Below are positions 1-53,590 of a DNA stretch of 53,590 nt, piece after piece. How positions within the stretch are numbered: position 1 is the first letter of the stretch; every line of letters begins with the position of its first letter. Origin of the DNA: a virus; IMG/VR virus record IMGVR_UViG_3300046804_003838, positions 1 through 53,590 of that record; one strand, 5' to 3'. Made by a program: the position numbers and the translations under genes. The notes beneath the pieces were generated by a model. It had not been told where the DNA came from. It saw only the letters and a list, made by a program, of their open reading frames with translations, and did no database searches.

Positions 1-378
1 GTGTAAAATTTTACCTGTTTGAGATCCAATAACTTGAAATTTATCTAAATTTAATCCTGTTATTCCTTCTAGATCTCTCTTTTTCAATCGACCTTCAATG
101 TTTAGATAATACACATTCCTACCATCAGAAAAAGAATCTGATCCATATTCTGGTCTTTGTGCTGTTGCAGCAAATGCCAGACTTGTTGTGGTTTTACCAC
201 ATTTAGGCTGTCCTGTTAAAACAACAAAACTTCCTTCTGGAATTCCTCCTCCAAGAACCATATCTAGCGACGGACTAACAGGAATGATAATAGACTTTTT
301 ATCTACAACCGAGGATGCACTCAGAATAATATTCGCTCCAAAATCTTTAGTAACGCTATCTTTTAATTTAGTGCTCAT
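1..378 (-). CDS. RecA/UvsX-like recombinase, N-terminal part (cut by window edge)
   Basis: Reads leftward off the window, so only the first 126 codons are seen. A Walker A loop of form GQPKCGKT sits near residue 52, after a segment ending GGGIPEGS as in RecA/RadA/UvsX ATPases. The later YYLNIEGR segment matches the strand carrying the acidic residue before the Walker B region. RecA-type proteins polymerise on single-stranded DNA and carry out strand exchange in phage repair and recombination-dependent replication. The ATG at 378 overlaps the end of the upstream gene by 11 bases, suggesting translational coupling. The family level is well supported; UvsX versus RecA versus RadA cannot be settled from this fragment. 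Confidence 0.8.
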   Translation of the reverse strand, partial: MSTKLKDSVTKDFGANIILSASSVVDKKSIIIPVSPSLDMVLGGGIPEGSFVVLTGQPKCGKTTTSLAFAATAQRPEYGSDSFSDGRNVYYLNIEGRLKKRDLEGITGLNLDKFQVIGSQTGKILH

Positions 379-787
379 TGTCAATTTCCTTTATAAGATC
401 TAATATATTCTTTGATTTTATGTGTTGTTCACCGCTAGAATTTGATACTCTTTTTATATCCTGAGTTTGCTCATTAGTTTGTTGATCCAGTTTGAGTTGC
501 TCTTGTTGTATTATAGCAAGAAGGTGCGGTGCTCTCAATGAATAAATTTTTTGAGCCTTTGTTGTCTTCAAAGCATTGATGATTGCTTTAGGATTATACG
601 TTTTAAGTAATTTATTAGCAGTAAAGATCTGAGACTTGTAAAATTTTGCCCATTCTTTATTGATCCAAAACTTATAATGTAAATCTTTTTTATCTTTTAA
701 TGCCAGATGTTCACATATTATCTCTGTAATATATTGAGCGGCTGACACGCTCTTGCCGTTAGAATACTTTGACGGATATTTTTGCAT
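368..787 (-). CDS. Conserved phage-type hypothetical protein, 139 aa
   Basis: Basic N-terminal half rich in aromatic residues (KFW, KEWAKFYKSQ), then a polar Gln/Asn-rich tail. No membrane segment or known catalytic motif is visible. It directly precedes the recombinase gene and overlaps it by 11 bases, so a replication or recombination accessory role is possible but is inference only. Confidence 0.6.
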   Translation of the reverse strand: MQKYPSKYSNGKSVSAAQYITEIICEHLALKDKKDLHYKFWINKEWAKFYKSQIFTANKLLKTYNPKAIINALKTTKAQKIYSLRAPHLLAIIQQEQLKLDQQTNEQTQDIKRVSNSSGEQHIKSKNILDLIKEIDNEH

Positions 788-791
788 CTAT

Positions 792-1118
792 TTATTGGCG
801 AGGCTTATAGATATGATTAGAGTCTGTTTTCTTTGAATAAGTAGCCCTAGCAGCATCGGACATTTCCGAAGCCTCTTTAGTCATAATAGCCACACTGTTG
901 GTCTTTTTGTCTCTAGTGTGTCTTATCATTAAGTCACTGGCAGTAACTTTTGATGTCGTAGTTGCCAAAGTATTATCTGTAGACGCTGGCTTATTTTTTT
1001 CAATAAATTTTTCAACATTCGCTAGTGGGATCTTTAATTCTGTTGAAATGTCAATAGATGTTTTGTTTTGGGCTAATAAATACTGTATGGCGTAAGATTG
1101 TGTCTTAGTCAATTTCAT
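792..1118 (-). CDS. Small protein with N-terminal helix-turn-helix-like segment, 108 aa
   Basis: The first about 40 residues (SYAIQYLLAQ, then SIDISTELKIPLANVEKF) have the pattern of a sigma-4/HTH-like DNA-binding unit. The rest is polar, Thr/Lys-rich and probably flexible. Overlaps the upstream gene end by 4 bases. DNA binding is inferred from pattern only. Confidence 0.5.
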   Translation of the reverse strand: MKLTKTQSYAIQYLLAQNKTSIDISTELKIPLANVEKFIEKNKPASTDNTLATTTSKVTASDLMIRHTRDKKTNSVAIMTKEASEMSDAARATYSKKTDSNHIYKPRQ

Positions 1119-1489
1119 CTTAATTCTCTTTCTGCTATATTTAAATGTGCTACGTTCTTTGTTCTTAAGAAGGATAAATACATATCAAATATTTTTTGAT
1201 TTACTTCTGTAAAATCCCATTCTGGTTTTCCTGTTCTTTTAGAAAAATTATTTCCACGACCTTCTGAAAAAATACCGATTGGATTATAAATCTTACCATG
1301 AGCACCGACCTTGATAAAATATCTTGTTCTATCTGAATATTCTATCTTTTTAGCTAAAACATCTTTAGAATCTTCTGATACAAGAGGGTTATTATCGTTA
1401 TCAAACGATTGTTGTTTTCCTAATATTGTATAAGTATAAACTGTTCTTGATTGATCTTCTTCAGGTTTCGGATTGTATATTCCCATCAT
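1115..1489 (-). CDS. Hypothetical protein, 124 aa
   Basis: Start chosen at 1489 because GGAGG lies 6 bases upstream; a longer frame begins at 1519 but has no such site. The protein begins MMGIYNPKPEED and is mixed alpha/beta with several aromatic and Gly positions (HGKIYNPIGIF, KPEWDF). Function not recognised. The start lies inside the end of the upstream gene. Confidence 0.6.
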   Translation of the reverse strand: MMGIYNPKPEEDQSRTVYTYTILGKQQSFDNDNNPLVSEDSKDVLAKKIEYSDRTRYFIKVGAHGKIYNPIGIFSEGRGNNFSKRTGKPEWDFTEVNQKIFDMYLSFLRTKNVAHLNIAERELR

Positions 1490-1889
1490 CTGATTCCTCC
1501 TTTTTGAATATTTTAGCACATGATTGCTCTAGTGTGGTTTGTATAGAAGAATAAAATTCATCTATTAAATCTTTGTAGTTTTGTGCTGTAAAGTCTATGA
1601 TATAATCTTTGTGTATTTTTTCAATTACTTTTGGTTCTTTATATTTGTCACTAGACGCTTGAGATATGTCCGTTGATATATTTATTTTTACAATAAATGG
1701 AACTGGACCAGCATTTTCTTCTATATTTGTTTCATACAAAGACTTATTAACTTCATATTCTTTCTCTGCAAGTAATTTTTCGGCTTGCATGACCTTCTCA
1801 CGCAGTTCAAAATACTTCATTAAATCTTCAATAGAAATTACTGAGGTAATAAGATCATTTGCAACTGCGTCTGTTAAGATTCTGTCCAT
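1461..1889 (-). CDS. Hypothetical alpha-helical protein, 142 aa
   Basis: Predominantly helical and charged with heptad-like stretches around residues 20-55 (LREKVMQAEKLLAEKEYEV). No catalytic motif, signal or membrane segment seen. Overlaps the zinc-ribbon gene upstream by 16 bases and the next gene by about 29, consistent with one operon. Function unknown. Confidence 0.6.
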   Translation of the reverse strand: MDRILTDAVANDLITSVISIEDLMKYFELREKVMQAEKLLAEKEYEVNKSLYETNIEENAGPVPFIVKINISTDISQASSDKYKEPKVIEKIHKDYIIDFTAQNYKDLIDEFYSSIQTTLEQSCAKIFKKEESDDGNIQSET

Positions 1890-2224
1890 TTTATTTTCCC
1901 TGTTTTTTTCATTCTACTCATGCCTTTAGGCAGAGGTTTTTCAGACTCTACTTCCTTATAGTCATTGTGCTTTTTATATAGTTCAGCTTTATGATCATCT
2001 GATAATCTATCTCTGTTTCTATTAGCTAAATCGCCAATAGTTTTTAACTCAGTATCTGATTTTTTAACAGATGCTGATTGTGTAGCAACATCTTTAGCAT
2101 ATTCTCTACATGTTTCGATAGATCCGCATTTAATACACGCAGGGTTCGATACATAATCTTTAATATAAAAGAATAGCTCAAAAGAACTATGACAATCCTC
2201 ACACTGATATGAATAAGTAGGCAT
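1874..2224 (-). CDS. FmdB-type zinc-ribbon protein, 116 aa
   Basis: Starts MPTYSYQCEDC and has two CxxC knuckles (CEDC and CIKC) within the first 36 residues, the hallmark of the FmdB/CxxC-SSSS putative regulatory family. The tail after residue 50 is charged. The start at 2224 shares one base with the upstream HNH stop (TAATG); a longer frame from 2257 would run into that gene without need. FmdB-like proteins are common in phages; their role is unclear. Confidence 0.75.
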   Translation of the reverse strand: MPTYSYQCEDCHSSFELFFYIKDYVSNPACIKCGSIETCREYAKDVATQSASVKKSDTELKTIGDLANRNRDRLSDDHKAELYKKHNDYKEVESEKPLPKGMSRMKKTGKIKWTES

Positions 2225-2808
2225 TATATATATGATTCTGGCAAATAGGTCAACCACTCTTCGGGTATGTTACTTTTTATTTTAAGTAGATGGTGGGTGA
2301 TTGGCAAGTATTTGAAATGCTTCTGAGGCATACACGGTAAATTTTTAAGTGGCATATTCGCTTGTTTTGGTGTTTTATTTCCCTTTTTCCTGTTGCAGTG
2401 AACGCATGATGTTACAATATTCGTCCAAGAAGTTGGACTTGCTCCATTTTTATCTGACCATAGAGATTTTGGAATCACATGATCATATGTTAATTCTTTG
2501 GGTTCGTATATTTTTCCACAATATTGACAAGCATGATCATCTCTTATAAAAAGATTTTTCCTTGAGAACTTTACTCTATAATTTGATATCCTATAATATC
2601 GTGCAGTTTTAGCTACTGCCGGTATTGGATGTTTCTTATTATTTATTCCTAGTATATAGTCATCTTTATAGAAGTCAATAATTTCTATACCAATAGATTT
2701 ATTTTCATGGTATTTCAATGACCATATAATGGCTTTGGTCCAATCTATAATAGTTAAAGGTGTATAGTCTGCATTTAATACTAGACATTTACTATTTTGG
2801 GGCTGCAT
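2224..2808 (-). CDS. HNH endonuclease family protein, 194 aa
   Basis: Carries a zinc-binding HNH core: CQYCGK near residue 95, then LTYDHVIPKS, W.N.V..C..CN and KG..TP. This is the arrangement of free-standing bacterial/phage HNH nucleases of the CxxC..DHxxP..N..CxxCN type. The N-terminal 80 residues resemble the domain preceding HNH in this family (VLNADYTPL). It lies between PhoH (17-base overlap) and the zinc-ribbon gene. May act as a homing-like nuclease or a packaging/recombination nuclease; context does not decide. Confidence 0.85.
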   Translation of the reverse strand: MQPQNSKCLVLNADYTPLTIIDWTKAIIWSLKYHENKSIGIEIIDFYKDDYILGINNKKHPIPAVAKTARYYRISNYRVKFSRKNLFIRDDHACQYCGKIYEPKELTYDHVIPKSLWSDKNGASPTSWTNIVTSCVHCNRKKGNKTPKQANMPLKNLPCMPQKHFKYLPITHHLLKIKSNIPEEWLTYLPESYI

Positions 2809-3520
2809 TTTCGTATGAGTCTAAACGATTTAATATCTTGACTATAATTGGATTTCTAACGATATCTTGATGCTCTAATTGACAGATCCCTATACCTTCT
2901 ACATTTAGGAGGGCATCAATTATATCAGTAAAACCCCCTCTCATGTGTCTATGTAAATCACTCTGACCAGCATCTCCGGTCAATACCATTTTACTATCAT
3001 TGCCTGTGCGTGTCAAGAGCATTTTTAATTGCTCATAAGTTGCGTTTTGACACTCATCTGCTACAATAAAGGCATTATGAAAGTTTCGACCTCTCATCAG
3101 TCCTAGAGGCACAACTTCTATTTTATTATTCAATTTTAGACTTGCATAATGAGCTTGACTAATAAAATGATTAATTTCATCTAAAATTGGCAATAAATAA
3201 GGATGTAATTTTTCTTCTGCTGTTCCTGGCAAATATCCTATTTTTTCTCCTGCTTCTAATACTGGTCTGGTTATAATAATCTTTTTTACTTTATTTTCTA
3301 AAAGATATTCTAATGCCATACCTATAGCGATATGTGTTTTACCACTACCGGCAAGACCTTGACAAAAAGTAATAGTATTTTCTGCTATAGTTCTAATATA
3401 TTCTTTTTGATTTTCAGTTCTTGGTTTTAATCTGTTTCTATAAGCATGTGCGTTTTCATTAACAATAGGATTAGTTGCATCAATAACTTTCTTTTTCTTG
3501 CTTTTTGTATTTTTTCTCAA
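2792..3520 (-). CDS. phoH: PhoH-like ATPase
   Basis: Walker A loop GLAGSGKTH near residues 55-63, the PhoH signature KIIITRPVLEAGEKIGYLPG, Walker B-like FIVADECQN, and the sensor segment MVLTGDAGQSD are all present. At 242 residues it is the short, phage-type PhoH without extra nuclease domains. PhoH is a predicted RNA/DNA-handling ATPase widespread in phages; its exact role is unsettled. A basic N-terminal stretch rich in Lys precedes the ATPase domain. Overlaps the HNH gene by 17 bases and follows the reductase gene by 21 bases. Confidence 0.92.
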   Translation of the reverse strand: MRKNTKSKKKKVIDATNPIVNENAHAYRNRLKPRTENQKEYIRTIAENTITFCQGLAGSGKTHIAIGMALEYLLENKVKKIIITRPVLEAGEKIGYLPGTAEEKLHPYLLPILDEINHFISQAHYASLKLNNKIEVVPLGLMRGRNFHNAFIVADECQNATYEQLKMLLTRTGNDSKMVLTGDAGQSDLHRHMRGGFTDIIDALLNVEGIGICQLEHQDIVRNPIIVKILNRLDSYENAAPK

Positions 3521-3541
3521 TGGTTACCCTTTGCTATAGAG

Positions 3542-5737
3542 TTAAATTAGACACGCACCACCAGCACAACTAATTTCCTCTATACCAGCAGTATTGTCCT
3601 CAGTCTCAGATAGTTGTGTATAATCAACCTTTTTGAAACTATCAAACAGATCACAATATAACTTCCAATTGTGGACATCTTTCATACAATATGTTAGACG
3701 TTTAATATCTCCATCAAAATATTTACCAGCAAAATTTTTCATCTTTGTCATAAATAGTAATTTATCTTGACTATCATTTTCTTTGGCTTGATTCATACTA
3801 ACATAATCACACGCAGCCCATAAATTATTAGTAAAAGCATTTAAGGCCAACTCAATCAAACCAGAACACCATAATGCAGCATCTCCGTACTCCTTAACAA
3901 TTTCTCTACTAGTATAAACAGTAGTGAATGGAGCCTGTGGATAGTCTTTATCTCCGCTTTGTGGAATAAGACTAATACCAGCAAAATACTTACGATTATC
4001 ATAAATATATTTGGTAACATCATCCCACTCATCAGGTTTAACGGTAACAGTATTACTAACATTATGACTAAGATATTCTTGAGTACATAATGCTTTATTC
4101 TTACCAGAATTTACCCAGTGTCTTTGTGTGTCTTTGACTACACTAAGCATTTCTACTGCTGGTAATTGATTTTTTAATTTAGCCCCATCTGGAACCTCAA
4201 TTGGAAATTTAATTACCTCGTCAGTATTATTGGCCGACCACGAAGACTTTTCACAAGCCTGTGGGTTTAGTTTCTTGAAGTGTTGATATGGTGCTTCTAA
4301 AACATTGGCCTGTACATGACGTATATAGCGTTTAGCGTGATGAGGATGGATGCCAGAACTAGTTCCAAGCATACTACTGCTAGTACCTTCTGGTTTTAGA
4401 CAAGTTACTCTTGCGGCTTGATTGATGCCAATTTTTTTAGAGAATTCCTTATTGGTATCAACAGCAACTTTTGCTCCATTTCGTAATACCTTTTCAGATA
4501 ATACAATGTCATACTTTTCCATTGTTCCTGTTAAAGAAACACCAAGCAAAGATTCTCTTTCAAAAATCTTTTGGCTAATTTCTCCAAGATATTCTAACTT
4601 AGTAAATCCTGCTTGTAAAGTTCCGATAATTGCTGCTGCTCTACATCTTTCATAAAAATCTTCTTCATCTTCAATAGAGGAACAATTAATAGTAGAAAGA
4701 TTACATCCTTGCCATCCGCTTTTTCCGCTTTCTTCATCAACAGGCCACATGCCAATTTCAACACAAGGATTAAAAATCATTTCTGTTGATTCGCTCCAAA
4801 TAAATCCAGGTTCGCCAAACTCTTTGACGCTTTCCATTAATGTTTGGAATTCTTCAAATGTTGTACTATCTTTTAGTAATAAAGCGGAGTTATTACTTCG
4901 TGCTCTTTGTGGATTTTCAATATACCAATTACCTGTTTTAGCCTTTGCCATCTCTTCATCATCTGGACTAAATAATGCTAAACTAGCAGAGCGACGAACA
5001 CCACCGCTTAACACAGCATCGCTACTGTGCATAACAATATCGTAAGCATCAATAGGACGAAGTTTCTTTTGTCCATTAGTGATACAACGATCTAATAGAG
5101 TTCGAATTTTTTCTAAACCATTTTGCAGAGGTTCAAATCCTGGTGCTTTTCCAACACCGCTTGCTAACATGGATCCTTTTGGTCTAATATTAGAATAGTC
5201 GAATACTACATAACTATTCTTATACATCTTAAATTCTTCAACAGGCTTACTGAAATAACTACTAAGAAGAACTCCTAGAGCATCCGCCCATCCTTCAATA
5301 CTGTCATCAATAGTATATTTAACTCCTACAGCATTTCCATCTATTTCATGTTCAAGAGTCGGTAGTTTTGCTACATGGTGTTTTTGAACACTAAAGCCAG
5401 TTCCGCTGCCACAAAGCAATAGCCAAAAACATTCTTGAAAGAATCTTAATCTGTCACAATATGAACTAGTGCAGTTATAAATTTTGGCATGTCTTTTAAG
5501 AATAGGATCTCCACCAAACTGTAGACCTCTTTGTGAGCCTAGAACCTTCTTTTTATACATAATATCATAAGCCCAGTCGATATCTTCTGATATTCCGCAT
5601 TGATCATATTTGGTGTGCATCATATTACGCACACGGTCCACTGCTTCCTTCCATGTTTCACGGCGATTTTTATCTTCTAGCCAACGAGCATATTTACTAA
5701 CGAAGGTATAATTTTGCAATTCTTGAAGCGCAGACAT
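3542..5737 (-). CDS. nrdJ: Adenosylcobalamin-dependent (class II) ribonucleotide reductase
   Basis: Reduces ribonucleotides to deoxyribonucleotides using a B12-derived radical. The 731-residue single chain matches monomeric RTPR-type class II enzymes. Visible landmarks are GLQFGGDPIL and YNCTSSYC near residue 90, the CGSGTGFSVQ loop, the active-site segment NPCVEIGMWPV, GCNLSTINCS, the substrate-phosphate loop SSSMLGTSSGIHP, and a C-terminal cysteine pair (SCAGGACLI) that would shuttle reducing equivalents. A GGAGA site precedes ATG 5737. The gene heads a run with PhoH and HNH. It fits with dCMP deaminase and ThyX into a phage dNTP supply pathway. Confidence 0.93.
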   Translation of the reverse strand: MSALQELQNYTFVSKYARWLEDKNRRETWKEAVDRVRNMMHTKYDQCGISEDIDWAYDIMYKKKVLGSQRGLQFGGDPILKRHAKIYNCTSSYCDRLRFFQECFWLLLCGSGTGFSVQKHHVAKLPTLEHEIDGNAVGVKYTIDDSIEGWADALGVLLSSYFSKPVEEFKMYKNSYVVFDYSNIRPKGSMLASGVGKAPGFEPLQNGLEKIRTLLDRCITNGQKKLRPIDAYDIVMHSSDAVLSGGVRRSASLALFSPDDEEMAKAKTGNWYIENPQRARSNNSALLLKDSTTFEEFQTLMESVKEFGEPGFIWSESTEMIFNPCVEIGMWPVDEESGKSGWQGCNLSTINCSSIEDEEDFYERCRAAAIIGTLQAGFTKLEYLGEISQKIFERESLLGVSLTGTMEKYDIVLSEKVLRNGAKVAVDTNKEFSKKIGINQAARVTCLKPEGTSSSMLGTSSGIHPHHAKRYIRHVQANVLEAPYQHFKKLNPQACEKSSWSANNTDEVIKFPIEVPDGAKLKNQLPAVEMLSVVKDTQRHWVNSGKNKALCTQEYLSHNVSNTVTVKPDEWDDVTKYIYDNRKYFAGISLIPQSGDKDYPQAPFTTVYTSREIVKEYGDAALWCSGLIELALNAFTNNLWAACDYVSMNQAKENDSQDKLLFMTKMKNFAGKYFDGDIKRLTYCMKDVHNWKLYCDLFDSFKKVDYTQLSETEDNTAGIEEISCAGGACLI

Positions 5738-5738
5738 A

Positions 5739-5846
5739 TTATCTCCTATGAAGAATACTTAAAAGACCTAGTATTACCGTTCCTTTAAAAGAATTATCTT
5801 TCATTTCCATATTTCCAGTAATACTAAAATAGAAATAACAGAACAT
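5739..5846 (-). CDS. Possible 35-aa microprotein upstream of the reductase
   Basis: An ATG at 5846 opens a 35-codon frame whose TAA lies within the spacer between the reductase ribosome-binding site and its ATG. Internal ATGs would give a shorter peptide ending GTVILGLLSILHRR. It could be a leader peptide or chance. The rest of the 135-base gap is AT-rich, with nothing else clear. Confidence 0.25.
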   Translation of the reverse strand: MFCYFYFSITGNMEMKDNSFKGTVILGLLSILHRR

Positions 5847-5872
5847 TATTAAGTAAAAACAAATATTGTATA

Positions 5873-6343
5873 TCATAATACACCAGCTAATTGTTTCAAC
5901 CAAGAAAGATCTACATCAACTCTTTCGATTTTTAGACCGCTTAGTTGAACAAACTGATCAAAAATCTTTTGTTGATTTTCATCAAATTTATGAGTTCCAT
6001 GACTATTAGCCATGACAATATGAGTTATACCTTCTTGCCATAAAGCCATAACACAATCGTTACAGCATTGACCAGTAACATATGCTATACCATTATCTGG
6101 TCTAACAACACAATTACTTAAAGCATTTCTCTCAGCATGGATCATCCAATCATATTTCTCTGGACGAGTCAATGGAAGAATGGAATCATCCATGCTCTTT
6201 GGGAATCCATTATATCCAACTCCTAATATTCTATGATTTGTGTCTGTAATTACACAACCATGTTGAGTATGAATATCATGACTTCTTTGAGAAGCTACTT
6301 TCGCCAGTCCTAAAAAATAATTTGTCCATGTTGGTCGTTTCAT
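5873..6343 (-). CDS. Deoxycytidylate (dCMP) deaminase
   Basis: Zinc-dependent deaminase converting dCMP to dUMP for thymidylate synthesis. Residues visible are the HAERNAL catalytic motif near position 68 and the second zinc motif CCNDC near 93, preceded by GVGYNGFPKSMDD, which is typical of ComEB/dCMP deaminases. The usual PCxxC is CCxxC here: Pro is replaced by Cys, while both zinc cysteines remain. Length (156 aa) is normal. The promoter at 6350-6377 puts its -10 only six bases before the ATG, so the mRNA may be leaderless. Confidence 0.9.
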   Translation of the reverse strand: MKRPTWTNYFLGLAKVASQRSHDIHTQHGCVITDTNHRILGVGYNGFPKSMDDSILPLTRPEKYDWMIHAERNALSNCVVRPDNGIAYVTGQCCNDCVMALWQEGITHIVMANSHGTHKFDENQQKIFDQFVQLSGLKIERVDVDLSWLKQLAGVL

Positions 6344-6349
6344 GGAGTT

Positions 6350-6377
6350 ATTATAGTTGTGACCGGCGCTAAGTCAA
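6350..6377 (-). promoter_or_regulatory. Sigma-70-like promoter of the dCMP deaminase gene
   Basis: Read on the minus strand: -35 TTGACT (6377-6372), 16-base spacer, -10 TATAAT (6355-6350). The spacer contains GCCGGT, a variant of the GCCGAT element found in related promoters further right. Predicted transcription starts at or very near the ATG at 6343. Confidence 0.7.
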
Positions 6378-6379
6378 GA

Positions 6380-6628
6380 CTACTTTGTTGAGAGTTTATT
6401 GTATAGAATTAGGGTTACAATACCACCTGCTATGCCCATTATGATACCAGCAGGTGATACGGCATTATACTGTCCTAAAAGATACAGTATTGCTCCTCCC
6501 ATATATGATCCGGCCACGCCTAATGCGACAGTTTTTACAAAACCAAAATTTTCTTCACCAGGAACTATGCTTTTAGCAATAGATCCTACAAATAAACCAT
6601 AAACACACCATACAAGAATATTAAACAT
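6380..6628 (-). CDS. GlsB/YeaQ/YmgE-family small membrane protein
   Basis: 82 residues with three hydrophobic segments (about 3-19, 29-49, 57-76) and glycine-rich turns (SIAKSIVPGEENFG, GVAGSYMGGA), matching the transglycosylase-associated GlsB/YeaQ family. In bacteria these are stress-linked inner-membrane proteins of uncertain function. Overlaps the upstream gene by 8 bases. Confidence 0.75.
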   Translation of the reverse strand: MFNILVWCVYGLFVGSIAKSIVPGEENFGFVKTVALGVAGSYMGGAILYLLGQYNAVSPAGIIMGIAGGIVTLILYNKLSTK

Positions 6629-7022
6629 TTGATGCCTCCACTAAGGAATAAACTTCATCATCCGTGAGATTTTCGCCAACATCCATTAATGATTCTGTAA
6701 TTTTTATACCATACTTGTGGTAGTCTTCCGATGATAGTTGTTTTTTTAACACTCTTTTAATTCTTAGTCTTGTAAACCATCCACGTTTTTTACTGTATGT
6801 TCTGATAGCCTCGCCATATATAGAAGACTTATCTTTGCAATTCATATCGTGAGTTTTATTTTTATTACATTCTTGTAATACTCTAATAACTGTTAGTATG
6901 ATACTTACCATCATTAAAATAGCTATAATACTTCCGAACTTTTGATCATCAGGAATATTGGATTGCTTCAAAACTTTGTGTGCAATATTTTCAACTTCTT
7001 TATTTTGTATATTATCACTCAT
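6621..7022 (-). CDS. Hypothetical single-pass membrane protein, 133 aa
   Basis: One strong hydrophobic segment at about residues 26-46 (IIAILMMVSIILTVI) flanked by polar regions. The C-terminal half is basic, then acidic (ENLTDDEVYSLVEA). No enzymatic motif. Part of the run of small membrane proteins from 6.4 to 11.4 kb. Function unknown. Confidence 0.6.
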   Translation of the reverse strand: MSDNIQNKEVENIAHKVLKQSNIPDDQKFGSIIAILMMVSIILTVIRVLQECNKNKTHDMNCKDKSSIYGEAIRTYSKKRGWFTRLRIKRVLKKQLSSEDYHKYGIKITESLMDVGENLTDDEVYSLVEASNV

Positions 7023-7024
7023 AT

Positions 7025-7357
7025 TTACCTCGTCACTTTATTTGGTTGTGAACAAGTACCATTAGGGCATATCTGCTTTATTGTTGCTGGAGGATGAACT
7101 AATACTTTTGGAGGCTCTGTTTTTTCTGGCTCACAATATCCACAATCAACCATTTTGATACCATCTCCACTCAAATACTTTCCTGTTCCTTTGCATACCG
7201 GACAATCTTTGCGTTTATACTTTTTTATATTATCTACATCACGGGATTTAATAATGCTACCAGCCGCTGTTACTGCTGCTGTTGGTGAAACAGCAAAGGA
7301 CTCGACACAATGAAGAGCAAAAGAAAAACAGAGCAATATGATAAAAATGTTATTCAT
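7025..7357 (-). CDS. Secreted protein with DnaJ-like CxxCxGxG cysteine pair, 110 aa
   Basis: Start placed at 7357: it overlaps the preceding stop as ATGA and has GGAG 7 bases upstream, while the ATG at 7369 does not. The N-terminus (NNIFIILLCFSFALHC) is a signal peptide with likely cleavage after SFA. The mature part has CPVCKGTGKY then CGYC, a DnaJ-type zinc-binding spacing with two CxxC units, and a further CPNGTC near the end. It is therefore likely an exported zinc or disulfide protein. The role is unknown. Confidence 0.6.
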   Translation of the reverse strand: MNNIFIILLCFSFALHCVESFAVSPTAAVTAAGSIIKSRDVDNIKKYKRKDCPVCKGTGKYLSGDGIKMVDCGYCEPEKTEPPKVLVHPPATIKQICPNGTCSQPNKVTR

Positions 7358-7509
7358 TTTTTTCTCCATCGTGGAAATATTTTTTTTGGGGGCTTTGGAA
7401 TTTCAATATCATCAATAGCTTTTGGAGCAAATATTTTAAGTAATCCTAATATAAAATTAGTAATTATACTAATTAAACGATTTAATGCTATTTTATCTAT
7501 TAGTCTCAT
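7354..7509 (-). CDS. Small hydrophobic protein, 51 aa
   Basis: Frame from ATG 7509 to TGA 7354, joined by 4-base ATGA overlaps both to the upstream fibre-like gene and to the downstream secreted-protein gene. That coupling on both sides is the main evidence that it is real. It has one hydrophobic stretch (LISIITNFILGLLKIF) and a basic proline-rich tail (KPPKKIFPRWRKK). A small membrane or lysis-related peptide is possible. Confidence 0.6.
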   Translation of the reverse strand: MRLIDKIALNRLISIITNFILGLLKIFAPKAIDDIEIPKPPKKIFPRWRKK

Positions 7510-8363
7510 TGTTGTTTTCTAATAAAAAAATTGTTTGTTGCTGGAGAGGACATATAGTTTGGACCAGGAACTCCACAATACATAGCATTTGATGCTGCTC
7601 CCCCACCCGGACAACAGTACCACCCATCTGGATAAATACCATCTGGACACTCTGTTGGTTCAGCATATGTTGGTGCTGCTAATTTTCTTATATTATAAAT
7701 ATTATTTTTAGTATGAACAAAATAACCTGAATAACTTGGAGTAACCTCGCCTCCTGTACAGGTTACAGACACTCTTGAAGTAGGAGTCTCTGTTAAACTT
7801 CCAACACCTGTCCAATATTCTTCAGTGCCGCTATAGTTACTAACAGGAGGAGTAGTAGAAGTTGATTGAAAATCACCATTATATAAAACTGTACCGGCAG
7901 AGTTAACTATTTTCCACATATTAGTTGCCCAATATATAGCTATTAAATTTGCTCCACTTCCTTTATAATAGCCAGAAACTGTGCCTACTCCACCGCCGAT
8001 GGATATAGAATTACTCCAAACATAAGTACCATTGACAGGACTCCATGCATCTGAAACCAATATAGATATTTCTGTATTTCCTGTAACAAATTCATATGTT
8101 TGTATAGGTGGAGATATTCCGCTTATAGATGTCCAACTAGTAGCACTAACAGGCAGAGATGAGTTAACTGTTGTTGATAGCCTATACAATACTGATGAAT
8201 AACCATTGCCATCTATAAGATCCCAAGTAGTATTGCTATTTGTTAAATAAATACCATAAAAAAATGGATCATCTACTTTTAAAAAAGTATCATTTTGAAG
8301 ATTACCTTCATAAATACCACTAGCTACTAATGAACCACCACAAGCAACATAAATATTACTCAT
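7506..8363 (-). CDS. Beta-rich repeat protein, possible virion surface or adhesion protein
   Basis: 285 residues, rich in Ser/Thr/Gly/Tyr and poor in charge. Two degenerate repeats share the order G-Y-Y/Y-E-G, a W-x-I/L segment and VLY; one begins near residue 16 (SGIYEGNLQN), the other near 130 (SGYYKGSGAN), with an intervening SPVNGTYVW. Such domains occur in secreted surface proteins and phage fibres. The C-terminus is cysteine-rich (ECPDGIYPDGWYCCPGGG). It overlaps the papain-like protease gene by 4 bases, which suggests they act together at the cell surface. Assignment as virion protein is inference. Confidence 0.55.
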   Translation of the reverse strand: MSNIYVACGGSLVASGIYEGNLQNDTFLKVDDPFFYGIYLTNSNTTWDLIDGNGYSSVLYRLSTTVNSSLPVSATSWTSISGISPPIQTYEFVTGNTEISILVSDAWSPVNGTYVWSNSISIGGGVGTVSGYYKGSGANLIAIYWATNMWKIVNSAGTVLYNGDFQSTSTTPPVSNYSGTEEYWTGVGSLTETPTSRVSVTCTGGEVTPSYSGYFVHTKNNIYNIRKLAAPTYAEPTECPDGIYPDGWYCCPGGGAASNAMYCGVPGPNYMSSPATNNFFIRKQQ

Positions 8364-9289
8364 AAATAATCCTCAAAACCATAAGAAGGTAATTTTTGTA
8401 CTGGAAAGCCATCAAAATTACTAAAAGCATAACTTCCATTTTGTGCTAACATACCAGCAGCAACTTCTGCTCGTATTAAAAAACTACCATCTGGTATCGG
8501 ACCCCATTCTGGATGTCCACCATCGTTCCATTTTCCCCAACTATTTTGCACCAAGAATAATGGCTCACTTCCACTATCGTCACACGCTATCCAAGCCATA
8601 CAATGAGCCCAACTACCACTTACATTAGCAATTCCCTTTTTATCTCTTTTATTACTAAATCCATAACTAGAACATACTGCTAAACCATAACCATTAGCTA
8701 AAGCATCTCTAGCTTCTTCAATAGTTTTTGTTAAACTTACTGTTTTTATTTGGTGATCATTAGATAGATCTATCACAGGATCTGGTAATCCCCTAGCACC
8801 CCAACCAGCACCAAGATTACCATTATATTTAGTAAAATCTGCTACGCCCTTATAATTCTTCCTTAAAACTATGCCTCCATTTTTACTTACAAATTCAGCA
8901 GCCCGTGAACAACTCATACCTTGTCCACCATGACCTCTTGCCCCGTATATTGCTTCTGTAGCACCTCTAGCAATCCATGCTTCTCTTTCGCCACCAATAT
9001 CAATTTCTACTGCACGACTCACATCACATGCGTTTCTTGTTCCATGACTTACGCAATCTCCAGTAGTTTGTCTCTCTTCATAAGCTTTTTTATCAAACTT
9101 CAAAACACTTTTATATGGTGTCGATAGTTTACCTTTACCACTTCCAATTAATCGTTTACTGGCACCATCTCCAAATAATGGATATTTACTCACTTCCATT
9201 AAATGATCAAAAACGTGTTGTTCCCATAAACAACCGCTAAAACCTTTACGATAATTATTATATAGTTCTTCTGGAGAATATCTTGGCAT
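8360..9289 (-). CDS. Papain-like (C1) cysteine protease
   Basis: Catalytic layout of clan CA family C1 is readable in order: oxyanion Gln74 and nucleophile Cys79 in QTTGDCVSHG, catalytic His229 in GSWAHCMAW, and Asn249 in VQNSWGKW. About 60 residues precede the catalytic domain; no signal peptide is visible. Papain-like enzymes are unusual in phages; roles could be virion maturation, injection-linked proteolysis of host surface proteins, or lysis. It sits between the repeat-rich protein and a set of small membrane proteins, joined by 4-base and 1-base overlaps. Confidence 0.88.
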   Translation of the reverse strand: MPRYSPEELYNNYRKGFSGCLWEQHVFDHLMEVSKYPLFGDGASKRLIGSGKGKLSTPYKSVLKFDKKAYEERQTTGDCVSHGTRNACDVSRAVEIDIGGEREAWIARGATEAIYGARGHGGQGMSCSRAAEFVSKNGGIVLRKNYKGVADFTKYNGNLGAGWGARGLPDPVIDLSNDHQIKTVSLTKTIEEARDALANGYGLAVCSSYGFSNKRDKKGIANVSGSWAHCMAWIACDDSGSEPLFLVQNSWGKWNDGGHPEWGPIPDGSFLIRAEVAAGMLAQNGSYAFSNFDGFPVQKLPSYGFEDYL

Positions 9290-9783
9290 TATTTACTTCC
9301 TTCATTACAGGCCCATGATAAAGCTTTAAAAGCTTCTACAGATTTTGCTCTAAGATCATCATTAAGTGAAACGGAATCGTCTCCGATAACACTAGTCACC
9401 AAATTGGTACATGCTTTAGCTAAATTGGAATATTTTCCTTTCATATCCATTTTTAACATTAGTCCAGCCAAAGAATTGGCTTGACGTATTTCATCAGTAT
9501 TTTTGATCACAACATCTTCACCACTTAAAGATATCAATGTAGCCAAATCATTATATAATTGAGCTAGTTTTACTCCGTCTTGTTTGCGATCAGACCCTCC
9601 ATTTTGTAGAGATTCTATAACGTCCACTGTAAGAGTCTGAAGGTCTTTGTTTGTGGGCTTATCTACAACCACAACAACCGAATCATCAACATGAACCGGT
9701 TTGATCCAAGATTCAAGATTAGGTTTGAATAAACCTATTGCTATTAGAGCAACGCCCACAGCTAATAATACATTCTTATTCAT
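9289..9783 (-). CDS. N-terminally anchored hypothetical protein, 164 aa
   Basis: A hydrophobic N-terminal anchor (residues 4-19) precedes a soluble, mainly helical region with no catalytic motif seen. One-base overlaps with both neighbours. The short cytoplasmic end, single anchor and soluble tail recall inner-membrane spanin-type or membrane-tethered virion accessory proteins, but no family is recognised. Confidence 0.55.
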   Translation of the reverse strand: MNKNVLLAVGVALIAIGLFKPNLESWIKPVHVDDSVVVVVDKPTNKDLQTLTVDVIESLQNGGSDRKQDGVKLAQLYNDLATLISLSGEDVVIKNTDEIRQANSLAGLMLKMDMKGKYSNLAKACTNLVTSVIGDDSVSLNDDLRAKSVEAFKALSWACNEGSK

Positions 9784-10163
9784 CAGTTATTCTCCTTATT
9801 TGATCCGCAAACTGTTGGGCTTAAATATGGAAACATTTGATCAGCTACTTTAACAGCTTCCGGACAATTGCTCTTTATGGCTAAATCTCTTGTTTGTTTC
9901 CATGATGCTACTAAGTCAAAAAATAATTTACCTTGATCAATAACAGCAGGAGGAGTGATTGAATTAACAACTGACTCCGAAGGAGCCTTGACTACTGGCA
10001 AATTACTCTTTGCTTTTGAAATTAATGTTGTTACAAATTCTTGAACTGGACTTAATTTATCTTTGAATAGTACCCAAAGAACTAATCCTGCTCCAGCGTA
10101 CAATGCTAAATCTAAAGTTGAAACCGACTTACTAAATTCTTCAAAACTTTGAGCGTAATTCAT
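9783..10163 (-). CDS. Single-pass membrane protein, 126 aa
   Basis: Hydrophobic segment at about 18-34 (LALYAGAGLVLWVLF) after a short polar N-terminus; the rest is helical and soluble, ending near CPEAVKVADQMFPYLSP. Overlaps its neighbours by 1 and 4 bases. Unrecognised; belongs to the membrane-protein cluster. Confidence 0.55.
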   Translation of the reverse strand: MNYAQSFEEFSKSVSTLDLALYAGAGLVLWVLFKDKLSPVQEFVTTLISKAKSNLPVVKAPSESVVNSITPPAVIDQGKLFFDLVASWKQTRDLAIKSNCPEAVKVADQMFPYLSPTVCGSNKENN

Positions 10164-10561
10164 TTTATCTCCTCATTCTTATTAAGATTATTTTTTATAA
10201 AAACACCGGTATTTTTAAAGATCGTAACAGTAGCGTCAATAGATGCTGAAACCATAATCATCAGTATTCCTTTAACATACCTATGTATAATAGGTTCGAC
10301 AAGTTGAGGAACAAAAGGAATGTCTATCACTACGAAAACTTTATCATAAAAACTATTTAGAGATTCCAATGCTAGAGTTTTTTTATCTTTTCCCTCTAAA
10401 TGAGCCGCTGTCTTTTCAATTATCTGTACAATTGATGCTGTAGATATTTGTAAAATTTTCCAAGCTTCATCTATTGCTACTTTTTTTACATTTCCTATAG
10501 ACTGTTTAGCAGCAATGACTAAAATTTCAGATTCAGCTTGTACTATTTCTTTTGGGGTCAT
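10160..10561 (-). CDS. Hypothetical helical protein with hydrophobic C-terminal segment, 133 aa
   Basis: Helical and amphipathic throughout, with a hydrophobic stretch at about 92-112 (YVKGILMIMVSASIDATVTIF) and a Lys/Asn-rich end. Possible membrane-associated protein. Overlaps the upstream holin-like gene by 29 bases. Confidence 0.5.
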   Translation of the reverse strand: MTPKEIVQAESEILVIAAKQSIGNVKKVAIDEAWKILQISTASIVQIIEKTAAHLEGKDKKTLALESLNSFYDKVFVVIDIPFVPQLVEPIIHRYVKGILMIMVSASIDATVTIFKNTGVFIKNNLNKNEEIK

Positions 10562-10889
10562 TTTTAGTTGTCCTTTTTTTAGTAGTCTTTATAGATTTTT
10601 TTGATTTTTTAGGAGTTGATGGGATAGACTTGACTGTCTCTATTCTTTCTTCTGGCGTGGCTGTACTCCACCAAGTTTGTTTAATCTGTTTTCTGCTATT
10701 AATATATTTCCATAAAATAGCTAATTGACCACCAATTAGAATAACACTTTCTACCCCATGACTAACATCTCTTATCAAATCTTCTTTTTGATTATTTTCT
10801 CCAATCAAACCCAATAAATATAAACCGCTAAATATAAAACTAACTAAAGTGAACCAAAATTCACTAGTTTTATACCCTGGTTTTATCAT
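10533..10889 (-). CDS. Holin-like small membrane protein, 118 aa
   Basis: Begins with a KTSEFWFTL segment that opens many phage holin-like proteins, followed by two hydrophobic segments (about 10-28 and 46-64) and a strongly basic C-terminus (KKSKKSIKTTKKR). Size, two membrane passes and a charged tail are compatible with a class II holin. The neighbouring protease and membrane proteins would then form a lysis cassette. This is inference; no experiment or full-family match is available. Confidence 0.5.
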   Translation of the reverse strand: MIKPGYKTSEFWFTLVSFIFSGLYLLGLIGENNQKEDLIRDVSHGVESVILIGGQLAILWKYINSRKQIKQTWWSTATPEERIETVKSIPSTPKKSKKSIKTTKKRTTKNDPKRNSTS

Positions 10890-10891
10890 TT

Positions 10892-11095
10892 TTATGAGCC
10901 TTGAGTGCTGTTACCATAGTAGTAACTTGGATCATCAAATCTAGCGCCAAATTTTGCTTGTATATCTTCTATGGCTGGAGTATTTTTTACATATCCATCA
11001 TATTTAGAATATGAGCCTGTCCATGAAGTTGTGGTAATGGTAGTTCCATTTTTTATAGGATTGGCAGAAATTGCTTTTTTAATATCGTTAGCCAT
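10892..11095 (-). CDS. Small hypothetical protein, 67 aa
   Basis: Thr/Ser/Tyr-rich (TTTSWTGSYSKYDG) and ends NSTQGS. It shares the S/T-W-T-G-S/T pattern with the N-terminus of the putative structural protein at 11526-12107 (TYWTGTSTK), suggesting it may be a related virion decoration peptide. Confidence 0.5.
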   Translation of the reverse strand: MANDIKKAISANPIKNGTTITTTSWTGSYSKYDGYVKNTPAIEDIQAKFGARFDDPSYYYGNSTQGS

Positions 11096-11126
11096 TATTA
11101 TTCTCCATAAGGTATATTACACCAAA

Positions 11127-11447
11127 CTACTTATTCTCTATTCTATCTTCTAATGCTTCTAATGTTTTACCCAACATCGCAATTTGAACTTTTAGTTCAT
11201 TCATAACTTCGGTATTTTTTTGTAACATATTTGTAAGGGCGGCTTGACTTTCTTTATTAATAGCAAGTCTTTCCATAATAAATTGACGATCTTGAAGATA
11301 TGGTGATTTTGTTTCTATCATATCAGCAACCTCTGATTTGGTTGCCATATTTTTTCCTATTGCCACCCAAAAGCCAATCATAGTAACAATTATACCAATG
11401 CTAGTTGTTGCTATATTTTCCCAAAAATGGATAATAGTTTCACTCAT
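11127..11447 (-). CDS. Membrane-anchored coiled-coil protein, 106 aa
   Basis: A hydrophobic segment at about 12-31 is followed by a long charged helix with heptad pattern from residue 50 to the end (ALTNMLQKNTEVMNELKV...). Architecture suggests an anchor plus coiled coil. Function unknown; first gene of the membrane cluster after the terminator. Confidence 0.55.
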   Translation of the reverse strand: MSETIIHFWENIATTSIGIIVTMIGFWVAIGKNMATKSEVADMIETKSPYLQDRQFIMERLAINKESQAALTNMLQKNTEVMNELKVQIAMLGKTLEALEDRIENK

Positions 11448-11460
11448 TTTTTACCTTTTC

Positions 11461-11498
11461 AAGAAAAAAGCCACCGATACCTTTCAGTATGATGGCTT
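11461..11498 (-). terminator. Intrinsic terminator with GAAA tetraloop
   Basis: On the minus strand, AAGCCATC pairs with GGTGGCTT, then ATACT pairs with GGTAT (G-U pairs allowed) around a GAAA loop: a 13-bp stem, followed by TTTTTT. It lies 28 bases after the stop of the gene at 11526-12107. It is the clearest terminator in the window. Confidence 0.85.
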
Positions 11499-11525
11499 AA
11501 TTCCTTTTTAAAGCCTTAAGTAAAA

Positions 11526-12107
11526 TTACCAGTTGGTCTTGCTCTTATATGCAGAATTTGCATCTGTACCACTTACTGGCTTGACACCACCAGCCAGATA
11601 AACAATTTGACCAGGAGCGCTTTGGGTTGGTGTTGCGGCAACGTCTGTTGCTAGAGTATCAGTAGCAACAGTTGGGTTTTGAGTCCCGCCTGTTTGATTA
11701 TTGATAAACTTGCCAGAGTAGATGTTCCATCGACCAGCCCTGATAGCAGTTGTGAGTCTGCGGGTACGTAATGTTTCAAGTTTATGAATACTTCTTACCA
11801 ATGATGGTTGAGAAGCGCCACTTCTAAGAACTGTATTACTAACACCAGAAAGTGTTGTTGTTACTCTTTTTGCAATTGGTCCTGGGTTGTCATATTTAAA
11901 AGTACCAGCAGAAACAGCTTCATTAGCCCAACTGTTATCAATTACTGTTGAACCGAAACCTGTATCTTTGGTTTTACCTAAAGACACTTGATCAACTAAT
12001 GTTGTTGTTGATCCGACATTAATTGCTGCACCACCTGTATTTTTTGTTGATGTGCCTGTCCAGTAAGTACCAGTTGTTGCACTACCATTTTGTTGAATTG
12101 AGGCCAT
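11526..12107 (-). CDS. Probable abundant virion structural protein, 193 aa
   Basis: Low-complexity, Ser/Thr/Gly/Ala/Asn-rich with few charges, except a basic middle (RSIHKLETLRTRRLTTAIRAGRW). Composition and isolation with its own strong terminator suggest a highly expressed virion component (capsid decoration or fibre-type). The start at 12107 has GGAG 6 bases upstream; the ATG at 12119 lacks one. Upstream DNA (12120-12190) contains TATTATAG and TATAGAAT boxes that could be a late promoter. No family recognised. Confidence 0.6.
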   Translation of the reverse strand: MASIQQNGSATTGTYWTGTSTKNTGGAAINVGSTTTLVDQVSLGKTKDTGFGSTVIDNSWANEAVSAGTFKYDNPGPIAKRVTTTLSGVSNTVLRSGASQPSLVRSIHKLETLRTRRLTTAIRAGRWNIYSGKFINNQTGGTQNPTVATDTLATDVAATPTQSAPGQIVYLAGGVKPVSGTDANSAYKSKTNW

Positions 12108-12188
12108 TTTAATCTCCATGAAAGATGGTATTTAATTCTATATCTATAATACCCCTAAAATTTTGAATTTAATGGTTTTTTACAAAAA

Positions 12189-12872
12189 TTAATTTGGCCT
12201 ATTATTTGGCATATATAAATGGTCGTAAATTTTAATTATGCTGTTCAGAGTAAAACATTTAAAACCATATACATCTGAATTTTTGCAGATATTCTGAGCC
12301 TGTTTGTCGTTCCAAAGATTTCCGGTGGATATAATTTTAATACCCGGAACCTTTTTATTAACCAAAACAGTGGCGATTATATTATCCGAGATATCATCTA
12401 ATAAGTTGCCAGTTGAGGGATAAATGGTGAGTATTTCATTTTCTAATAATATTTGTGCTACTTTATACATTAGTTCTAGCGTAAAAACTCTATATTCTAG
12501 AACATACCTTAGTTCCACCTGATTGTTTAGACAGATGGTTTTAAATGCATTTATATCCTCTCTAAATTTATCATATTTTCTATTGCACAAATAGTTGTTT
12601 GGAGCTATTACCTCAAGAACTTTTGCTCCATTTTTTATGCAAAATTCAGCACACGACAGTCTAGTGCTAAGATCAGACTGACCATATGGATAATCTATAA
12701 CAGAAGATAACTTAATATTATTATGGTTAACTAGTAGTGGTTTGACTACTTTGAGATTATGAGGATATACTGATATAGTTTGTGGAGAGTATTTAATAAC
12801 GTCACTAATAAGATTCTTAATCTCTGTATCATTACTTGCTGTATCGTAATGACCAAATTCAATAATCTTCAT
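12189..12872 (-). CDS. DeoC-like TIM-barrel protein lacking the catalytic lysine
   Basis: Fold signatures of 2-deoxyribose-5-phosphate aldolase run through the protein: SVYPHNLKVVKPLL, IDYPYGQSDLSTRL, FCIKNGAKVLEVIAP, YRVFTLEL, TIYPSTG and GIKIISTGN. In DERA the Schiff-base Lys lies in K-T-S-T-G; here that place is Y-P-S-T-G. The Asp of the EVD segment is replaced by Glu. The second active-site Lys (GIK) remains. It may thus have lost aldolase activity or use another chemistry. Length (227) is near the family's about 220-260. Sits one base after the ClpP-like gene. Confidence 0.6.
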   Translation of the reverse strand: MKIIEFGHYDTASNDTEIKNLISDVIKYSPQTISVYPHNLKVVKPLLVNHNNIKLSSVIDYPYGQSDLSTRLSCAEFCIKNGAKVLEVIAPNNYLCNRKYDKFREDINAFKTICLNNQVELRYVLEYRVFTLELMYKVAQILLENEILTIYPSTGNLLDDISDNIIATVLVNKKVPGIKIISTGNLWNDKQAQNICKNSDVYGFKCFTLNSIIKIYDHLYMPNNRPN

Positions 12873-12873
12873 T

Positions 12874-13560
12874 TTATTTTTTCTTTATATATGTTTTTAG
12901 ATAGTCTATATTAGGAAATTGTTTACTTCCTAATACACCATCAGCAAACCCATAATCAACTGACTCATCAGCATTTAATATCCAATCACATTTGTTGGCT
13001 AATTGTGAAACTATATGTTTTCTTGCCATCATCCTTTTCCAATTTTTATCTTTAGCTAAATTACCTGTCATGCACTTGTCAGTAAATATATCAATCATTT
13101 TATCACATTCTCTTTCATTCCATTGAATAGAACTTGCTGCCGCTTTGGAATGTTCATCATTAATACTAAAAGATCCATAATGAATAAGAACATTAGTATT
13201 TGGCATTAATATTCTTAAATTTGCAGATTGTAAAATGACACTACTTGCAGATTCAACACTGCCATATGCTAAAATCATTGTTTTAGATTTAGAAAATCTT
13301 ATTGCATCATAAATACCTAGACAGTCAGACCACATACCTCCTGGAAGATGCATATGTATTAGTATTGGTTCTAATGATACACTATCCAAATATCTAATAT
13401 TTTTTTCTAACATCACAGCACTTCTGTAGTCTACTCCTCCTTCTTCTTGATCTCCATAGTATGAATGTAAATATATTTCTCTATTATAGACATCAATATT
13501 ATATAGATGAATAGAATTTAGTATTGTCTCTATTGTTGTTTTTTCATTAAGATTTGTCAT
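12874..13560 (-). CDS. ClpP/crotonase-fold serine protease
   Basis: ClpP-type triad is readable: nucleophile Ser near 104-106 in VESASSVIL, His127 in VLIHYGS, and an Asp in the DWILNADESVDYGFADGV segment that matches the D..M.A.EA..YG.ID motif of ClpP. HLPGG near residue 71 forms the oxyanion strand. Phages use ClpP-like enzymes as head maturation proteases, or as Clp-like regulators. No scaffold or portal is adjacent, so the target is unresolved. Overlaps the next upstream gene by 4 bases. Confidence 0.8.
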   Translation of the reverse strand: MTNLNEKTTIETILNSIHLYNIDVYNREIYLHSYYGDQEEGGVDYRSAVMLEKNIRYLDSVSLEPILIHMHLPGGMWSDCLGIYDAIRFSKSKTMILAYGSVESASSVILQSANLRILMPNTNVLIHYGSFSINDEHSKAAASSIQWNERECDKMIDIFTDKCMTGNLAKDKNWKRMMARKHIVSQLANKCDWILNADESVDYGFADGVLGSKQFPNIDYLKTYIKKK

Positions 13561-13985
13561 AGTTTATATAATTTTTTTTCTATTGATTGCATTACCTGTC
13601 TATCTTCAAAAGCTTTTCCAATACCTATTCTAAATCTATATCTTGTAAAAACATCCAATGTTTCTACCCCGTCAGTAGTTTCTATGGCAAATGCTACAGC
13701 ATCAATGATGTTGAAGTTGGTGTGTCCTGTCCAAAAATTAAAAATTTTACTACTAGCTGTATATTCGTTATAAGGTATAATCCCCATTGGAGTTGCTATA
13801 ACCCTGATTGGATCAGTGTGTTTTATCAAATTTGGTTTTTCGGCTTCTTCGTTATCTTCATCGTCATCATAAAAATTATCGGACACTTCATTAGAGAAAT
13901 TTGCATTATCAATATCTATTTCATTTTCATCGTAACCTATAAATGGATCCCTCCATTTTTCCCATATAATTTTTTTATTATTCAT
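13557..13985 (-). CDS. Hypothetical acidic protein, 142 aa
   Basis: N-terminal half is strongly acidic with low complexity (DDDEDNEEAEK); the C-terminal half is globular with VDAVAFAIETTDG and a basic RYRFRIGIGKAF segment. Overlaps neighbours by 4 and 1 bases. Unrecognised. Confidence 0.6.
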   Translation of the reverse strand: MNNKKIIWEKWRDPFIGYDENEIDIDNANFSNEVSDNFYDDDEDNEEAEKPNLIKHTDPIRVIATPMGIIPYNEYTASSKIFNFWTGHTNFNIIDAVAFAIETTDGVETLDVFTRYRFRIGIGKAFEDRQVMQSIEKKLYKL

Positions 13986-14398
13986 TATTTATTTCTAAAT
14001 ACGTTTATTGGTCTGATTAGAGGAAACCTATTTTTTCTATCTTTTTGTTTTTGTATTTCGTATTTCGCTCTCCAAAAAAATAAAACATTATTAACAAATA
14101 AAGAATGATTTTCTGATTGTTTAGACATAATTTCCATAGAATCAATCAATAAATCTTTTATATAGTTATTATCACCACAAAAATCATTAAGTAAAGCGGC
14201 GAAAGTCTCTGCTTGAGACAGAAACTTATTTTCTTCTTTTACAAAATCATAAGGAACAACATTAAATATTGGTATAATATTTTCTGTTTCTAAATCAAAT
14301 ATAAAATTAATATCTATTATATTCTGATGATTTGAAATTTCTAAGATTTTATTATTTTCTAATTCTTTTTTAAATAAGTTTTTAATATAGTTTATCAT
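13985..14398 (-). CDS. Hypothetical protein, 137 aa
   Basis: Mixed alpha/beta, Asn/Ile-rich, with a basic C-terminus (EIQKQKDRKNRFPLIRPINV). No motif seen. One-base and 4-base overlaps link it to both neighbours in the operon started by the sigma factor gene. Confidence 0.55.
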   Translation of the reverse strand: MINYIKNLFKKELENNKILEISNHQNIIDINFIFDLETENIIPIFNVVPYDFVKEENKFLSQAETFAALLNDFCGDNNYIKDLLIDSMEIMSKQSENHSLFVNNVLFFWRAKYEIQKQKDRKNRFPLIRPINVFRNK

Positions 14399-14769
14399 AA
14401 TAAAAGAGCTTTTTTAATAATCTCACTTGTTTTTAACAAATCATTTGATACAATCCAGAATCCATTGCTGGTTATATTATATTTAGGAATAAAACATCCA
14501 TAAAAAATATGCGTGTAAATATTCTCTCCATCGCTCTGAATATCACAATCTAATAACTTAAGATTAGCCCATTTATAATCTATAGATACATATTCACAAA
14601 ATAATTTTTCGATAAAAAATTCTTTTTTACGATCCATTAATTTAAGACTGTCTATTTTATCAATTTCAATTTTTGGTAAAATTAAAGAATCTTGATTTGA
14701 AGATAATATACAGAAATTATCTTCACTTGCTGTATACAATATCAATTCTATATTAACTGTTTTTAGCAT
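14395..14769 (-). CDS. Hypothetical NUDIX-sized protein, 124 aa
   Basis: The pattern of the first 60 residues (INIELILYTASEDN, LILPKIEIDK) resembles the opening strands of NUDIX-fold proteins, but the GX5EX7REUXEEXGU box is not visible. Treated as unknown. Overlaps the sigma factor gene by 7 bases, so translation is probably coupled. Confidence 0.5.
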   Translation of the reverse strand: MLKTVNIELILYTASEDNFCILSSNQDSLILPKIEIDKIDSLKLMDRKKEFFIEKLFCEYVSIDYKWANLKLLDCDIQSDGENIYTHIFYGCFIPKYNITSNGFWIVSNDLLKTSEIIKKALLL

Positions 14770-15323
14770 AATTCTCGAATTATATTTAATCCCTTATTGA
14801 TATTCTGTCTGACGGCCTCTCTTGTAACACTATATTGCTTACCTATTTCCGATAGTGTCTTATTGTCATAATAGTATAACTTAATTTGCTCTCTCTGTCT
14901 AGATGATAATGGAGCTATATCTAGCAGAGTCTGAATATCTCTAACTAAATTCTCTTGTGTCTCATTGTTTTCTATTTCTTTAGCAGGGTTGCTGTGGTCT
15001 ATGTACTCTGAATTCTCAATTGCATAATTAATTTGTTTCTTATGCTTTTGACTCTTTTTATATTTTTGAGTTACATAGGTCTTTATGGCCCAAATAGCAC
15101 ATTGATTTCTATAAGAGTATAAATTTTTCCCCTTGCCGGATTTTAATCCTTTTCTATCTTTATCCCAATTCCAATCTGCTATCATGATTGCTTCTGCTAT
15201 TTCATAGACAGTTTCATCATTAGATAGCATTTCTTTGACTAAGCCAGGATACATTTTAGATCCAAACTTTGATATAGTTTTTTTAGCTATAGTCGTATAA
15301 TTACACAGAGTATCAAATTCCAT
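14763..15323 (-). CDS. Sigma-70-family RNA polymerase sigma factor
   Basis: Region 2-like segment near residues 45-80 (AEAIMIADWNWDKDRKG, YRNQCAIWAIKTYV) and a clear region 4 at the C-terminus: LSSRQREQIKLYYYDNKTLSEIG, then the recognition helix VTREAVRQNINKGLNIIREL. At 186 residues it is short, lacking region 1 and probably part of 3, as in phage late sigma factors of the T4 gp55 kind. It likely redirects host RNA polymerase to late promoters. The left structural-like genes lack the TTGACA promoters found on the right. Confidence 0.85.
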   Translation of the reverse strand: MEFDTLCNYTTIAKKTISKFGSKMYPGLVKEMLSNDETVYEIAEAIMIADWNWDKDRKGLKSGKGKNLYSYRNQCAIWAIKTYVTQKYKKSQKHKKQINYAIENSEYIDHSNPAKEIENNETQENLVRDIQTLLDIAPLSSRQREQIKLYYYDNKTLSEIGKQYSVTREAVRQNINKGLNIIRELC

Positions 15324-15364
15324 AATCGTCCTCCTTAAAAGTCCTAAATCAATTTAAATTCTAT

Positions 15365-15838
15365 TTACTTGGTCAACTTTTTCCACTGATCACTATCTGG
15401 TCTTCCTTTATCTCCAGGCTTTGCTGGTTTATAGTTTTTGCCCATTCGTTCTCTTTTCTTACGAATATTCTCCCAAAGACCGGGCCTGTCTGCGGCAGAT
15501 ATAGTATCGGCAGCCTCAGAGACATACATGATAAAATCATGAATCGTTCTCATATAGTCCTCAGTAATGGCGATTTTACCCTGTAGCCAGCTTTCTGTCA
15601 AGTTTTCTTTTACTTTTGGATCTTCAAGGGACTCCAAAATGGCCTGACTATGACTCATTATTGCTTTAAGAGACCCTATGTTCATTTGATAAAAATCATT
15701 TTTATATTCCATAAGTTCAGTTTCTGGAGTCTCTACTTCAGTCTCTTCTATCTGTGTAAAGTCTCCTTCTTCAGCTTTGAATACTTTTTTGCTGACAGTT
15801 TCACTAACGGAATTTAAAATATCATGAATACGATCCAT
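15365..15838 (-). CDS. Conserved phage protein, 157 aa, basic GKNYKPAKPGDKGRP tail
   Basis: Acidic N-terminal third, a helical middle (SLKAIMSHSQAILESLED) and a C-terminus with RKKRERMGKNYKPAKPGDKGRPD. That tail recurs in proteins encoded near structural genes of marine phages (from memory, not checked). Possible head-assembly or scaffold-like role. Followed at 2 bases by a set of similarly spaced genes. Confidence 0.55.
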   Translation of the reverse strand: MDRIHDILNSVSETVSKKVFKAEEGDFTQIEETEVETPETELMEYKNDFYQMNIGSLKAIMSHSQAILESLEDPKVKENLTESWLQGKIAITEDYMRTIHDFIMYVSEAADTISAADRPGLWENIRKKRERMGKNYKPAKPGDKGRPDSDQWKKLTK

Positions 15839-15840
15839 AT

Positions 15841-16266
15841 TTATACCTCATCAGTTAAAGGACCACCAGTTATCCATGCATCACAAGTACGATCACCAGC
15901 ACATTTGAAGTCAAATAATTCGCAATATCCAAGATTAGCGAGATCTACAATTTTACCAGCCTCGTTCATATCTTCTTCACAAATGCCTTTTTCAATACAT
16001 TGACGCATTTTATTTTTTACTATAAACGCAGCACAATTGCTGCATCTCATAGTTTTTGCTTCATCTATTGTTGTTTTGAATAAATCAGCTTTTTTTTGCC
16101 AAAATTCAGGATTATCTAACTGTGGATTTGCTGGTCCATAATTAGCCTTGTCAACACAAATTTTTCTATTAGCAAGATTCAGACTAATATCTTGAGTAGC
16201 AAGAGGGCACTCGATATTTGTCTGTACACTATCTAATAATTCTTCTGCTCGTGATCTAAAACTCAT
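15841..16266 (-). CDS. Cysteine-rich putative metal-binding protein, 141 aa
   Basis: Eight or more cysteines, with CSNC near residue 66, CIEKGIC, then GYCELFDFKCAGDRTCDAWITGGP. The spacing of the last four Cys and the CDAW..GGP ending form a conserved block found in phage proteins encoded near structural genes (from memory). May bind an Fe-S cluster or zinc. It neighbours a ferritin-like protein, which hints at a metal-related virion or assembly function. Confidence 0.55.
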   Translation of the reverse strand: MSFRSRAEELLDSVQTNIECPLATQDISLNLANRKICVDKANYGPANPQLDNPEFWQKKADLFKTTIDEAKTMRCSNCAAFIVKNKMRQCIEKGICEEDMNEAGKIVDLANLGYCELFDFKCAGDRTCDAWITGGPLTDEV

Positions 16267-16268
16267 TG

Positions 16269-16808
16269 TTATACCTGTAGTGTTAAGAAATTATCAATAC
16301 CCATTTGTTCAATAAGTTTTAAATAACTTTCATATAGCTCTATGCCATCTTCACTACCTTGTAGTAATGGAATCATAGTGTTTGCTGTCAATTCATCTCC
16401 AACAGATCTGGCTGCTGTTATTGTTGCTCTTTCTGTTGCTGCTGCTTCTCTAACAGATGTTAGATTATATTGAATCATAGCAACCATATCGTGTCTAGTC
16501 CATGTTGGTGGGCTAATAACAAGAGGTTGATAATCAATATCAAAAAATTCTAATCTTTTAATATTAATAATAGCATGTTGATGTTCTTCTTCTGCATCTT
16601 TTCTGATAATCTCAGATAGTTTTTTATAGCCCCAACGTTCTAGATGGATTGCTTGTGCTGACAGTGCTGTTGTTTGTTGCCAATGAATATTTAAAGATTT
16701 TTTTAGTAATTCAATAACATCAAGGCTAGAATAGCCTTCTACACTTTGAGCCTCTGCCTTCATTATTGTACCCTCTTGTTCTTTAATTAGTTGTTCTATT
16801 TTTTTCAT
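16269..16808 (-). CDS. Ferritin-like (bacterioferritin-type) four-helix protein
   Basis: Helical throughout with carboxylate positions of the ferritin-like superfamily: ALSAQAIHLERWGYKKLSEI, then KDAEEEHQHAIINIKRLEFF (E..EE..H), then ATERATITAARS and EDGIELYESYL. These match the di-iron E, ExxH pairs of bacterioferritin/DPS-like proteins. Start chosen at 16808 because GGTGA lies just upstream; 20 further codons read from 16868 run through the end of the preceding gene. Possible role in iron handling or oxidative protection of the host cell, or as a virion protein. Confidence 0.65.
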   Translation of the reverse strand: MKKIEQLIKEQEGTIMKAEAQSVEGYSSLDVIELLKKSLNIHWQQTTALSAQAIHLERWGYKKLSEIIRKDAEEEHQHAIINIKRLEFFDIDYQPLVISPPTWTRHDMVAMIQYNLTSVREAAATERATITAARSVGDELTANTMIPLLQGSEDGIELYESYLKLIEQMGIDNFLTLQV

Positions 16809-16812
16809 AATT

Positions 16813-17325
16813 TCACCATGCTTTGCAGGACCAGTAGCGAGCCTTCCATTTTGGACCAGGATTGTCACAATTATGTCTGGCTCTAAAACTTCTACGACGC
16901 TCAGGAATATTTTTCTTTATCTTCATATTGGGGTCGCCAAAATTTACTTTGACCACATTCCCTCTTTCATTTTTTACATAAACGCTAAACTTTTTTGGTC
17001 CATCTGGAGTACGAAATGGCTTATTAAGAGTTACTTTTCTGCCACCTTTTTCTGCGGCTATGACTTTTCCATCCTCATCATAAATTTCTGAAGCTTCTAC
17101 TTCCCAAACAAATTCATCCCATTCATCATCCCATGAACAATTATTAGCAAATAGTTCATCATGAACTTCTTCTATCAAAGAAGATTTATTTTTTTTGGTT
17201 TGTCCAAGACATATGGCAACTCTTTGTGCTGTGTCTGGATAGTCTTTCTTCATAATCTCGCTGCTCATGCAGCGGGAAACAAATTTTTTCTTGTCTTCAT
17301 TAGACTCTGGATTAGGAATTGGCAT
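16813..17325 (-). CDS. Phage protein with N-terminal RCM..AIC motif and C-terminal basic domain, 170 aa
   Basis: Opens MPIPNPESNEDKKKFVSRCM, a leader common to phage structural/assembly proteins, followed by PDTAQRVAIC. The C-terminal domain contains KVTLNKPFRTPDGPKK, FSVYV and KVNFGDPNM, then a CDNPGPKWKARYWSC ending. This block is also attached to phage capsid-assembly proteins (from memory). Likely virion-assembly component. Overlaps the longer possible ferritin frame. Confidence 0.55.
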   Translation of the reverse strand: MPIPNPESNEDKKKFVSRCMSSEIMKKDYPDTAQRVAICLGQTKKNKSSLIEEVHDELFANNCSWDDEWDEFVWEVEASEIYDEDGKVIAAEKGGRKVTLNKPFRTPDGPKKFSVYVKNERGNVVKVNFGDPNMKIKKNIPERRRSFRARHNCDNPGPKWKARYWSCKAW

Positions 17326-17343
17326 AGAATATCTCCTTTTATT

Positions 17344-18432
17344 TTATATACACTTTAAGAGCTGATCAACCGAATTCTTCCAAGAGAATAGTTGACCTGT
17401 TTTAATACCTTCAGGATTGGTTCTTTTTCTTTGTTTGTACATACTTCTCATGTATTCTACCGCTTGATCTATTTGATTATCTCCAAGTTTAGCCCAATTA
17501 CCATTTCCAAAGAACCATTTACCATCAAATGCTGGCTCTGTTTCTGTAATTTCTACCAAGGATGAGTTCTGACTATTACAAAATTCAGTATGGGCCGAAT
17601 AATTTGTTGTTATGATCGCTTTACCCATACTCATCATTTCTAATAATTCAAGATTCCATCCCTCTGCTCTAGATAAGAAAATTCCGCAATCTGCTTTTGC
17701 CATTTTTTCGGCAATATCTCTTTGAGTCTTAAGTCTTGGGATAATAGTAATTTTTTCTTTTAAAGAAGATGTAAGATAATAGTTATGCCAGTCTGTTAAT
17801 TCTTTTTCAGAAAAACAGGTCTTATCCGATGATGCTGCTATCCACAATTCAACATTATCTTCTTTGGTAAAGGCTTTAGTAAATACATCAAGTAAAATAT
17901 CATATGCTTTTCTTATTTCCCATTTACCCCCAACCATAAACACATATGGATCATCATCTGTTTTGGATTTACATAATTCAGAATTAAAAATTTCTGTATT
18001 CACTCCTAATGGAACAATATCTATCTGAGTATTTATCCCATTATCAATTAATATATTTTTTGCCCAGTTTGAGGCGACCACCAGATGATCTGAAACTTTT
18101 AAATGTATTAATTCTTTAGGATTAAATTTATCTAACTCAAAGAATGGAAAAGCAATATATTTTCCTGTTCCTATACGTTCTGCCAAGTCAAATTGATGCC
18201 AAATTCTTACACAAGTTCCTTTAGGATCAAAGTCTTTATGCATCATTTGAGACAGTATTTTATCTTCATCTTCACTATCCAACTTTTGCATATTAGTGAA
18301 TCTGTGAGTGGTTATTGGAAATACTGTTAGATCTATATCCGATCTAGAATATAGTTCTTTGGCAATATTCCAACCAACAACTCCGTAACCAGTATATCCT
18401 ATTGGACTATTAAGTAATATAGATTTATTCAT
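17344..18432 (-). CDS. Family 4-like glycosyltransferase (GT-B)
   Basis: Start taken at 18432 (MNKSILLNSPIGYTGYG), which gives the glycine-rich N-terminal loop of GT-B enzymes; the longer frame lacks sense before it. The C-terminal domain has the E-x7-E motif in SRAEGWNLELLEMMSMGKAII, and GGKWEIRKAYDILL matches the sugar-nucleotide domain start. Probably glycosylates phage DNA bases, virion or host surface. Overlaps the GMP reductase stop by 8 bases, and lies beside two more glycosyltransferases. Confidence 0.82.
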   Translation of the reverse strand: MNKSILLNSPIGYTGYGVVGWNIAKELYSRSDIDLTVFPITTHRFTNMQKLDSEDEDKILSQMMHKDFDPKGTCVRIWHQFDLAERIGTGKYIAFPFFELDKFNPKELIHLKVSDHLVVASNWAKNILIDNGINTQIDIVPLGVNTEIFNSELCKSKTDDDPYVFMVGGKWEIRKAYDILLDVFTKAFTKEDNVELWIAASSDKTCFSEKELTDWHNYYLTSSLKEKITIIPRLKTQRDIAEKMAKADCGIFLSRAEGWNLELLEMMSMGKAIITTNYSAHTEFCNSQNSSLVEITETEPAFDGKWFFGNGNWAKLGDNQIDQAVEYMRSMYKQRKRTNPEGIKTGQLFSWKNSVDQLLKCI

Positions 18433-19552
18433 ATAATTTATTATGTGTGTTATTAACTTGTATAAATGTTGTTTTTTTACCGAAATCTTTAATTTTATTT
18501 GCTCCAATATAAGTACATGCGCTTCTTATTCCACCATAAATATCTTGCAGTATTTCTTCTGCTGTGCCTTTATATGGAACAGTAACGCATTTACCTTCTG
18601 CTGTTCTGTATTTTGCGACTCCATTATGGTGTTTATTCATAGCGTTTGTGCTACTCATTCCATAATATTTAAGAGATATTTTACGCTTTATATTATTATT
18701 ATCAGGATTTAAAGGTTGCCAAAATCCAGGAGCTGATGATCCAGCCTCTACATAGTATTCATATTCCCATTCTCCTTCACATTCATCAGCACCGGCGAAC
18801 ATACTTCCTAGCATAACAAAATCAGTATTACCACCAAAAGCCTTGCAAATATCTCCGACTACTTTACATCCGCCGTCAGAACAGATGTGTCCACCAAGAC
18901 CATGAGCAGCATCAGCACATTCCATCACAGCACTTAGTTGAGGGTATCCGACGCCAGTTTTTAAACGAGTGGTACATACGCTGCCCGAACCTATACCCAC
19001 CTTGACTATATCAACCTGACCGTGCATAATAAGTTCTTCTGTCATTTCTGGAGTCACAACATTTCCAGCCATAATAATAGATTCTGGAAATAATTTTCTT
19101 ATATGAGCCGATGTTTTTACAAATTGTTCGGTATATCCATTTGCAATATCTAAACATATATTTGGGCCTGGACGATGCTTACCTTCTGTCAGATGGTTGT
19201 GTACATAAGACAATTTTTCTAGATCTTTTTGTCCAGTTCCAATGGAATAGAAAACTAGATCTTTATTGGGAATATTAGGATCACTATAAAAATCAATATA
19301 TTTATCTGGTGAATAATGCTTATGTAAACAGGTTATGGCGCTATGCTTGACTAGTGATTTAGCCATAGCAAAAGTTCCAACAGTATCCATATTAGCAACC
19401 ATTATCGGTGCGGCTAATAGTTTTCTGGGAGAATATTTGAACTTAAATTCTCGCTGAATACATACATCAGATCGACTATTTAGGGTTGATCTTTTTGGGC
19501 GAATCAACACATCATCGAAATCTAATTTAGTTTCATTAATTATTTTTTGCAT
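18425..19552 (-). CDS. guaC: GMP reductase / IMP dehydrogenase-family protein
   Basis: TIM-barrel IMPDH/GMPR enzyme without CBS domains. Start KLDFDDVLIRPKRS, the PIMVANMDTVGTF segment, the catalytic loop GIGSGSVCTTRLKTGVGYPQL with its Cys, and ICSDGGC..GDICKAFG are present. Sequence order matches GuaC (GMP to IMP with NADPH) better than IMPDH, which has CBS modules and about 490 residues; this is 375. A substrate-level call from sequence alone is less secure than the family. It could bias purine pools during replication. One-base and 8-base overlaps link it to glycosyltransferases. Confidence 0.82.
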   Translation of the reverse strand: MQKIINETKLDFDDVLIRPKRSTLNSRSDVCIQREFKFKYSPRKLLAAPIMVANMDTVGTFAMAKSLVKHSAITCLHKHYSPDKYIDFYSDPNIPNKDLVFYSIGTGQKDLEKLSYVHNHLTEGKHRPGPNICLDIANGYTEQFVKTSAHIRKLFPESIIMAGNVVTPEMTEELIMHGQVDIVKVGIGSGSVCTTRLKTGVGYPQLSAVMECADAAHGLGGHICSDGGCKVVGDICKAFGGNTDFVMLGSMFAGADECEGEWEYEYYVEAGSSAPGFWQPLNPDNNNIKRKISLKYYGMSSTNAMNKHHNGVAKYRTAEGKCVTVPYKGTAEEILQDIYGGIRSACTYIGANKIKDFGKKTTFIQVNNTHNKLYE

Positions 19553-20202
19553 TAATAGTACCTATTTTTCCATTCCATACTTGACGGATGCCACTGATGT
19601 ATTAAATTTTTGCATTGTTCTCTAACTTTAGAACATTGTAGACTATCGTGAAAATCTGAATCTTCTTTGCCCCACTGAGTATATTCTGGTATCTTATTGG
19701 ACTGTAACCAACATTCTTTTGTTATTGAAAAGTTTCCGTATCCAGGCTCAAGCCAGAATCCTTTTTGTTCTGTTGGGTCATTTTCGAAAGAATAACAGAT
19801 TGGAAAATAAGCGGATTTATTTAATATCGTGTGCTCTATTACATTTTCTATTAAAATAGAATCAAATGTCATATCTACATCTAAAAGTAAAATATTATCA
19901 AACGACGCATTAGATATGGCTAAATTAGCTCCTTTTCCTCTATTAAATTTTTCTTGCAAAGAAATATAATTCAATTGAAAAGATTCCCCTAACACATCAT
20001 AAATATACTGTTGCATATCCTGGATATCTGTTGAATCAAAATCACAGACAACTAATTCTAGACGGCAAATTTCTTTTTGATTAACTTCTGCTATTGATTG
20101 TAAAAATTTTTTAAATAAATATCTTGTTCCATGATCAGTTTCAACAACTGTCCTATTTTTGATAGTTGTACAAATTGATATTTGCTTATCTGTAGTTGTC
20201 AT
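19552..20202 (-). CDS. Glycosyltransferase family 2-like, 216 aa
   Basis: GT-A fold: SICTTIKNR opening, RLELVVCDFDSTD, and the DxD-type LLLDVDMTF near residue 103. The ending WGKEDSDFHDSL and HQWHP resembles chondroitin-synthase-like/galactosyltransferase C-terminal domains. Catalyses sugar transfer from a nucleotide sugar to an unknown acceptor. Joined by 1 base to guaC and 4 bases to the next gene. Confidence 0.75.
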   Translation of the reverse strand: MTTTDKQISICTTIKNRTVVETDHGTRYLFKKFLQSIAEVNQKEICRLELVVCDFDSTDIQDMQQYIYDVLGESFQLNYISLQEKFNRGKGANLAISNASFDNILLLDVDMTFDSILIENVIEHTILNKSAYFPICYSFENDPTEQKGFWLEPGYGNFSITKECWLQSNKIPEYTQWGKEDSDFHDSLQCSKVREQCKNLIHQWHPSSMEWKNRYY

Positions 20203-20903
20203 ATAAAGTTATTTGATGTATACGGAGTATGATGATGTTGTTTATGAAAATCAGGATCTTGTAACCATGTTCCGTCATTTGATCCTATGTTCTGAATTCT
20301 TGATATTACTGGTCTAATTTGATATAAATTATTAGGAATAAATACATTCTGATTAAGATGACTATCCCAAGACATAGAATTATTTTCCCGATTCATATAA
20401 GGTATCCAATTTTCTAATAATATTTGACTTTTATATCTCCAGAATCCACATCCCCAACAAGTAAATCCTATAGTTTTTATAGTCTCATTAATCATATCCG
20501 GCATTGGCTCTGTTGTCCTGTTGTAGCCGCCAATACAAATAATGTCTGAATGATTATAATATTTATTTATATTTTCTACAAAAAATTTAATGCAATCTTT
20601 TGCAGGAACTGTGTCATCCTCTAAGTGAATTATCGCATCATTATCATTCAAGCCCATAGTTATTGCTAATTTAGTATTTTTATTACATCCAACGCTTGGA
20701 TTATTGATGGATATAGTTGTGTCTGTCCAATCTATTTTTTGTATATAATTTTTTATAGAATCATCATAATAATCTACTGAAAATAATATTGGAAGATATA
20801 TATTAGAATATTTAAAACTTTCATGTAAAGCATCTAATGTTTGCTTTAAATAATCTAATCTTTTGAAAGCAGTGAAAGTGACGCATATTTTCAAATTATT
20901 CAT
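20199..20903 (-). CDS. Glycosyltransferase (GT-A, family 2-like), 234 aa
   Basis: KICVTFTAFKRLDYLKQTLDAL is the usual GT-A nucleotide-binding opening; IIHLEDDTVPAKDCIKFF carries the ED(D) metal-binding motif; WGCGFWRYKSQILLE is an acceptor-side motif. ATG 20903 is preferred to the TTG at 20909. Overlaps the SET-domain gene by 8 bases. Donor and acceptor unknown. Confidence 0.75.
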   Translation of the reverse strand: MNNLKICVTFTAFKRLDYLKQTLDALHESFKYSNIYLPILFSVDYYDDSIKNYIQKIDWTDTTISINNPSVGCNKNTKLAITMGLNDNDAIIHLEDDTVPAKDCIKFFVENINKYYNHSDIICIGGYNRTTEPMPDMINETIKTIGFTCWGCGFWRYKSQILLENWIPYMNRENNSMSWDSHLNQNVFIPNNLYQIRPVISRIQNIGSNDGTWLQDPDFHKQHHHTPYTSNNFI

Positions 20904-21378
20904 TGACAATATTTTCTTTCTCTACTACAACTTTTTCTCTGTTTTTAAAGTATTTATTACCGTATGTAACAAATATCTCCTGACCATCATTGATAGGTCT
21001 ATTCGCTATTATATCGACATATAAATCTTTGTGATGAAACTTCATATCTGCATTGTTATCATCTTGATGATTGTATATCATACCATGACCAAGCACCATG
21101 TAAAAAATAAAACCATGATTTTTACATTCAGAACAATCACATACTGGCTTAGTATAGCAATATCTCCAAATTGAAGAATCTGATTGATATTTAGACCTAT
21201 GATCTAAAGGAACCAGAGGACATCTTTCTATTAGTTCTCCTTCTTCTATGTTGGATGTTGCAAAAACTCCTCGTCCTCCTACAGAAGAATGACCAAATTT
21301 GATTTTATAATTATGAACGAAATCATAATCTTTGATCACGCTAGTATCACCGTATAATGTTATTATTTTTTCTGTCAT
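20896..21378 (-). CDS. SET-domain protein (putative lysine methyltransferase)
   Basis: Compact SET domain: GGRGVFATSNIEEGELIERC near residues 34-54, the GMIYNHQDDNNADMKF segment that carries the N-H pair binding SAM, and the final I..GQEIFVTYG with the catalytic Tyr. Three cysteines (CDCSEC) resemble a small zinc insert. At 160 residues it is a bare SET unit. SET proteins are mainly eukaryotic; bacterial and viral ones methylate ribosomal or chromatin-like proteins. Possible target here is a host or phage protein. Sits with glycosyltransferases in one operon. Confidence 0.82.
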   Translation of the reverse strand: MTEKIITLYGDTSVIKDYDFVHNYKIKFGHSSVGGRGVFATSNIEEGELIERCPLVPLDHRSKYQSDSSIWRYCYTKPVCDCSECKNHGFIFYMVLGHGMIYNHQDDNNADMKFHHKDLYVDIIANRPINDGQEIFVTYGNKYFKNREKVVVEKENIVNE

Positions 21379-21381
21379 GAT

Positions 21382-21921
21382 TTAAAAAAAATACCATCTA
21401 TTAAAAGTTTGAATTTGTTCTGAATTATTAACAGTAACTAAATAGTTTTTAACCTCTTCCCACGAAGAAAAAATCATTTGATGAGGTATTGTTCCAAAAA
21501 GCCAGTCTGGAGCATGATTCTTTCCTTGAACCATATGTATTATAATAGGTTTTTTCTGTCGATTTGCCCAGAAGATTTCTTCATAAGTTCCGCACGGATG
21601 AATATCTAAATCAAGATTTACTATTAAAAAATCACTGATATCAACTAATCTTAAATCTACAGCCCTTATGACTTTCATTAAAGATGATAATTCATCATAC
21701 TGTTGTGATAGTTTATATTGTTTTTTTAGTTGATGTGCTAACTCATCTTCTTGTCCTATAGAAGTTGGTTTTTTGATTGGGTTGAAAACAACAATCTGTA
21801 ACGATTCTAAAAAAGGAGTAATACTATCTCTCCATCCGTTACCTCTATCAGCAACACGATCCATCGCTCCTGCCAAATAAACACGCTGGCTTGAAAGTCT
21901 ACCGTTTAGAAAACAATCCAT
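21382..21921 (-). CDS. Nucleoside 2-deoxyribosyltransferase-like protein, 179 aa
   Basis: RVYLAGAMDRVADRGNGW is the signature start of the family; VFNPIKKP and VIRAVDLRLVDISDFLIVN, then GTYEEIFWANRQKKPII, match the DxxxxxD..V and GT..E blocks with the catalytic Glu. Such enzymes swap bases on deoxyribosides, or act as NAD/nucleotide hydrolases of TIR-like fold. Could remodel nucleobases or counter host defence; not resolved. Three bases separate it from the SET gene. Confidence 0.7.
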   Translation of the reverse strand: MDCFLNGRLSSQRVYLAGAMDRVADRGNGWRDSITPFLESLQIVVFNPIKKPTSIGQEDELAHQLKKQYKLSQQYDELSSLMKVIRAVDLRLVDISDFLIVNLDLDIHPCGTYEEIFWANRQKKPIIIHMVQGKNHAPDWLFGTIPHQMIFSSWEEVKNYLVTVNNSEQIQTFNRWYFF

Positions 21922-21984
21922 TTAAAATTCCTATAATAATCATTCCCATCAAGATATAATAAAATTTAATGTCTATATTCATGA

Positions 21985-22260
21985 TTACTCAAAATAAAAA
22001 ATAAATCCATTTTTGTTATTTGGATTAGTAATTTCAACACTTTTTAAGGATTCAATAGATGACAAATCATTTAGAATAGCGTCTATATTAGCAATCGTTG
22101 CCGACATATATTTTTTAAATACCGCAGACATTGTGTTAAAATCAGACATATGCTGTTTCACACTTTCTTCTTGACTTAAAGAAGATTGTGTTATAATCTT
22201 AACATTCATCGTAGATAGCGAAAAATTAGTAATAATTTCTTTTTTGTTTAAAGTTAACAT
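21985..22260 (-). CDS. Small hypothetical protein, 91 aa
   Basis: Helical middle (NTMSAVFKKYMSATIANIDAIL) and a short aromatic end. No motif. Sits two bases after the macro-domain gene stop region and 63 bases before the next gene. Function unknown. Confidence 0.5.
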   Translation of the reverse strand: MLTLNKKEIITNFSLSTMNVKIITQSSLSQEESVKQHMSDFNTMSAVFKKYMSATIANIDAILNDLSSIESLKSVEITNPNNKNGFIFYFE

Positions 22261-22262
22261 AA

Positions 22263-22799
22263 TTATTTTATATATATAAAGGTGTCAAAATTTTTCCATG
22301 TATCAATAATTAATTCTTGTATAAAGTTCCAATCTCCTCCTGCTAATCCGGATCCAAATTTTGGAGCATGAATCTCTACCTTTGTAGAGTCCAATAAATT
22401 TTTAAGATCAAGACAATAATTCTTAACATCTGTCATGCAGAATGATAGGGCCGCATAATTTAATGGTCTTGGATTTTTTGGTCCAATAGTACCATTTTGG
22501 GCTATCATATTTGCTATAACAAGTTTGTATCCATAATGACTATTTTTAGCCACTTCTACATATTGTACTTTTCCTAACTTTGGATTAGATAAAAGATGAA
22601 AATTTTCTTTTACAATAGGATAGTTAAAGGCAAGGTCTTTGGTAAATCCTCCACCAAAAACATTGACATTATTACAAACATGAGGTATTACAACGCTCGA
22701 CCCATTACGGTCAGCATTAATCCTATCAAGTGCTGCTCTAAAGATATCTGTTCTTAAAATAGGAAATCTTGTATCAAAACTTTTTTGTTTAATTTTCAC
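22263..22799 (-). CDS. Macro-domain protein (ADP-ribose binding)
   Basis: Macro-domain motifs in order: SSVVIPHVCNNVNVFGGGFTKDLAFNYP (the GGGF loop), LVIANMIAQNG, PLNYAALSFCM, and IHAPKFGSGLAGGDWNFI, whose GSG.AGG loop holds the ADP-ribose phosphates. Macro domains bind or hydrolyse ADP-ribose and its derivatives, and occur with ADP-ribosylation, NAD-depletion defence and RNA metabolism. It overlaps the Cys-rich gene by 4 bases. Enzyme activity versus binding only is undetermined. Confidence 0.8.
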   Translation of the reverse strand: MKIKQKSFDTRFPILRTDIFRAALDRINADRNGSSVVIPHVCNNVNVFGGGFTKDLAFNYPIVKENFHLLSNPKLGKVQYVEVAKNSHYGYKLVIANMIAQNGTIGPKNPRPLNYAALSFCMTDVKNYCLDLKNLLDSTKVEIHAPKFGSGLAGGDWNFIQELIIDTWKNFDTFIYIK

Positions 22800-23047
22800 G
22801 ATATCTTACTCCATTTTCCTTTTGGACACTCTTGATCTGCCCAGGCCAATTTGTTCATAAATATTTTCTTTGTTGAAAGGTTACATCCACATACCAAACA
22901 TTGACTATTCTTAGCATCAAATAGTTCACAATTCTTACAAATATTGAATCTATATTCTATTTGTTCTTTGGTGGATTTTGGAAATCCTGCCCAAATATGC
23001 CAGAATAAAGATTTAAAAAATGTTTTGATTTTGAGTATTAATTTCAT
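22796..23047 (-). CDS. Cysteine-rich small protein (zinc or Fe-S), 83 aa
   Basis: Four-cysteine block FNICKNCELFDAKNSQCLVCGC plus a final CPKGKW; the N-terminus is hydrophobic/basic with WHIWAGFPKS. This C..C...C..CGC...CP.GKW pattern recurs in small phage proteins. A metal site is likely; function unknown. Confidence 0.6.
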   Translation of the reverse strand: MKLILKIKTFFKSLFWHIWAGFPKSTKEQIEYRFNICKNCELFDAKNSQCLVCGCNLSTKKIFMNKLAWADQECPKGKWSKIS

Positions 23048-23261
23048 TGCTAATTTTTACTTTGATGAGATTATTATTTTTATCTAAAATGAATAAATCA
23101 GTAACCTCACACATAGTATCTCCATCAAACCATCTTGATAATCCATTTGATAAATCAATTGCTTTCCGTTGTCCATTTTGCTTAAAATCAGAAGTTAGAA
23201 CAAAAATACTATTTTGATATGCAAAAGAACTGCCCGTATCAATTTCTTCTATGTATTTCAT
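23013..23261 (-). CDS. Small hypothetical protein, 82 aa
   Basis: Beta-rich (SFAYQNSIFVLTSDF, CEVTDLFILD), without known motif. Overlaps both neighbours by 35 and 23 bases, so shared transcript. Starts at a codon inside the upstream gene. Confidence 0.5.
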   Translation of the reverse strand: MKYIEEIDTGSSFAYQNSIFVLTSDFKQNGQRKAIDLSNGLSRWFDGDTMCEVTDLFILDKNNNLIKVKISNEINTQNQNIF

Positions 23262-23436
23262 TCTCCCACTCTTCCCATAATTCCTCTTGTTCCATTTCTT
23301 CGATTTTTGATCTATATTCTTTTTTGATTTTTTTAATATCTTTATAAGATTGATCTAAATCTTTAGAAGTTTTTTTCTTATTAGACAATTTTTCTCGACG
23401 GTAATTTTTTCTATCTTCAAAATCGTTGTTGTACAT
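23239..23436 (-). CDS. Highly charged small helical protein, 65 aa
   Basis: Very Lys/Glu/Arg-rich with coiled-coil character (YKDIKKIKKEYRSKIEEMEQEE). No motif. Preceded by the promoter at 23469-23496, so it may be expressed separately from the protease gene upstream. Confidence 0.5.
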   Translation of the reverse strand: MYNNDFEDRKNYRREKLSNKKKTSKDLDQSYKDIKKIKKEYRSKIEEMEQEELWEEWENEIHRRN

Positions 23437-23440
23437 ATAT

Positions 23441-24247
23441 CTATTTACTTGGTAGAGTATTCAACACTATTGTAGCAGAAGGGAGTTCGTTGTCAAGCCC
23501 CGACGTTTCAATTGAAATAATTTTTTCTATCCATTCGGCATGATCGCTAACTCTTGTGTGTCCAGATTCATCGGTATAAGAAGAGTTTGTTTTTTTATCA
23601 GACGCCATAACACATGAATTAATACCAGCTAATTTTTGAGATATAAATAATCCACCACCACTATCTCCGCTGGCAATTAAAAATTCTAAAGATGTTCTAT
23701 TTGCATCGTCTGGCTTGCATATCAATAATCCTTTATCTATATAATCTACAATATTTGATCCGGCTCTTCTTTGAGTATCCATATGAATAGCACCACTATC
23801 AAATGTTCCATATATACCAAAACCAGATATTGAAACTGTTTTACCTATTTCATCTTTTTCTTTATATAAATCTGGATAAAAATCTTGTTTCATATCTTCT
23901 GACGTAAACCCTACTGCTATGTCATTTAATCCAAAAATTTTTTCATCAAAATCTTTAGGAATAATAACTTTTGTAAGATGTATCTTATTATTGTCTAGGA
24001 CCACATAACATTCTTGACTATTAGATATAACATGTGCTGCTGTCAATATAACTTTTGGTTTAATTATTACAGAAGATGCTTCATAATATTGATTATCTTT
24101 ATATTTTCCAGCTAATTTAGCAACACATCTAAATTTTCTTCCATACTCAATATGTTTTGAGTCTGAAGTATTAGGATGTCGTGTTCCTCCAAGGACTATA
24201 CTATTTAAGACAAAAAATATACATAAAAATATTATTGATTGTCTCAT
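23441..24247 (-). CDS. Secreted trypsin-like (chymotrypsin-fold) serine protease
   Basis: Signal peptide (RQSIIFLCIFFVLNSIVLG) followed by the S1 triad: His72 in LTAAHVI, Asp109 in NDIAVGF, Ser196 in SGDSGGGLF. Start set at ATG 24247, which has AAGGA eight bases upstream; the GTG at 24262 is a weaker alternative. At 268 residues it is a stand-alone protease. It probably acts outside the cytoplasm on envelope or host surface proteins. Phage-encoded exported trypsin-like proteases are rare. The promoter at 23469 lies inside its 3' end. Confidence 0.85.
   Translation of the reverse strand: MRQSIIFLCIFFVLNSIVLGGTRHPNTSDSKHIEYGRKFRCVAKLAGKYKDNQYYEASSVIIKPKVILTAAHVISNSQECYVVLDNNKIHLTKVIIPKDFDEKIFGLNDIAVGFTSEDMKQDFYPDLYKEKDEIGKTVSISGFGIYGTFDSGAIHMDTQRRAGSNIVDYIDKGLLICKPDDANRTSLEFLIASGDSGGGLFISQKLAGINSCVMASDKKTNSSYTDESGHTRVSDHAEWIEKIISIETSGLDNELPSATIVLNTLPSK
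23469..23496 (-). promoter_or_regulatory. Sigma-70-like promoter inside the end of the trypsin-like gene
   Basis: -35 TTGACA (23496-23491), 16-base spacer, -10 TACAAT (23474-23469). It lies within the last 60 bases of the trypsin-like coding region and would fire the three small genes, the macro-domain gene and possibly the deoxyribosyltransferase-like gene. The spacer lacks GCCGAT. Confidence 0.6.
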
Positions 24248-24272
24248 TGTATGATCCTTCACATAGAAAGAC

Positions 24273-25274
24273 TTATAACACTTTTGACGCTATTAAGCAC
24301 CCCTTTGATACTGCATGAAGAGGATCTGCTGCGTGTTTTATCTCTTTGACAGATAATGGGAAATCATTTCCTTTTAGTTTTTCTTCAAATTTTTCTATAT
24401 AACCATTAGCCTGTGATGTTCCGCCAGCAACCACAATTTTTAATGGGTCTTTAAATTTTGGAAGTAATTTATGTCCTGTTAAAGCTGCACTTAATTGTTT
24501 TGTAGTATAATCTATTAATCTATCATAATAGGCTGAAACAGCCGCCAATACCGGATTTTCGTTGGGTTCGCCTATTTTAAAGTTGCCTCCCTCTTTCTCT
24601 GCCTGAACTACACTGTCTGGTTCTCCGGTGGCTACAGCACTCATACGATCAATCCAATCCCCAGACTTTGTTGTGCTAAAGACAACTGTGGGTTCTCCGT
24701 TTAACATAACGCATACGTTAGTCATACCAGCACCACAACTAATACCAATACCTGTATAATCTGTATCTTCTAATTCAGCATAGCATAGTGCTTCAGCCTC
24801 ATTAATTGCTTTGGCATCATAACCACATTCGGCTAAAATGGTTTTGACTACATCTTCGTGATATCCTACATCAAAATCTTCATCTTCTTGATCTACTGGT
24901 TGTGCAGGAACGCAAAATACTAATTTTTCATTTGGCTCAGATGCTTGACCGGCTACTTCTTTGAGGATAAATGCTAATATTCTTTTTGCGTCTTTTTCTT
25001 TTGCCGATACAACGCCCTTAAACATTGGTCTTTTTGCTGTATCATTTCTTTCTATGGCTTTTTCTATAGCGTCTTTACCCAAGAGAATGAATGAGCCGTC
25101 AGCGTCTTTAATAAAAACTTTGCCCGACAATCCTTTCTCTATCATTTTTGTAGCAACTGGGGTCGTTGGTTTGATGATATAAAAAGCATCTCTAAAATCT
25201 TTATAGACTATACCATCTTTAGCGTCTGAAGATAGAACTATAAAACTAGTGCCTACGTCTAAACCTTTTGCCAT
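24273..25274 (-). CDS. Actin-like ATPase (ParM/StbA/MreB superfamily)
   Basis: Phosphate-1 loop GLDVGTSFI (4-12), interdomain hinge INEAEALCYA (157-166), phosphate-2 loop GIGISCGAGMTN (175-186), and adenosine motif IVVAGGTSQANGY (280-292) identify the sugar-kinase/Hsp70/actin fold. The 333 residues fit a ParM-like filament protein. In phages, actin-like proteins segregate or position genomes. One base separates it from a membrane/coiled-coil gene, a possible partner. No ParR-like DNA-binding protein was recognised beside it. Confidence 0.85.
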   Translation of the reverse strand: MAKGLDVGTSFIVLSSDAKDGIVYKDFRDAFYIIKPTTPVATKMIEKGLSGKVFIKDADGSFILLGKDAIEKAIERNDTAKRPMFKGVVSAKEKDAKRILAFILKEVAGQASEPNEKLVFCVPAQPVDQEDEDFDVGYHEDVVKTILAECGYDAKAINEAEALCYAELEDTDYTGIGISCGAGMTNVCVMLNGEPTVVFSTTKSGDWIDRMSAVATGEPDSVVQAEKEGGNFKIGEPNENPVLAAVSAYYDRLIDYTTKQLSAALTGHKLLPKFKDPLKIVVAGGTSQANGYIEKFEEKLKGNDFPLSVKEIKHAADPLHAVSKGCLIASKVL

Positions 25275-25275
25275 A

Positions 25276-25596
25276 TTATCCTCTCATATTTTTTAATTTA
25301 TTAATTGCTGAAGATATTTGTTCAGAACTTTGTTTTGTTTCTCCAAGATTATCATATCTTTTTTGAAGATTATCCGTTTTTATATCTATAACAACTTTAG
25401 TAGAATCTATATCAATTTTTTTTGAGTTCTTATCCTGTTCTTGTGATTTATTCTTTGCAAAAAATGATTGGGACTGATTTTGACTATTATCATATACACC
25501 ATTGGTATTATTTAATCGACCTAAAATATAGCCAAAAACAAAAAACAGAATATTAAATAGTATTAATATTATATGAATTATATCTATAGTTATCAT
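25276..25596 (-). CDS. Membrane-anchored helical protein next to the actin-like gene, 106 aa
   Basis: Hydrophobic N-terminus of about 22 residues (IDIIHIILILFNILFFVFGYILG), then a polar, Asn/Gln/Lys-rich coiled tail. Located between RuvB (4-base overlap) and the actin-like ATPase (1-base gap). Candidate filament anchor or adaptor; inference from position only. Confidence 0.55.
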   Translation of the reverse strand: MITIDIIHIILILFNILFFVFGYILGRLNNTNGVYDNSQNQSQSFFAKNKSQEQDKNSKKIDIDSTKVVIDIKTDNLQKRYDNLGETKQSSEQISSAINKLKNMRG

Positions 25597-26483
25597 ATCT
25601 TACCCAATACTCTGCCTTTACTAGTTTTTTGAATAAAACCCTTTCTAAGAAGAAATGGCTCTATGCTATTTTCTATAGTATCAATTGCGATTCCTGTCAT
25701 TGATGAAATACTTTTTAGACCCAATGGATTACCAATATTCTTCTTCAGAATATTAATATATGCACGATCATAAATATCAAAACCATTTGAATCAATACCT
25801 TGAATATCAAATATCTCATCAATAGACATTGGATTCTTTTGAGTAAGTACACAATTTCTATACCATTGCAGTCTAGAATTTAAAATCCTGGGAGTACCCT
25901 TGCTTCTTTTAGCAATTTCTAATAGGTCATCTTCTGAAACATTTAGTCCGAACTTTTCGGCGTTCAATCCTGCTAGTTTTGCTAACTCACTGTCATTATA
26001 GAATGACAAATGTTCTTTAATAGAAAACCTGTCATAAAAAGGTTGACTCAAACTTCCTCCGCTTGTTGTCGCACCAACAAATGTAAACATTGGAAGTTCC
26101 ACGGTTTCCGGCTCTTCTTTACCAGATAGAGTTAAAACAAAATCCTCCATTACAGGATACAAAAATTCTTCTACAAGTTTTGGAAGTCTATGAATTTCAT
26201 CTATAAATAGAATAGACCTGGGAGCAATACCCATAAGATATGGAATAATATTTTTAGCACTTCTAATACTAGCAGCATTGAGTGTATATAGATTAACATT
26301 TAGTTCATTGGCAATAGCACTAGCAATAGTTGTCTTTCCAAGTCCAGGCGGTCCATCAATTAGAATGTGCGGAACAACACTGTTACTAATTTTACAACCA
26401 GAGATAATAATATTTAGTCTGTTGATGACATCTGATTGCCCAATAATATCCGAAAACTGTGTTGGCCTGATAGAATTTGTCAT
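25593..26483 (-). CDS. ruvB: RuvB-like Holliday junction branch-migration helicase
   Basis: AAA+ ATPase with Walker A GPPGLGKTT (44-52), Walker B ILFIDEIHRL (91-100), sensor-1-like FTFVGATT and YDRFSIKEHL, and the C-terminal winged-helix domain (IEPFLLRKGFIQKTSKGR). The 296 residues are shorter than the usual about 335, mainly at the N-terminus. RuvB normally needs RuvA and works with RuvC; neither was recognised here. Endonuclease VII (32764-33147) could resolve the junctions. A phage-borne RuvB is uncommon. Confidence 0.88.
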   Translation of the reverse strand: MTNSIRPTQFSDIIGQSDVINRLNIIISGCKISNSVVPHILIDGPPGLGKTTIASAIANELNVNLYTLNAASIRSAKNIIPYLMGIAPRSILFIDEIHRLPKLVEEFLYPVMEDFVLTLSGKEEPETVELPMFTFVGATTSGGSLSQPFYDRFSIKEHLSFYNDSELAKLAGLNAEKFGLNVSEDDLLEIAKRSKGTPRILNSRLQWYRNCVLTQKNPMSIDEIFDIQGIDSNGFDIYDRAYINILKKNIGNPLGLKSISSMTGIAIDTIENSIEPFLLRKGFIQKTSKGRVLGKI

Positions 26484-26494
26484 TTTTTCTCCAA

Positions 26495-26908
26495 TTATTT
26501 AATGTCTTTAATATCTTTAATCCAAAAAACAAAATCATTCTGATCTTCGTCGTATGCTGTCTCTACCAATCCTTTGTTTACCAAACCATGAAGTATATTG
26601 CTTACCATTCGGTCATTTAAAGAAGTAAGCATTTCCAAATATAAATTATCATTTATTAAAAAACGAATAGAGTTATTGTTTTTATGTTTTTGTTTTTTAA
26701 TGAAATCATCTATAATAGTTTTTGATTCATCAAATGATAATATTTTATCTATTTCTTCTATATCGTCTGGGTGAATACTAAAAGCCAATGAGTCAAAATC
26801 TTCTTCATCTTTATTTCTACCAAAATTATTAAATACTAATGCTCTGGTAGCGTTTATAAAATTATCTAAATCCTTGATTACAAACCAATCTTCATTTGTA
26901 GAACTCAT
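26495..26908 (-). CDS. Hypothetical protein with C-terminal YD..N.FVFW motif, 137 aa
   Basis: Acidic, with a C-terminal helix-turn-like region (LHGLVNKGLVETAYDEDQNDFVFW). The same LVxxAyDxxxNxxVFW pattern appears in the product of 39366-39776, suggesting distant paralogues. Could be a winged-helix-like DNA-binding or antirepressor-type protein, but not established. Confidence 0.5.
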   Translation of the reverse strand: MSSTNEDWFVIKDLDNFINATRALVFNNFGRNKDEEDFDSLAFSIHPDDIEEIDKILSFDESKTIIDDFIKKQKHKNNNSIRFLINDNLYLEMLTSLNDRMVSNILHGLVNKGLVETAYDEDQNDFVFWIKDIKDIK

Positions 26909-26916
26909 AATGTTTC

Positions 26917-27294
26917 CTAGTTAAGTATTTCGTACAATCCTTTGTAATATTTTGGCTGATATAAAAAATGGTTTGAATGAGATTGTAGATGTTTAATGTA
27001 TTCACTTTGTAATTTGTCGTGTACAAAGTGTTTCTTTTTCCACACTCCTTCGTTCCAATAGTTGTTCCCCAGATACAGGGAGGACGAATCCCCCGCTGTA
27101 TTGGAGAACCAACTATTCACAGGTAACGATTTGTATGGAAATCCTTCTACATTTTTTATTTCGTAATTGAACCCAGACTCTGATAATTTCTTGACTATTT
27201 GATCAATATACTTTCCTATCCATTCAGTATCAATTTGAAAAAAGAATTTATAAGGATCATCTGGAGCATCTTCATTATCATAAGGTTCGTGCAT
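26917..27294 (-). CDS. Hypothetical protein, 125 aa
   Basis: Start at ATG 27294 (MHEPYDNEDAP) is preferred; the frame from 27339 runs into the tRNA-like element. Aromatic and basic C-terminus (SNHFLYQPKYYKGLYEI). No motif recognised. Confidence 0.5.
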   Translation of the reverse strand: MHEPYDNEDAPDDPYKFFFQIDTEWIGKYIDQIVKKLSESGFNYEIKNVEGFPYKSLPVNSWFSNTAGDSSSLYLGNNYWNEGVWKKKHFVHDKLQSEYIKHLQSHSNHFLYQPKYYKGLYEILN

Positions 27295-27311
27295 ATAAAA
27301 CTTTCTAAAAT

Positions 27312-27396
27312 AGCGGGAGAGGAATCGAACCTCTCTCACATAGCGTTTGTCGAGTTTCCCAACCAGAGGCTATGATCTCAGTCACCAGACTCCACT
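27312..27396 (-). tRNA. tRNA-like element, isotype not assignable (possibly degenerate tRNA)
   Basis: Good T-arm (AGAGG TTCGATT CCTCT) and a 5-bp acceptor-like stem (AGTGG with CCGCT). The middle is not a normal tRNA. A 6-bp stem CATAGC/GCTATG encloses a 24-base loop, rather than 5 bp around 7 bases, and every U33 candidate fails to form an anticodon stem. It could be a tRNA pseudogene, a tRNA-like structure at the end of the rIIB transcript, or a tRNA with an insertion in the anticodon loop. It lies in the 71-base gap after rIIB. Confidence 0.45.
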
Positions 27397-27409
27397 TTCT
27401 TTTTAAGAC

Positions 27410-28282
27410 TCAGTTATAATCGTCGTAATCTTCTTCGTCATCATAATCTTCAGCATAAGCCTCATCATCTTCGTCATCGTTCCATCCCCAATCATAATCG
27501 TTGTTATACTCCTCTTCATCATCATCTTCATAATCCACACCGCCATCTAGACTAGCCGAATAAAGAGGCTTGAGAAGTTCGCCTTGATACTCTCCGACAA
27601 CTTCATATCGGCAAGTGCGAAGTTTCTCATAATTACAATCACTAGGAACACTAACAACATCACGAGGATTAATCTTAACAATAACAATCTTATCGCCAGC
27701 CTCAAGACTACCATAACCAGCAACATAGTTCAATGCACCAGCATGAAGTCCATTAGAACAACCTCTAGCACGATCATCGTCAACCTTTGATCGTGTCATT
27801 TCGCAAACATTTCCAACATGATTGTCGAAAACTCCACGATACTTATCCATATAATCATTCCTAACTGCCTTATAGGCAAGAAAATGACCATCCTCAGTAA
27901 TTGGCAGATGTTCATGCTCAAGGAAATCATAAAGTTCCTTCTGACTCTGCATACTAGGATTTTCCATAAGATTATTCAGGAATGTAACAAGGGGCTGGAA
28001 AGGTAGACCCTTGCTCATAAACTCCAGAATACGCTTACTGATACTACCATGAACAACTTCACCCTCATAAGTGACCTGTCCATTCTTAATCTCAACAAGA
28101 CCGTCACTAAATGCCGCGACTGCCTTTTCTACATCCACAATCTCCAGCAATTCATCAGATGTTGCAGTAGGCAGAGCCTCCAGAATCATCTTATAGTTAA
28201 TATGATCAGGCAGAACCTGATAACTCTTGTTGTTTAGAACAACCGTCAGATTACCATCAACAAACATAAACGGAACAGCCAT
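27410..28282 (-). CDS. rIIB: rIIB-like protein
   Basis: Follows rIIA and shares the family's core: ISKRILEFMSKGLPFQPLVTFLNNLMENPS, LYDFLEHEHLPITEDGHFLAYKAVR, then GLHAGALNYV and VVSVPSDCNYEKLRTCRYEV. The last 45 residues are almost all Asp/Glu/Tyr. In T4, rIIA and rIIB act together at the membrane to overcome lambda rex exclusion and to affect lysis timing; the biochemical role remains unclear. Start preceded by AAGGAG. Confidence 0.85.
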   Translation of the reverse strand: MAVPFMFVDGNLTVVLNNKSYQVLPDHINYKMILEALPTATSDELLEIVDVEKAVAAFSDGLVEIKNGQVTYEGEVVHGSISKRILEFMSKGLPFQPLVTFLNNLMENPSMQSQKELYDFLEHEHLPITEDGHFLAYKAVRNDYMDKYRGVFDNHVGNVCEMTRSKVDDDRARGCSNGLHAGALNYVAGYGSLEAGDKIVIVKINPRDVVSVPSDCNYEKLRTCRYEVVGEYQGELLKPLYSASLDGGVDYEDDDEEEYNNDYDWGWNDDEDDEAYAEDYDDEEDYDDYN

Positions 28283-28310
28283 AATTAAAACTCCTTGTTA
28301 CCTGTGAAAT

Positions 28311-30971
28311 TTACTTAATAAGACTACTCAACTGAATCTTGAACAGTTCAATCTGCTCATCATTCATACTTTCGACCCATATATTGCTACCCTTACCATA
28401 ATAATTATCAGCAAATTGAGAGATAGGATTATACTTGCTATCCAAATCTCTAAGATTGCCATTAATCTGGTTGCTTCCCATAATATACTTGATCATCGGG
28501 TTCCTGTCAACCTCGACTTTAAGATTTTTCTTGAGTTCTGCCATTTTGGTCAACTTATGCTTGATTGCTTTAGTCTCAGACTTAAACAATTTAACATACG
28601 ATTCAGCATCATCATGATGGGCAAACATCTCATGTTCAATCTTATTTACCAGAGTATTATACTGTACATTTTTCTTCTTGAGTTCCTTACTGTCAAGATT
28701 ATCAATGCCTCGATCCTTGAGCAAAGAGTTAATATGATCAAAATATTCAGTCTGAGAGAATCGCTTCAGATCAAAAGTTGCTCTGTGCATAGTATCAGCA
28801 AAGAATTCCATTACAAGAAAATTATCAATAACATTAGACAGTTCAGTATTCTTGATATATTTCTTATAGTCAAGACCAAAAATACTCAACATATGACAAG
28901 AAAATTGATTAACCAATGATCCGTGAATCCGATAATAGTTATGTTGATCATCATCTCTAGCAGCATACTCCTTTTTGTAGAATTCAACAATAGAGTTGTA
29001 TTCATTGGCACTATTGAAGTAGTCCTTAACATAAGTTGAAAGAATATTCTTTAGCCAAGTATTAAAGTCAGTAAGATTATATCCTTCATTTTGAAGTTTT
29101 GATACAAAATTACTCTTGATAGCATAAACCTTGACATTGCCAAATAGACTCTTGATATTTTCGTTACTAAACAATCCTACAATGTTACTAATCTTAGGAA
29201 ATTCTGGTGTGCTTTGATAACGCAAAATAGGAACGTAGATAATACTATCTTGGTCGATAAGTTCATCAAGTTCGTCACTCGTAAGAGTTTTCAGATTAAG
29301 AGCGTCATTATATTCTACACTAAGACTACCAGCATTTTTGGATGCTCCATTAATAAAGAATATATCTTGATCGCTAACACTACCCTTAGAATTTCTAACT
29401 CCAGTCTTTCTAGGCGAGTTGCTCTTAATCAAGTCCTTATAGTCGCTGACCTTCAGAATATTGTGACTACCAACATCTTCAATAAGTTTATCAAAACCCT
29501 CATTAGACTTTGAAATATCCTTACTGTCAATCATCAAGTAGGCAAAACAATCCTTCTCGTTACAATAACGAGTCACGATCTTCTTAGCGGTTTCTTCGCT
29601 CTTAATGTCACAAACAAAGAAAGCAAGTGGCCCAGTTTTACGCTGACTACTATAATAGTATTCACCCTTACCAGTAAGAGTATTATGGTGAAGATGATTG
29701 GTCATGTAAACCATGCGACGAGAACGATAGCCAGCACTTCTGTAGTTAAAAACATACAGAGCCTTTCCGGCAGGAATCTTATATTCAATATCCTCTCCGC
29801 TGTTGATATTGTGGGTCTTGCCATTACTATCGGTCCATGAAGCACCAACGCCCCATCCACCAGCAAGATCATTCAACTGATAATATGTACTGATTGCTTC
29901 GATTCTGGTTTTAGCAGCAGCAATCTTCTTGCTAAATTCTTCCTTCATCTCAAGATAAATACCCTGAGTCTTATCACGCAGGGCTTTAATGACAGCCTTG
30001 GTATACTGCAATCCTTCACGGGAAACATCCATCTCAAGTTCCCCGATACCAAAATCCAGTTCAAGATAAAGGTTCTGGTTAAGAATTTCTGTTACAAAAC
30101 TCTTCCAACTATCAATATCTGCCTTACCAAAGGCTCTATTCCACTTGGCAATATGCTCTGACTGTTCTACTTTTTGTTCTCCAACAAGTTGAGAGGCAAC
30201 AACAGGATACGCAATATTACCCATGAGAGCAACAATACCACTATCAATATGATGATATGTGCTAGGATAATGATTATGGTCATTAGAAAGTCGGCAGACC
30301 CTCCAACCTTCACCACTAATCACAATGTTCTTATTGCTATAAGCATGATCCTTGAGAGAAGGAATAACCCCACCTTCAATAATCGGCTTCATTCTAAAGT
30401 AATGAAAAATACGAATAGCCTTCTGACTAAATTCAGTAAAATCATACTGCTTAACAGCAAAACTAATCTCAAGACCATTAGGTTCGTCAGTTTCGCAGAC
30501 GTTAAACAGATTAAGAGTCGGCACACCATTATCATCAATGGCAGCAATATAAGTGTACTTTTGACCATTAAAATAAGAACTGGTCGTAAAACTCTTGGTA
30601 TAAGCAAAAGGACTCTTAGACCCTAGACCAAGACAACCAACAAAATCATTACTATCATTCTTGTTGGATGCACCATAGGTAGTGTAAAGGTTCTCCATAT
30701 CGGCCTGACTAAGACCAGTGCCGTAATCACGCACGATAAAATTCGGATTAGCAGCAGTAGGCAGCGTAACCTTAAAAGGATTCTTATTACCAGCACTAAT
30801 ATGACTGTCATAAGCATTGGTAGACAGTTCACGAATAACTGCCATCACCTTATCGGAATAAAGAGAGTCCGACAGAATCTTAAACATTTTGCTGGTTTGG
30901 GCAATCGTAAAACCCGACGCACTCTGAACACCAGCACTGTGAGTCTCAATAACACGGTCAGCCAACTTCAT
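28311..30971 (-). CDS. rIIA: rIIA-like GHKL-type ATPase
   Basis: N-box ELSTNAYDSH (48-57), G1 DYGTGLS (82-88) and G2 GCLGLGSKSPFAYT identify the GHKL (gyrase/Hsp90/MutL) ATPase fold in the first 150 residues. The 886-residue length and rIIB partner match T4-type rIIA, with a longer C-terminal region than T4's 725 residues. It is driven by the promoter at 31016-31043, with a leader of about 38 bases. Codons look less AT-rich than in neighbours. Confidence 0.88.
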   Translation of the reverse strand: MKLADRVIETHSAGVQSASGFTIAQTSKMFKILSDSLYSDKVMAVIRELSTNAYDSHISAGNKNPFKVTLPTAANPNFIVRDYGTGLSQADMENLYTTYGASNKNDSNDFVGCLGLGSKSPFAYTKSFTTSSYFNGQKYTYIAAIDDNGVPTLNLFNVCETDEPNGLEISFAVKQYDFTEFSQKAIRIFHYFRMKPIIEGGVIPSLKDHAYSNKNIVISGEGWRVCRLSNDHNHYPSTYHHIDSGIVALMGNIAYPVVASQLVGEQKVEQSEHIAKWNRAFGKADIDSWKSFVTEILNQNLYLELDFGIGELEMDVSREGLQYTKAVIKALRDKTQGIYLEMKEEFSKKIAAAKTRIEAISTYYQLNDLAGGWGVGASWTDSNGKTHNINSGEDIEYKIPAGKALYVFNYRSAGYRSRRMVYMTNHLHHNTLTGKGEYYYSSQRKTGPLAFFVCDIKSEETAKKIVTRYCNEKDCFAYLMIDSKDISKSNEGFDKLIEDVGSHNILKVSDYKDLIKSNSPRKTGVRNSKGSVSDQDIFFINGASKNAGSLSVEYNDALNLKTLTSDELDELIDQDSIIYVPILRYQSTPEFPKISNIVGLFSNENIKSLFGNVKVYAIKSNFVSKLQNEGYNLTDFNTWLKNILSTYVKDYFNSANEYNSIVEFYKKEYAARDDDQHNYYRIHGSLVNQFSCHMLSIFGLDYKKYIKNTELSNVIDNFLVMEFFADTMHRATFDLKRFSQTEYFDHINSLLKDRGIDNLDSKELKKKNVQYNTLVNKIEHEMFAHHDDAESYVKLFKSETKAIKHKLTKMAELKKNLKVEVDRNPMIKYIMGSNQINGNLRDLDSKYNPISQFADNYYGKGSNIWVESMNDEQIELFKIQLSSLIK

Positions 30972-31015
30972 TGTTTTTCTCCAAAAATCCTGTGAATCGT
31001 TCCTGTGATGCTTCC

Positions 31016-31043
31016 ATCATACCATACGTTATCGGCTTGTCAA
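31016..31043 (-). promoter_or_regulatory. Sigma-70-like promoter of rIIA-rIIB
   Basis: -35 TTGACA (31043-31038), 16-base spacer containing AGCCGATAACG, -10 TATGAT (31021-31016). Shares the GCCGATAA element with other promoters of the window. Confidence 0.8.
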
Positions 31044-31044
31044 G

Positions 31045-31281
31045 TCACCTTTCTTTAGATTCTATCGCCTTCCATCCTAAAAATGCTGTAAGGAGTCCAA
31101 AAAATCTTAGAAAATTTACTGGCAAGAAAAACCAATATAATCCAATTCCTATACTAAATAATCCCATAAACCATATAATTGGTCTTGGTATGTATTCTGA
31201 TTTACTTAATAGCCATGTTGCTGGCCCAAGCAATATTACAAATAATAGCATTAAACAAACCAATAATGCTAAACTAGCCAT
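31045..31281 (-). CDS. Small two- or three-pass membrane protein, 78 aa
   Basis: Hydrophobic throughout: segment 1 about 4-25, segment 2 about 35-52, then FLRFFGLLTAFLGWKAI. Single-base overlap with the upstream gene. The rIIA promoter begins two bases after its stop. Unknown function. Confidence 0.6.
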   Translation of the reverse strand: MASLALLVCLMLLFVILLGPATWLLSKSEYIPRPIIWFMGLFSIGIGLYWFFLPVNFLRFFGLLTAFLGWKAIESKER

Positions 31282-31601
31282 TAATATCCATTCTCTGTAT
31301 CTTCTTCATCATCTTCATCATCATAATATTCGTCGTACTCTGATTGAATACCGTATGGATTCCATGATTCTTCTACTTCTTCATCAGTATCTAATTCTCC
31401 TTGATCTTCTGCTTCTTCTATAAAAACAGAAATAGTATTTAGAATTTCAAACATTCTATTTACAGTATCTTCCATACTGTATATTTTATCTTCTATATTT
31501 TTTATAGATTTTTTAACTTTTAATATGTCTTTTGAAATATTCAAATCACTATCTTGCATTTCTTTCATTAGATTCACTACGTCTGAATAATCATTAGACA
31601 T
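31281..31601 (-). CDS. Acidic coiled-coil protein, 106 aa
   Basis: Charged helix with heptads (ILKVKKSIKNIEDKIYSMEDTVNRMFEI), then a strongly acidic Asp/Glu/Tyr tail. One base overlap with the membrane gene. Unknown; maybe a partner of that membrane protein. Confidence 0.5.
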   Translation of the reverse strand: MSNDYSDVVNLMKEMQDSDLNISKDILKVKKSIKNIEDKIYSMEDTVNRMFEILNTISVFIEEAEDQGELDTDEEVEESWNPYGIQSEYDEYYDDEDDEEDTENGY

Positions 31602-31652
31602 ATTTTATACTCCTGATAAAATTATAAATAATCTCTTTTTTATACACCACCA

Positions 31653-32171
31653 CTAATAATTCCAACATTGGCATGAAAACTGATCACATAGGGTGCATTT
31701 TGGGCCTGGATTTTCATTACCCCAAGCATTACACAGTGGACTAAAACTTTCTTTTCCGGTATCAATACAAACCAATTTAGCCTTATTTTTTCTTTTAACA
31801 TATCCAAGATTATAATAATGACAGTCCCAAAATTTTAATTGAGTTTTTTCTTGAATATTATTTACTAGATTTTGTATCTCTTGAATTTTTTTACCAAAGG
31901 TTTTTTCTGTTAGCACTTTTGCTTTTTCGGTTATGAAGCCCCAATTAGTTTTATCTTTATAATAACCTAAATCTATATTTAGTTTACAAACTTTTCCTAT
32001 TACTTTGGGAGCCAAGCCCAAAGATGACAATAATTTTTGTTTTTGATAAGCATAATTGGCTTCTTTTTTAGAAGAGAATTGTTTGAATCCTAAATTTTTA
32101 TTTTTGTATATAGGATAAAACTCAGCACTACCGCCCTCATTGATAAAGTCTGATCTAATTATATATTTCAT
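31653..32171 (-). CDS. Protein kinase-like fold protein, 172 aa
   Basis: Order of motifs matches a minimal protein-kinase/RIO-like fold: GGSAEFYPIYKNKNLGFKQF (Gly loop and the strand holding a VAIK-type Lys), KKEANYAYQKQKLL (C-helix with Glu), ITEKAKVL (hinge), WDCHYYNLGYV (HxDxxxxN-like with Asp and Asn), and LVCIDTGKESF (DFG-like Asp). The C-terminus carries CTLCDQFSCQC, a possible zinc knot. Start at 32171 is preferred. Substrate unknown; kinase activity unproven. Confidence 0.6.
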   Translation of the reverse strand: MKYIIRSDFINEGGSAEFYPIYKNKNLGFKQFSSKKEANYAYQKQKLLSSLGLAPKVIGKVCKLNIDLGYYKDKTNWGFITEKAKVLTEKTFGKKIQEIQNLVNNIQEKTQLKFWDCHYYNLGYVKRKNKAKLVCIDTGKESFSPLCNAWGNENPGPKCTLCDQFSCQCWNY

Positions 32172-32487
32172 CTTCTTTAACATTATTACCAGTTAACTGC
32201 TCAACAATATAAATGGCAACTTTTAAGTCTGGAGTTTCAAAGATTTTAATTGGCCCTCTTGGAATATCCATCTTAAATGTGGCATAGACGGCATAATACG
32301 GATCATCAACACCCATCAAATCTGTATTAAAATATTCCTCAAGACTATCTACTTCTTCTGGAATTGTGCCACCAGCATAGTCAGTAATGTCTCGCACAGT
32401 ATAAATATGATAATGAAGAATATGAGATCGTGGATTACCTTCATTAGAACACCAGCCTTTAAAGAGTCTATTTGGATAACTTACCAT
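32155..32487 (-). CDS. Hypothetical protein, 110 aa
   Basis: Mixed alpha/beta with several His and aromatic residues (HILHYHIYTVRDITDY). No recognised motif. Overlaps neighbours by about 17-20 bases. Confidence 0.5.
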   Translation of the reverse strand: MVSYPNRLFKGWCSNEGNPRSHILHYHIYTVRDITDYAGGTIPEEVDSLEEYFNTDLMGVDDPYYAVYATFKMDIPRGPIKIFETPDLKVAIYIVEQLTGNNVKEDEIYN

Positions 32488-32767
32488 ATTTTTCTTTAAA
32501 CTCCTTTAAGTTGCAATATAATGGGATTAGAGTATTTTCGTCATGAAATCTATTATAGTGTAAAGTTAAATTATAAAAATCTCCACGATGATTAATGCTG
32601 GCCCAGGCAACATTTTGCATTTGTAAATCGTCTACTTGTTTTCGTAGTCTGTTAAGTTCATCTTTAGCATTGAGAATATTAAACTTGGTAAGAGTACAAT
32701 ATCCAGTATCAACTTCTGTTTCACAGCACTCTATAAGATGGTCAAGTGGATTTGAGTCTTGTTTCAT
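32468..32767 (-). CDS. Hypothetical protein, 99 aa
   Basis: Helical N-terminal half with LNRLRKQVDDLQMQ; C-terminal half aromatic with ITL-type strands. No recognised motif. Overlaps endonuclease VII by 4 bases. Confidence 0.5.
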   Translation of the reverse strand: MKQDSNPLDHLIECCETEVDTGYCTLTKFNILNAKDELNRLRKQVDDLQMQNVAWASINHRGDFYNLTLHYNRFHDENTLIPLYCNLKEFKEKYGKLSK

Positions 32768-33147
32768 TGGTTTTCTTCATCCTTCATTAGATACTCTATT
32801 GCTCTCCATAATCTTTCTTTATCATGATTAAAATTACCTATTGCCCTATTGCAATTATGGCATAAATGACCTCTAAATTTATCTGTTTGATCATTATGGT
32901 CTGCTGCCCATGTTCCTGCTCGTCCTCCAGTACCAGTTAAATCATGTTCTTTTCTATGGCATATAGGACAATAATAATCGTCTGGAGGATTCCCTGATTC
33001 TTCTTTAATTTTTTTACGAATTTTTGCTAACTTATAAGCACATTGTCTACATTCTGGTCTTTTATATTTTCCTCCGCCAGAAGGAGAAAAACATGATATG
33101 TCTAATTCTAGATGACACTTATTACATTTCTTAGTTTGTTTAGACAT
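32764..33147 (-). CDS. Endonuclease VII-like Holliday junction resolvase (HNH)
   Basis: Two N-terminal zinc knuckles (KKCNKCHLEL, CRQCAYK), then YYCPICHRKE and AADHNDQTDKFRGHLCHNCNRAIGNF: the CxxC..DH..G.LC..CN..LG signature of T4 endonuclease VII (gp49). That enzyme resolves branched DNA before packaging. Length 127 is close to 157 in T4. Fits with a RuvB-like helicase in the same genome. Confidence 0.88.
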   Translation of the reverse strand: MSKQTKKCNKCHLELDISCFSPSGGGKYKRPECRQCAYKLAKIRKKIKEESGNPPDDYYCPICHRKEHDLTGTGGRAGTWAADHNDQTDKFRGHLCHNCNRAIGNFNHDKERLWRAIEYLMKDEENQ

Positions 33148-33152
33148 AAATA

Positions 33153-33368
33153 TCAGACAAATCCGATTTTAGTTTTTTCTGCTACTGTAACTTCAATATC
33201 ATTGGATGAAAAGTGTTGTGTTGTATAAGAGCGACTGTTCCACCAGCCACATTCATAATTAACATTATTATCTCCAGTGATATGGATTCCAATAATAGTT
33301 GCATAAACATCATCAGCCAATTTGACCTTGCTGCCAATCTTATATAGTTCCAGAGTATTTTTGCTCAT
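33153..33368 (-). CDS. Small beta-rich protein, 71 aa
   Basis: KIGSKVKLADDVYATIIGIHI resembles the opening of SH3-like/YodC-type folds. Driven by the promoter at 33407-33434. Unrecognised. Confidence 0.55.
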   Translation of the reverse strand: MSKNTLELYKIGSKVKLADDVYATIIGIHITGDNNVNYECGWWNSRSYTTQHFSSNDIEVTVAEKTKIGFV

Positions 33369-33406
33369 TTATTTTCCTTGTTCTTAAAAGGTTTTGGTGT
33401 ATATCT

Positions 33407-33434
33407 ATACTAGCGTTTGCTTTTTGAATGTCAA
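33407..33434 (-). promoter_or_regulatory. Sigma-70-like promoter, divergent with the HNH gene
   Basis: -35 TTGACA (33434-33429), 16-base spacer, -10 TAGTAT (33412-33407), reading left. It overlaps the region just before the ribosome-binding site (GAGGAG, 33435-33440) of the plus-strand HNH gene. The plus-strand upstream region also has TATACT-like boxes at 33406-33411, so divergent promoters may interfere. Confidence 0.65.
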
Positions 33435-33445
33435 GAGGAGCGATT

Positions 33446-33904
33446 ATGAATAATAAAAATCATTATACAAAAGAAAATTTATCTAAAATTTGTTCAGAAT
33501 CTTTTAGTTATCGTCAATGTCTACAAAAAATGAATATCGCTCCAGCAGGAGGAAACTATGCCTGTCTAAAGAAACATATTAAATTGTATGATATTGATAT
33601 TTCTCATTTTACTTTACAGGGTTGGAATAAAGGTCAAAAATTAGGTCCAAAAAGATCTATTCAAGATTATCTTTCTAATAAACAAACTATACAAAGTTGG
33701 AAACTTAAAAAAAGACTAATCAAAGAACAAATTTTTGAACACAAATGTAATAACTGTAAACAAAAAACTTGGCTTAATCAAGTTATTCCTATTGAATTAC
33801 ATCATAAAGACTGTAATAATTTAAATAATACTTTATCCAATCTTGAATTACTTTGTCCTAACTGTCATGCTTTAACTGACAACTATCGTGCAAAAAATAA
33901 ATAG
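33446..33904 (+). CDS. HNH endonuclease, only gene on the plus strand
   Basis: Start at ATG 33446 because GAGGAG lies five bases before it; the ATG at 33428 has none. The 152-residue protein has a helix-rich N-terminus (Y..ENLSKIC, SYRQCLQKMNIAPAGGNY, resembling an HTH used by homing nucleases to bind DNA) and an HNH core: HKCNNC, ELHHKDCNNLNNTLSNLELLCPNC. The stop codon ends at 33904, and the tRNA-Leu 3' end starts at 33905 on the other strand. Its position beside a group I intron and its unlike orientation suggest a free-standing homing endonuclease. Confidence 0.9.
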   Translation: MNNKNHYTKENLSKICSESFSYRQCLQKMNIAPAGGNYACLKKHIKLYDIDISHFTLQGWNKGQKLGPKRSIQDYLSNKQTIQSWKLKKRLIKEQIFEHKCNNCKQKTWLNQVIPIELHHKDCNNLNNTLSNLELLCPNCHALTDNYRAKNK

Positions 33905-34182
33905 TGGGGCTTGTGGGAATCGAACCCACATGGATTTCTCCGAGGGATTTTCTTACTACTATAGTTTTCACTACCCTTTCGGTTTGTAGTCTGGACTTTA
34001 TCTTAACCATAATTTTCATTTTAGGTTCCTGCCGTCAAGTCTCTACACCTTCATATTTCTATGCTTGGCTCGGTATTAGCAGTTAAGCCTTCACCGAATT
34101 TGACAGGTTCTACTATAAAGATTTCTCCTTATGCACTCAAATTGTATAAGTCCCTTGCGTCTGCCTGTTTCGCCAAAGCCCC
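33905..34182 (-). tRNA. tRNA-Leu(UAA) interrupted by a group I intron
   Basis: Exon 1 (34182-34148) starts GGGGCTT and ends GGGACTT; exon 2 (33951-33905) starts AAAATCCC and ends AAGCCCC plus A. Joined, they form a leucine tRNA of 82 nt, with anticodon arm GGGA CTTAAAA TCCC (anticodon UAA), a long variable arm (TCGGAGAAATCC) and T-arm GTGGG TTCGATT CCCAC. The acceptor stem pairs over seven positions. CCA is not encoded. The intron lies between U34 and A35, as in cyanobacterial and plastid tRNA-Leu(UAA). Confidence 0.95.
33952..34147 (-). ncRNA. Group I self-splicing intron (196 nt)
   Basis: Starts after a U and ends in G, as group I introns do. Conserved core pieces are read in order: Q-like AATACCGAGCCAAGC, R-like GGTGTAGAGACTTGACGGC and S-like AAGATAAAGTCCAGACTAC. 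These match the cyanobacterial tRNA-Leu(UAA) intron type (subgroup IC3) in both order and insertion site. It has no internal ORF. Its own structure model was not computed. Confidence 0.9.
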
Positions 34183-34249
34183 ATTAAAGTAACCGACTAC
34201 TATAATCACTGATTTGAGGTTGATTGTTGTGTGCCTCATCATATTAACT

Positions 34250-34277
34250 ATAGTAGCCGATCACTTATGATTGTCAA
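34250..34277 (-). promoter_or_regulatory. Sigma-70-like promoter of the tRNA-Leu gene
   Basis: -35 TTGACA (34277-34272), 16-base spacer (ATCATAAGTGATCGGC), -10 TACTAT (34255-34250); leader of about 60 bases to the tRNA. The -35 overlaps the stop end of the upstream gene. The leader (34183-34249) carries an inverted-repeat copy of TATAGTAGYCGR at about 34195-34209 and 34247-34262. Confidence 0.75.
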
Positions 34278-34555
34278 CCGTTAGAATTAGCCTTGATCCT
34301 ACGAACCACTTCAGCCATAGCCTCGACATTATCCACTGTCTTAACTGGCTTTGCACGTTCCATAGTAGGAAGTTCAATACCCTTTTCCTTGAGAGCCTCC
34401 TTAGTACGAGCATATCGTGCCATTGTAGAAGCCACCTTCTGTCCAGTCTTGCTAGCAATCTCAGCATAAGTTCTGGAAGAATAAACAGCCTCAAGAAACT
34501 GCTCATCAGAGCAACGGACACGACTCTGCTTCTCAACCGTATTAACTTCACCCAT
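34274..34555 (-). CDS. Small HTH-like protein, 93 aa
   Basis: Start at 34555 (MGEVNTVEKQS) is preferred to 34579; a GGTTGATT-type site lies just upstream. RCSDEQFLEAVYSSRTYAEIASKTGQKVASTMARYARTKEA is a helix-turn-helix-like segment in which TYAEIASKTG.K..T is a typical recognition unit. It may be a transcription regulator. Driven by the promoter at 34633-34660. Confidence 0.65.
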   Translation of the reverse strand: MGEVNTVEKQSRVRCSDEQFLEAVYSSRTYAEIASKTGQKVASTMARYARTKEALKEKGIELPTMERAKPVKTVDNVEAMAEVVRRIKANSNG

Positions 34556-34632
34556 AATCAACCTCCAAATCATTTCCAATTATTATCAATTTGAGTCAGT
34601 CACGCGACTGATTGCCTCTCATTGACTCCTTC

Positions 34633-34660
34633 ATTCTATCCTGTGTTATCGACTTGTCAA
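34633..34660 (-). promoter_or_regulatory. Sigma-70-like promoter of the HTH-like gene
   Basis: -35 TTGACA (34660-34655), 16-base spacer starting AGTCGATAACA, -10 TAGAAT (34638-34633). Lies over the stop end of the preceding small gene (34646-34771). The GTCGATAA element is a one-base variant of GCCGATAA. Confidence 0.75.
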
Positions 34661-34771
34661 CAGCCTTCCTTGAATTTTTTTTGCTTTACCAAAAATTTTT
34701 TCCCAATTTTGATCCCATGTGGCATTGTCCACAGTTTTAGGTCTTGATCTACTGCCTTTTCCATTAGACAT
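34646..34771 (-). CDS. Small conserved phage protein, 41 aa
   Basis: Open frame ATG 34771 to TAA 34646: starts MSNGKGSRSRPKTVDNATW and contains DQNWEKIFGKAKK. This N-terminal GKGSRxRP and W..IFG pattern resembles a tiny protein found in many marine phages (from memory). Two bases after the HhH-type gene stop. Too short for routine gene finders. Confidence 0.6.
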   Translation of the reverse strand: MSNGKGSRSRPKTVDNATWDQNWEKIFGKAKKIQGRLLTSR

Positions 34772-34773
34772 AA

Positions 34774-35478
34774 TTAATCCTCAAGAACAAAACTCCAGTA
34801 TCGACTATCTTCCTTCTTTTGCAGGGCATCCCAGTAGATCGACCGTGCAATATACGATGGAATCTTATTTTTACCACAATTAACCATCCAATGTCTCTCC
34901 ATCTTCTTATACATGGTAGAGCCGCTCTTGCTCTTATTATACTTCAAATGTTCCATATCGTAAAGTCGCAATTGATGAATATCTCCACACAATACTCGTG
35001 CCTCATTAGGATGGATCATTTCAAGAGCAAAACTAATTTTAGCCAGACCAATCCCACTGATCTTACTCAGAATACTGTCACGCTTCTTAACATGACCCTT
35101 CTTTGAAGTAAAATAAAAATCCTTTGGATTAGCCCAAAACTTCTGAGAAAAATCCCAAATATAATTAGTACGATTGTTATGAAGTCCTACTCCGCTCTTG
35201 TGAAGTTTATTTAGCAGAGTTTCCTTGCTGTCAATCCATTCGTTAAAGTTCTTGATGGCACTATATCCTGCACAATTGCCCTTCCATGTAGTATGAACGC
35301 TGCAATAGGCAAAAAGATAGCGACGAAAAATATCATCATTATTTTGAGGACGAACACTTTCCCAATATTCCTTGTAAGAAACTACCTTGTCTCGCGGAAA
35401 AGTTTCAAAGAAAATATCGGCCTTGCTCTTGTCCATAACATTCTTAATCGGTTCAGCGACAGTATTCTCAACAATCAT
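34774..35478 (-). CDS. HhH-GPD-like DNA glycosylase-family protein, 234 aa
   Basis: Start ATG 35478 is preceded by GGAG at 6 bases, while the upstream frame opens with TTG. SKISGIGLAKISFALEM is a helix-hairpin-helix motif, and CGDIHQLRLYDM carries an Asp where HhH-GPD enzymes have their catalytic Asp. The N-terminal part is helical. This is the base-excision repair fold of EndoIII/OGG-like glycosylases, but a Lys for bifunctional activity cannot be confirmed. Possibly removes damaged or modified bases. Confidence 0.6.
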   Translation of the reverse strand: MIVENTVAEPIKNVMDKSKADIFFETFPRDKVVSYKEYWESVRPQNNDDIFRRYLFAYCSVHTTWKGNCAGYSAIKNFNEWIDSKETLLNKLHKSGVGLHNNRTNYIWDFSQKFWANPKDFYFTSKKGHVKKRDSILSKISGIGLAKISFALEMIHPNEARVLCGDIHQLRLYDMEHLKYNKSKSGSTMYKKMERHWMVNCGKNKIPSYIARSIYWDALQKKEDSRYWSFVLED

Positions 35479-35506
35479 AGTTTTCTCCAAAAGCGTGTAT
35501 GCTACG

Positions 35507-35535
35507 ATTCTACATTAGAGAGATCGGCTTGTCAA
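35507..35535 (-). promoter_or_regulatory. Sigma-70-like promoter of the HhH-type gene
   Basis: -35 TTGACA (35535-35530), 17-base spacer starting AGCCGATC, -10 TAGAAT (35512-35507). Contains the GCCGAT element. The -35 overlaps the stop of the next gene. Confidence 0.75.
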
Positions 35536-36038
35536 GTACGCAAATTTAGTTTTTCTAAACGCCGGTTGTATCCTTCGATTCTTGTCATAATATTATTATA
35601 TTTAACGTGCAGTTCTGGAGTAGTGTCTCTATAATCATACTTATGTAATTGTGATAGTCTTGCATTGTCTCCAAAAACTAAAATATTTTTATTATTTAAT
35701 TGAATGGTTGAAATATCCGTATCAATCATATTTTGAGATTTAATCATAAAATCTATTTGATAAGTATTATAAATATATCTATGCAATAAATGTCCATCAT
35801 TTATATTCTTAAAAGAAGCAGTTCGTGTCAATGTATTTAATGGATCGTCTTTATTTATTTTCGCTTTATTACGGACACTCCAATACATATCATGTTCTAT
35901 AATAAAATCGAAATCTTGTACAAATTCATAATTTATATTAAAAAAATCAGCACAACTACCAGTTAGAATACATTTATAATTAAATATAAAAGAAACATAT
36001 TCAACTATATTATAAATTTCTTCTTTAGAAAGAATCAT
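35532..36038 (-). CDS. Nucleotidyltransferase-like protein, 168 aa
   Basis: KCILTGSCADFFNINY then QDFDFIIEHD has the GS...D..DFD arrangement of nucleotidyltransferase-fold enzymes (MNT-type). The rest is helical, with many Asn/Ile. Activity depends on the Asp pair, which is present. Four-base overlap with ligase. Could modify nucleic acid ends, or proteins by nucleotide addition; inference. Confidence 0.5.
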   Translation of the reverse strand: MILSKEEIYNIVEYVSFIFNYKCILTGSCADFFNINYEFVQDFDFIIEHDMYWSVRNKAKINKDDPLNTLTRTASFKNINDGHLLHRYIYNTYQIDFMIKSQNMIDTDISTIQLNNKNILVFGDNARLSQLHKYDYRDTTPELHVKYNNIMTRIEGYNRRLEKLNLRT

Positions 36039-37339
36039 ACATCCCTACGAACTCCATGCAAAATCTTGAATGTGGGAAATCTTAAACTAATTCCACCATC
36101 TTGGTTTTTAGTTTCCTCAAAATATTGAACCGTGATAATTTTTCCAAGAATTTTACATGGATTGCAATAGAACTCCTGTCTCTGGTCAATAGAGAAACCA
36201 CTACCAACACGAACAATATGTTCTTTATGCTTAATCATTACGCAAGAAAGCATAGTTTCCTCATGCTCCTTACCGTCCAGTACATATCTAAATGGTCCCA
36301 TTTCAACATCAACTACTTCATATTCATCATCATTGAAACTTTTAAATTTCAAGAGGTCTTTGGATCGCTTGCCTTTATATGGCTCGTCAGCACGAAGCAT
36401 AAGACCTTCCCAGCCATATTCTTTTGCTTTTGCTGTCCACTCAGAAAAGTGATCATCATCTTTGATAAGTTCTTGACCAAGAACACTAAGACAAGTACAA
36501 GTATTGTTCCTCATAACTTCTCTTAGATTATTATAGCGATGAGTATAAGTTTTATTCTTATCTCCTTTCTTACTATAAAATTCATCGTGGCTAATCATAT
36601 CAAAAATTTTATATGATGGATTAGTAATAGTATGATCCTTCTTTTTCAGTTGCTTCATAATGCCCTGAAAATCCTCATTACCTTCATCATCCACAAGACA
36701 AAGTTCACCATCAAAAACTACGTTAGTAATGCCCAGATTCTTGATGCCAGTAGCAACAATATCAAGAGTATCAAACTCTTTTCCCGTACGGGAATAAAAG
36801 GTAGTGTTCCCGCTATTATCAACAATAGCAACGCATCTAGCACCATCAATCTTTCTGCTAACATACCAACTATCCTTCCAATGTACAAGTTTAGGCTCAT
36901 ACTTATCTGCCAGAGCAACACTAAACTCTGGAATATGGTCAGGAATAGCCTTATTAATAATCTTGTCACCAGCACGGGTTTTCAAATCTTTATCAACAAT
37001 ACAATAAATTAGTTGACTGAATTCATTATTCTCAATAAAAGTATTAACAGCACCAATAGCGTCGTGACCAGTAATCTTTCGATTTTTTAGATCATCAAGA
37101 AGGTCAAAAAGATTCTTATATTCTTTTCCGCGAAGATGACTTTTCTTTTGCAGATTATCGCTGGTCACATTATATTGCCAAAGCGGATGATAAGTATACA
37201 ACAAAATTTTCTTAGCAAAATTTGCTGACGATGTATTTTTACCACAATATTCTAGAATGATACCTTCCTTATCTTTTGTACTACTGGTATCTCTAAGGTC
37301 GCTAACCATGTTCCAAACATAATTAAAATCGTGAATCAT
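36035..37339 (-). CDS. ATP-dependent DNA ligase
   Basis: Nucleotidyltransferase motifs: I YVSRKIDGAR with the adenylated Lys163; III TFYSRTGKEFD; IIIa/IV VFDGELCLVDDEGNE; V WEGLMLRADEPYKGKR and LLKFKSF. The OB-fold follows (VDVEMGPFRYV, MLSCVMIKHKEHI). Length 434 is close to T4-type ligases (about 480). Seals nicks in DNA during replication and repair. Its promoter is at 37364-37392 and its SD is AGGAG. Confidence 0.93.
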   Translation of the reverse strand: MIHDFNYVWNMVSDLRDTSSTKDKEGIILEYCGKNTSSANFAKKILLYTYHPLWQYNVTSDNLQKKSHLRGKEYKNLFDLLDDLKNRKITGHDAIGAVNTFIENNEFSQLIYCIVDKDLKTRAGDKIINKAIPDHIPEFSVALADKYEPKLVHWKDSWYVSRKIDGARCVAIVDNSGNTTFYSRTGKEFDTLDIVATGIKNLGITNVVFDGELCLVDDEGNEDFQGIMKQLKKKDHTITNPSYKIFDMISHDEFYSKKGDKNKTYTHRYNNLREVMRNNTCTCLSVLGQELIKDDDHFSEWTAKAKEYGWEGLMLRADEPYKGKRSKDLLKFKSFNDDEYEVVDVEMGPFRYVLDGKEHEETMLSCVMIKHKEHIVRVGSGFSIDQRQEFYCNPCKILGKIITVQYFEETKNQDGGISLRFPTFKILHGVRRDV

Positions 37340-37363
37340 TCCAATTTCTCCTAGTGTTTAGTC

Positions 37364-37392
37364 AGTATACCGCACAGGATCAGTATTGTCAA
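37364..37392 (-). promoter_or_regulatory. Sigma-70-like promoter of the ligase gene
   Basis: -35 TTGACA (37392-37387), 17-base spacer starting ATACTGATC, -10 TATACT (37369-37364). CTGAT here replaces the GCCGAT element. Confidence 0.75.
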
Positions 37393-37403
37393 GTATCGGT
37401 AGT

Positions 37404-37610
37404 TTAGTTTTTATTCTTGAATCGTTTGTTTAAACTTCTGACTAAATCGCTTCCTGCTGTTGGAAAAAAACAAGGCAATACAGAATGTATGATTAAAAGA
37501 ATTCCTGCAAAAATACAAGAGCATCCATAGAAAAGAGCAAATATAAGATGCTCTATATATGTCATATTATTTTCTTTAAGATGATTAATCCATTTTTTAT
37601 ATATATTCAT
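37404..37610 (-). CDS. Small membrane protein, 68 aa
   Basis: Two hydrophobic segments around residues 18-46 (TYIEHLIFALFYGCSCIFAGILLIIHS) and a basic tail (RSLNKRFKNKN). Holin-sized, function unknown. Three bases before the glycosyltransferase gene. Confidence 0.55.
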   Translation of the reverse strand: MNIYKKWINHLKENNMTYIEHLIFALFYGCSCIFAGILLIIHSVLPCFFPTAGSDLVRSLNKRFKNKN

Positions 37611-37613
37611 GAA

Positions 37614-38213
37614 TCACCTATTGTATAGTTTTGAATATTTCTTTAAATAAAATTCTTTTCTTTCTAAAAATGGACCAGCTAAATGTGCTATAAAAGATTT
37701 ATCTGTTGGTTCTATATTTATAGTATTAAATATTTCTGGTTCAATATATTCAATATAGTAATTGATACCATTATAATTTTTTGTTATCAAATCAATTAAT
37801 GCTGCTTGTTCCCACCATTCATGATTAAGATATTGAGTTAATGTCCACGCTTTAAGCAATAGATTTTTTATCTCTATATGATTCTTTATTAAAAGAACCC
37901 CACTATTAATATTATTATGATCTTTGGACAAATATAGGAATTTGTTTGGTTTAACAAATGACCATAAATCAATATTCTTATTAACTATGACAGCATCACT
38001 GTCTATCCATAGAGTATAATAATTTGGTCTTTGATCTATTTCTTTAAGAAGATATTCTATCTTTGCCCAAGGTGCTGGCCTAAGATAGTTATCTGATATG
38101 ATATATTCTTGATATTGATATTTGTGATATAAGCAATAGTCACGAAAAATTGGAGTGACTATATTGGCTAATGTTTCATATCTATGATTGTATGCTGTAA
38201 TAATTTTAAACAT
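37614..38213 (-). CDS. GT34-like glycosyltransferase, 199 aa
   Basis: PAPWAKIEYLLKEI, then the DxD-type LWIDSDAVIVN, NSGVLLIKN, WWEQAALIDL and FIAHLAGPF match the galactosyl transferase GMA12/MNN10 family (GT34). The enzyme would transfer a sugar from a nucleotide donor. It follows the tmRNA by about 40 bases. Acceptor unknown. Confidence 0.75.
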   Translation of the reverse strand: MFKIITAYNHRYETLANIVTPIFRDYCLYHKYQYQEYIISDNYLRPAPWAKIEYLLKEIDQRPNYYTLWIDSDAVIVNKNIDLWSFVKPNKFLYLSKDHNNINSGVLLIKNHIEIKNLLLKAWTLTQYLNHEWWEQAALIDLITKNYNGINYYIEYIEPEIFNTINIEPTDKSFIAHLAGPFLERKEFYLKKYSKLYNR

Positions 38214-38255
38214 ATTTATTAGTAATTAAGTTATACTAATAAATACACTATTTAA

Positions 38256-38611
38256 TGGAGGCGAGGGGAGTCGAACCCCTGTCTTATCATAATCTCAAGA
38301 ATATCTTCTACAAGTTTATTTCATTCATAAATTAAACTAGAATATAGAACGAACAAGATTTTTCTAGTCTTACCAACTGCTCTTAACCTACAACCCGTTG
38401 GATATTGTAAGTGCAGAGGGATTTAACGACAGACTTTTGATTCCTACCCTCATTCGGTATCGCAGTCTGTTACTGCCCTTTTTTTGTCAGGCAGCAAGTG
38501 CTAACTGAGTTTCGCCAGTTAAAGCGTTTAATCGACTTTTAAAGTGGCCTGTCGATCAACCACTACTTGCTAATACAATCTTAATTATGTAATCGAATCC
38601 GTTACGCCCCC
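38256..38611 (-). ncRNA. ssrA: tmRNA (ssrA), complete
   Basis: 5' end GGGGGCG pairs with 3' CGCCTCC plus A over seven positions including a G3-U70 wobble, the alanyl-tRNA synthetase mark. T-arm AGGGG TTCGACT CCCCT is canonical. A tag-coding region ends ..GETQLALAA and TGA at 38487; the ..ALAA end is typical of proteolysis tags. The exact resume codon is uncertain, because GAU after the usual GUC-like site meets UAA; the coding frame requires CGA or UUA. The 356-nt length matches bacterial tmRNAs. It rescues stalled ribosomes. Confidence 0.93.
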
Positions 38612-38829
38612 TAATTAGTAAATTTTGTTGGTGGAACTATCTGATATTTTTCATTATCCAGACGATCAATCTCTTGGCGAAGGTGATCAAATTCATCAAC
38701 AGTCATCCAAGGATTCAAACTGGTGATAAATTCATTCAGAATAATTATTCTACTATAAAGTACACAATTAATTCCTACTGAAAATAACAGTAGGCCAGAC
38801 AGGATTAAATTTAATGGTGAAATTTTCAT
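38611..38829 (-). CDS. Membrane-anchored small protein, 72 aa
   Basis: Hydrophobic segment at about residues 7-32 (NLILSGLLLFSVGINCVLYSRIIIL), then a short soluble tail. The stop's last base is base 1 of the tmRNA, so tmRNA processing should cut the mRNA here. Overlaps the preceding gene by 4 bases. Confidence 0.6.
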   Translation of the reverse strand: MKISPLNLILSGLLLFSVGINCVLYSRIIILNEFITSLNPWMTVDEFDHLRQEIDRLDNEKYQIVPPTKFTN

Positions 38830-39002
38830 TCTGTAGCCTCGTTAAGTTGAGTAATAAAATTTTGAATGACCAATTTATTATATTCGTTATCCATTTTATG
38901 TAATGATTCTGCTCGTATTAGAGCGTCATAGTGCAAAAGATTAAAAGAAAAAGAACCAAAAAGTAATGACAATAAAAAAATTACAATTAGTCTATATTTC
39001 AT
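38826..39002 (-). CDS. Small membrane or secreted protein, 58 aa
   Basis: Open frame from ATG 39002 to TGA 38826, with 4-base ATGA overlap to the next gene. N-terminus is hydrophobic (MKYRLIVIFLLSLLFGSFSF), fitting a signal peptide or anchor. No function recognised. The gap 39003-39084 is AT-rich with nothing else clear. Confidence 0.5.
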   Translation of the reverse strand: MKYRLIVIFLLSLLFGSFSFNLLHYDALIRAESLHKMDNEYNKLVIQNFITQLNEATE

Positions 39003-39084
39003 ATATTGTTCTCATTAAAGGTAGGAGAGAAACAACCTTGCTTCTCTATAAGGAGGGACAATATGTATTACACCATTTGATAAA

Positions 39085-39158
39085 TAGGGCGTGTAGGAGT
39101 CGAACCTACCTTTTGAATACCTTATAAGAGTATGTGCAACTACCGGCTGCAACGCCCC
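39085..39158 (-). tRNA. tRNA-Ile(UAU)
   Basis: Acceptor GGGGCGT/ACGCCCT pairs (one G-U at the first position); anticodon arm ATACT CTTATAA GGTAT gives anticodon UAU; T-arm GTAGG TTCGACT CCTAC. Decodes AUA, a codon heavily used in this AT-rich genome. CCA is not encoded. Promoter at 39191-39218. Confidence 0.9.
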
Positions 39159-39190
39159 AAATTTTTAAAGATCAATCACCGTCTACCAGC

Positions 39191-39218
39191 ATTATACCAT
39201 CGTCATCTGTCCTGTCAA
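39191..39218 (-). promoter_or_regulatory. Sigma-70-like promoter of the tRNA-Ile/tmRNA unit
   Basis: -35 TTGACA (39218-39213), 16-base spacer (GGACAGATGACGATGG), -10 TATAAT (39196-39191) with TGG before it (extended -10). It probably drives tRNA-Ile, two small genes and the tmRNA. Confidence 0.8.
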
Positions 39219-39235
39219 CCCTTGAGAAAATTTTT

Positions 39236-39415
39236 CTAGTCGTTGTGGTATAAATTCTTTAAATTCCTTATTTCTTCTTGATATTTTTGAATATTATTAT
39301 ACATCTCATTACAACTCACACAAAAATCTGATGAGATATATGCCTTGCAGTCATGTATTTTATCTTCAAGATCCCGTATCTTTCTTCTTATTTCTTCGTT
39401 TGATGGATTTGTCAT
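39236..39415 (-). CDS. Small coiled-coil protein with C..C pair, 59 aa
   Basis: Start at 39415 (MTNPSNEEIRRKIRDL). Helical with heptads, and CVSC in the middle, possible zinc or dimer disulfide. Function unknown. Ends before the tRNA-Ile promoter. Confidence 0.5.
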   Translation of the reverse strand: MTNPSNEEIRRKIRDLEDKIHDCKAYISSDFCVSCNEMYNNIQKYQEEIRNLKNLYHND

Positions 39416-39776
39416 TGGTTTTCTTTCTTTTTTCTTTAACATCTGTCAAAGGATTTGCCCAAAAAACCATTTCATTACTTTCATTATCCCAAGCACACTG
39501 AATCAAATCTTGAGCCGCAAGTTTTGCCAGCCCAACATTGTTGATCCATGTTACTGTAGACTCCCAAATTTGTTCATTAGTTTCTTCATTAAGAAGTGGT
39601 CTATCATTATCATCAAAACCTATGCAGTTTTCTTCAATGATAGAAATCATCTGCTTCAGATTAATATAGGCATCAAGATCGTCATCGCAATCATCTGAAA
39701 TAGCATTGGCGGCGGCTTGCCTCATCTCTGTGGCATATCCTTCAATATTCGTAATAGCATAGACTTCGTTGTCCAT
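39366..39776 (-). CDS. Hypothetical protein with A.D..SN..VFW motif, 136 aa
   Basis: N-terminal two thirds helical and acidic; the C-terminus has LIQCAWDNESNEMVFW, which is similar to the end of the protein at 26495-26908, then a Lys/Arg-rich tail. Possible paralogue pair. Confidence 0.5.
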   Translation of the reverse strand: MDNEVYAITNIEGYATEMRQAAANAISDDCDDDLDAYINLKQMISIIEENCIGFDDNDRPLLNEETNEQIWESTVTWINNVGLAKLAAQDLIQCAWDNESNEMVFWANPLTDVKEKRKKTNDKSIKRRNKKKDTGS

Positions 39777-39790
39777 TTTATTTCTCCAAA

Positions 39791-40060
39791 TTAGATATAT
39801 TTAGATACACCTTTGTCGGACCCATTAAACAATTTGTCCTCTATACGATGAAGAGTATAATCCATACTATATTCTCCACGAGGAAGATATTGAGTATTAT
39901 CTTTTAGGGCTGTTTTGATTTGAGGTATCCAATGTTGTGACGCAACAGCGTACTCTTCTGGAAAGTTTACTCCAAGTATAGCCTTAATTTCAGCCAAATT
40001 ATTCTCAATTTGTTCTCTATATGAGTAGAGTTTAGAGAGAGCCTCATTTTGATTACTCAT
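39791..40060 (-). CDS. Small hypothetical protein, 89 aa
   Basis: Helical with a SYREQIENNLAEIKAIL segment; no motif. Four-base overlap with the zinc-finger gene. Confidence 0.5.
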   Translation of the reverse strand: MSNQNEALSKLYSYREQIENNLAEIKAILGVNFPEEYAVASQHWIPQIKTALKDNTQYLPRGEYSMDYTLHRIEDKLFNGSDKGVSKYI

Positions 40061-40464
40061 ACGATATTCTCTTTCTGTTTGAGTTTGATCAACTTATGTT
40101 TGGTTTTCCAAACTCCAGTTTCTTTATTTTGAATATCTCCACCCATATAAATATGACAGAATCCAGCACTCTTGTCAATACCCCAGGCAAGAATACCATG
40201 CTTGTCAACACCCTCAACCACAAATCGTCCTCTATAACCCATAGGAATAAATTCGCCCTTACTGACAAAGTATGGGCCTCCGGTCACTTTGATACGATCA
40301 CCCTTAACTAGTTCACGCCAATTAACATTTTGAATAATTTTGGTATTCTTTGCTTCTTTGCTTTTAGGCTTGAAGCAAAAAACGTGATTACATTTCGAGC
40401 AACAATATGCTCGCGGTCCAGTTTCATGCGAACAATTCGGACAAGTTTTCTTACCTTTGGGCAT
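40057..40464 (-). CDS. Zinc-ribbon protein, 135 aa
   Basis: N-terminal ribbon CPNCSHETGPRAYCCSKC; the C-terminal part is beta-rich with VNWRELVKGDRIKVTGGPYF, GYRGRFVVEG and CHIYMGG, like a small SH3-type domain. A conserved phage protein (from memory). Promoter at 40492-40519. Confidence 0.6.
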   Translation of the reverse strand: MPKGKKTCPNCSHETGPRAYCCSKCNHVFCFKPKSKEAKNTKIIQNVNWRELVKGDRIKVTGGPYFVSKGEFIPMGYRGRFVVEGVDKHGILAWGIDKSAGFCHIYMGGDIQNKETGVWKTKHKLIKLKQKENIV

Positions 40465-40491
40465 CGTATATCTCCTGTGAAGTATGCTCTA

Positions 40492-40519
40492 AGTATACAT
40501 CAGTTATCGGCGTTGTCAA
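40492..40519 (-). promoter_or_regulatory. Sigma-70-like promoter of the zinc-ribbon gene
   Basis: -35 TTGACA (40519-40514), 16-base spacer starting ACGCCGATAAC, -10 TATACT (40497-40492). Contains GCCGATAA. Confidence 0.8.
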
Positions 40520-40524
40520 GTGGG

Positions 40525-40752
40525 CTACTTTAGAATAATTCCACTAGGGCCACTTATAATTTGAAGTTTACCGGGATTATAGTGACAAAAATAACTGCTG
40601 TGAATACGCTTTTTAGTCAGATTATCTTCTTCAATTTCAATATAGACATTAATTCGGTAACGATTTTCCCAGACATTAATAATCTTAGTCATAAGATGAT
40701 GTTTAGGCTTTTCGACTTGTTTAAAAAGAAGGCTTTCAATTTCAAGATCCAT
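40525..40752 (-). CDS. Small hypothetical protein, 75 aa
   Basis: Charged, beta-rich (INVWENRYRINVYIEIEEDNL), no motif. Next to the previous gene by a single base. Function unknown. Confidence 0.5.
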   Translation of the reverse strand: MDLEIESLLFKQVEKPKHHLMTKIINVWENRYRINVYIEIEEDNLTKKRIHSSYFCHYNPGKLQIISGPSGIILK

Positions 40753-40965
40753 TTAAACAGTCTCCATATTTGTGTTAGAGGTATCAATACTCAGAGAAAT
40801 CTTATTGTCGGGCATCTGAATAAAATCAGTAGAATAATAATCCAAAGTTTCCCAATCAAATACTTGTACATTTTCTTGCCAAGGAAAACTACCGGGATTA
40901 CTAATATCGTTTGCTCTTTCATAAAGAAAGTTATATAAATCTAACCAAGTCATTTTATTTTTCAT
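40753..40965 (-). CDS. Small hypothetical protein, 70 aa
   Basis: Acidic/aromatic (TWLDLYNFLYERAND; WQENVQVFDWETL), no motif. ATGA overlap with the zinc-finger gene before it. Confidence 0.5.
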   Translation of the reverse strand: MKNKMTWLDLYNFLYERANDISNPGSFPWQENVQVFDWETLDYYSTDFIQMPDNKISLSIDTSNTNMETV

Positions 40966-41180
40966 CTGGCTCTCCTATTTGCCCTATCAAGAATACGGAT
41001 AGTTTGTGTTGCATTTGATGGGACCATAACAAGACTAGGGGCGGTTTTATGTCCCCAATCCATAAATCCAACAGCACGATTTTCGACACTACAATCTTTA
41101 CAAATAATTTTGCGACCAGTTTCTACGAGAAACTCGTAGCGATCAATACCAACACAGTTTTTGCAGTAAATGCAGTTCAT
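40962..41180 (-). CDS. Small zinc-binding protein, 72 aa
   Basis: CIYCKNCVGIDRYEF then IICKDCSVENRAVGFMDWGHKTA: three CxxC-type units suggest a zinc ribbon. The ending RILDRANRRAR is basic. Promoter at 41200-41227. Confidence 0.6.
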   Translation of the reverse strand: MNCIYCKNCVGIDRYEFLVETGRKIICKDCSVENRAVGFMDWGHKTAPSLVMVPSNATQTIRILDRANRRAR

Positions 41181-41199
41181 GGTTTCCTCCGTACAGCGG

Positions 41200-41227
41200 A
41201 TTATACCATCATCATCGGCATTGTCAA
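41200..41227 (-). promoter_or_regulatory. Sigma-70-like promoter of the small zinc-binding gene
   Basis: -35 TTGACA (41227-41222), 16-base spacer starting ATGCCGATGATGATGG, -10 TATAAT (41205-41200). GCCGAT and the GATGG extension recur in other sites. It lies over the 3' end of the deaminase-like gene. Confidence 0.8.
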
Positions 41228-41659
41228 GGACTCTGCTTGAATAGAATCTCCAAAACTGTCACTAAAACCACCGTCATCATTACTATAATAAACAGTATTT
41301 AATCCTACTGCATTAAGAAGTTTGTCACAATTTTCACAAGGTTTACTTCCTAAAAGTAATCCTTTTCGATTAATTCGCAATACAACCACTGACCAATTAG
41401 AATCAATGGTATTATACCTATCCAGCAATTTAGAAATAAGATGAGATTCAGCGTGTACAAAAGGAAACTCCTTATATTTGGGCAAATTAAATTGTTCACC
41501 AATTCTGTAAGCCCTAGCGTTTGTTTTAATTGGGTTATTTTGGGTAAAACAAATCATTTTGTTACCATCAAATGCAGCAGCATAATGATAGCACCTAATT
41601 AGAGGATTCGGATTCCAATTCTGATACGCTTTGCGAATTGTCTTGTTGATGATTTTCAT
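41201..41659 (-). CDS. Cytidine/deoxycytidylate deaminase-like zinc enzyme, 152 aa
   Basis: Deaminase motifs: HAESHLIS (HAE) near residue 70 and KPCENC (PCxxC) near residue 108. The 152 residues and the spacing match the cytidine deaminase superfamily. A second deaminase in addition to the dCMP deaminase at 5873; substrate unknown (nucleotide, RNA or DNA base). Confidence 0.78.
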   Translation of the reverse strand: MKIINKTIRKAYQNWNPNPLIRCYHYAAAFDGNKMICFTQNNPIKTNARAYRIGEQFNLPKYKEFPFVHAESHLISKLLDRYNTIDSNWSVVVLRINRKGLLLGSKPCENCDKLLNAVGLNTVYYSNDDGGFSDSFGDSIQAESLTMPMMMV

Positions 41660-41762
41660 TTTTTATCCAAATATCATTTTCCATTTCAATATCATATTTA
41701 CTGGTCGAAGGTAGAATAAGTTCTAAATGGTTTGTTTGTTTTATTTCTTTTGATTCTGACAT
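41595..41762 (-). CDS. Possible small overlapping gene, 55 aa
   Basis: Frame from ATG 41762 to TAG 41595; the last 65 bases run inside the deaminase-like gene in another frame. Low-complexity, Ser/Glu/Asn-rich, without a clear family. Retained as a tentative gene because it otherwise fills a 110-base gap. Confidence 0.35.
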   Translation of the reverse strand: MSESKEIKQTNHLELILPSTSKYDIEMENDIWIKNENHQQDNSQSVSELESESSN

Positions 41763-41772
41763 GATTTTATGA

Positions 41773-41919
41773 TTATTTAGAGGCTAACATATATAAACCA
41801 ACATTAGCAAAAGCATAACCAATATAAGTAATTAACATACCAATATTTCCTTTGTACCCTTGTTCAGCAGCGACATAAAGGTAGCAACAACCAGTGAAAG
41901 CAATTAGCCAAGCACTCAT
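41773..41919 (-). CDS. Small membrane protein, 48 aa
   Basis: Open frame ATG 41919 to TAA 41773, joined by ATGA to the UvdE stop. Two hydrophobic stretches (AWLIAFTGCCYLYVAA and GMLITYIGYAFANVGLYMLA). Small phage membrane protein of unknown role. Confidence 0.6.
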   Translation of the reverse strand: MSAWLIAFTGCCYLYVAAEQGYKGNIGMLITYIGYAFANVGLYMLASK

Positions 41920-42830
41920 ACATTTACTCCTTCAATAATGTGTTTATATTTTTCAATAGCATAATCTTTCATCTTTAATTCCATATCTACATCAAAATCT
42001 AACCCATAGTTATTAAATGGATTTTCAGCATAATCAGCATGAGCCCTTGGATTATTGCCGATTCTACTTTCACTATAATGAAAAAGCGGACGAGTTTGCC
42101 AAGTGTCATAGCACATATTAATAGCCTCAACTTCTGTCAAGTTATTAGGATGACACTTATGATGAAGATAATCGAAACAAATTGGAATACGAGTAATAGG
42201 ATGAAAAATATCTACAAGTTCACGAACACTCCAGCAATTAAGTTTATCATCATTTTCTATAGTAAGCCTTGCTTGACAATTTTCATCAAGTTTCTTAAAA
42301 TTCTGATAAAAACGATGGCTAATTTCTTCTCTAGTTCCATTATTATTATGAACGTGTAGGTTCATTGGGCTGAGAGTATTTGCTGGCAAACCGATTCTAT
42401 CGAAGAAACTGCTGTAGAAATTGAGTTCTGTGATTGTTTTTTCCACAACTTTATCGGAGAGACTTGAGAGTGAATTAAATTCACTAGGATGACAAGACAC
42501 ACGAACATTAGTATTGGTAATAGTTTGTGCAATATTATCAAACTCATCTTGAATTTCATCATGATTAGGCAAATCTTCTAACGAAACATTTGCTGCATCA
42601 TAAGTAATAAGCGGGAAAATATCGCTACTAACACGATAAACATAATTATTCTGTCCGCAAAATTCAATAGTTTTACGAGTGGTGACAAGATTATTAAAAA
42701 TCCTATCTCCAAGAATCGTCAAGGATTCTTCTCGCGGCAGAGAATTGAATCGTTTAAAAGTCATGGTCTGATGACCAATATCTTGTTCTTTAAGTTTGAG
42801 GCTAATGCAGCACAGACCGTACTTATTCAT
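41916..42830 (-). CDS. UV damage endonuclease (UvdE/UvsE)
   Basis: Start at 42830 (MNKYGLCCISL) after CGGAGA; a longer frame from 42860 is not needed. TIM-barrel with metal-binding positions of the family: RVSCHPSEF, NLHVHNNNGTREE, RLTIENDDK, FDYLHHKCH, FHYSESR and HADYAENP. It cuts DNA 5' to UV photoproducts and starts excision repair. The 304 residues match bacterial UvsE. Strong promoter at 42849-42876. Confidence 0.92.
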   Translation of the reverse strand: MNKYGLCCISLKLKEQDIGHQTMTFKRFNSLPREESLTILGDRIFNNLVTTRKTIEFCGQNNYVYRVSSDIFPLITYDAANVSLEDLPNHDEIQDEFDNIAQTITNTNVRVSCHPSEFNSLSSLSDKVVEKTITELNFYSSFFDRIGLPANTLSPMNLHVHNNNGTREEISHRFYQNFKKLDENCQARLTIENDDKLNCWSVRELVDIFHPITRIPICFDYLHHKCHPNNLTEVEAINMCYDTWQTRPLFHYSESRIGNNPRAHADYAENPFNNYGLDFDVDMELKMKDYAIEKYKHIIEGVNV

Positions 42831-42848
42831 AATTTCTCCGTTTGTAGC

Positions 42849-42876
42849 AGTATATCTCATTATCGGCTACTGTCAA
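42849..42876 (-). promoter_or_regulatory. Sigma-70-like promoter of the UvdE gene
   Basis: -35 TTGACA (42876-42871), 16-base spacer starting GTAGCCGATAATGAGA, -10 TATACT (42854-42849). Contains GCCGATAA. Confidence 0.8.
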
Positions 42877-43064
42877 GCCACAACTTGAGAAATTTCTTCA
42901 ACACTGTAGATTTTTAATATTTTGTAATCTAACAAAAAAAAGTTATAAAATAAATCAATCGCTTCATTTTCTGTTAATGCGGAAACTACATGATTAAAGA
43001 GTATGGTCTGCTTATAACTATCAAATTTATTATAAACCTGTGCCGTAATATTATACTGTTTCAT
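42873..43064 (-). CDS. Small hypothetical protein, 63 aa
   Basis: Mixed hydrophobic/charged (YNITAQVYNKFDSYKQT), no motif. Overlaps ThyX by 14 bases. Confidence 0.5.
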   Translation of the reverse strand: MKQYNITAQVYNKFDSYKQTILFNHVVSALTENEAIDLFYNFFLLDYKILKIYSVEEISQVVA

Positions 43065-43698
43065 TTTTCCAACCTAAAGCCTCTCCAATTGTAGGAAATT
43101 GTTCAATAAAAATTTGTTTACATTGATTAGCAATGGTCATATGTTCTTTTTGAGTTCCATGACCAGAACGTAATTCAATATAATGTATCCATGAACGTGC
43201 TGTGCCACTCATATAAAGTCGTGTAGGAGTTGCCAGAGGCAATATAAATCTAGCACATTCTTTAGCGATCCCATCAGCAATCATACCATCATATAATGCT
43301 TTGGCTTTAGCAAAATGCTCTCGTATTTGGGTATTCCATTTAACGATCATTTCATGATTAATATCATCAATACTATTTTGTCTGTTCTTAGTATCTTGTC
43401 TACGCAAATCAAATAATGGAATATCTTCTGCTAACAGTGTCGTATCGGCATATCTCTGCGAGAATTCTTGAAAAGTAAACGATCTATGTCTAAGAATTTG
43501 AGCAGCAAGTCCTCTCGTGGTATTAATTTCTAAGGTCATGAACGCCTGTTCAAAAATAGAAAAATGTTTATGATCTATACAATACTTTAGTAGTTTAGCA
43601 TAGTTTTCATTATTCTGGTTATTTGGATTTGATACCCTGGCACAGTAAGCCATTAATTTTTCAGCATCTGGAGTAACACTAACTAATTTTACATTCAT
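43051..43698 (-). CDS. thyX: FAD-dependent thymidylate synthase
   Basis: ThyX motif RHRx7S: RHRSFTFQEFSQR at residues 70-82. LATPTRLYMSGTARSWIHYIELR matches the FAD-binding/substrate region. The 215 residues match the family. Converts dUMP to dTMP using methylene-tetrahydrofolate and NADPH. With the dCMP deaminase and class II reductase it completes phage dTTP supply. Confidence 0.94.
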   Translation of the reverse strand: MNVKLVSVTPDAEKLMAYCARVSNPNNQNNENYAKLLKYCIDHKHFSIFEQAFMTLEINTTRGLAAQILRHRSFTFQEFSQRYADTTLLAEDIPLFDLRRQDTKNRQNSIDDINHEMIVKWNTQIREHFAKAKALYDGMIADGIAKECARFILPLATPTRLYMSGTARSWIHYIELRSGHGTQKEHMTIANQCKQIFIEQFPTIGEALGWKNETV

Positions 43699-43931
43699 AT
43701 TTGATCCTCTGTATATGATATTTCAAATTCTTCTAGTTGGCAAAGTTCTTCATCCCAAAAACCATTTTTTAAACCTCTGCCAAGAATATGACCAGCTTTT
43801 TTCCAAATATTATTATAATCTTCTTTAGTCATTCTTTTTGAAGTTCTTCCCCAATCACATATTGTAGCATCAAAAACTTCTGTTCCAGAATCGAACCATT
43901 CGTTATCTTTTGATATAAATTTTACATACAT
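43695..43931 (-). CDS. Small hypothetical protein, 78 aa
   Basis: Acidic and aromatic (SGTEVFDATICDWGRTSKRM), no motif. ATGA overlap with thyX suggests coupled translation. Confidence 0.5.
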   Translation of the reverse strand: MYVKFISKDNEWFDSGTEVFDATICDWGRTSKRMTKEDYNNIWKKAGHILGRGLKNGFWDEELCQLEEFEISYTEDQI

Positions 43932-43937
43932 AATATT

Positions 43938-44234
43938 TTAATAATCGCTTGTTGTAAATTTGGTTTCTTGTTTATTTTCTTGAAACTTTTTTTGATGATC
44001 CAGCCATTTATTATCGCTAAGATCATTATAAATTGCCGTAGCAACTTTGCTAACACTCAAAGCAACACCAGTTACAGCAGGATTAGAATCCTTACACCAG
44101 TAATAACTAGCACCATTGATGCTATCATCTTTCTCTTTAATTATAGAGTAGCCTTGTTCTTTTGCCCAGCGTTTGATTTCTGTGATTTTGAACATATCAA
44201 CAGCCCATTGTATCAGTTCGTTTGGGTCTGTCAA
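43938..44234 (-). CDS. Small hypothetical protein, 98 aa
   Basis: Globular, with WAVDMFKITEIKRWAKEQGYSI near the start. No motif recognised. Overlaps the next gene. Confidence 0.5.
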   Translation of the reverse strand: MTDPNELIQWAVDMFKITEIKRWAKEQGYSIIKEKDDSINGASYYWCKDSNPAVTGVALSVSKVATAIYNDLSDNKWLDHQKKFQENKQETKFTTSDY

Positions 44235-44496
44235 GATGTTCAGTAAAAACAGATTCGTCTTTGTCGTATCTTTTCCATGCCACTTTATGTTTTATTGCCA
44301 CAATTGTCTTTGTTTGTTCCGATATATATTTTCTTTGATAATCAATAAGATTCCATAATTCTTTAATATAATCTAAACATTCGTGATCTTTATATTTAGT
44401 TAGAATATTATTTATAGTAGAACTACTCATAGGCTCATACTTTAAAGTCATATCAAACTCTTGACTCCAATCGTCAGCATTATACATTGGACTCAT
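44197..44496 (-). CDS. Small helical hypothetical protein, 99 aa
   Basis: Helical, Lys/Asp-rich (LDYIKELWNLIDYQRKYI), no motif. Overlaps its neighbour by 38 bases; ATGA at the other side. Confidence 0.5.
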   Translation of the reverse strand: MSPMYNADDWSQEFDMTLKYEPMSSSTINNILTKYKDHECLDYIKELWNLIDYQRKYISEQTKTIVAIKHKVAWKRYDKDESVFTEHLDRPKRTDTMGC

Positions 44497-44684
44497 TTTT
44501 GCAGATACTCCTGTGCTGTTATTTTTTGTTTATGTTGAAAGCCAGCGGCAAATCCTTGCATATATAGTTTTTTCATTACCCCTATATGTTGTTTATTATT
44601 CTGAATAAAATCTAAATTATTTGCTACCCATTCATGATAACTTTTTTCTTCATCACACAGTTCATAATCTTCTGGATCATACAT
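44493..44684 (-). CDS. Small hypothetical protein, 63 aa
   Basis: Helical, acidic N-terminus (YDPEDYELCDEEKSYHEWV). No motif. One-base overlap with the HExxH gene. Confidence 0.5.
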   Translation of the reverse strand: MYDPEDYELCDEEKSYHEWVANNLDFIQNNKQHIGVMKKLYMQGFAAGFQHKQKITAQEYLQK

Positions 44685-45304
44685 TATTTCTTAACCTTTT
44701 CCACATTGTATTTATTAAAAATTTTGTTAACGCCAGCAATAATTGTTGGACAGGTATTATTTATCAATTGATTATCGTCATTATCTGTAATGTAAGCCTG
44801 TATCTCATCATATAAAACATCTTCACAATATCCTTTATCTAGAATATATTTAGCAGTTGTTTTTAACTTATTTTTATGTTTATTTAGAAACTTATTGATT
44901 TCATTACGATACTTGTCATCGGAAGCATACAACGCATGAGATAGTTCATGTCTTAATGTGCTAGTGTTTTGTGCTCCTATAATATAGAAATTATCACTAC
45001 GATATTTGAATAAATCTAGTAATCTCTGTTCTTCTGTTGTAAGGGGATCAAATAATCCTTCTCTGAAAGGAGTCAAAGCGATACTGGGAAGATTAAAACC
45101 TATCCAAGTTGTATGATAGTTATTTGCTCCATAAGTTTCAGAATACCATCTTTTTAATTGTCCTAATGTAAATATTTTTCCTCTAAAATTTGGATTAGCA
45201 CTTTCGTAATGTTCTTGAAAACGCATAAAAGTTAAGCCTAATTCTTCCTGAGAATCTGCCCAAACCCAAACACTGTTATATGGTTTTTTTATACAATTAA
45301 TCAT
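44684..45304 (-). CDS. Predicted HExxH metalloprotease-like protein, 206 aa
   Basis: STLRHELSHALYASDDKY carries the zinc-binding HExxH motif at about residue 110. No signal peptide. The enclosing region is helical and a third zinc ligand is not obvious. A gluzincin- or SprT-like fold is possible. The gene is in the small-gene array; substrate unknown. Confidence 0.65.
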   Translation of the reverse strand: MINCIKKPYNSVWVWADSQEELGLTFMRFQEHYESANPNFRGKIFTLGQLKRWYSETYGANNYHTTWIGFNLPSIALTPFREGLFDPLTTEEQRLLDLFKYRSDNFYIIGAQNTSTLRHELSHALYASDDKYRNEINKFLNKHKNKLKTTAKYILDKGYCEDVLYDEIQAYITDNDDNQLINNTCPTIIAGVNKIFNKYNVEKVKK

Positions 45305-45510
45305 CTTAGTCCTAATTTTGTGACATCGCTCTCACCATCTGGAATATTCCATTCTGGATCAAACCCAGGTGGCAAATCATTATCAAGAATTGTTCGTCTT
45401 TCCTCTCTAAGAGAGGCTATTTCTTTTCTTTGTGTCCTTATTTCTAATTTTAGACTATCAATAATATTTTTAAGATTATTATTTTCTTTAATCAATGAGT
45501 CAATATCCAT
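45301..45510 (-). CDS. Small coiled-coil protein, 69 aa
   Basis: Heptad-rich N-terminus (LIKENNNLKNIIDSLKLEIRTQRKEIASLREERR), polar C-terminus. ATGA overlap with the HExxH gene, possible partner. Confidence 0.5.
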   Translation of the reverse strand: MDIDSLIKENNNLKNIIDSLKLEIRTQRKEIASLREERRTILDNDLPPGFDPEWNIPDGESDVTKLGLR

Positions 45511-45721
45511 TTGTCCACTCTTTTTCTAATTTGTCTAATGTAAAACGAACAGTTCCATCATTATAATAACAATCATAAGTTTTTTCTGTTACTATCTCGT
45601 TATATTTAATGGGCCATACACCATGTAAAACATTCATAATAGTTTGACCATAACGCCACTCGAAACTATGCTCATAGTATGTTTTATCAACTAAATTCAA
45701 ATACTCTTTAAATGAGATCAT
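45500..45721 (-). CDS. Small hypothetical protein, 73 aa
   Basis: Mixed alpha/beta with several Tyr/Trp (YEHSFEWRYGQTIM). No motif. Overlaps neighbours. Confidence 0.5.
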   Translation of the reverse strand: MISFKEYLNLVDKTYYEHSFEWRYGQTIMNVLHGVWPIKYNEIVTEKTYDCYYNDGTVRFTLDKLEKEWTNGY

Positions 45722-45987
45722 AGAATTGCTCCGCCATAAAATAATTCTAAGCCTACAGAGTGTATATGTCCTTCATTAGTTATGATATGAGTTTCATCAA
45801 TAATTTTTATACTTTCAGTTGTCCATAATACATGACCAACTTTCATATCATTATCAAAAAAGAAAATATTTTGTCCACTAAATTTCCAACGAGTATAATC
45901 ATGTGCTTTTCCATCATAAACTAATCGAATCATACTAACGCCATCAAATTTATTCTTATTTTTAATCCAATCAGAAAGAGTATTCAT
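45718..45987 (-). CDS. Small hypothetical protein, 89 aa
   Basis: Start at 45987 (MNTLSDWIKNKNK), whose ATG overlaps the preceding stop. Beta-rich (MIRLVYDGKAHDYTRWKF), no motif. Confidence 0.5.
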   Translation of the reverse strand: MNTLSDWIKNKNKFDGVSMIRLVYDGKAHDYTRWKFSGQNIFFFDNDMKVGHVLWTTESIKIIDETHIITNEGHIHSVGLELFYGGAIL

Positions 45988-46094
45988 TCTACACTGTACC
46001 ATTCTTCAAATTCCATAAGATATATTTCGGCAAATGGTTCATTCGATCCATTGATTATATTACCTAATATTGGTAGTTCTTTGTCTTCATTCAT
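45984..46094 (-). CDS. Small hypothetical protein, 36 aa
   Basis: Frame from ATG 46094 to TGA 45984, with an ATGA overlap to the next gene and only two bases after the pseudopilin stop. Acidic (MNEDKELPILGNI, EFEEWYSVE). Real because of the coupling; unknown role. Confidence 0.5.
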   Translation of the reverse strand: MNEDKELPILGNIINGSNEPFAEIYLMEFEEWYSVE

Positions 46095-46096
46095 AT

Positions 46097-47155
46097 TCAA
46101 TCAATATTTCCTAATACTTCTCCGTCATTAGGATCACACAATCTTCTAATAATGCTAACATCAGAATCACCGTTAATAGTTCGAACACTACCATCAGCAA
46201 ATCCTGCCATAGCCATATCGCCAGCATGAAAACTAAATGGCTCATCATTAGGGCCACAATTATTTGTTGTCCAAAGACAAGTAGTTGGGCCACCAATAGG
46301 ATTGCTATTATTGTTTACTATTTTTCTTCCATTTGTTACAGTTTCGGTATCTGGACTTCCACTAACTCCACTAGAATTATCTGGATCAGCCCATCTATTT
46401 GGAACAGTATTACCTGATGGAAATTCTGTGGCGTTTGCTGCTACCCAATTAGAATCTCCGGATTGAATATTAACTGCTTTTCCTCCTGCTGACCTAATCC
46501 AATTAGTATTTCCACCCAATTGAGTTTGTCTTTTACCAAGATGTTGAGTATTTCTTCCAGCATCTTCAAAAAATATGACAGTTTTGCTTGTACCATCTTT
46601 TGCATGAGATACTCTTGAAGATTGATCGTATGTTAACAATCCAGACTTATAAGAATTTCGTGTTGTTCCAGAAGCCTTATTTCTACTTCCATTAGTAGGA
46701 TGAAGGTCAGTATATGCTACTGGCATATAATCATTTGACCCATAATCGCCGCCAGTTTTAGCATCAGAATAAGGATTACTTGGACAATTAAAAGCGTTAA
46801 CCTTTGCTCCTGCTAAAGTTTTATTAGTTTGATGCCAATATGGTTTCTTTTTGTCCCAATTTGATGCTAGTGATGATTCTTCCATAAAACCTAATACTTG
46901 AACATGAAAAGACTCTACATTTAGGCAATCTTTTCCAATGCTAAAATCGAATCCTTCTCCGCTAGTTGGGTATCTGCTATTTGCACTTTCATAATTAGCG
47001 GCTGCTAATCCTATTTGTCGTACATTATTTGAACAGGCACTTCTTCGTGCTGCTTCTCTGGCCGATTGAACTGCTGGTAGGAGTAGTCCTATTAAAGTGG
47101 CTATAATAGCAATAACGACTAATAGTTCTACTAATGTAAACGCTTTTCTACTCAT
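46097..47155 (-). CDS. DUF1559 type IV pilin-like protein (planctomycete-type)
   Basis: Start at 47155 with AAGGA seven bases upstream; the frame before it (from 47206) is not sensible. The N-terminus [20 protein letters not shown] is a classic prepilin signal, followed by [35 protein letters not shown], and the C-terminal [21 protein letters not shown], the end box of DUF1559. 352 residues. Such genes form large families in Planctomycetota, and to a lesser degree other PVC bacteria. Two strong promoters lie upstream. It is very unusual in a phage. Confidence 0.93.
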
Positions 47156-47178
47156 TATAAATTCCTTTTTAGGCGGGA

Positions 47179-47206
47179 TGTATAGAATTCTGATTATATT
47201 TGTCAA
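47179..47206 (-). promoter_or_regulatory. Proximal promoter of the pseudopilin gene
   Basis: -35 TTGACA (47206-47201), 16-base spacer, -10 TATACA (47184-47179). Its spacer lacks the GCCGAT element. It is one of a tandem pair with 47208-47235. Confidence 0.7.
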
Positions 47207-47207
47207 T

Positions 47208-47235
47208 ATTATACTAAAAATAGTGATATTGTCAA
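47208..47235 (-). promoter_or_regulatory. Distal promoter of the pseudopilin gene
   Basis: -35 TTGACA (47235-47230), 16-base spacer (ATATCACTATTTTTAG), -10 TATAAT (47213-47208). Near-consensus. Together with the proximal site it forms a 29-base-period tandem pair in the 83-base gap upstream of the gene. Confidence 0.75.
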
Positions 47236-47238
47236 GGA

Positions 47239-47427
47239 CTAATTAAGTCTATAATTTTTATTATATTTTCTGGCAGGATCACGCCTTTTTGGTTTACTAT
47301 GATGAGTGATTCTTATTGTTTGTTCAACAGTATAAGGATACATATCATTATACATAACAGGCACTGTTTGTGCAACAAGAGGTTTAGATTGAGTAAAGTT
47401 ATCCCAGAGTTCTTTAAATAAATTCAT
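47239..47427 (-). CDS. Small basic protein, 62 aa
   Basis: Ends strongly basic ([21 protein letters not shown]). No motif. ATGA overlap with the previous gene. Confidence 0.5.
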
Positions 47428-47642
47428 TTAATCATCCTAAAATAGTCAACAATCATTCCTGCCGTATCTGGCACATTATTTCCACCCATGTAATGACGCC
47501 CAACTATATCAAAAAGTTGGTCAATATTTTCATCCTTAAAATATTCTTTATGATACTTTGGTTTGTATTCTAAATGAATATAGTCACCAACATCATTATA
47601 AAAATCTGTAATATCTTCCATCATTCTGTCATTCATGTCCAC
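47424..47642 (-). CDS. Small hypothetical protein, 72 aa
   Basis: Acidic and aromatic (DITDFYNDVGDYIHLEYKPKY), no motif. Overlaps the preceding gene by 10 bases. Confidence 0.5.
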   Translation of the reverse strand: MDMNDRMMEDITDFYNDVGDYIHLEYKPKYHKEYFKDENIDQLFDIVGRHYMGGNNVPDTAGMIVDYFRMIK

Positions 47643-48268
47643 AAATCCTTTCGTATATTAATAAGACTAATAAGCATTTTGTTATCTTCCTCATACCACT
47701 TATCTAGTTCAGGATTTTTACGTTTTGGTCTTTTCTCTGTCCACCAAACATACAAACGCTTAATCTCTTTGCAACTTTTTGCGAAAGGAGTTAGTTTGCC
47801 TTTATACTTATATTTCATTCCCCAATCTAAATAATCCAATCCGGCTTGTTTACATGATCCATTCTTGAATTTGTAAAGATGTTTAACTTGTTTGGGTTTT
47901 CCATAAATCCAAGCACATTCTGTCTCGACAAAAATTACCAATTCATTAAATAAACCATGAAGAATCCTATAATCTAGATCATAGTATTCTCCTGGCTTTA
48001 ATCCAGTGTGCAAGTAATGAAGTTTATCAACATAACGATTATTAATATAAGTCTTTATTGTATGATAAAGATCATATGGATAATATATTGTATTCTGTAA
48101 CTTTTTTAAACCAGTTTCAGCAATCCAATATCGTACAGGATGTTTTTGTTTTGCGGATTTGTGCCAACTGTCCCATTCGTTCCACCCAAGAGCAGGTGGT
48201 TTTTTGGTTCCTCTAATAAAATCAGCGAACTTTGAGCAAGTCCAGTGATGAAAACGTGGTCTAATCAT
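47633..48268 (-). CDS. Conserved phage hypothetical protein, 211 aa
   Basis: Begins MIRPRFHHWTCSKFADFIRGTKKP and contains NEWDSWHKSAKQKHPVRYWIAE and LDYRILHGLFNELVIFVETECAW. This aromatic-rich family occurs in several large phages (from memory); function unknown. Basic C-terminus. The 66-base stretch upstream (48269-48334) is AT-rich. Confidence 0.6.
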   Translation of the reverse strand: MIRPRFHHWTCSKFADFIRGTKKPPALGWNEWDSWHKSAKQKHPVRYWIAETGLKKLQNTIYYPYDLYHTIKTYINNRYVDKLHYLHTGLKPGEYYDLDYRILHGLFNELVIFVETECAWIYGKPKQVKHLYKFKNGSCKQAGLDYLDWGMKYKYKGKLTPFAKSCKEIKRLYVWWTEKRPKRKNPELDKWYEEDNKMLISLINIRKDLWT

Positions 48269-48334
48269 ATATGAATATTAATTTTCTTCAAGAAATATAT
48301 TAGTGTTCGTGCCAGTATAATCCCCAGGCTAACC

Positions 48335-48475
48335 TCAAATATTTTGGATAGACTCAGGTATAACATAACTCTTTGACTTTCTTTGGTATCCTAGAAATAC
48401 TTGGCTAGTTATAACCCCCATACCGGCTACGAGGGTTACAACTATGCCAACTATAAATATGGCAAAATTGCTCAT
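48335..48475 (-). CDS. Small membrane protein, 46 aa
   Basis: Frame ATG 48475 to TGA 48335, ATGA overlap with the upstream gene. One transmembrane segment (NFAIFIVGIVVTLVAGMGVIT) and a polar tail. Unknown function. Confidence 0.6.
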   Translation of the reverse strand: MSNFAIFIVGIVVTLVAGMGVITSQVFLGYQRKSKSYVIPESIQNI

Positions 48476-48630
48476 TTCAGCAAATTCCCCAGACTAAGAA
48501 TACTGGGAACCCACAGGCCCACAAAAATAGCCTGATGCTTATTTACGTCAGCATCTCCCAAGAACCATAGCGTAACACTAAAAACAAAACTACCAAAAGC
48601 CGCCAATAGAAAATAATTCTCACTCTTCAT
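48472..48630 (-). CDS. Two-pass small membrane protein, 52 aa
   Basis: Start set at 48630 (MKSENYFLLAAFGSFVFS), which removes a 47-base overlap with the preceding gene; the 48699 start is an alternative. Two hydrophobic segments (FLLAAFGSFVFSVTLWFLG; AIFVGLWVPSILSLGNLL). Confidence 0.5.
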   Translation of the reverse strand: MKSENYFLLAAFGSFVFSVTLWFLGDADVNKHQAIFVGLWVPSILSLGNLLK

Positions 48631-48652
48631 AAGTAAATCAACCTTTCTTAAT

Positions 48653-48835
48653 TTAAGTTCTAATTTCTCTGAGTATTTTTCGTGCCAACGCAGCACCACC
48701 CACTATCCTTCCTTCTGTATAATCGTCCAAACCATACCCAACGGTACTTTCTCTTTTCTTCTGTTTCTCTATTGCTTCAAGACACAATTTTTCCACAGTA
48801 AGTTTAAGTTGATCGTACTGTTTTGTATTTTTCAT
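48653..48835 (-). CDS. Small helical protein, 60 aa
   Basis: Lys/Gln/Glu-rich helix (YDQLKLTVEKLCLEAIEKQKKR). ATGA overlap with the preceding gene. No motif. Confidence 0.5.
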   Translation of the reverse strand: MKNTKQYDQLKLTVEKLCLEAIEKQKKRESTVGYGLDDYTEGRIVGGAALARKILREIRT

Positions 48836-49233
48836 TCTTGTACCATTTGTCCATCACGAACATTATAATAAACCACCTTACCAGATGATCTAATATATGC
48901 TCGTCCACCATCAATCATATTTCCGCTATGAAAACTTTTATAATCGTGATGAAATTGAGAATACTGTAAATCTCCATCATCATCTTCTACCATAGCAAAA
49001 GTTAGTTTTTCTACATCATCAGCATTACCAATATAAATTTTACCATCATGCACTCTTATAGAAAAGTATCTATTACCAAATGATGGATGAGGAGTTTCTC
49101 TATAAAAAATATCTGCTGGACTATCATCACTATTTAAATCGGTGGTGCAAACATAGGTGATTGGAACATTGTCTTTTTGAGAATAATGCTCAATTACTTT
49201 ATTAATATCGGTAATAGGAAAATGCCTAATCAT
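48832..49233 (-). CDS. Hypothetical protein, 133 aa
   Basis: Beta-rich with RYFSIRVHDGKIYIG and SSGKVVYYNVRDGQMV. No motif. Joined by ATGA overlaps on both sides. Confidence 0.5.
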   Translation of the reverse strand: MIRHFPITDINKVIEHYSQKDNVPITYVCTTDLNSDDSPADIFYRETPHPSFGNRYFSIRVHDGKIYIGNADDVEKLTFAMVEDDDGDLQYSQFHHDYKSFHSGNMIDGGRAYIRSSGKVVYYNVRDGQMVQE

Positions 49234-49346
49234 TTAATTTTATTGCTTCCTTTGATATATTTTGGAATATAGGGGCAATTTAAACATTTTCGCCCACAAC
49301 ATTCTCCTCTACTAATTAAAAATTCTCTAGTTAACGGTTGGCTCAT
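49230..49346 (-). CDS. Small cysteine protein (DUF5522-like), 38 aa
   Basis: Frame ATG 49346 to TGA 49230. Contains RGECCGRKCLNCPYIPKY, matching the DUF5522-type CCG..C..CPY block. The start lies inside the end of the upstream gene, the stop overlaps the next ATG. A metal-binding role is likely but unproven. Confidence 0.6.
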   Translation of the reverse strand: MSQPLTREFLISRGECCGRKCLNCPYIPKYIKGSNKIK

Positions 49347-49554
49347 CTTTGTATCCATCAAGTTTATAAACCTGAGTAAAAGTATCAAACAACTTATCAG
49401 TATGAAGTTTGAGCATAACTGCTAGACCATCAATAGCATTAACAATTTCGTCATTTGTCATACCAATTTCAAGAACTCCATAACTAATATCATTAAGAGT
49501 ATCGACAAAATGATAAGTCTGATTGATTTTATTTTCCAAATCGAAGCGATCCAT
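49327..49554 (-). CDS. Small hypothetical protein, 75 aa
   Basis: Start ATG 49554 with AAGGAG upstream. Helical, with LNDISYGVLEIGMTNDEIVNAIDGL. No motif. Promoter at 49573-49600. Confidence 0.55.
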   Translation of the reverse strand: MDRFDLENKINQTYHFVDTLNDISYGVLEIGMTNDEIVNAIDGLAVMLKLHTDKLFDTFTQVYKLDGYKDEPTVN

Positions 49555-49570
49555 AGTATCTCCTTTAGCC

Positions 49571-49810
49571 TCAGTATACCATACCATCGGCAATTGTCAA
49601 TCCTGCTCTTGATCTTTTTTCCAAATCTTTTACTTTGTCGTGAAGTAAACTAAATTGTTCTTCAGTAATAAGTTCTATAGTAATAAGTCTATTAATAGAA
49701 TCATTCATTACTTTTAGTCGTTCATTTTGAACATAAACTATATTAAAGAATAATCCTATACTAAAATATACTATAAGAATAAGACAGAAATTTATATTAT
49801 CTTTCTTCAT
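49571..49810 (-). CDS. Membrane-anchored small protein, 79 aa
   Basis: Hydrophobic N-terminal segment (INFCLILIVYFSIGLFFNIVYV) and a helical polar tail. The stop lies inside the promoter of the next gene. Unknown role. Confidence 0.5.
   Translation of the reverse strand: MKKDNINFCLILIVYFSIGLFFNIVYVQNERLKVMNDSINRLITIELITEEQFSLLHDKVKDLEKRSRAGLTIADGMVY
49573..49600 (-). promoter_or_regulatory. Sigma-70-like promoter before the small gene at 49327
   Basis: -35 TTGACA (49600-49595), 16-base spacer starting ATTGCCGATGGTATGG, -10 TATACT (49578-49573). Contains GCCGAT plus GATGG. It overlaps the 3' end of the upstream gene. Confidence 0.8.
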
Positions 49811-50015
49811 TTAAATTCACCGTTATTTCTACTCCATCAAATTCGGTCACATAATGACAGTCTTGTGGATATTGAGAAGGAATTTGTCTTTGAGTTAGTT
49901 TAAACTTTACGTCAAATATTCCACTAATCCCCTGAGAATCATAGAGTTGTTTAATCAACAAATCTTTTGTATCCTCAACAGTTAATGTTATATGTTTTTT
50001 ATTACTTATTTTCAT
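49797..50015 (-). CDS. Small hypothetical protein, 72 aa
   Basis: Beta-rich (DVKFKLTQRQIPSQYPQDCHYVTEFDGVEITV), no motif. Overlaps the FkbM gene by 4 bases. Confidence 0.5.
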   Translation of the reverse strand: MKISNKKHITLTVEDTKDLLIKQLYDSQGISGIFDVKFKLTQRQIPSQYPQDCHYVTEFDGVEITVNLNEER

Positions 50016-50671
50016 ATTTCCTCTTGTTTTATAAATTCAATATCCCAGCGATTCAGCCTATGTTGTTTATATCCATATTCTATTAAATAATTTGATATAT
50101 TATTTATATAATCTTGAGATCTATCTCCATGTTCTATTGTCATGAATTTAATATCAATCATTGAAAAATTGAATCCTTGTAATACTTCTAATTCTGCTCC
50201 CTCTACATCAAGACTCATATAGTCTATTGATAAGGGTAAATTATAATAATTTTCAATAATACTTGTAACTGTTTTAGACTGAACCGTTACTATTGATTTA
50301 CTTTCATTGAAATGATTAACAAAATGTTGTTGATTGTTATTTAGTTCTGCTACTCTTGATAAAAGATTCCCAGGTATTCCATTGAAGCAAGAATCTGATA
50401 CCTCTAGTTGTATCTCACCTTCAGATTTCCATGCCGCACAATTAACAATTACAGAGTTTGGTCTATTTAAAGATAATTTATTAATTAGATTTGGATTGGC
50501 TTCTATACATATTCCTTTCCAATCATAATGGAATTCTAGGGCAGCAGTATTACTATCCGTTATACCATCATTTGCACCTATATCTAAAAAAATACCATTC
50601 TTTTTATATTTAGATATGTTTTCAATATAATATTGATCTTGAGCTATTTGACTATAATACTGTTTACTCAT
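50012..50671 (-). CDS. FkbM-family SAM-dependent methyltransferase
   Basis: FLDIGANDGITDSNTAALEF is the SAM-binding loop; CIEANPNLINKL, IVNCAAWKSEGEI and LSIDYMSLDVEGAELEVLQGF are FkbM landmarks. O-methylates a sugar or polyketide-like substrate; in phages such enzymes decorate glycans. Overlaps the HAD gene by 8 bases, so both probably act on a surface polymer or sugar. Confidence 0.85.
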   Translation of the reverse strand: MSKQYYSQIAQDQYYIENISKYKKNGIFLDIGANDGITDSNTAALEFHYDWKGICIEANPNLINKLSLNRPNSVIVNCAAWKSEGEIQLEVSDSCFNGIPGNLLSRVAELNNNQQHFVNHFNESKSIVTVQSKTVTSIIENYYNLPLSIDYMSLDVEGAELEVLQGFNFSMIDIKFMTIEHGDRSQDYINNISNYLIEYGYKQHRLNRWDIEFIKQEEI

Positions 50672-51974
50672 TTATAATTTGTCCACGGTATGAGTTACTA
50701 AAAAAGTAGTTAGAAAATAATTTTCTATATAAATTAGGATCATCTAGAATCGCATTACACATTGATATATAATATTCTAAAAGATTTCTTTCTTTTACAA
50801 AACGAATAAATTCGTCAATAGTGTCATGTATAATTTTAATATATTCAATACTATTTTCATTTTCATTACGAACAAAAACACCATCTTTATAATCTATTAA
50901 TGTTCCGACAGTATCTCTATTGAGTAATTCTATATAATCATCCATTGTATGCTCACAAGAATATGACAATTGATCATATTTTGGGGCTGATTGATTATAA
51001 CACAAAAGATGAACTCTAGGCAACTTGCCTATAGCCTTTGTATACAAATCTCTACCAGACTTGAAAGCCCCATTTAAATCAATAATAATACTTTGATCTG
51101 TATAAATGTTTTTTACATATTCTATGTATTCTTCATTATGGTTTTGATTAATTAATCTACTATTTTCATAGATAACAGTATTTATTTCAGGGAAAAAACA
51201 GTAAAATAATTTTTGCAGCAAGCAACAATCTCTGGTAACGAATAAAATTTTATCTAGATTTTCTTTTTCTATGATGCTTCTAATTTGACAACAAAAAACA
51301 GATAAAATTAAAATATTTGATTTACATTGCTCATTATATAATTCGTATTCAAAAGTATGTTCGCAATAACTATTTTTAAGTCTGAACTCTCTAATTATAT
51401 TTGCTAAGTCTAAATGAATTTCATTTTCTAGTTTAGTAAATTGATGGGCAGAGGTATGAACTGTTTTTATTCCATACTGATTTGCCATATGAATATCAGA
51501 ATGTGGATTGTCACCTGTATGAATATTAATCTTATATTTTTCTAATAATTTTTGATAAATATATCCTTGATGTTTTCCATCCTTAGAAACATAAACTTCT
51601 GTATTTTTATTCAAGCCAACAGTTTTCAAGAAAAGTTTTAATGTATTTTCGTCTAGATACATATCAGATACTATTATATCTGAATCTTGGACTCTAGAAA
51701 TATTAGTTTGTATTGGTATAATATTTTCTAATTCTGTAAGTATCTCAATTTGTTTTATTCTTTCTTTTTCTTCCTCAGTAATATTTTCAATTCTTGCATA
51801 GTGATTATATATATCGTCTAAAGTCCCATTAGATGATATTTCCGCTCTAACTCTATTTGAAGCAAAATTTGATATTTGATATTTATATTCTATAATAGAA
51901 AAAATATCTATTGGTTTCTTTACTTTTCGTGTTAGTAGAGTATCGAATATGTCAAAAGAATTTACATTCTGCAT
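50664..51974 (-). CDS. HAD-superfamily protein, 436 aa
   Basis: HAD motifs: FDIFDTLLTR (motif I near residue 8), IIVSDMYLD (motif II), GDNPHSDIHMANQYG (motif IV). A long C-terminal region (from residue 200) is unlike simple phosphatases and contains LFVTRDCCLLQKLF, which resembles a second HAD-like unit. Proteins of this two-part layout occur in polysaccharide gene clusters. Pairs with FkbM. Confidence 0.75.
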   Translation of the reverse strand: MQNVNSFDIFDTLLTRKVKKPIDIFSIIEYKYQISNFASNRVRAEISSNGTLDDIYNHYARIENITEEEKERIKQIEILTELENIIPIQTNISRVQDSDIIVSDMYLDENTLKLFLKTVGLNKNTEVYVSKDGKHQGYIYQKLLEKYKINIHTGDNPHSDIHMANQYGIKTVHTSAHQFTKLENEIHLDLANIIREFRLKNSYCEHTFEYELYNEQCKSNILILSVFCCQIRSIIEKENLDKILFVTRDCCLLQKLFYCFFPEINTVIYENSRLINQNHNEEYIEYVKNIYTDQSIIIDLNGAFKSGRDLYTKAIGKLPRVHLLCYNQSAPKYDQLSYSCEHTMDDYIELLNRDTVGTLIDYKDGVFVRNENENSIEYIKIIHDTIDEFIRFVKERNLLEYYISMCNAILDDPNLYRKLFSNYFFSNSYRGQIINE

Positions 51975-51975
51975 T

Positions 51976-52119
51976 TTAGTTATTTGTTATTGTTTTTAAC
52001 TTTTTCTCTATATTATCTAATGTTTTAACAACAGCCCCACTAAGGGCATAGTCTTTTTTATATGATAGTAAGGCATCCAGTATCTTCCAAGCCTCATTTT
52101 TACTAATATCAATTTGCAT
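51976..52119 (-). CDS. Small hypothetical protein, 47 aa
   Basis: Frame ATG 52119 to TAA 51976, immediately before the HAD gene. Helical (SKNEAWKILDALLSYKKDYALSGAVVKTLD). Overlaps the upstream gene by 11 bases. Confidence 0.55.
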   Translation of the reverse strand: MQIDISKNEAWKILDALLSYKKDYALSGAVVKTLDNIEKKLKTITNN

Positions 52120-52450
52120 CTAAATTCTCCAAGTATCCTTGTGTTTGTGGTTCGCCGTATTCATCATAGGATGCTGTCATTTCGTTTCTGTGCCACTTTT
52201 TTACTTCTGCTAGTGCTTCCGTAAGACTATCAAAATAGTGGCTTCTGGACGGGCCTAGAACGTATGAATATATTTCAACTCCGGTAACTTTACATTCACA
52301 ATCTTTATCTTTCCAGTAGTCTCCAAAATCTAAACCAATATGTCCTTCACTAATTTTACAGTGGCCGTCACTGAACTCAAAATAATGGTCATATGCTTCT
52401 TTAAGAAGTTTTCGTATCTGTATTAGTTTTTCAAAATCTTTTGTGTTCAT
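52109..52450 (-). CDS. Hypothetical protein, 113 aa
   Basis: Mixed with IRKLLKEAYDHYFEFSDGHCKIS and a central GLDFGDYWKDKDCECK. No motif recognised. ATGA overlap with the preceding gene. Confidence 0.5.
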   Translation of the reverse strand: MNTKDFEKLIQIRKLLKEAYDHYFEFSDGHCKISEGHIGLDFGDYWKDKDCECKVTGVEIYSYVLGPSRSHYFDSLTEALAEVKKWHRNEMTASYDEYGEPQTQGYLENLDAN

Positions 52451-52614
52451 ACGAATAATCTGTCTTTTAGTAATTCTGAAATAGTTTTATTAATATTAAT
52501 TCCATTTACAATAATCTCTTTATCAGAATCATATTCATCAATTTCCATATATTTCATAGCATTATTGAAACACCAAAAGATAGCAAACTTTTGTTCAGTT
52601 GTTAGGTTCGTCAT
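52447..52614 (-). CDS. Small hypothetical protein, 55 aa
   Basis: Frame ATG 52614 to TGA 52447, ATGA overlap with the next gene. Acidic with FAIFWCFNNAMKYMEIDEYDSD. Unknown role. Confidence 0.55.
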   Translation of the reverse strand: MTNLTTEQKFAIFWCFNNAMKYMEIDEYDSDKEIIVNGININKTISELLKDRLFV

Positions 52615-52618
52615 TTGG

Positions 52619-53188
52619 TTACTTTATTTTTTCTGGATTAACTATTGCTTTCCATGATGCTATCATATTCCATGTATGGTCTGGTAATAATCTATAATGA
52701 AAGTAGTTTATATCAATAATTTTTCCTTCTTTTACTCTAATATCTGCTACTTTAAAATCCTCAAAAGTTTCTGGATTTTCTATTGGGCCACTTTCATATT
52801 TTCCATGCTCAACCCATGTTTGGGTAAGGTCTTTAACATTAAGATTAAGATTGCCTCTCATTACTGGCATGAAATAACCTTTGCGACCAACTGGCTGAAC
52901 AACATCACCATACATAACCCATTCATCGCAATATTCAAAATATTCTAACTCTATGCTTTTTATGGGAACAACTTCTGTGCGTCCCCAAGGATGAATACTT
53001 TCAACATTGCCAGTAATTTCTGTTGATGTTATTGTTTGTCGATCAACTGGTTTGGGTTTGATATTTTTTTTGATATTCTCTTTGTATCCAAAACCTAAAA
53101 CTACCCCTAACAGTATTAGAGATATGATTAAAAAAACTACTATTAATGTAAATATTAATTCCATTTTATTATCATCTCTCATAATCAT
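52619..53188 (-). CDS. Membrane-anchored hypothetical protein, 189 aa
   Basis: N-terminal membrane segment (LIFTLIVVFLIISLILLGVVLGF) near residue 10, then a beta-rich extracytoplasmic domain with SIELEYFEYCDEWVMYGDVVQPVG and NLNVKDLTQTWVEHGKYESGP. Start at 53188 overlaps the preceding stop as ATGA; ATG 53164 is an alternative. Unknown role. Confidence 0.55.
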   Translation of the reverse strand: MIMRDDNKMELIFTLIVVFLIISLILLGVVLGFGYKENIKKNIKPKPVDRQTITSTEITGNVESIHPWGRTEVVPIKSIELEYFEYCDEWVMYGDVVQPVGRKGYFMPVMRGNLNLNVKDLTQTWVEHGKYESGPIENPETFEDFKVADIRVKEGKIIDINYFHYRLLPDHTWNMIASWKAIVNPEKIK

Positions 53189-53427
53189 TGTTCTTCTAGT
53201 TCTTCTCCGGTATTATAGTCAAGTACGGGCTTTTTACAAGCCTCTAACATTCTTTCTAAACTCCATTGTAATGATTCAACATCATCTCCCGTAGGAAATG
53301 ATAGTCTACCAATATTAACAATATCTAGATTTTCATCAAGATATACATCATGAATTTCATAAGTAATATCAGTTTCGCCAAGAGGAATCTTGGTTACTTT
53401 TTTAATGACACGGTAATTCCAACTCAT
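53185..53427 (-). CDS. Small conserved protein (MSWNYRVIK type), 80 aa
   Basis: Starts MSWNYRVIKKVTK, a common opening of a small phage and bacterial protein family; the rest is beta then helical (ESLQWSLERMLEACKKPV). Function unknown. Four-base overlaps on both sides. Confidence 0.6.
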   Translation of the reverse strand: MSWNYRVIKKVTKIPLGETDITYEIHDVYLDENLDIVNIGRLSFPTGDDVESLQWSLERMLEACKKPVLDYNTGEELEEQ

Positions 53428-53590
53428 ATCATTCTTTCTACCTTTCCACTAGGCCCATTAATGATTTCCAATATTGCTCTCATATTCATGTCAACATCAT
53501 AAGCAAACTCAGCAAATTCACTATTGTGATAGTCTGCCTTGGAAGCAATTTCTTGTACATCTATAACAATAGTTTTAATATCGTTTATAT
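53424..53590 (-). CDS. Partial hypothetical protein, C-terminal 54 aa
   Basis: Frame open to the right window edge and ends TGA at 53424, overlapping the next start as ATGA. It contains IVIDVQEIASKADYHNSEF and ends GPSGKVERMI. Start lies outside the window. Confidence 0.5.
   Translation of the reverse strand, partial: INDIKTIVIDVQEIASKADYHNSEFAEFAYDVDMNMRAILEIINGPSGKVERMI

Follow-up and report, generated by a model that had tools for sequence, protein, structure and literature searches.

Volactin (VolA, HVO_2015) of Haloferax volcanii forms filaments that contact the membrane by their tips, and the factors that bind it have been described as as yet unknown (PMC10869688). In the ParM-ParR and crenactin-arcadin-2 systems, the C-terminal helix of ParR and of arcadin-2 binds the respective actin (PMC5173319). 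An actin encoded by a phage together with an adjoining partner gene is found in the Corynebacterium prophage CGP3, the pair being AlpC and AlpA. Large phages can also carry a cytoskeletal protein of their own, as the nucleus-forming jumbo phages do with their PhuZ tubulin spindle. ParR binds DNA, and AlpC presumably belongs to an actin family different from the one considered here.

Here we analyze a 53.6-kb virus record, referred to in its full length as the window, that encodes a volactin. The window actin shares the Pfam family of VolA, PF25216, over its whole length, is 34-37% identical to haloarchaeal volactins, and has their SxGxGMxN phosphate-2 loop. Archaeal volactins likewise have a membrane protein upstream (DUF7139 in L188 and L316, the two loci examined), with four transmembrane (TM) helices as against the single one of the phage protein. 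Unlike VolA, the window volactin is phage-borne, and a role in host shape is not expected of it. Its partner is a membrane protein, whereas AlpA is a DNA adaptor (PMC4446434), and the window volactin itself is an actin, whereas PhuZ is a tubulin; a tubulin homologue (PhuZ) was found in 0 of the 17 records searched, which may be fragments. Binding of the actin by the C-terminal helix of the partner is known for ParR and arcadin-2 and is what we infer for the phage, the likeness of the phage protein to these proteins, of which arcadin-2 depolymerizes filaments, being one of layout. The nearest solved structures, those of MamK, MreB, and BeeR, have the actin fold and are 14-20% identical to the window actin. 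The open-licence literature that we searched (preprints fell outside its scope) contained no phage-borne volactin, and a report may exist elsewhere.

Gene layout of the phage locus

The preliminary description of this locus had noted an actin-like ATPase, a small membrane protein, and RuvB encoded as one tightly joined group, and placement and junctions are exactly as it claimed, all three genes lying on the minus strand (Table 1). The RuvB and small-protein genes share the four bases ATGA (25593-25596), and a single base (25275) lies between the small-protein and actin genes. Such junctions are common in the compact window, so that taken alone they carry little weight. Upstream, the genes assigned by homology to RIIB and RIIA show a phage context, and the window further encodes a class II ribonucleotide reductase, PhoH, and a DNA ligase.

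Table 1. Features of the volactin locus (positions in the window)
Feature	Position	Strand	Remarks
Trypsin-like protease with N-terminal signal-like segment	23441..24262	-	Downstream neighbour; PF00089 E=2.4e-12
Volactin-family actin-like ATPase	24273..25274	-	333 aa; PF25216
Phosphate-2 loop SCGAGMTN, residues 179-186	24717..24740	-	Ser replaces Asp of MreB DIGGGTTE
Phosphate-1 loop DVGT, residues 6-9	25248..25259	-	D6, G8, and T9 invariant
Small membrane-anchored partner	25276..25596	-	106 aa; upstream of actin, hydrophobic N-terminus
Volactin-partner tail, residues 73-106	25279..25380	-	Clade alignment, cross-domain profiles
Predicted helix within tail, residues 94-105	25282-25317	-	AlphaFold2
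N-terminal transmembrane helix of partner, residues 2-30	25507..25593	-	AlphaFold2, hydropathy
RuvB-like branch-migration ATPase	25593..26483	-	296 aa; PF05496, PF17864, PF05491
RIIB	27410-28282	-	PHROGs E=4.9e-72; upstream of actin genes
RIIA	28311-30971	-	PHROGs E=6.3e-111; upstream of actin genes

Several other features of the window were observed. A phage-encoded tmRNA with the tag GETQLALAA lies at 38256-38611 (-), near a tRNA-Ile at 39084-39159, and a terminator-like hairpin, GAGAGGTTCGATTCCTCTC, at 27317-27335 (-) resembles a tRNA T-arm and is perhaps a tRNA remnant. Promoters and terminators were set aside as signals, the predictions being close to shuffle level, and matches to defence systems were generic or weak ones only. 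A DUF1559/SBP_bac_10 protein with a pilin-type N-terminus (46097-47206, -) gives a weak hint to the host, such proteins being common in Planctomycetota. A planctomycetal host is a possibility only: this gene is its sole support in the window, and the signal was seen in 0 of 27 relatives but was lacking in the control genomes as well, so that its absence speaks neither for nor against such a host.

Phage and cellular relatives of the actin

The window actin matches PF25216 (Volactin) with an E value of 1.5e-64 over residues 1-329, i.e., full length, and the match scores 218.9 bits against a curated cut-off of 35 and covers positions 1-320 of 321 of the profile; no PHROGs family matched convincingly. 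A scan of virus collections, which are metagenomic and whose records are fragments, yielded 285 stretches related to the actin, and the best 80 of these 285 are 83-100% identical to it, on contigs that reach 244 kb. Copies that are 35% and 34% identical occur in two phage records, of 485 and 595 kb respectively, and scans with these copies led to two further phage clades. In all, large uncultured phages of at least three clades carry volactin. Exactly one volactin match is present in each of 27 records (27/27). The Gp23 major capsid protein was found in 5/5 LR756511-type records, in 0/12 records of the window clade (possibly fragments), and not in the LR745208-type record.

A genome scan gave 364 matching stretches. 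The best 80 of these begin with three contigs resembling misbinned relatives of the window phage; next comes a single contig binned as Fermentibacteria, and after it Acidobacteriota, Omnitrophota, Planctomycetota, haloarchaea, and others, at 34-42% identity. PF25216 exceeds the cut-off in 75 of 199 sampled Planctomycetota genomes. In a quick tree, the window clade groups with the Fermentibacteria contig, a placement in which long branches may be joined falsely, and LR745208-type phages group with Planctomycetota and Omnitrophota. Because the phage clades are placed separately, phages probably acquired volactin more than once.

Some of these loci have further peculiarities. One LR745208-type actin ORF (L091:5968-8181) is 737 aa long and has an intein-like insert in the phosphate-2 loop (GSGMTN^C), with an HNH-like motif and a ...VHN^C junction. 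By eye, a large tail-sheath-like gene was seen near the actin in another locus of this type (L082:10974-15971), and cellular volactins were seen beside gas-vesicle GvpL/F- or GvpO-like genes (L216, L227, L228, L176, L177, and L179). In an Omnitrophota genome (G030, contig C11:154417-156831), volactin genes occur as a tandem pair. Beside LR756511-type actins (upstream in L095, L109, L128, L141, L148, L164, and L170) lie ORFs, or fragments, that resemble GIY-YIG homing endonucleases and that, as judged by eye, are sometimes situated between partner and actin.

The membrane-anchored partner

In each of the 54 distinct loci of the window clade (54/54), the gene immediately upstream of the actin is that of the small protein, with a gap of 1-78 bp (mostly 3-4), and the protein has a hydrophobic N-terminus in every one. 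This pairing is far beyond chance. Across these loci, identity to the window's proteins is 79-100% for the actin and 37-100% for the partner, in which the tail is kept. AlphaFold2 predicts a helix at residues 2-30 (mean pLDDT of 87-97 for each of the first three ten-residue blocks), and the remaining predicted structure is a short C-terminal helix (residues 94-105) only. The protein had been described as a membrane-coiled-coil protein; its membrane part is borne out by the N-terminal helix, but AlphaFold2 predicts no coiled coil. We also considered the C-terminal helix as specially amphipathic and dropped the idea, as 46% of shuffles scored equally high.

LR756511-type phages pair their actin with a different, tail-less, soluble protein of about 76 aa that ends in WAIPDF...KINFGK; the tail described below is therefore not obligatory in the Volactin family. 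This protein adjoins the actin in 67 of 79 readable loci and lies within 2.5 kb in the other 12. Its profile found nothing outside its own clade, and homology to the window-clade partner was rejected, since profile comparison finds none.

A C-terminal tail shared by volactin partners

Proteins encoded upstream of cellular volactins have bodies that look unrelated and ends that are similar. The same tail of about 34 residues that ends the window partner ends volactin neighbours in Planctomycetota, Omnitrophota, Chloroflexota, Acidobacteriota, and haloarchaea. Within the window, the partner is the sole ORF that bears it, as judged with a search profile that includes the window clade.

Cross-domain tests were carried out with disjoint training sets, and reversed and shuffled ORFs served as decoys. 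A bacterial-tail profile gave 22 matches at E<1 and no decoys among 3839 archaeal ORFs, 21 of the 22 lying close to the C-terminal end of the protein encoded next to the actin; among 7690 phage ORFs it gave nine matches, eight of them actin neighbours, again with no decoys. With an archaeal-tail profile, all four phage matches were actin neighbours (0 decoys), and 12 of 13 bacterial matches were neighbours (1 decoy). A phage-only profile was weak against bacterial ORFs, finding three neighbours at E<1 alongside two decoys, and had no match at E<1 among archaeal ORFs. A profile built from cellular tails alone was searched against 7628 phage ORFs, and its top 14 matches all fell in the gene that immediately precedes the actin; the window's own tail is absent among the matches listed, and members of its clade score 0.019 and up. 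In the reverse direction, the best match of a window-clade profile among 6398 cellular ORFs (E=0.06) fell in a gene immediately preceding a volactin, and several further volactin neighbours were among the top 20.

At new loci the tail was found at E<0.1 in 22 of 30 from Planctomycetota, which are not all independent because some of their tails duplicate, exactly or almost exactly, tails used for training, and in 8 of 30 from archaea; the same search found it in 0 of 29 MreB neighbourhoods. Where archaeal loci gave no tail match, a four-TM protein was often still encoded upstream. An iterated profile collected 177 tail-bearing ORFs, which fall into 10 body clusters with no detectable mutual similarity; 176 adjoin an actin on its strand (167 upstream and 9 downstream), and the remaining one is at a locus for which no actin was called. 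Coming from a trained profile, these counts are descriptive, and ORF calling in the high-GC loci was mechanical.

Actin positions 126, 128, 147, 150, 189, 197, 203, 249, and 256 separate the actins of tail-bearing loci from those of the tail-less clade, as do insertions after 149 and 152. Docking of the tail in a hydrophobic groove, the mode seen with ParM and crenactin, stays an analogy, as these positions show no obvious groove mapping.

A proposed two-gene cytoskeletal module

The best explanation for this locus, to which we assign a probability of roughly 60%, is that actin and partner form a two-gene phage cytoskeletal module in which the partner's tail docks on the actin and its helix tethers filaments to the membrane. 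The actin would bind nucleotide and polymerize, as its family and fold suggest. The partner would be held in the inner membrane via its N-terminal helix, and a disordered linker would present the conserved tail for docking, so that filaments, or their ends, become tethered to the membrane. During infection, anchored filaments may position the replicating phage genome, or particles under assembly, with respect to the membrane; these are the most likely cargo, and this is the least certain step. Across the Volactin family, the tail would serve as the recognition element, recruiting filaments to different places through the different bodies to which it is joined: one TM helix in the phage, a DUF7139 body with four TM helices in archaea, and soluble bodies in Planctomycetota and others. 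RuvB would be a neighbouring phage core gene outside the actin machine. The earlier suggestion that a small anchored protein could tether filaments is supported by the strict linkage and by the tail in common with cellular volactin partners.

The partner might instead regulate the actin, as a membrane-held depolymerizer or nucleator like arcadin-2 rather than a passive tether. The phage protein has the layout of arcadin-2, in which a disordered linker precedes a conserved C-terminal helix, and an arcadin-2 peptide depolymerizes crenactin (PMC5173319). Co-localization of the two phage genes could also mean regulation of the actin instead of anchoring. However, the membrane body common to the window clade and archaea fits anchoring, and with both functions fitting the present data we consider a regulatory partner possible and rather unlikely.

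In a DNA segregation or positioning cassette of the ParMRC or AlpAC type, the small protein would be a DNA adaptor joining the phage genome to filaments. The two-gene layout is that of the CGP3 prophage, with its actin-like AlpC and the co-transcribed DNA adaptor AlpA (PMC4446434). The partner has a membrane helix, though, and Pfam and PHROGs family searches and the AlphaFold2 model gave it no DNA-binding domain; action on DNA via another protein is conceivable. Nor are there parC- or alpS-like iterated repeats near the genes, a repeat search of 23300-27500 returning short two-copy pairs only and no centromere-like array, although such an array could lie outside this interval. Segregation, which the preliminary description had raised, is thus unsupported in this sense, and we regard such a cassette as improbable.

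Fold and active site of the actin

The AlphaFold2 model of the actin (pLDDT 92, pTM 0.90) speaks for an actin fold like that of MreB and MamK. When its Foldseek matches are ranked by E value, MamK comes first as the nonpolymerizing mutant A278D (TMq 0.57) and second as a filament (TMq 0.73); next come MreB structures and, in row 8, the BeeR filament (TMq 0.72), with DnaK and PilM lower. Fold similarity by itself is no demonstration of polymerization.

The window actin has the SxGxGMxN phosphate-2 signature found throughout its relatives. The Ser of this loop is present in 202 of 202 distinct family sequences, phage and cellular, and the Asp is kept by four of five aligned MreBs. As the Volactin family is without this Asp, hydrolysis may be altered; yet the Haloferax volactin is dynamic. 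This family-wide replacement, together with the membrane partner, the nonpolymerizing mutant in the top Foldseek row, and PilM and DnaK further down, would suit a membrane-recruited regulatory ATPase that forms no filaments, as is thought for PilM. Against that reading, which we consider very improbable, stand the filament structures of MamK and BeeR among the Foldseek matches and the polymerization in vivo of the Haloferax volactin, a member of the same family (PMC10869688). The original assignment of the protein as an actin-like filament protein is supported by family and predicted fold, which also suggest polymerization.

The RuvB neighbour

RuvB is domain complete, with RuvB_N (PF05496), the AAA lid (PF17864), and RuvB_C (PF05491) all above cut-off, and matches RuvB chains of the PDB at 4e-66 (phmmer). 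It is a core gene of the window clade, present in 16 of 16 long records at 3e-45 or better. Its gene lies upstream of the actin pair; of 53 distinct loci, 25 have it within 60 bp and 20 at 61-600 bp, and in the other 8 the distance is greater, up to 3.6 kb. A true RuvB was not found in the other actin-bearing phage clades, in which only the weak matches typical of other AAA ATPases were seen, nor, by eye, beside the cellular volactins inspected. RuvA was found in 0 of 27 records, and no RuvC scored over cut-off; the records may be fragments, and a host RuvA could serve. The proposal that actin, small protein, and RuvB act as one unit coupling recombination to genome positioning, which the junctions in the window and the conservation of RuvB had favoured, is very hard to credit with RuvB more than 60 bp away in 28 of the 53 loci and often separated by other genes, with no RuvA and no RuvC over cut-off found in these possibly fragmentary records, and with no true RuvB in other clades or beside the cellular volactins inspected. 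RuvB is often 0.1-3.6 kb away and is absent from the other clades, and its association with the actin pair is therefore one of neighbourhood and not of a unit.

Conclusions

What is newly found here is a tail of about 34 residues common to otherwise dissimilar volactin neighbours across phages, bacteria, and archaea. As far as sequence can tell, this points to a shared docking tail for the whole actin family. We incline, at slightly better than even odds, to the view that it is a general volactin docking element of Archaea, Bacteria, and phages, carried on at least 10 bodies, with multiple acquisitions by phages, two phage clades that use the tail, and DUF7139 as the anchor of archaeal volactin. 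The phage carriers belong to a family of uncultured bacterial viruses of very large size. The tail names testable candidate binders of volactin, namely, the phage partner, haloarchaeal DUF7139, and the upstream proteins of Planctomycetota, and the DUF7139 candidates belong to haloarchaea amenable to cultivation and modification.
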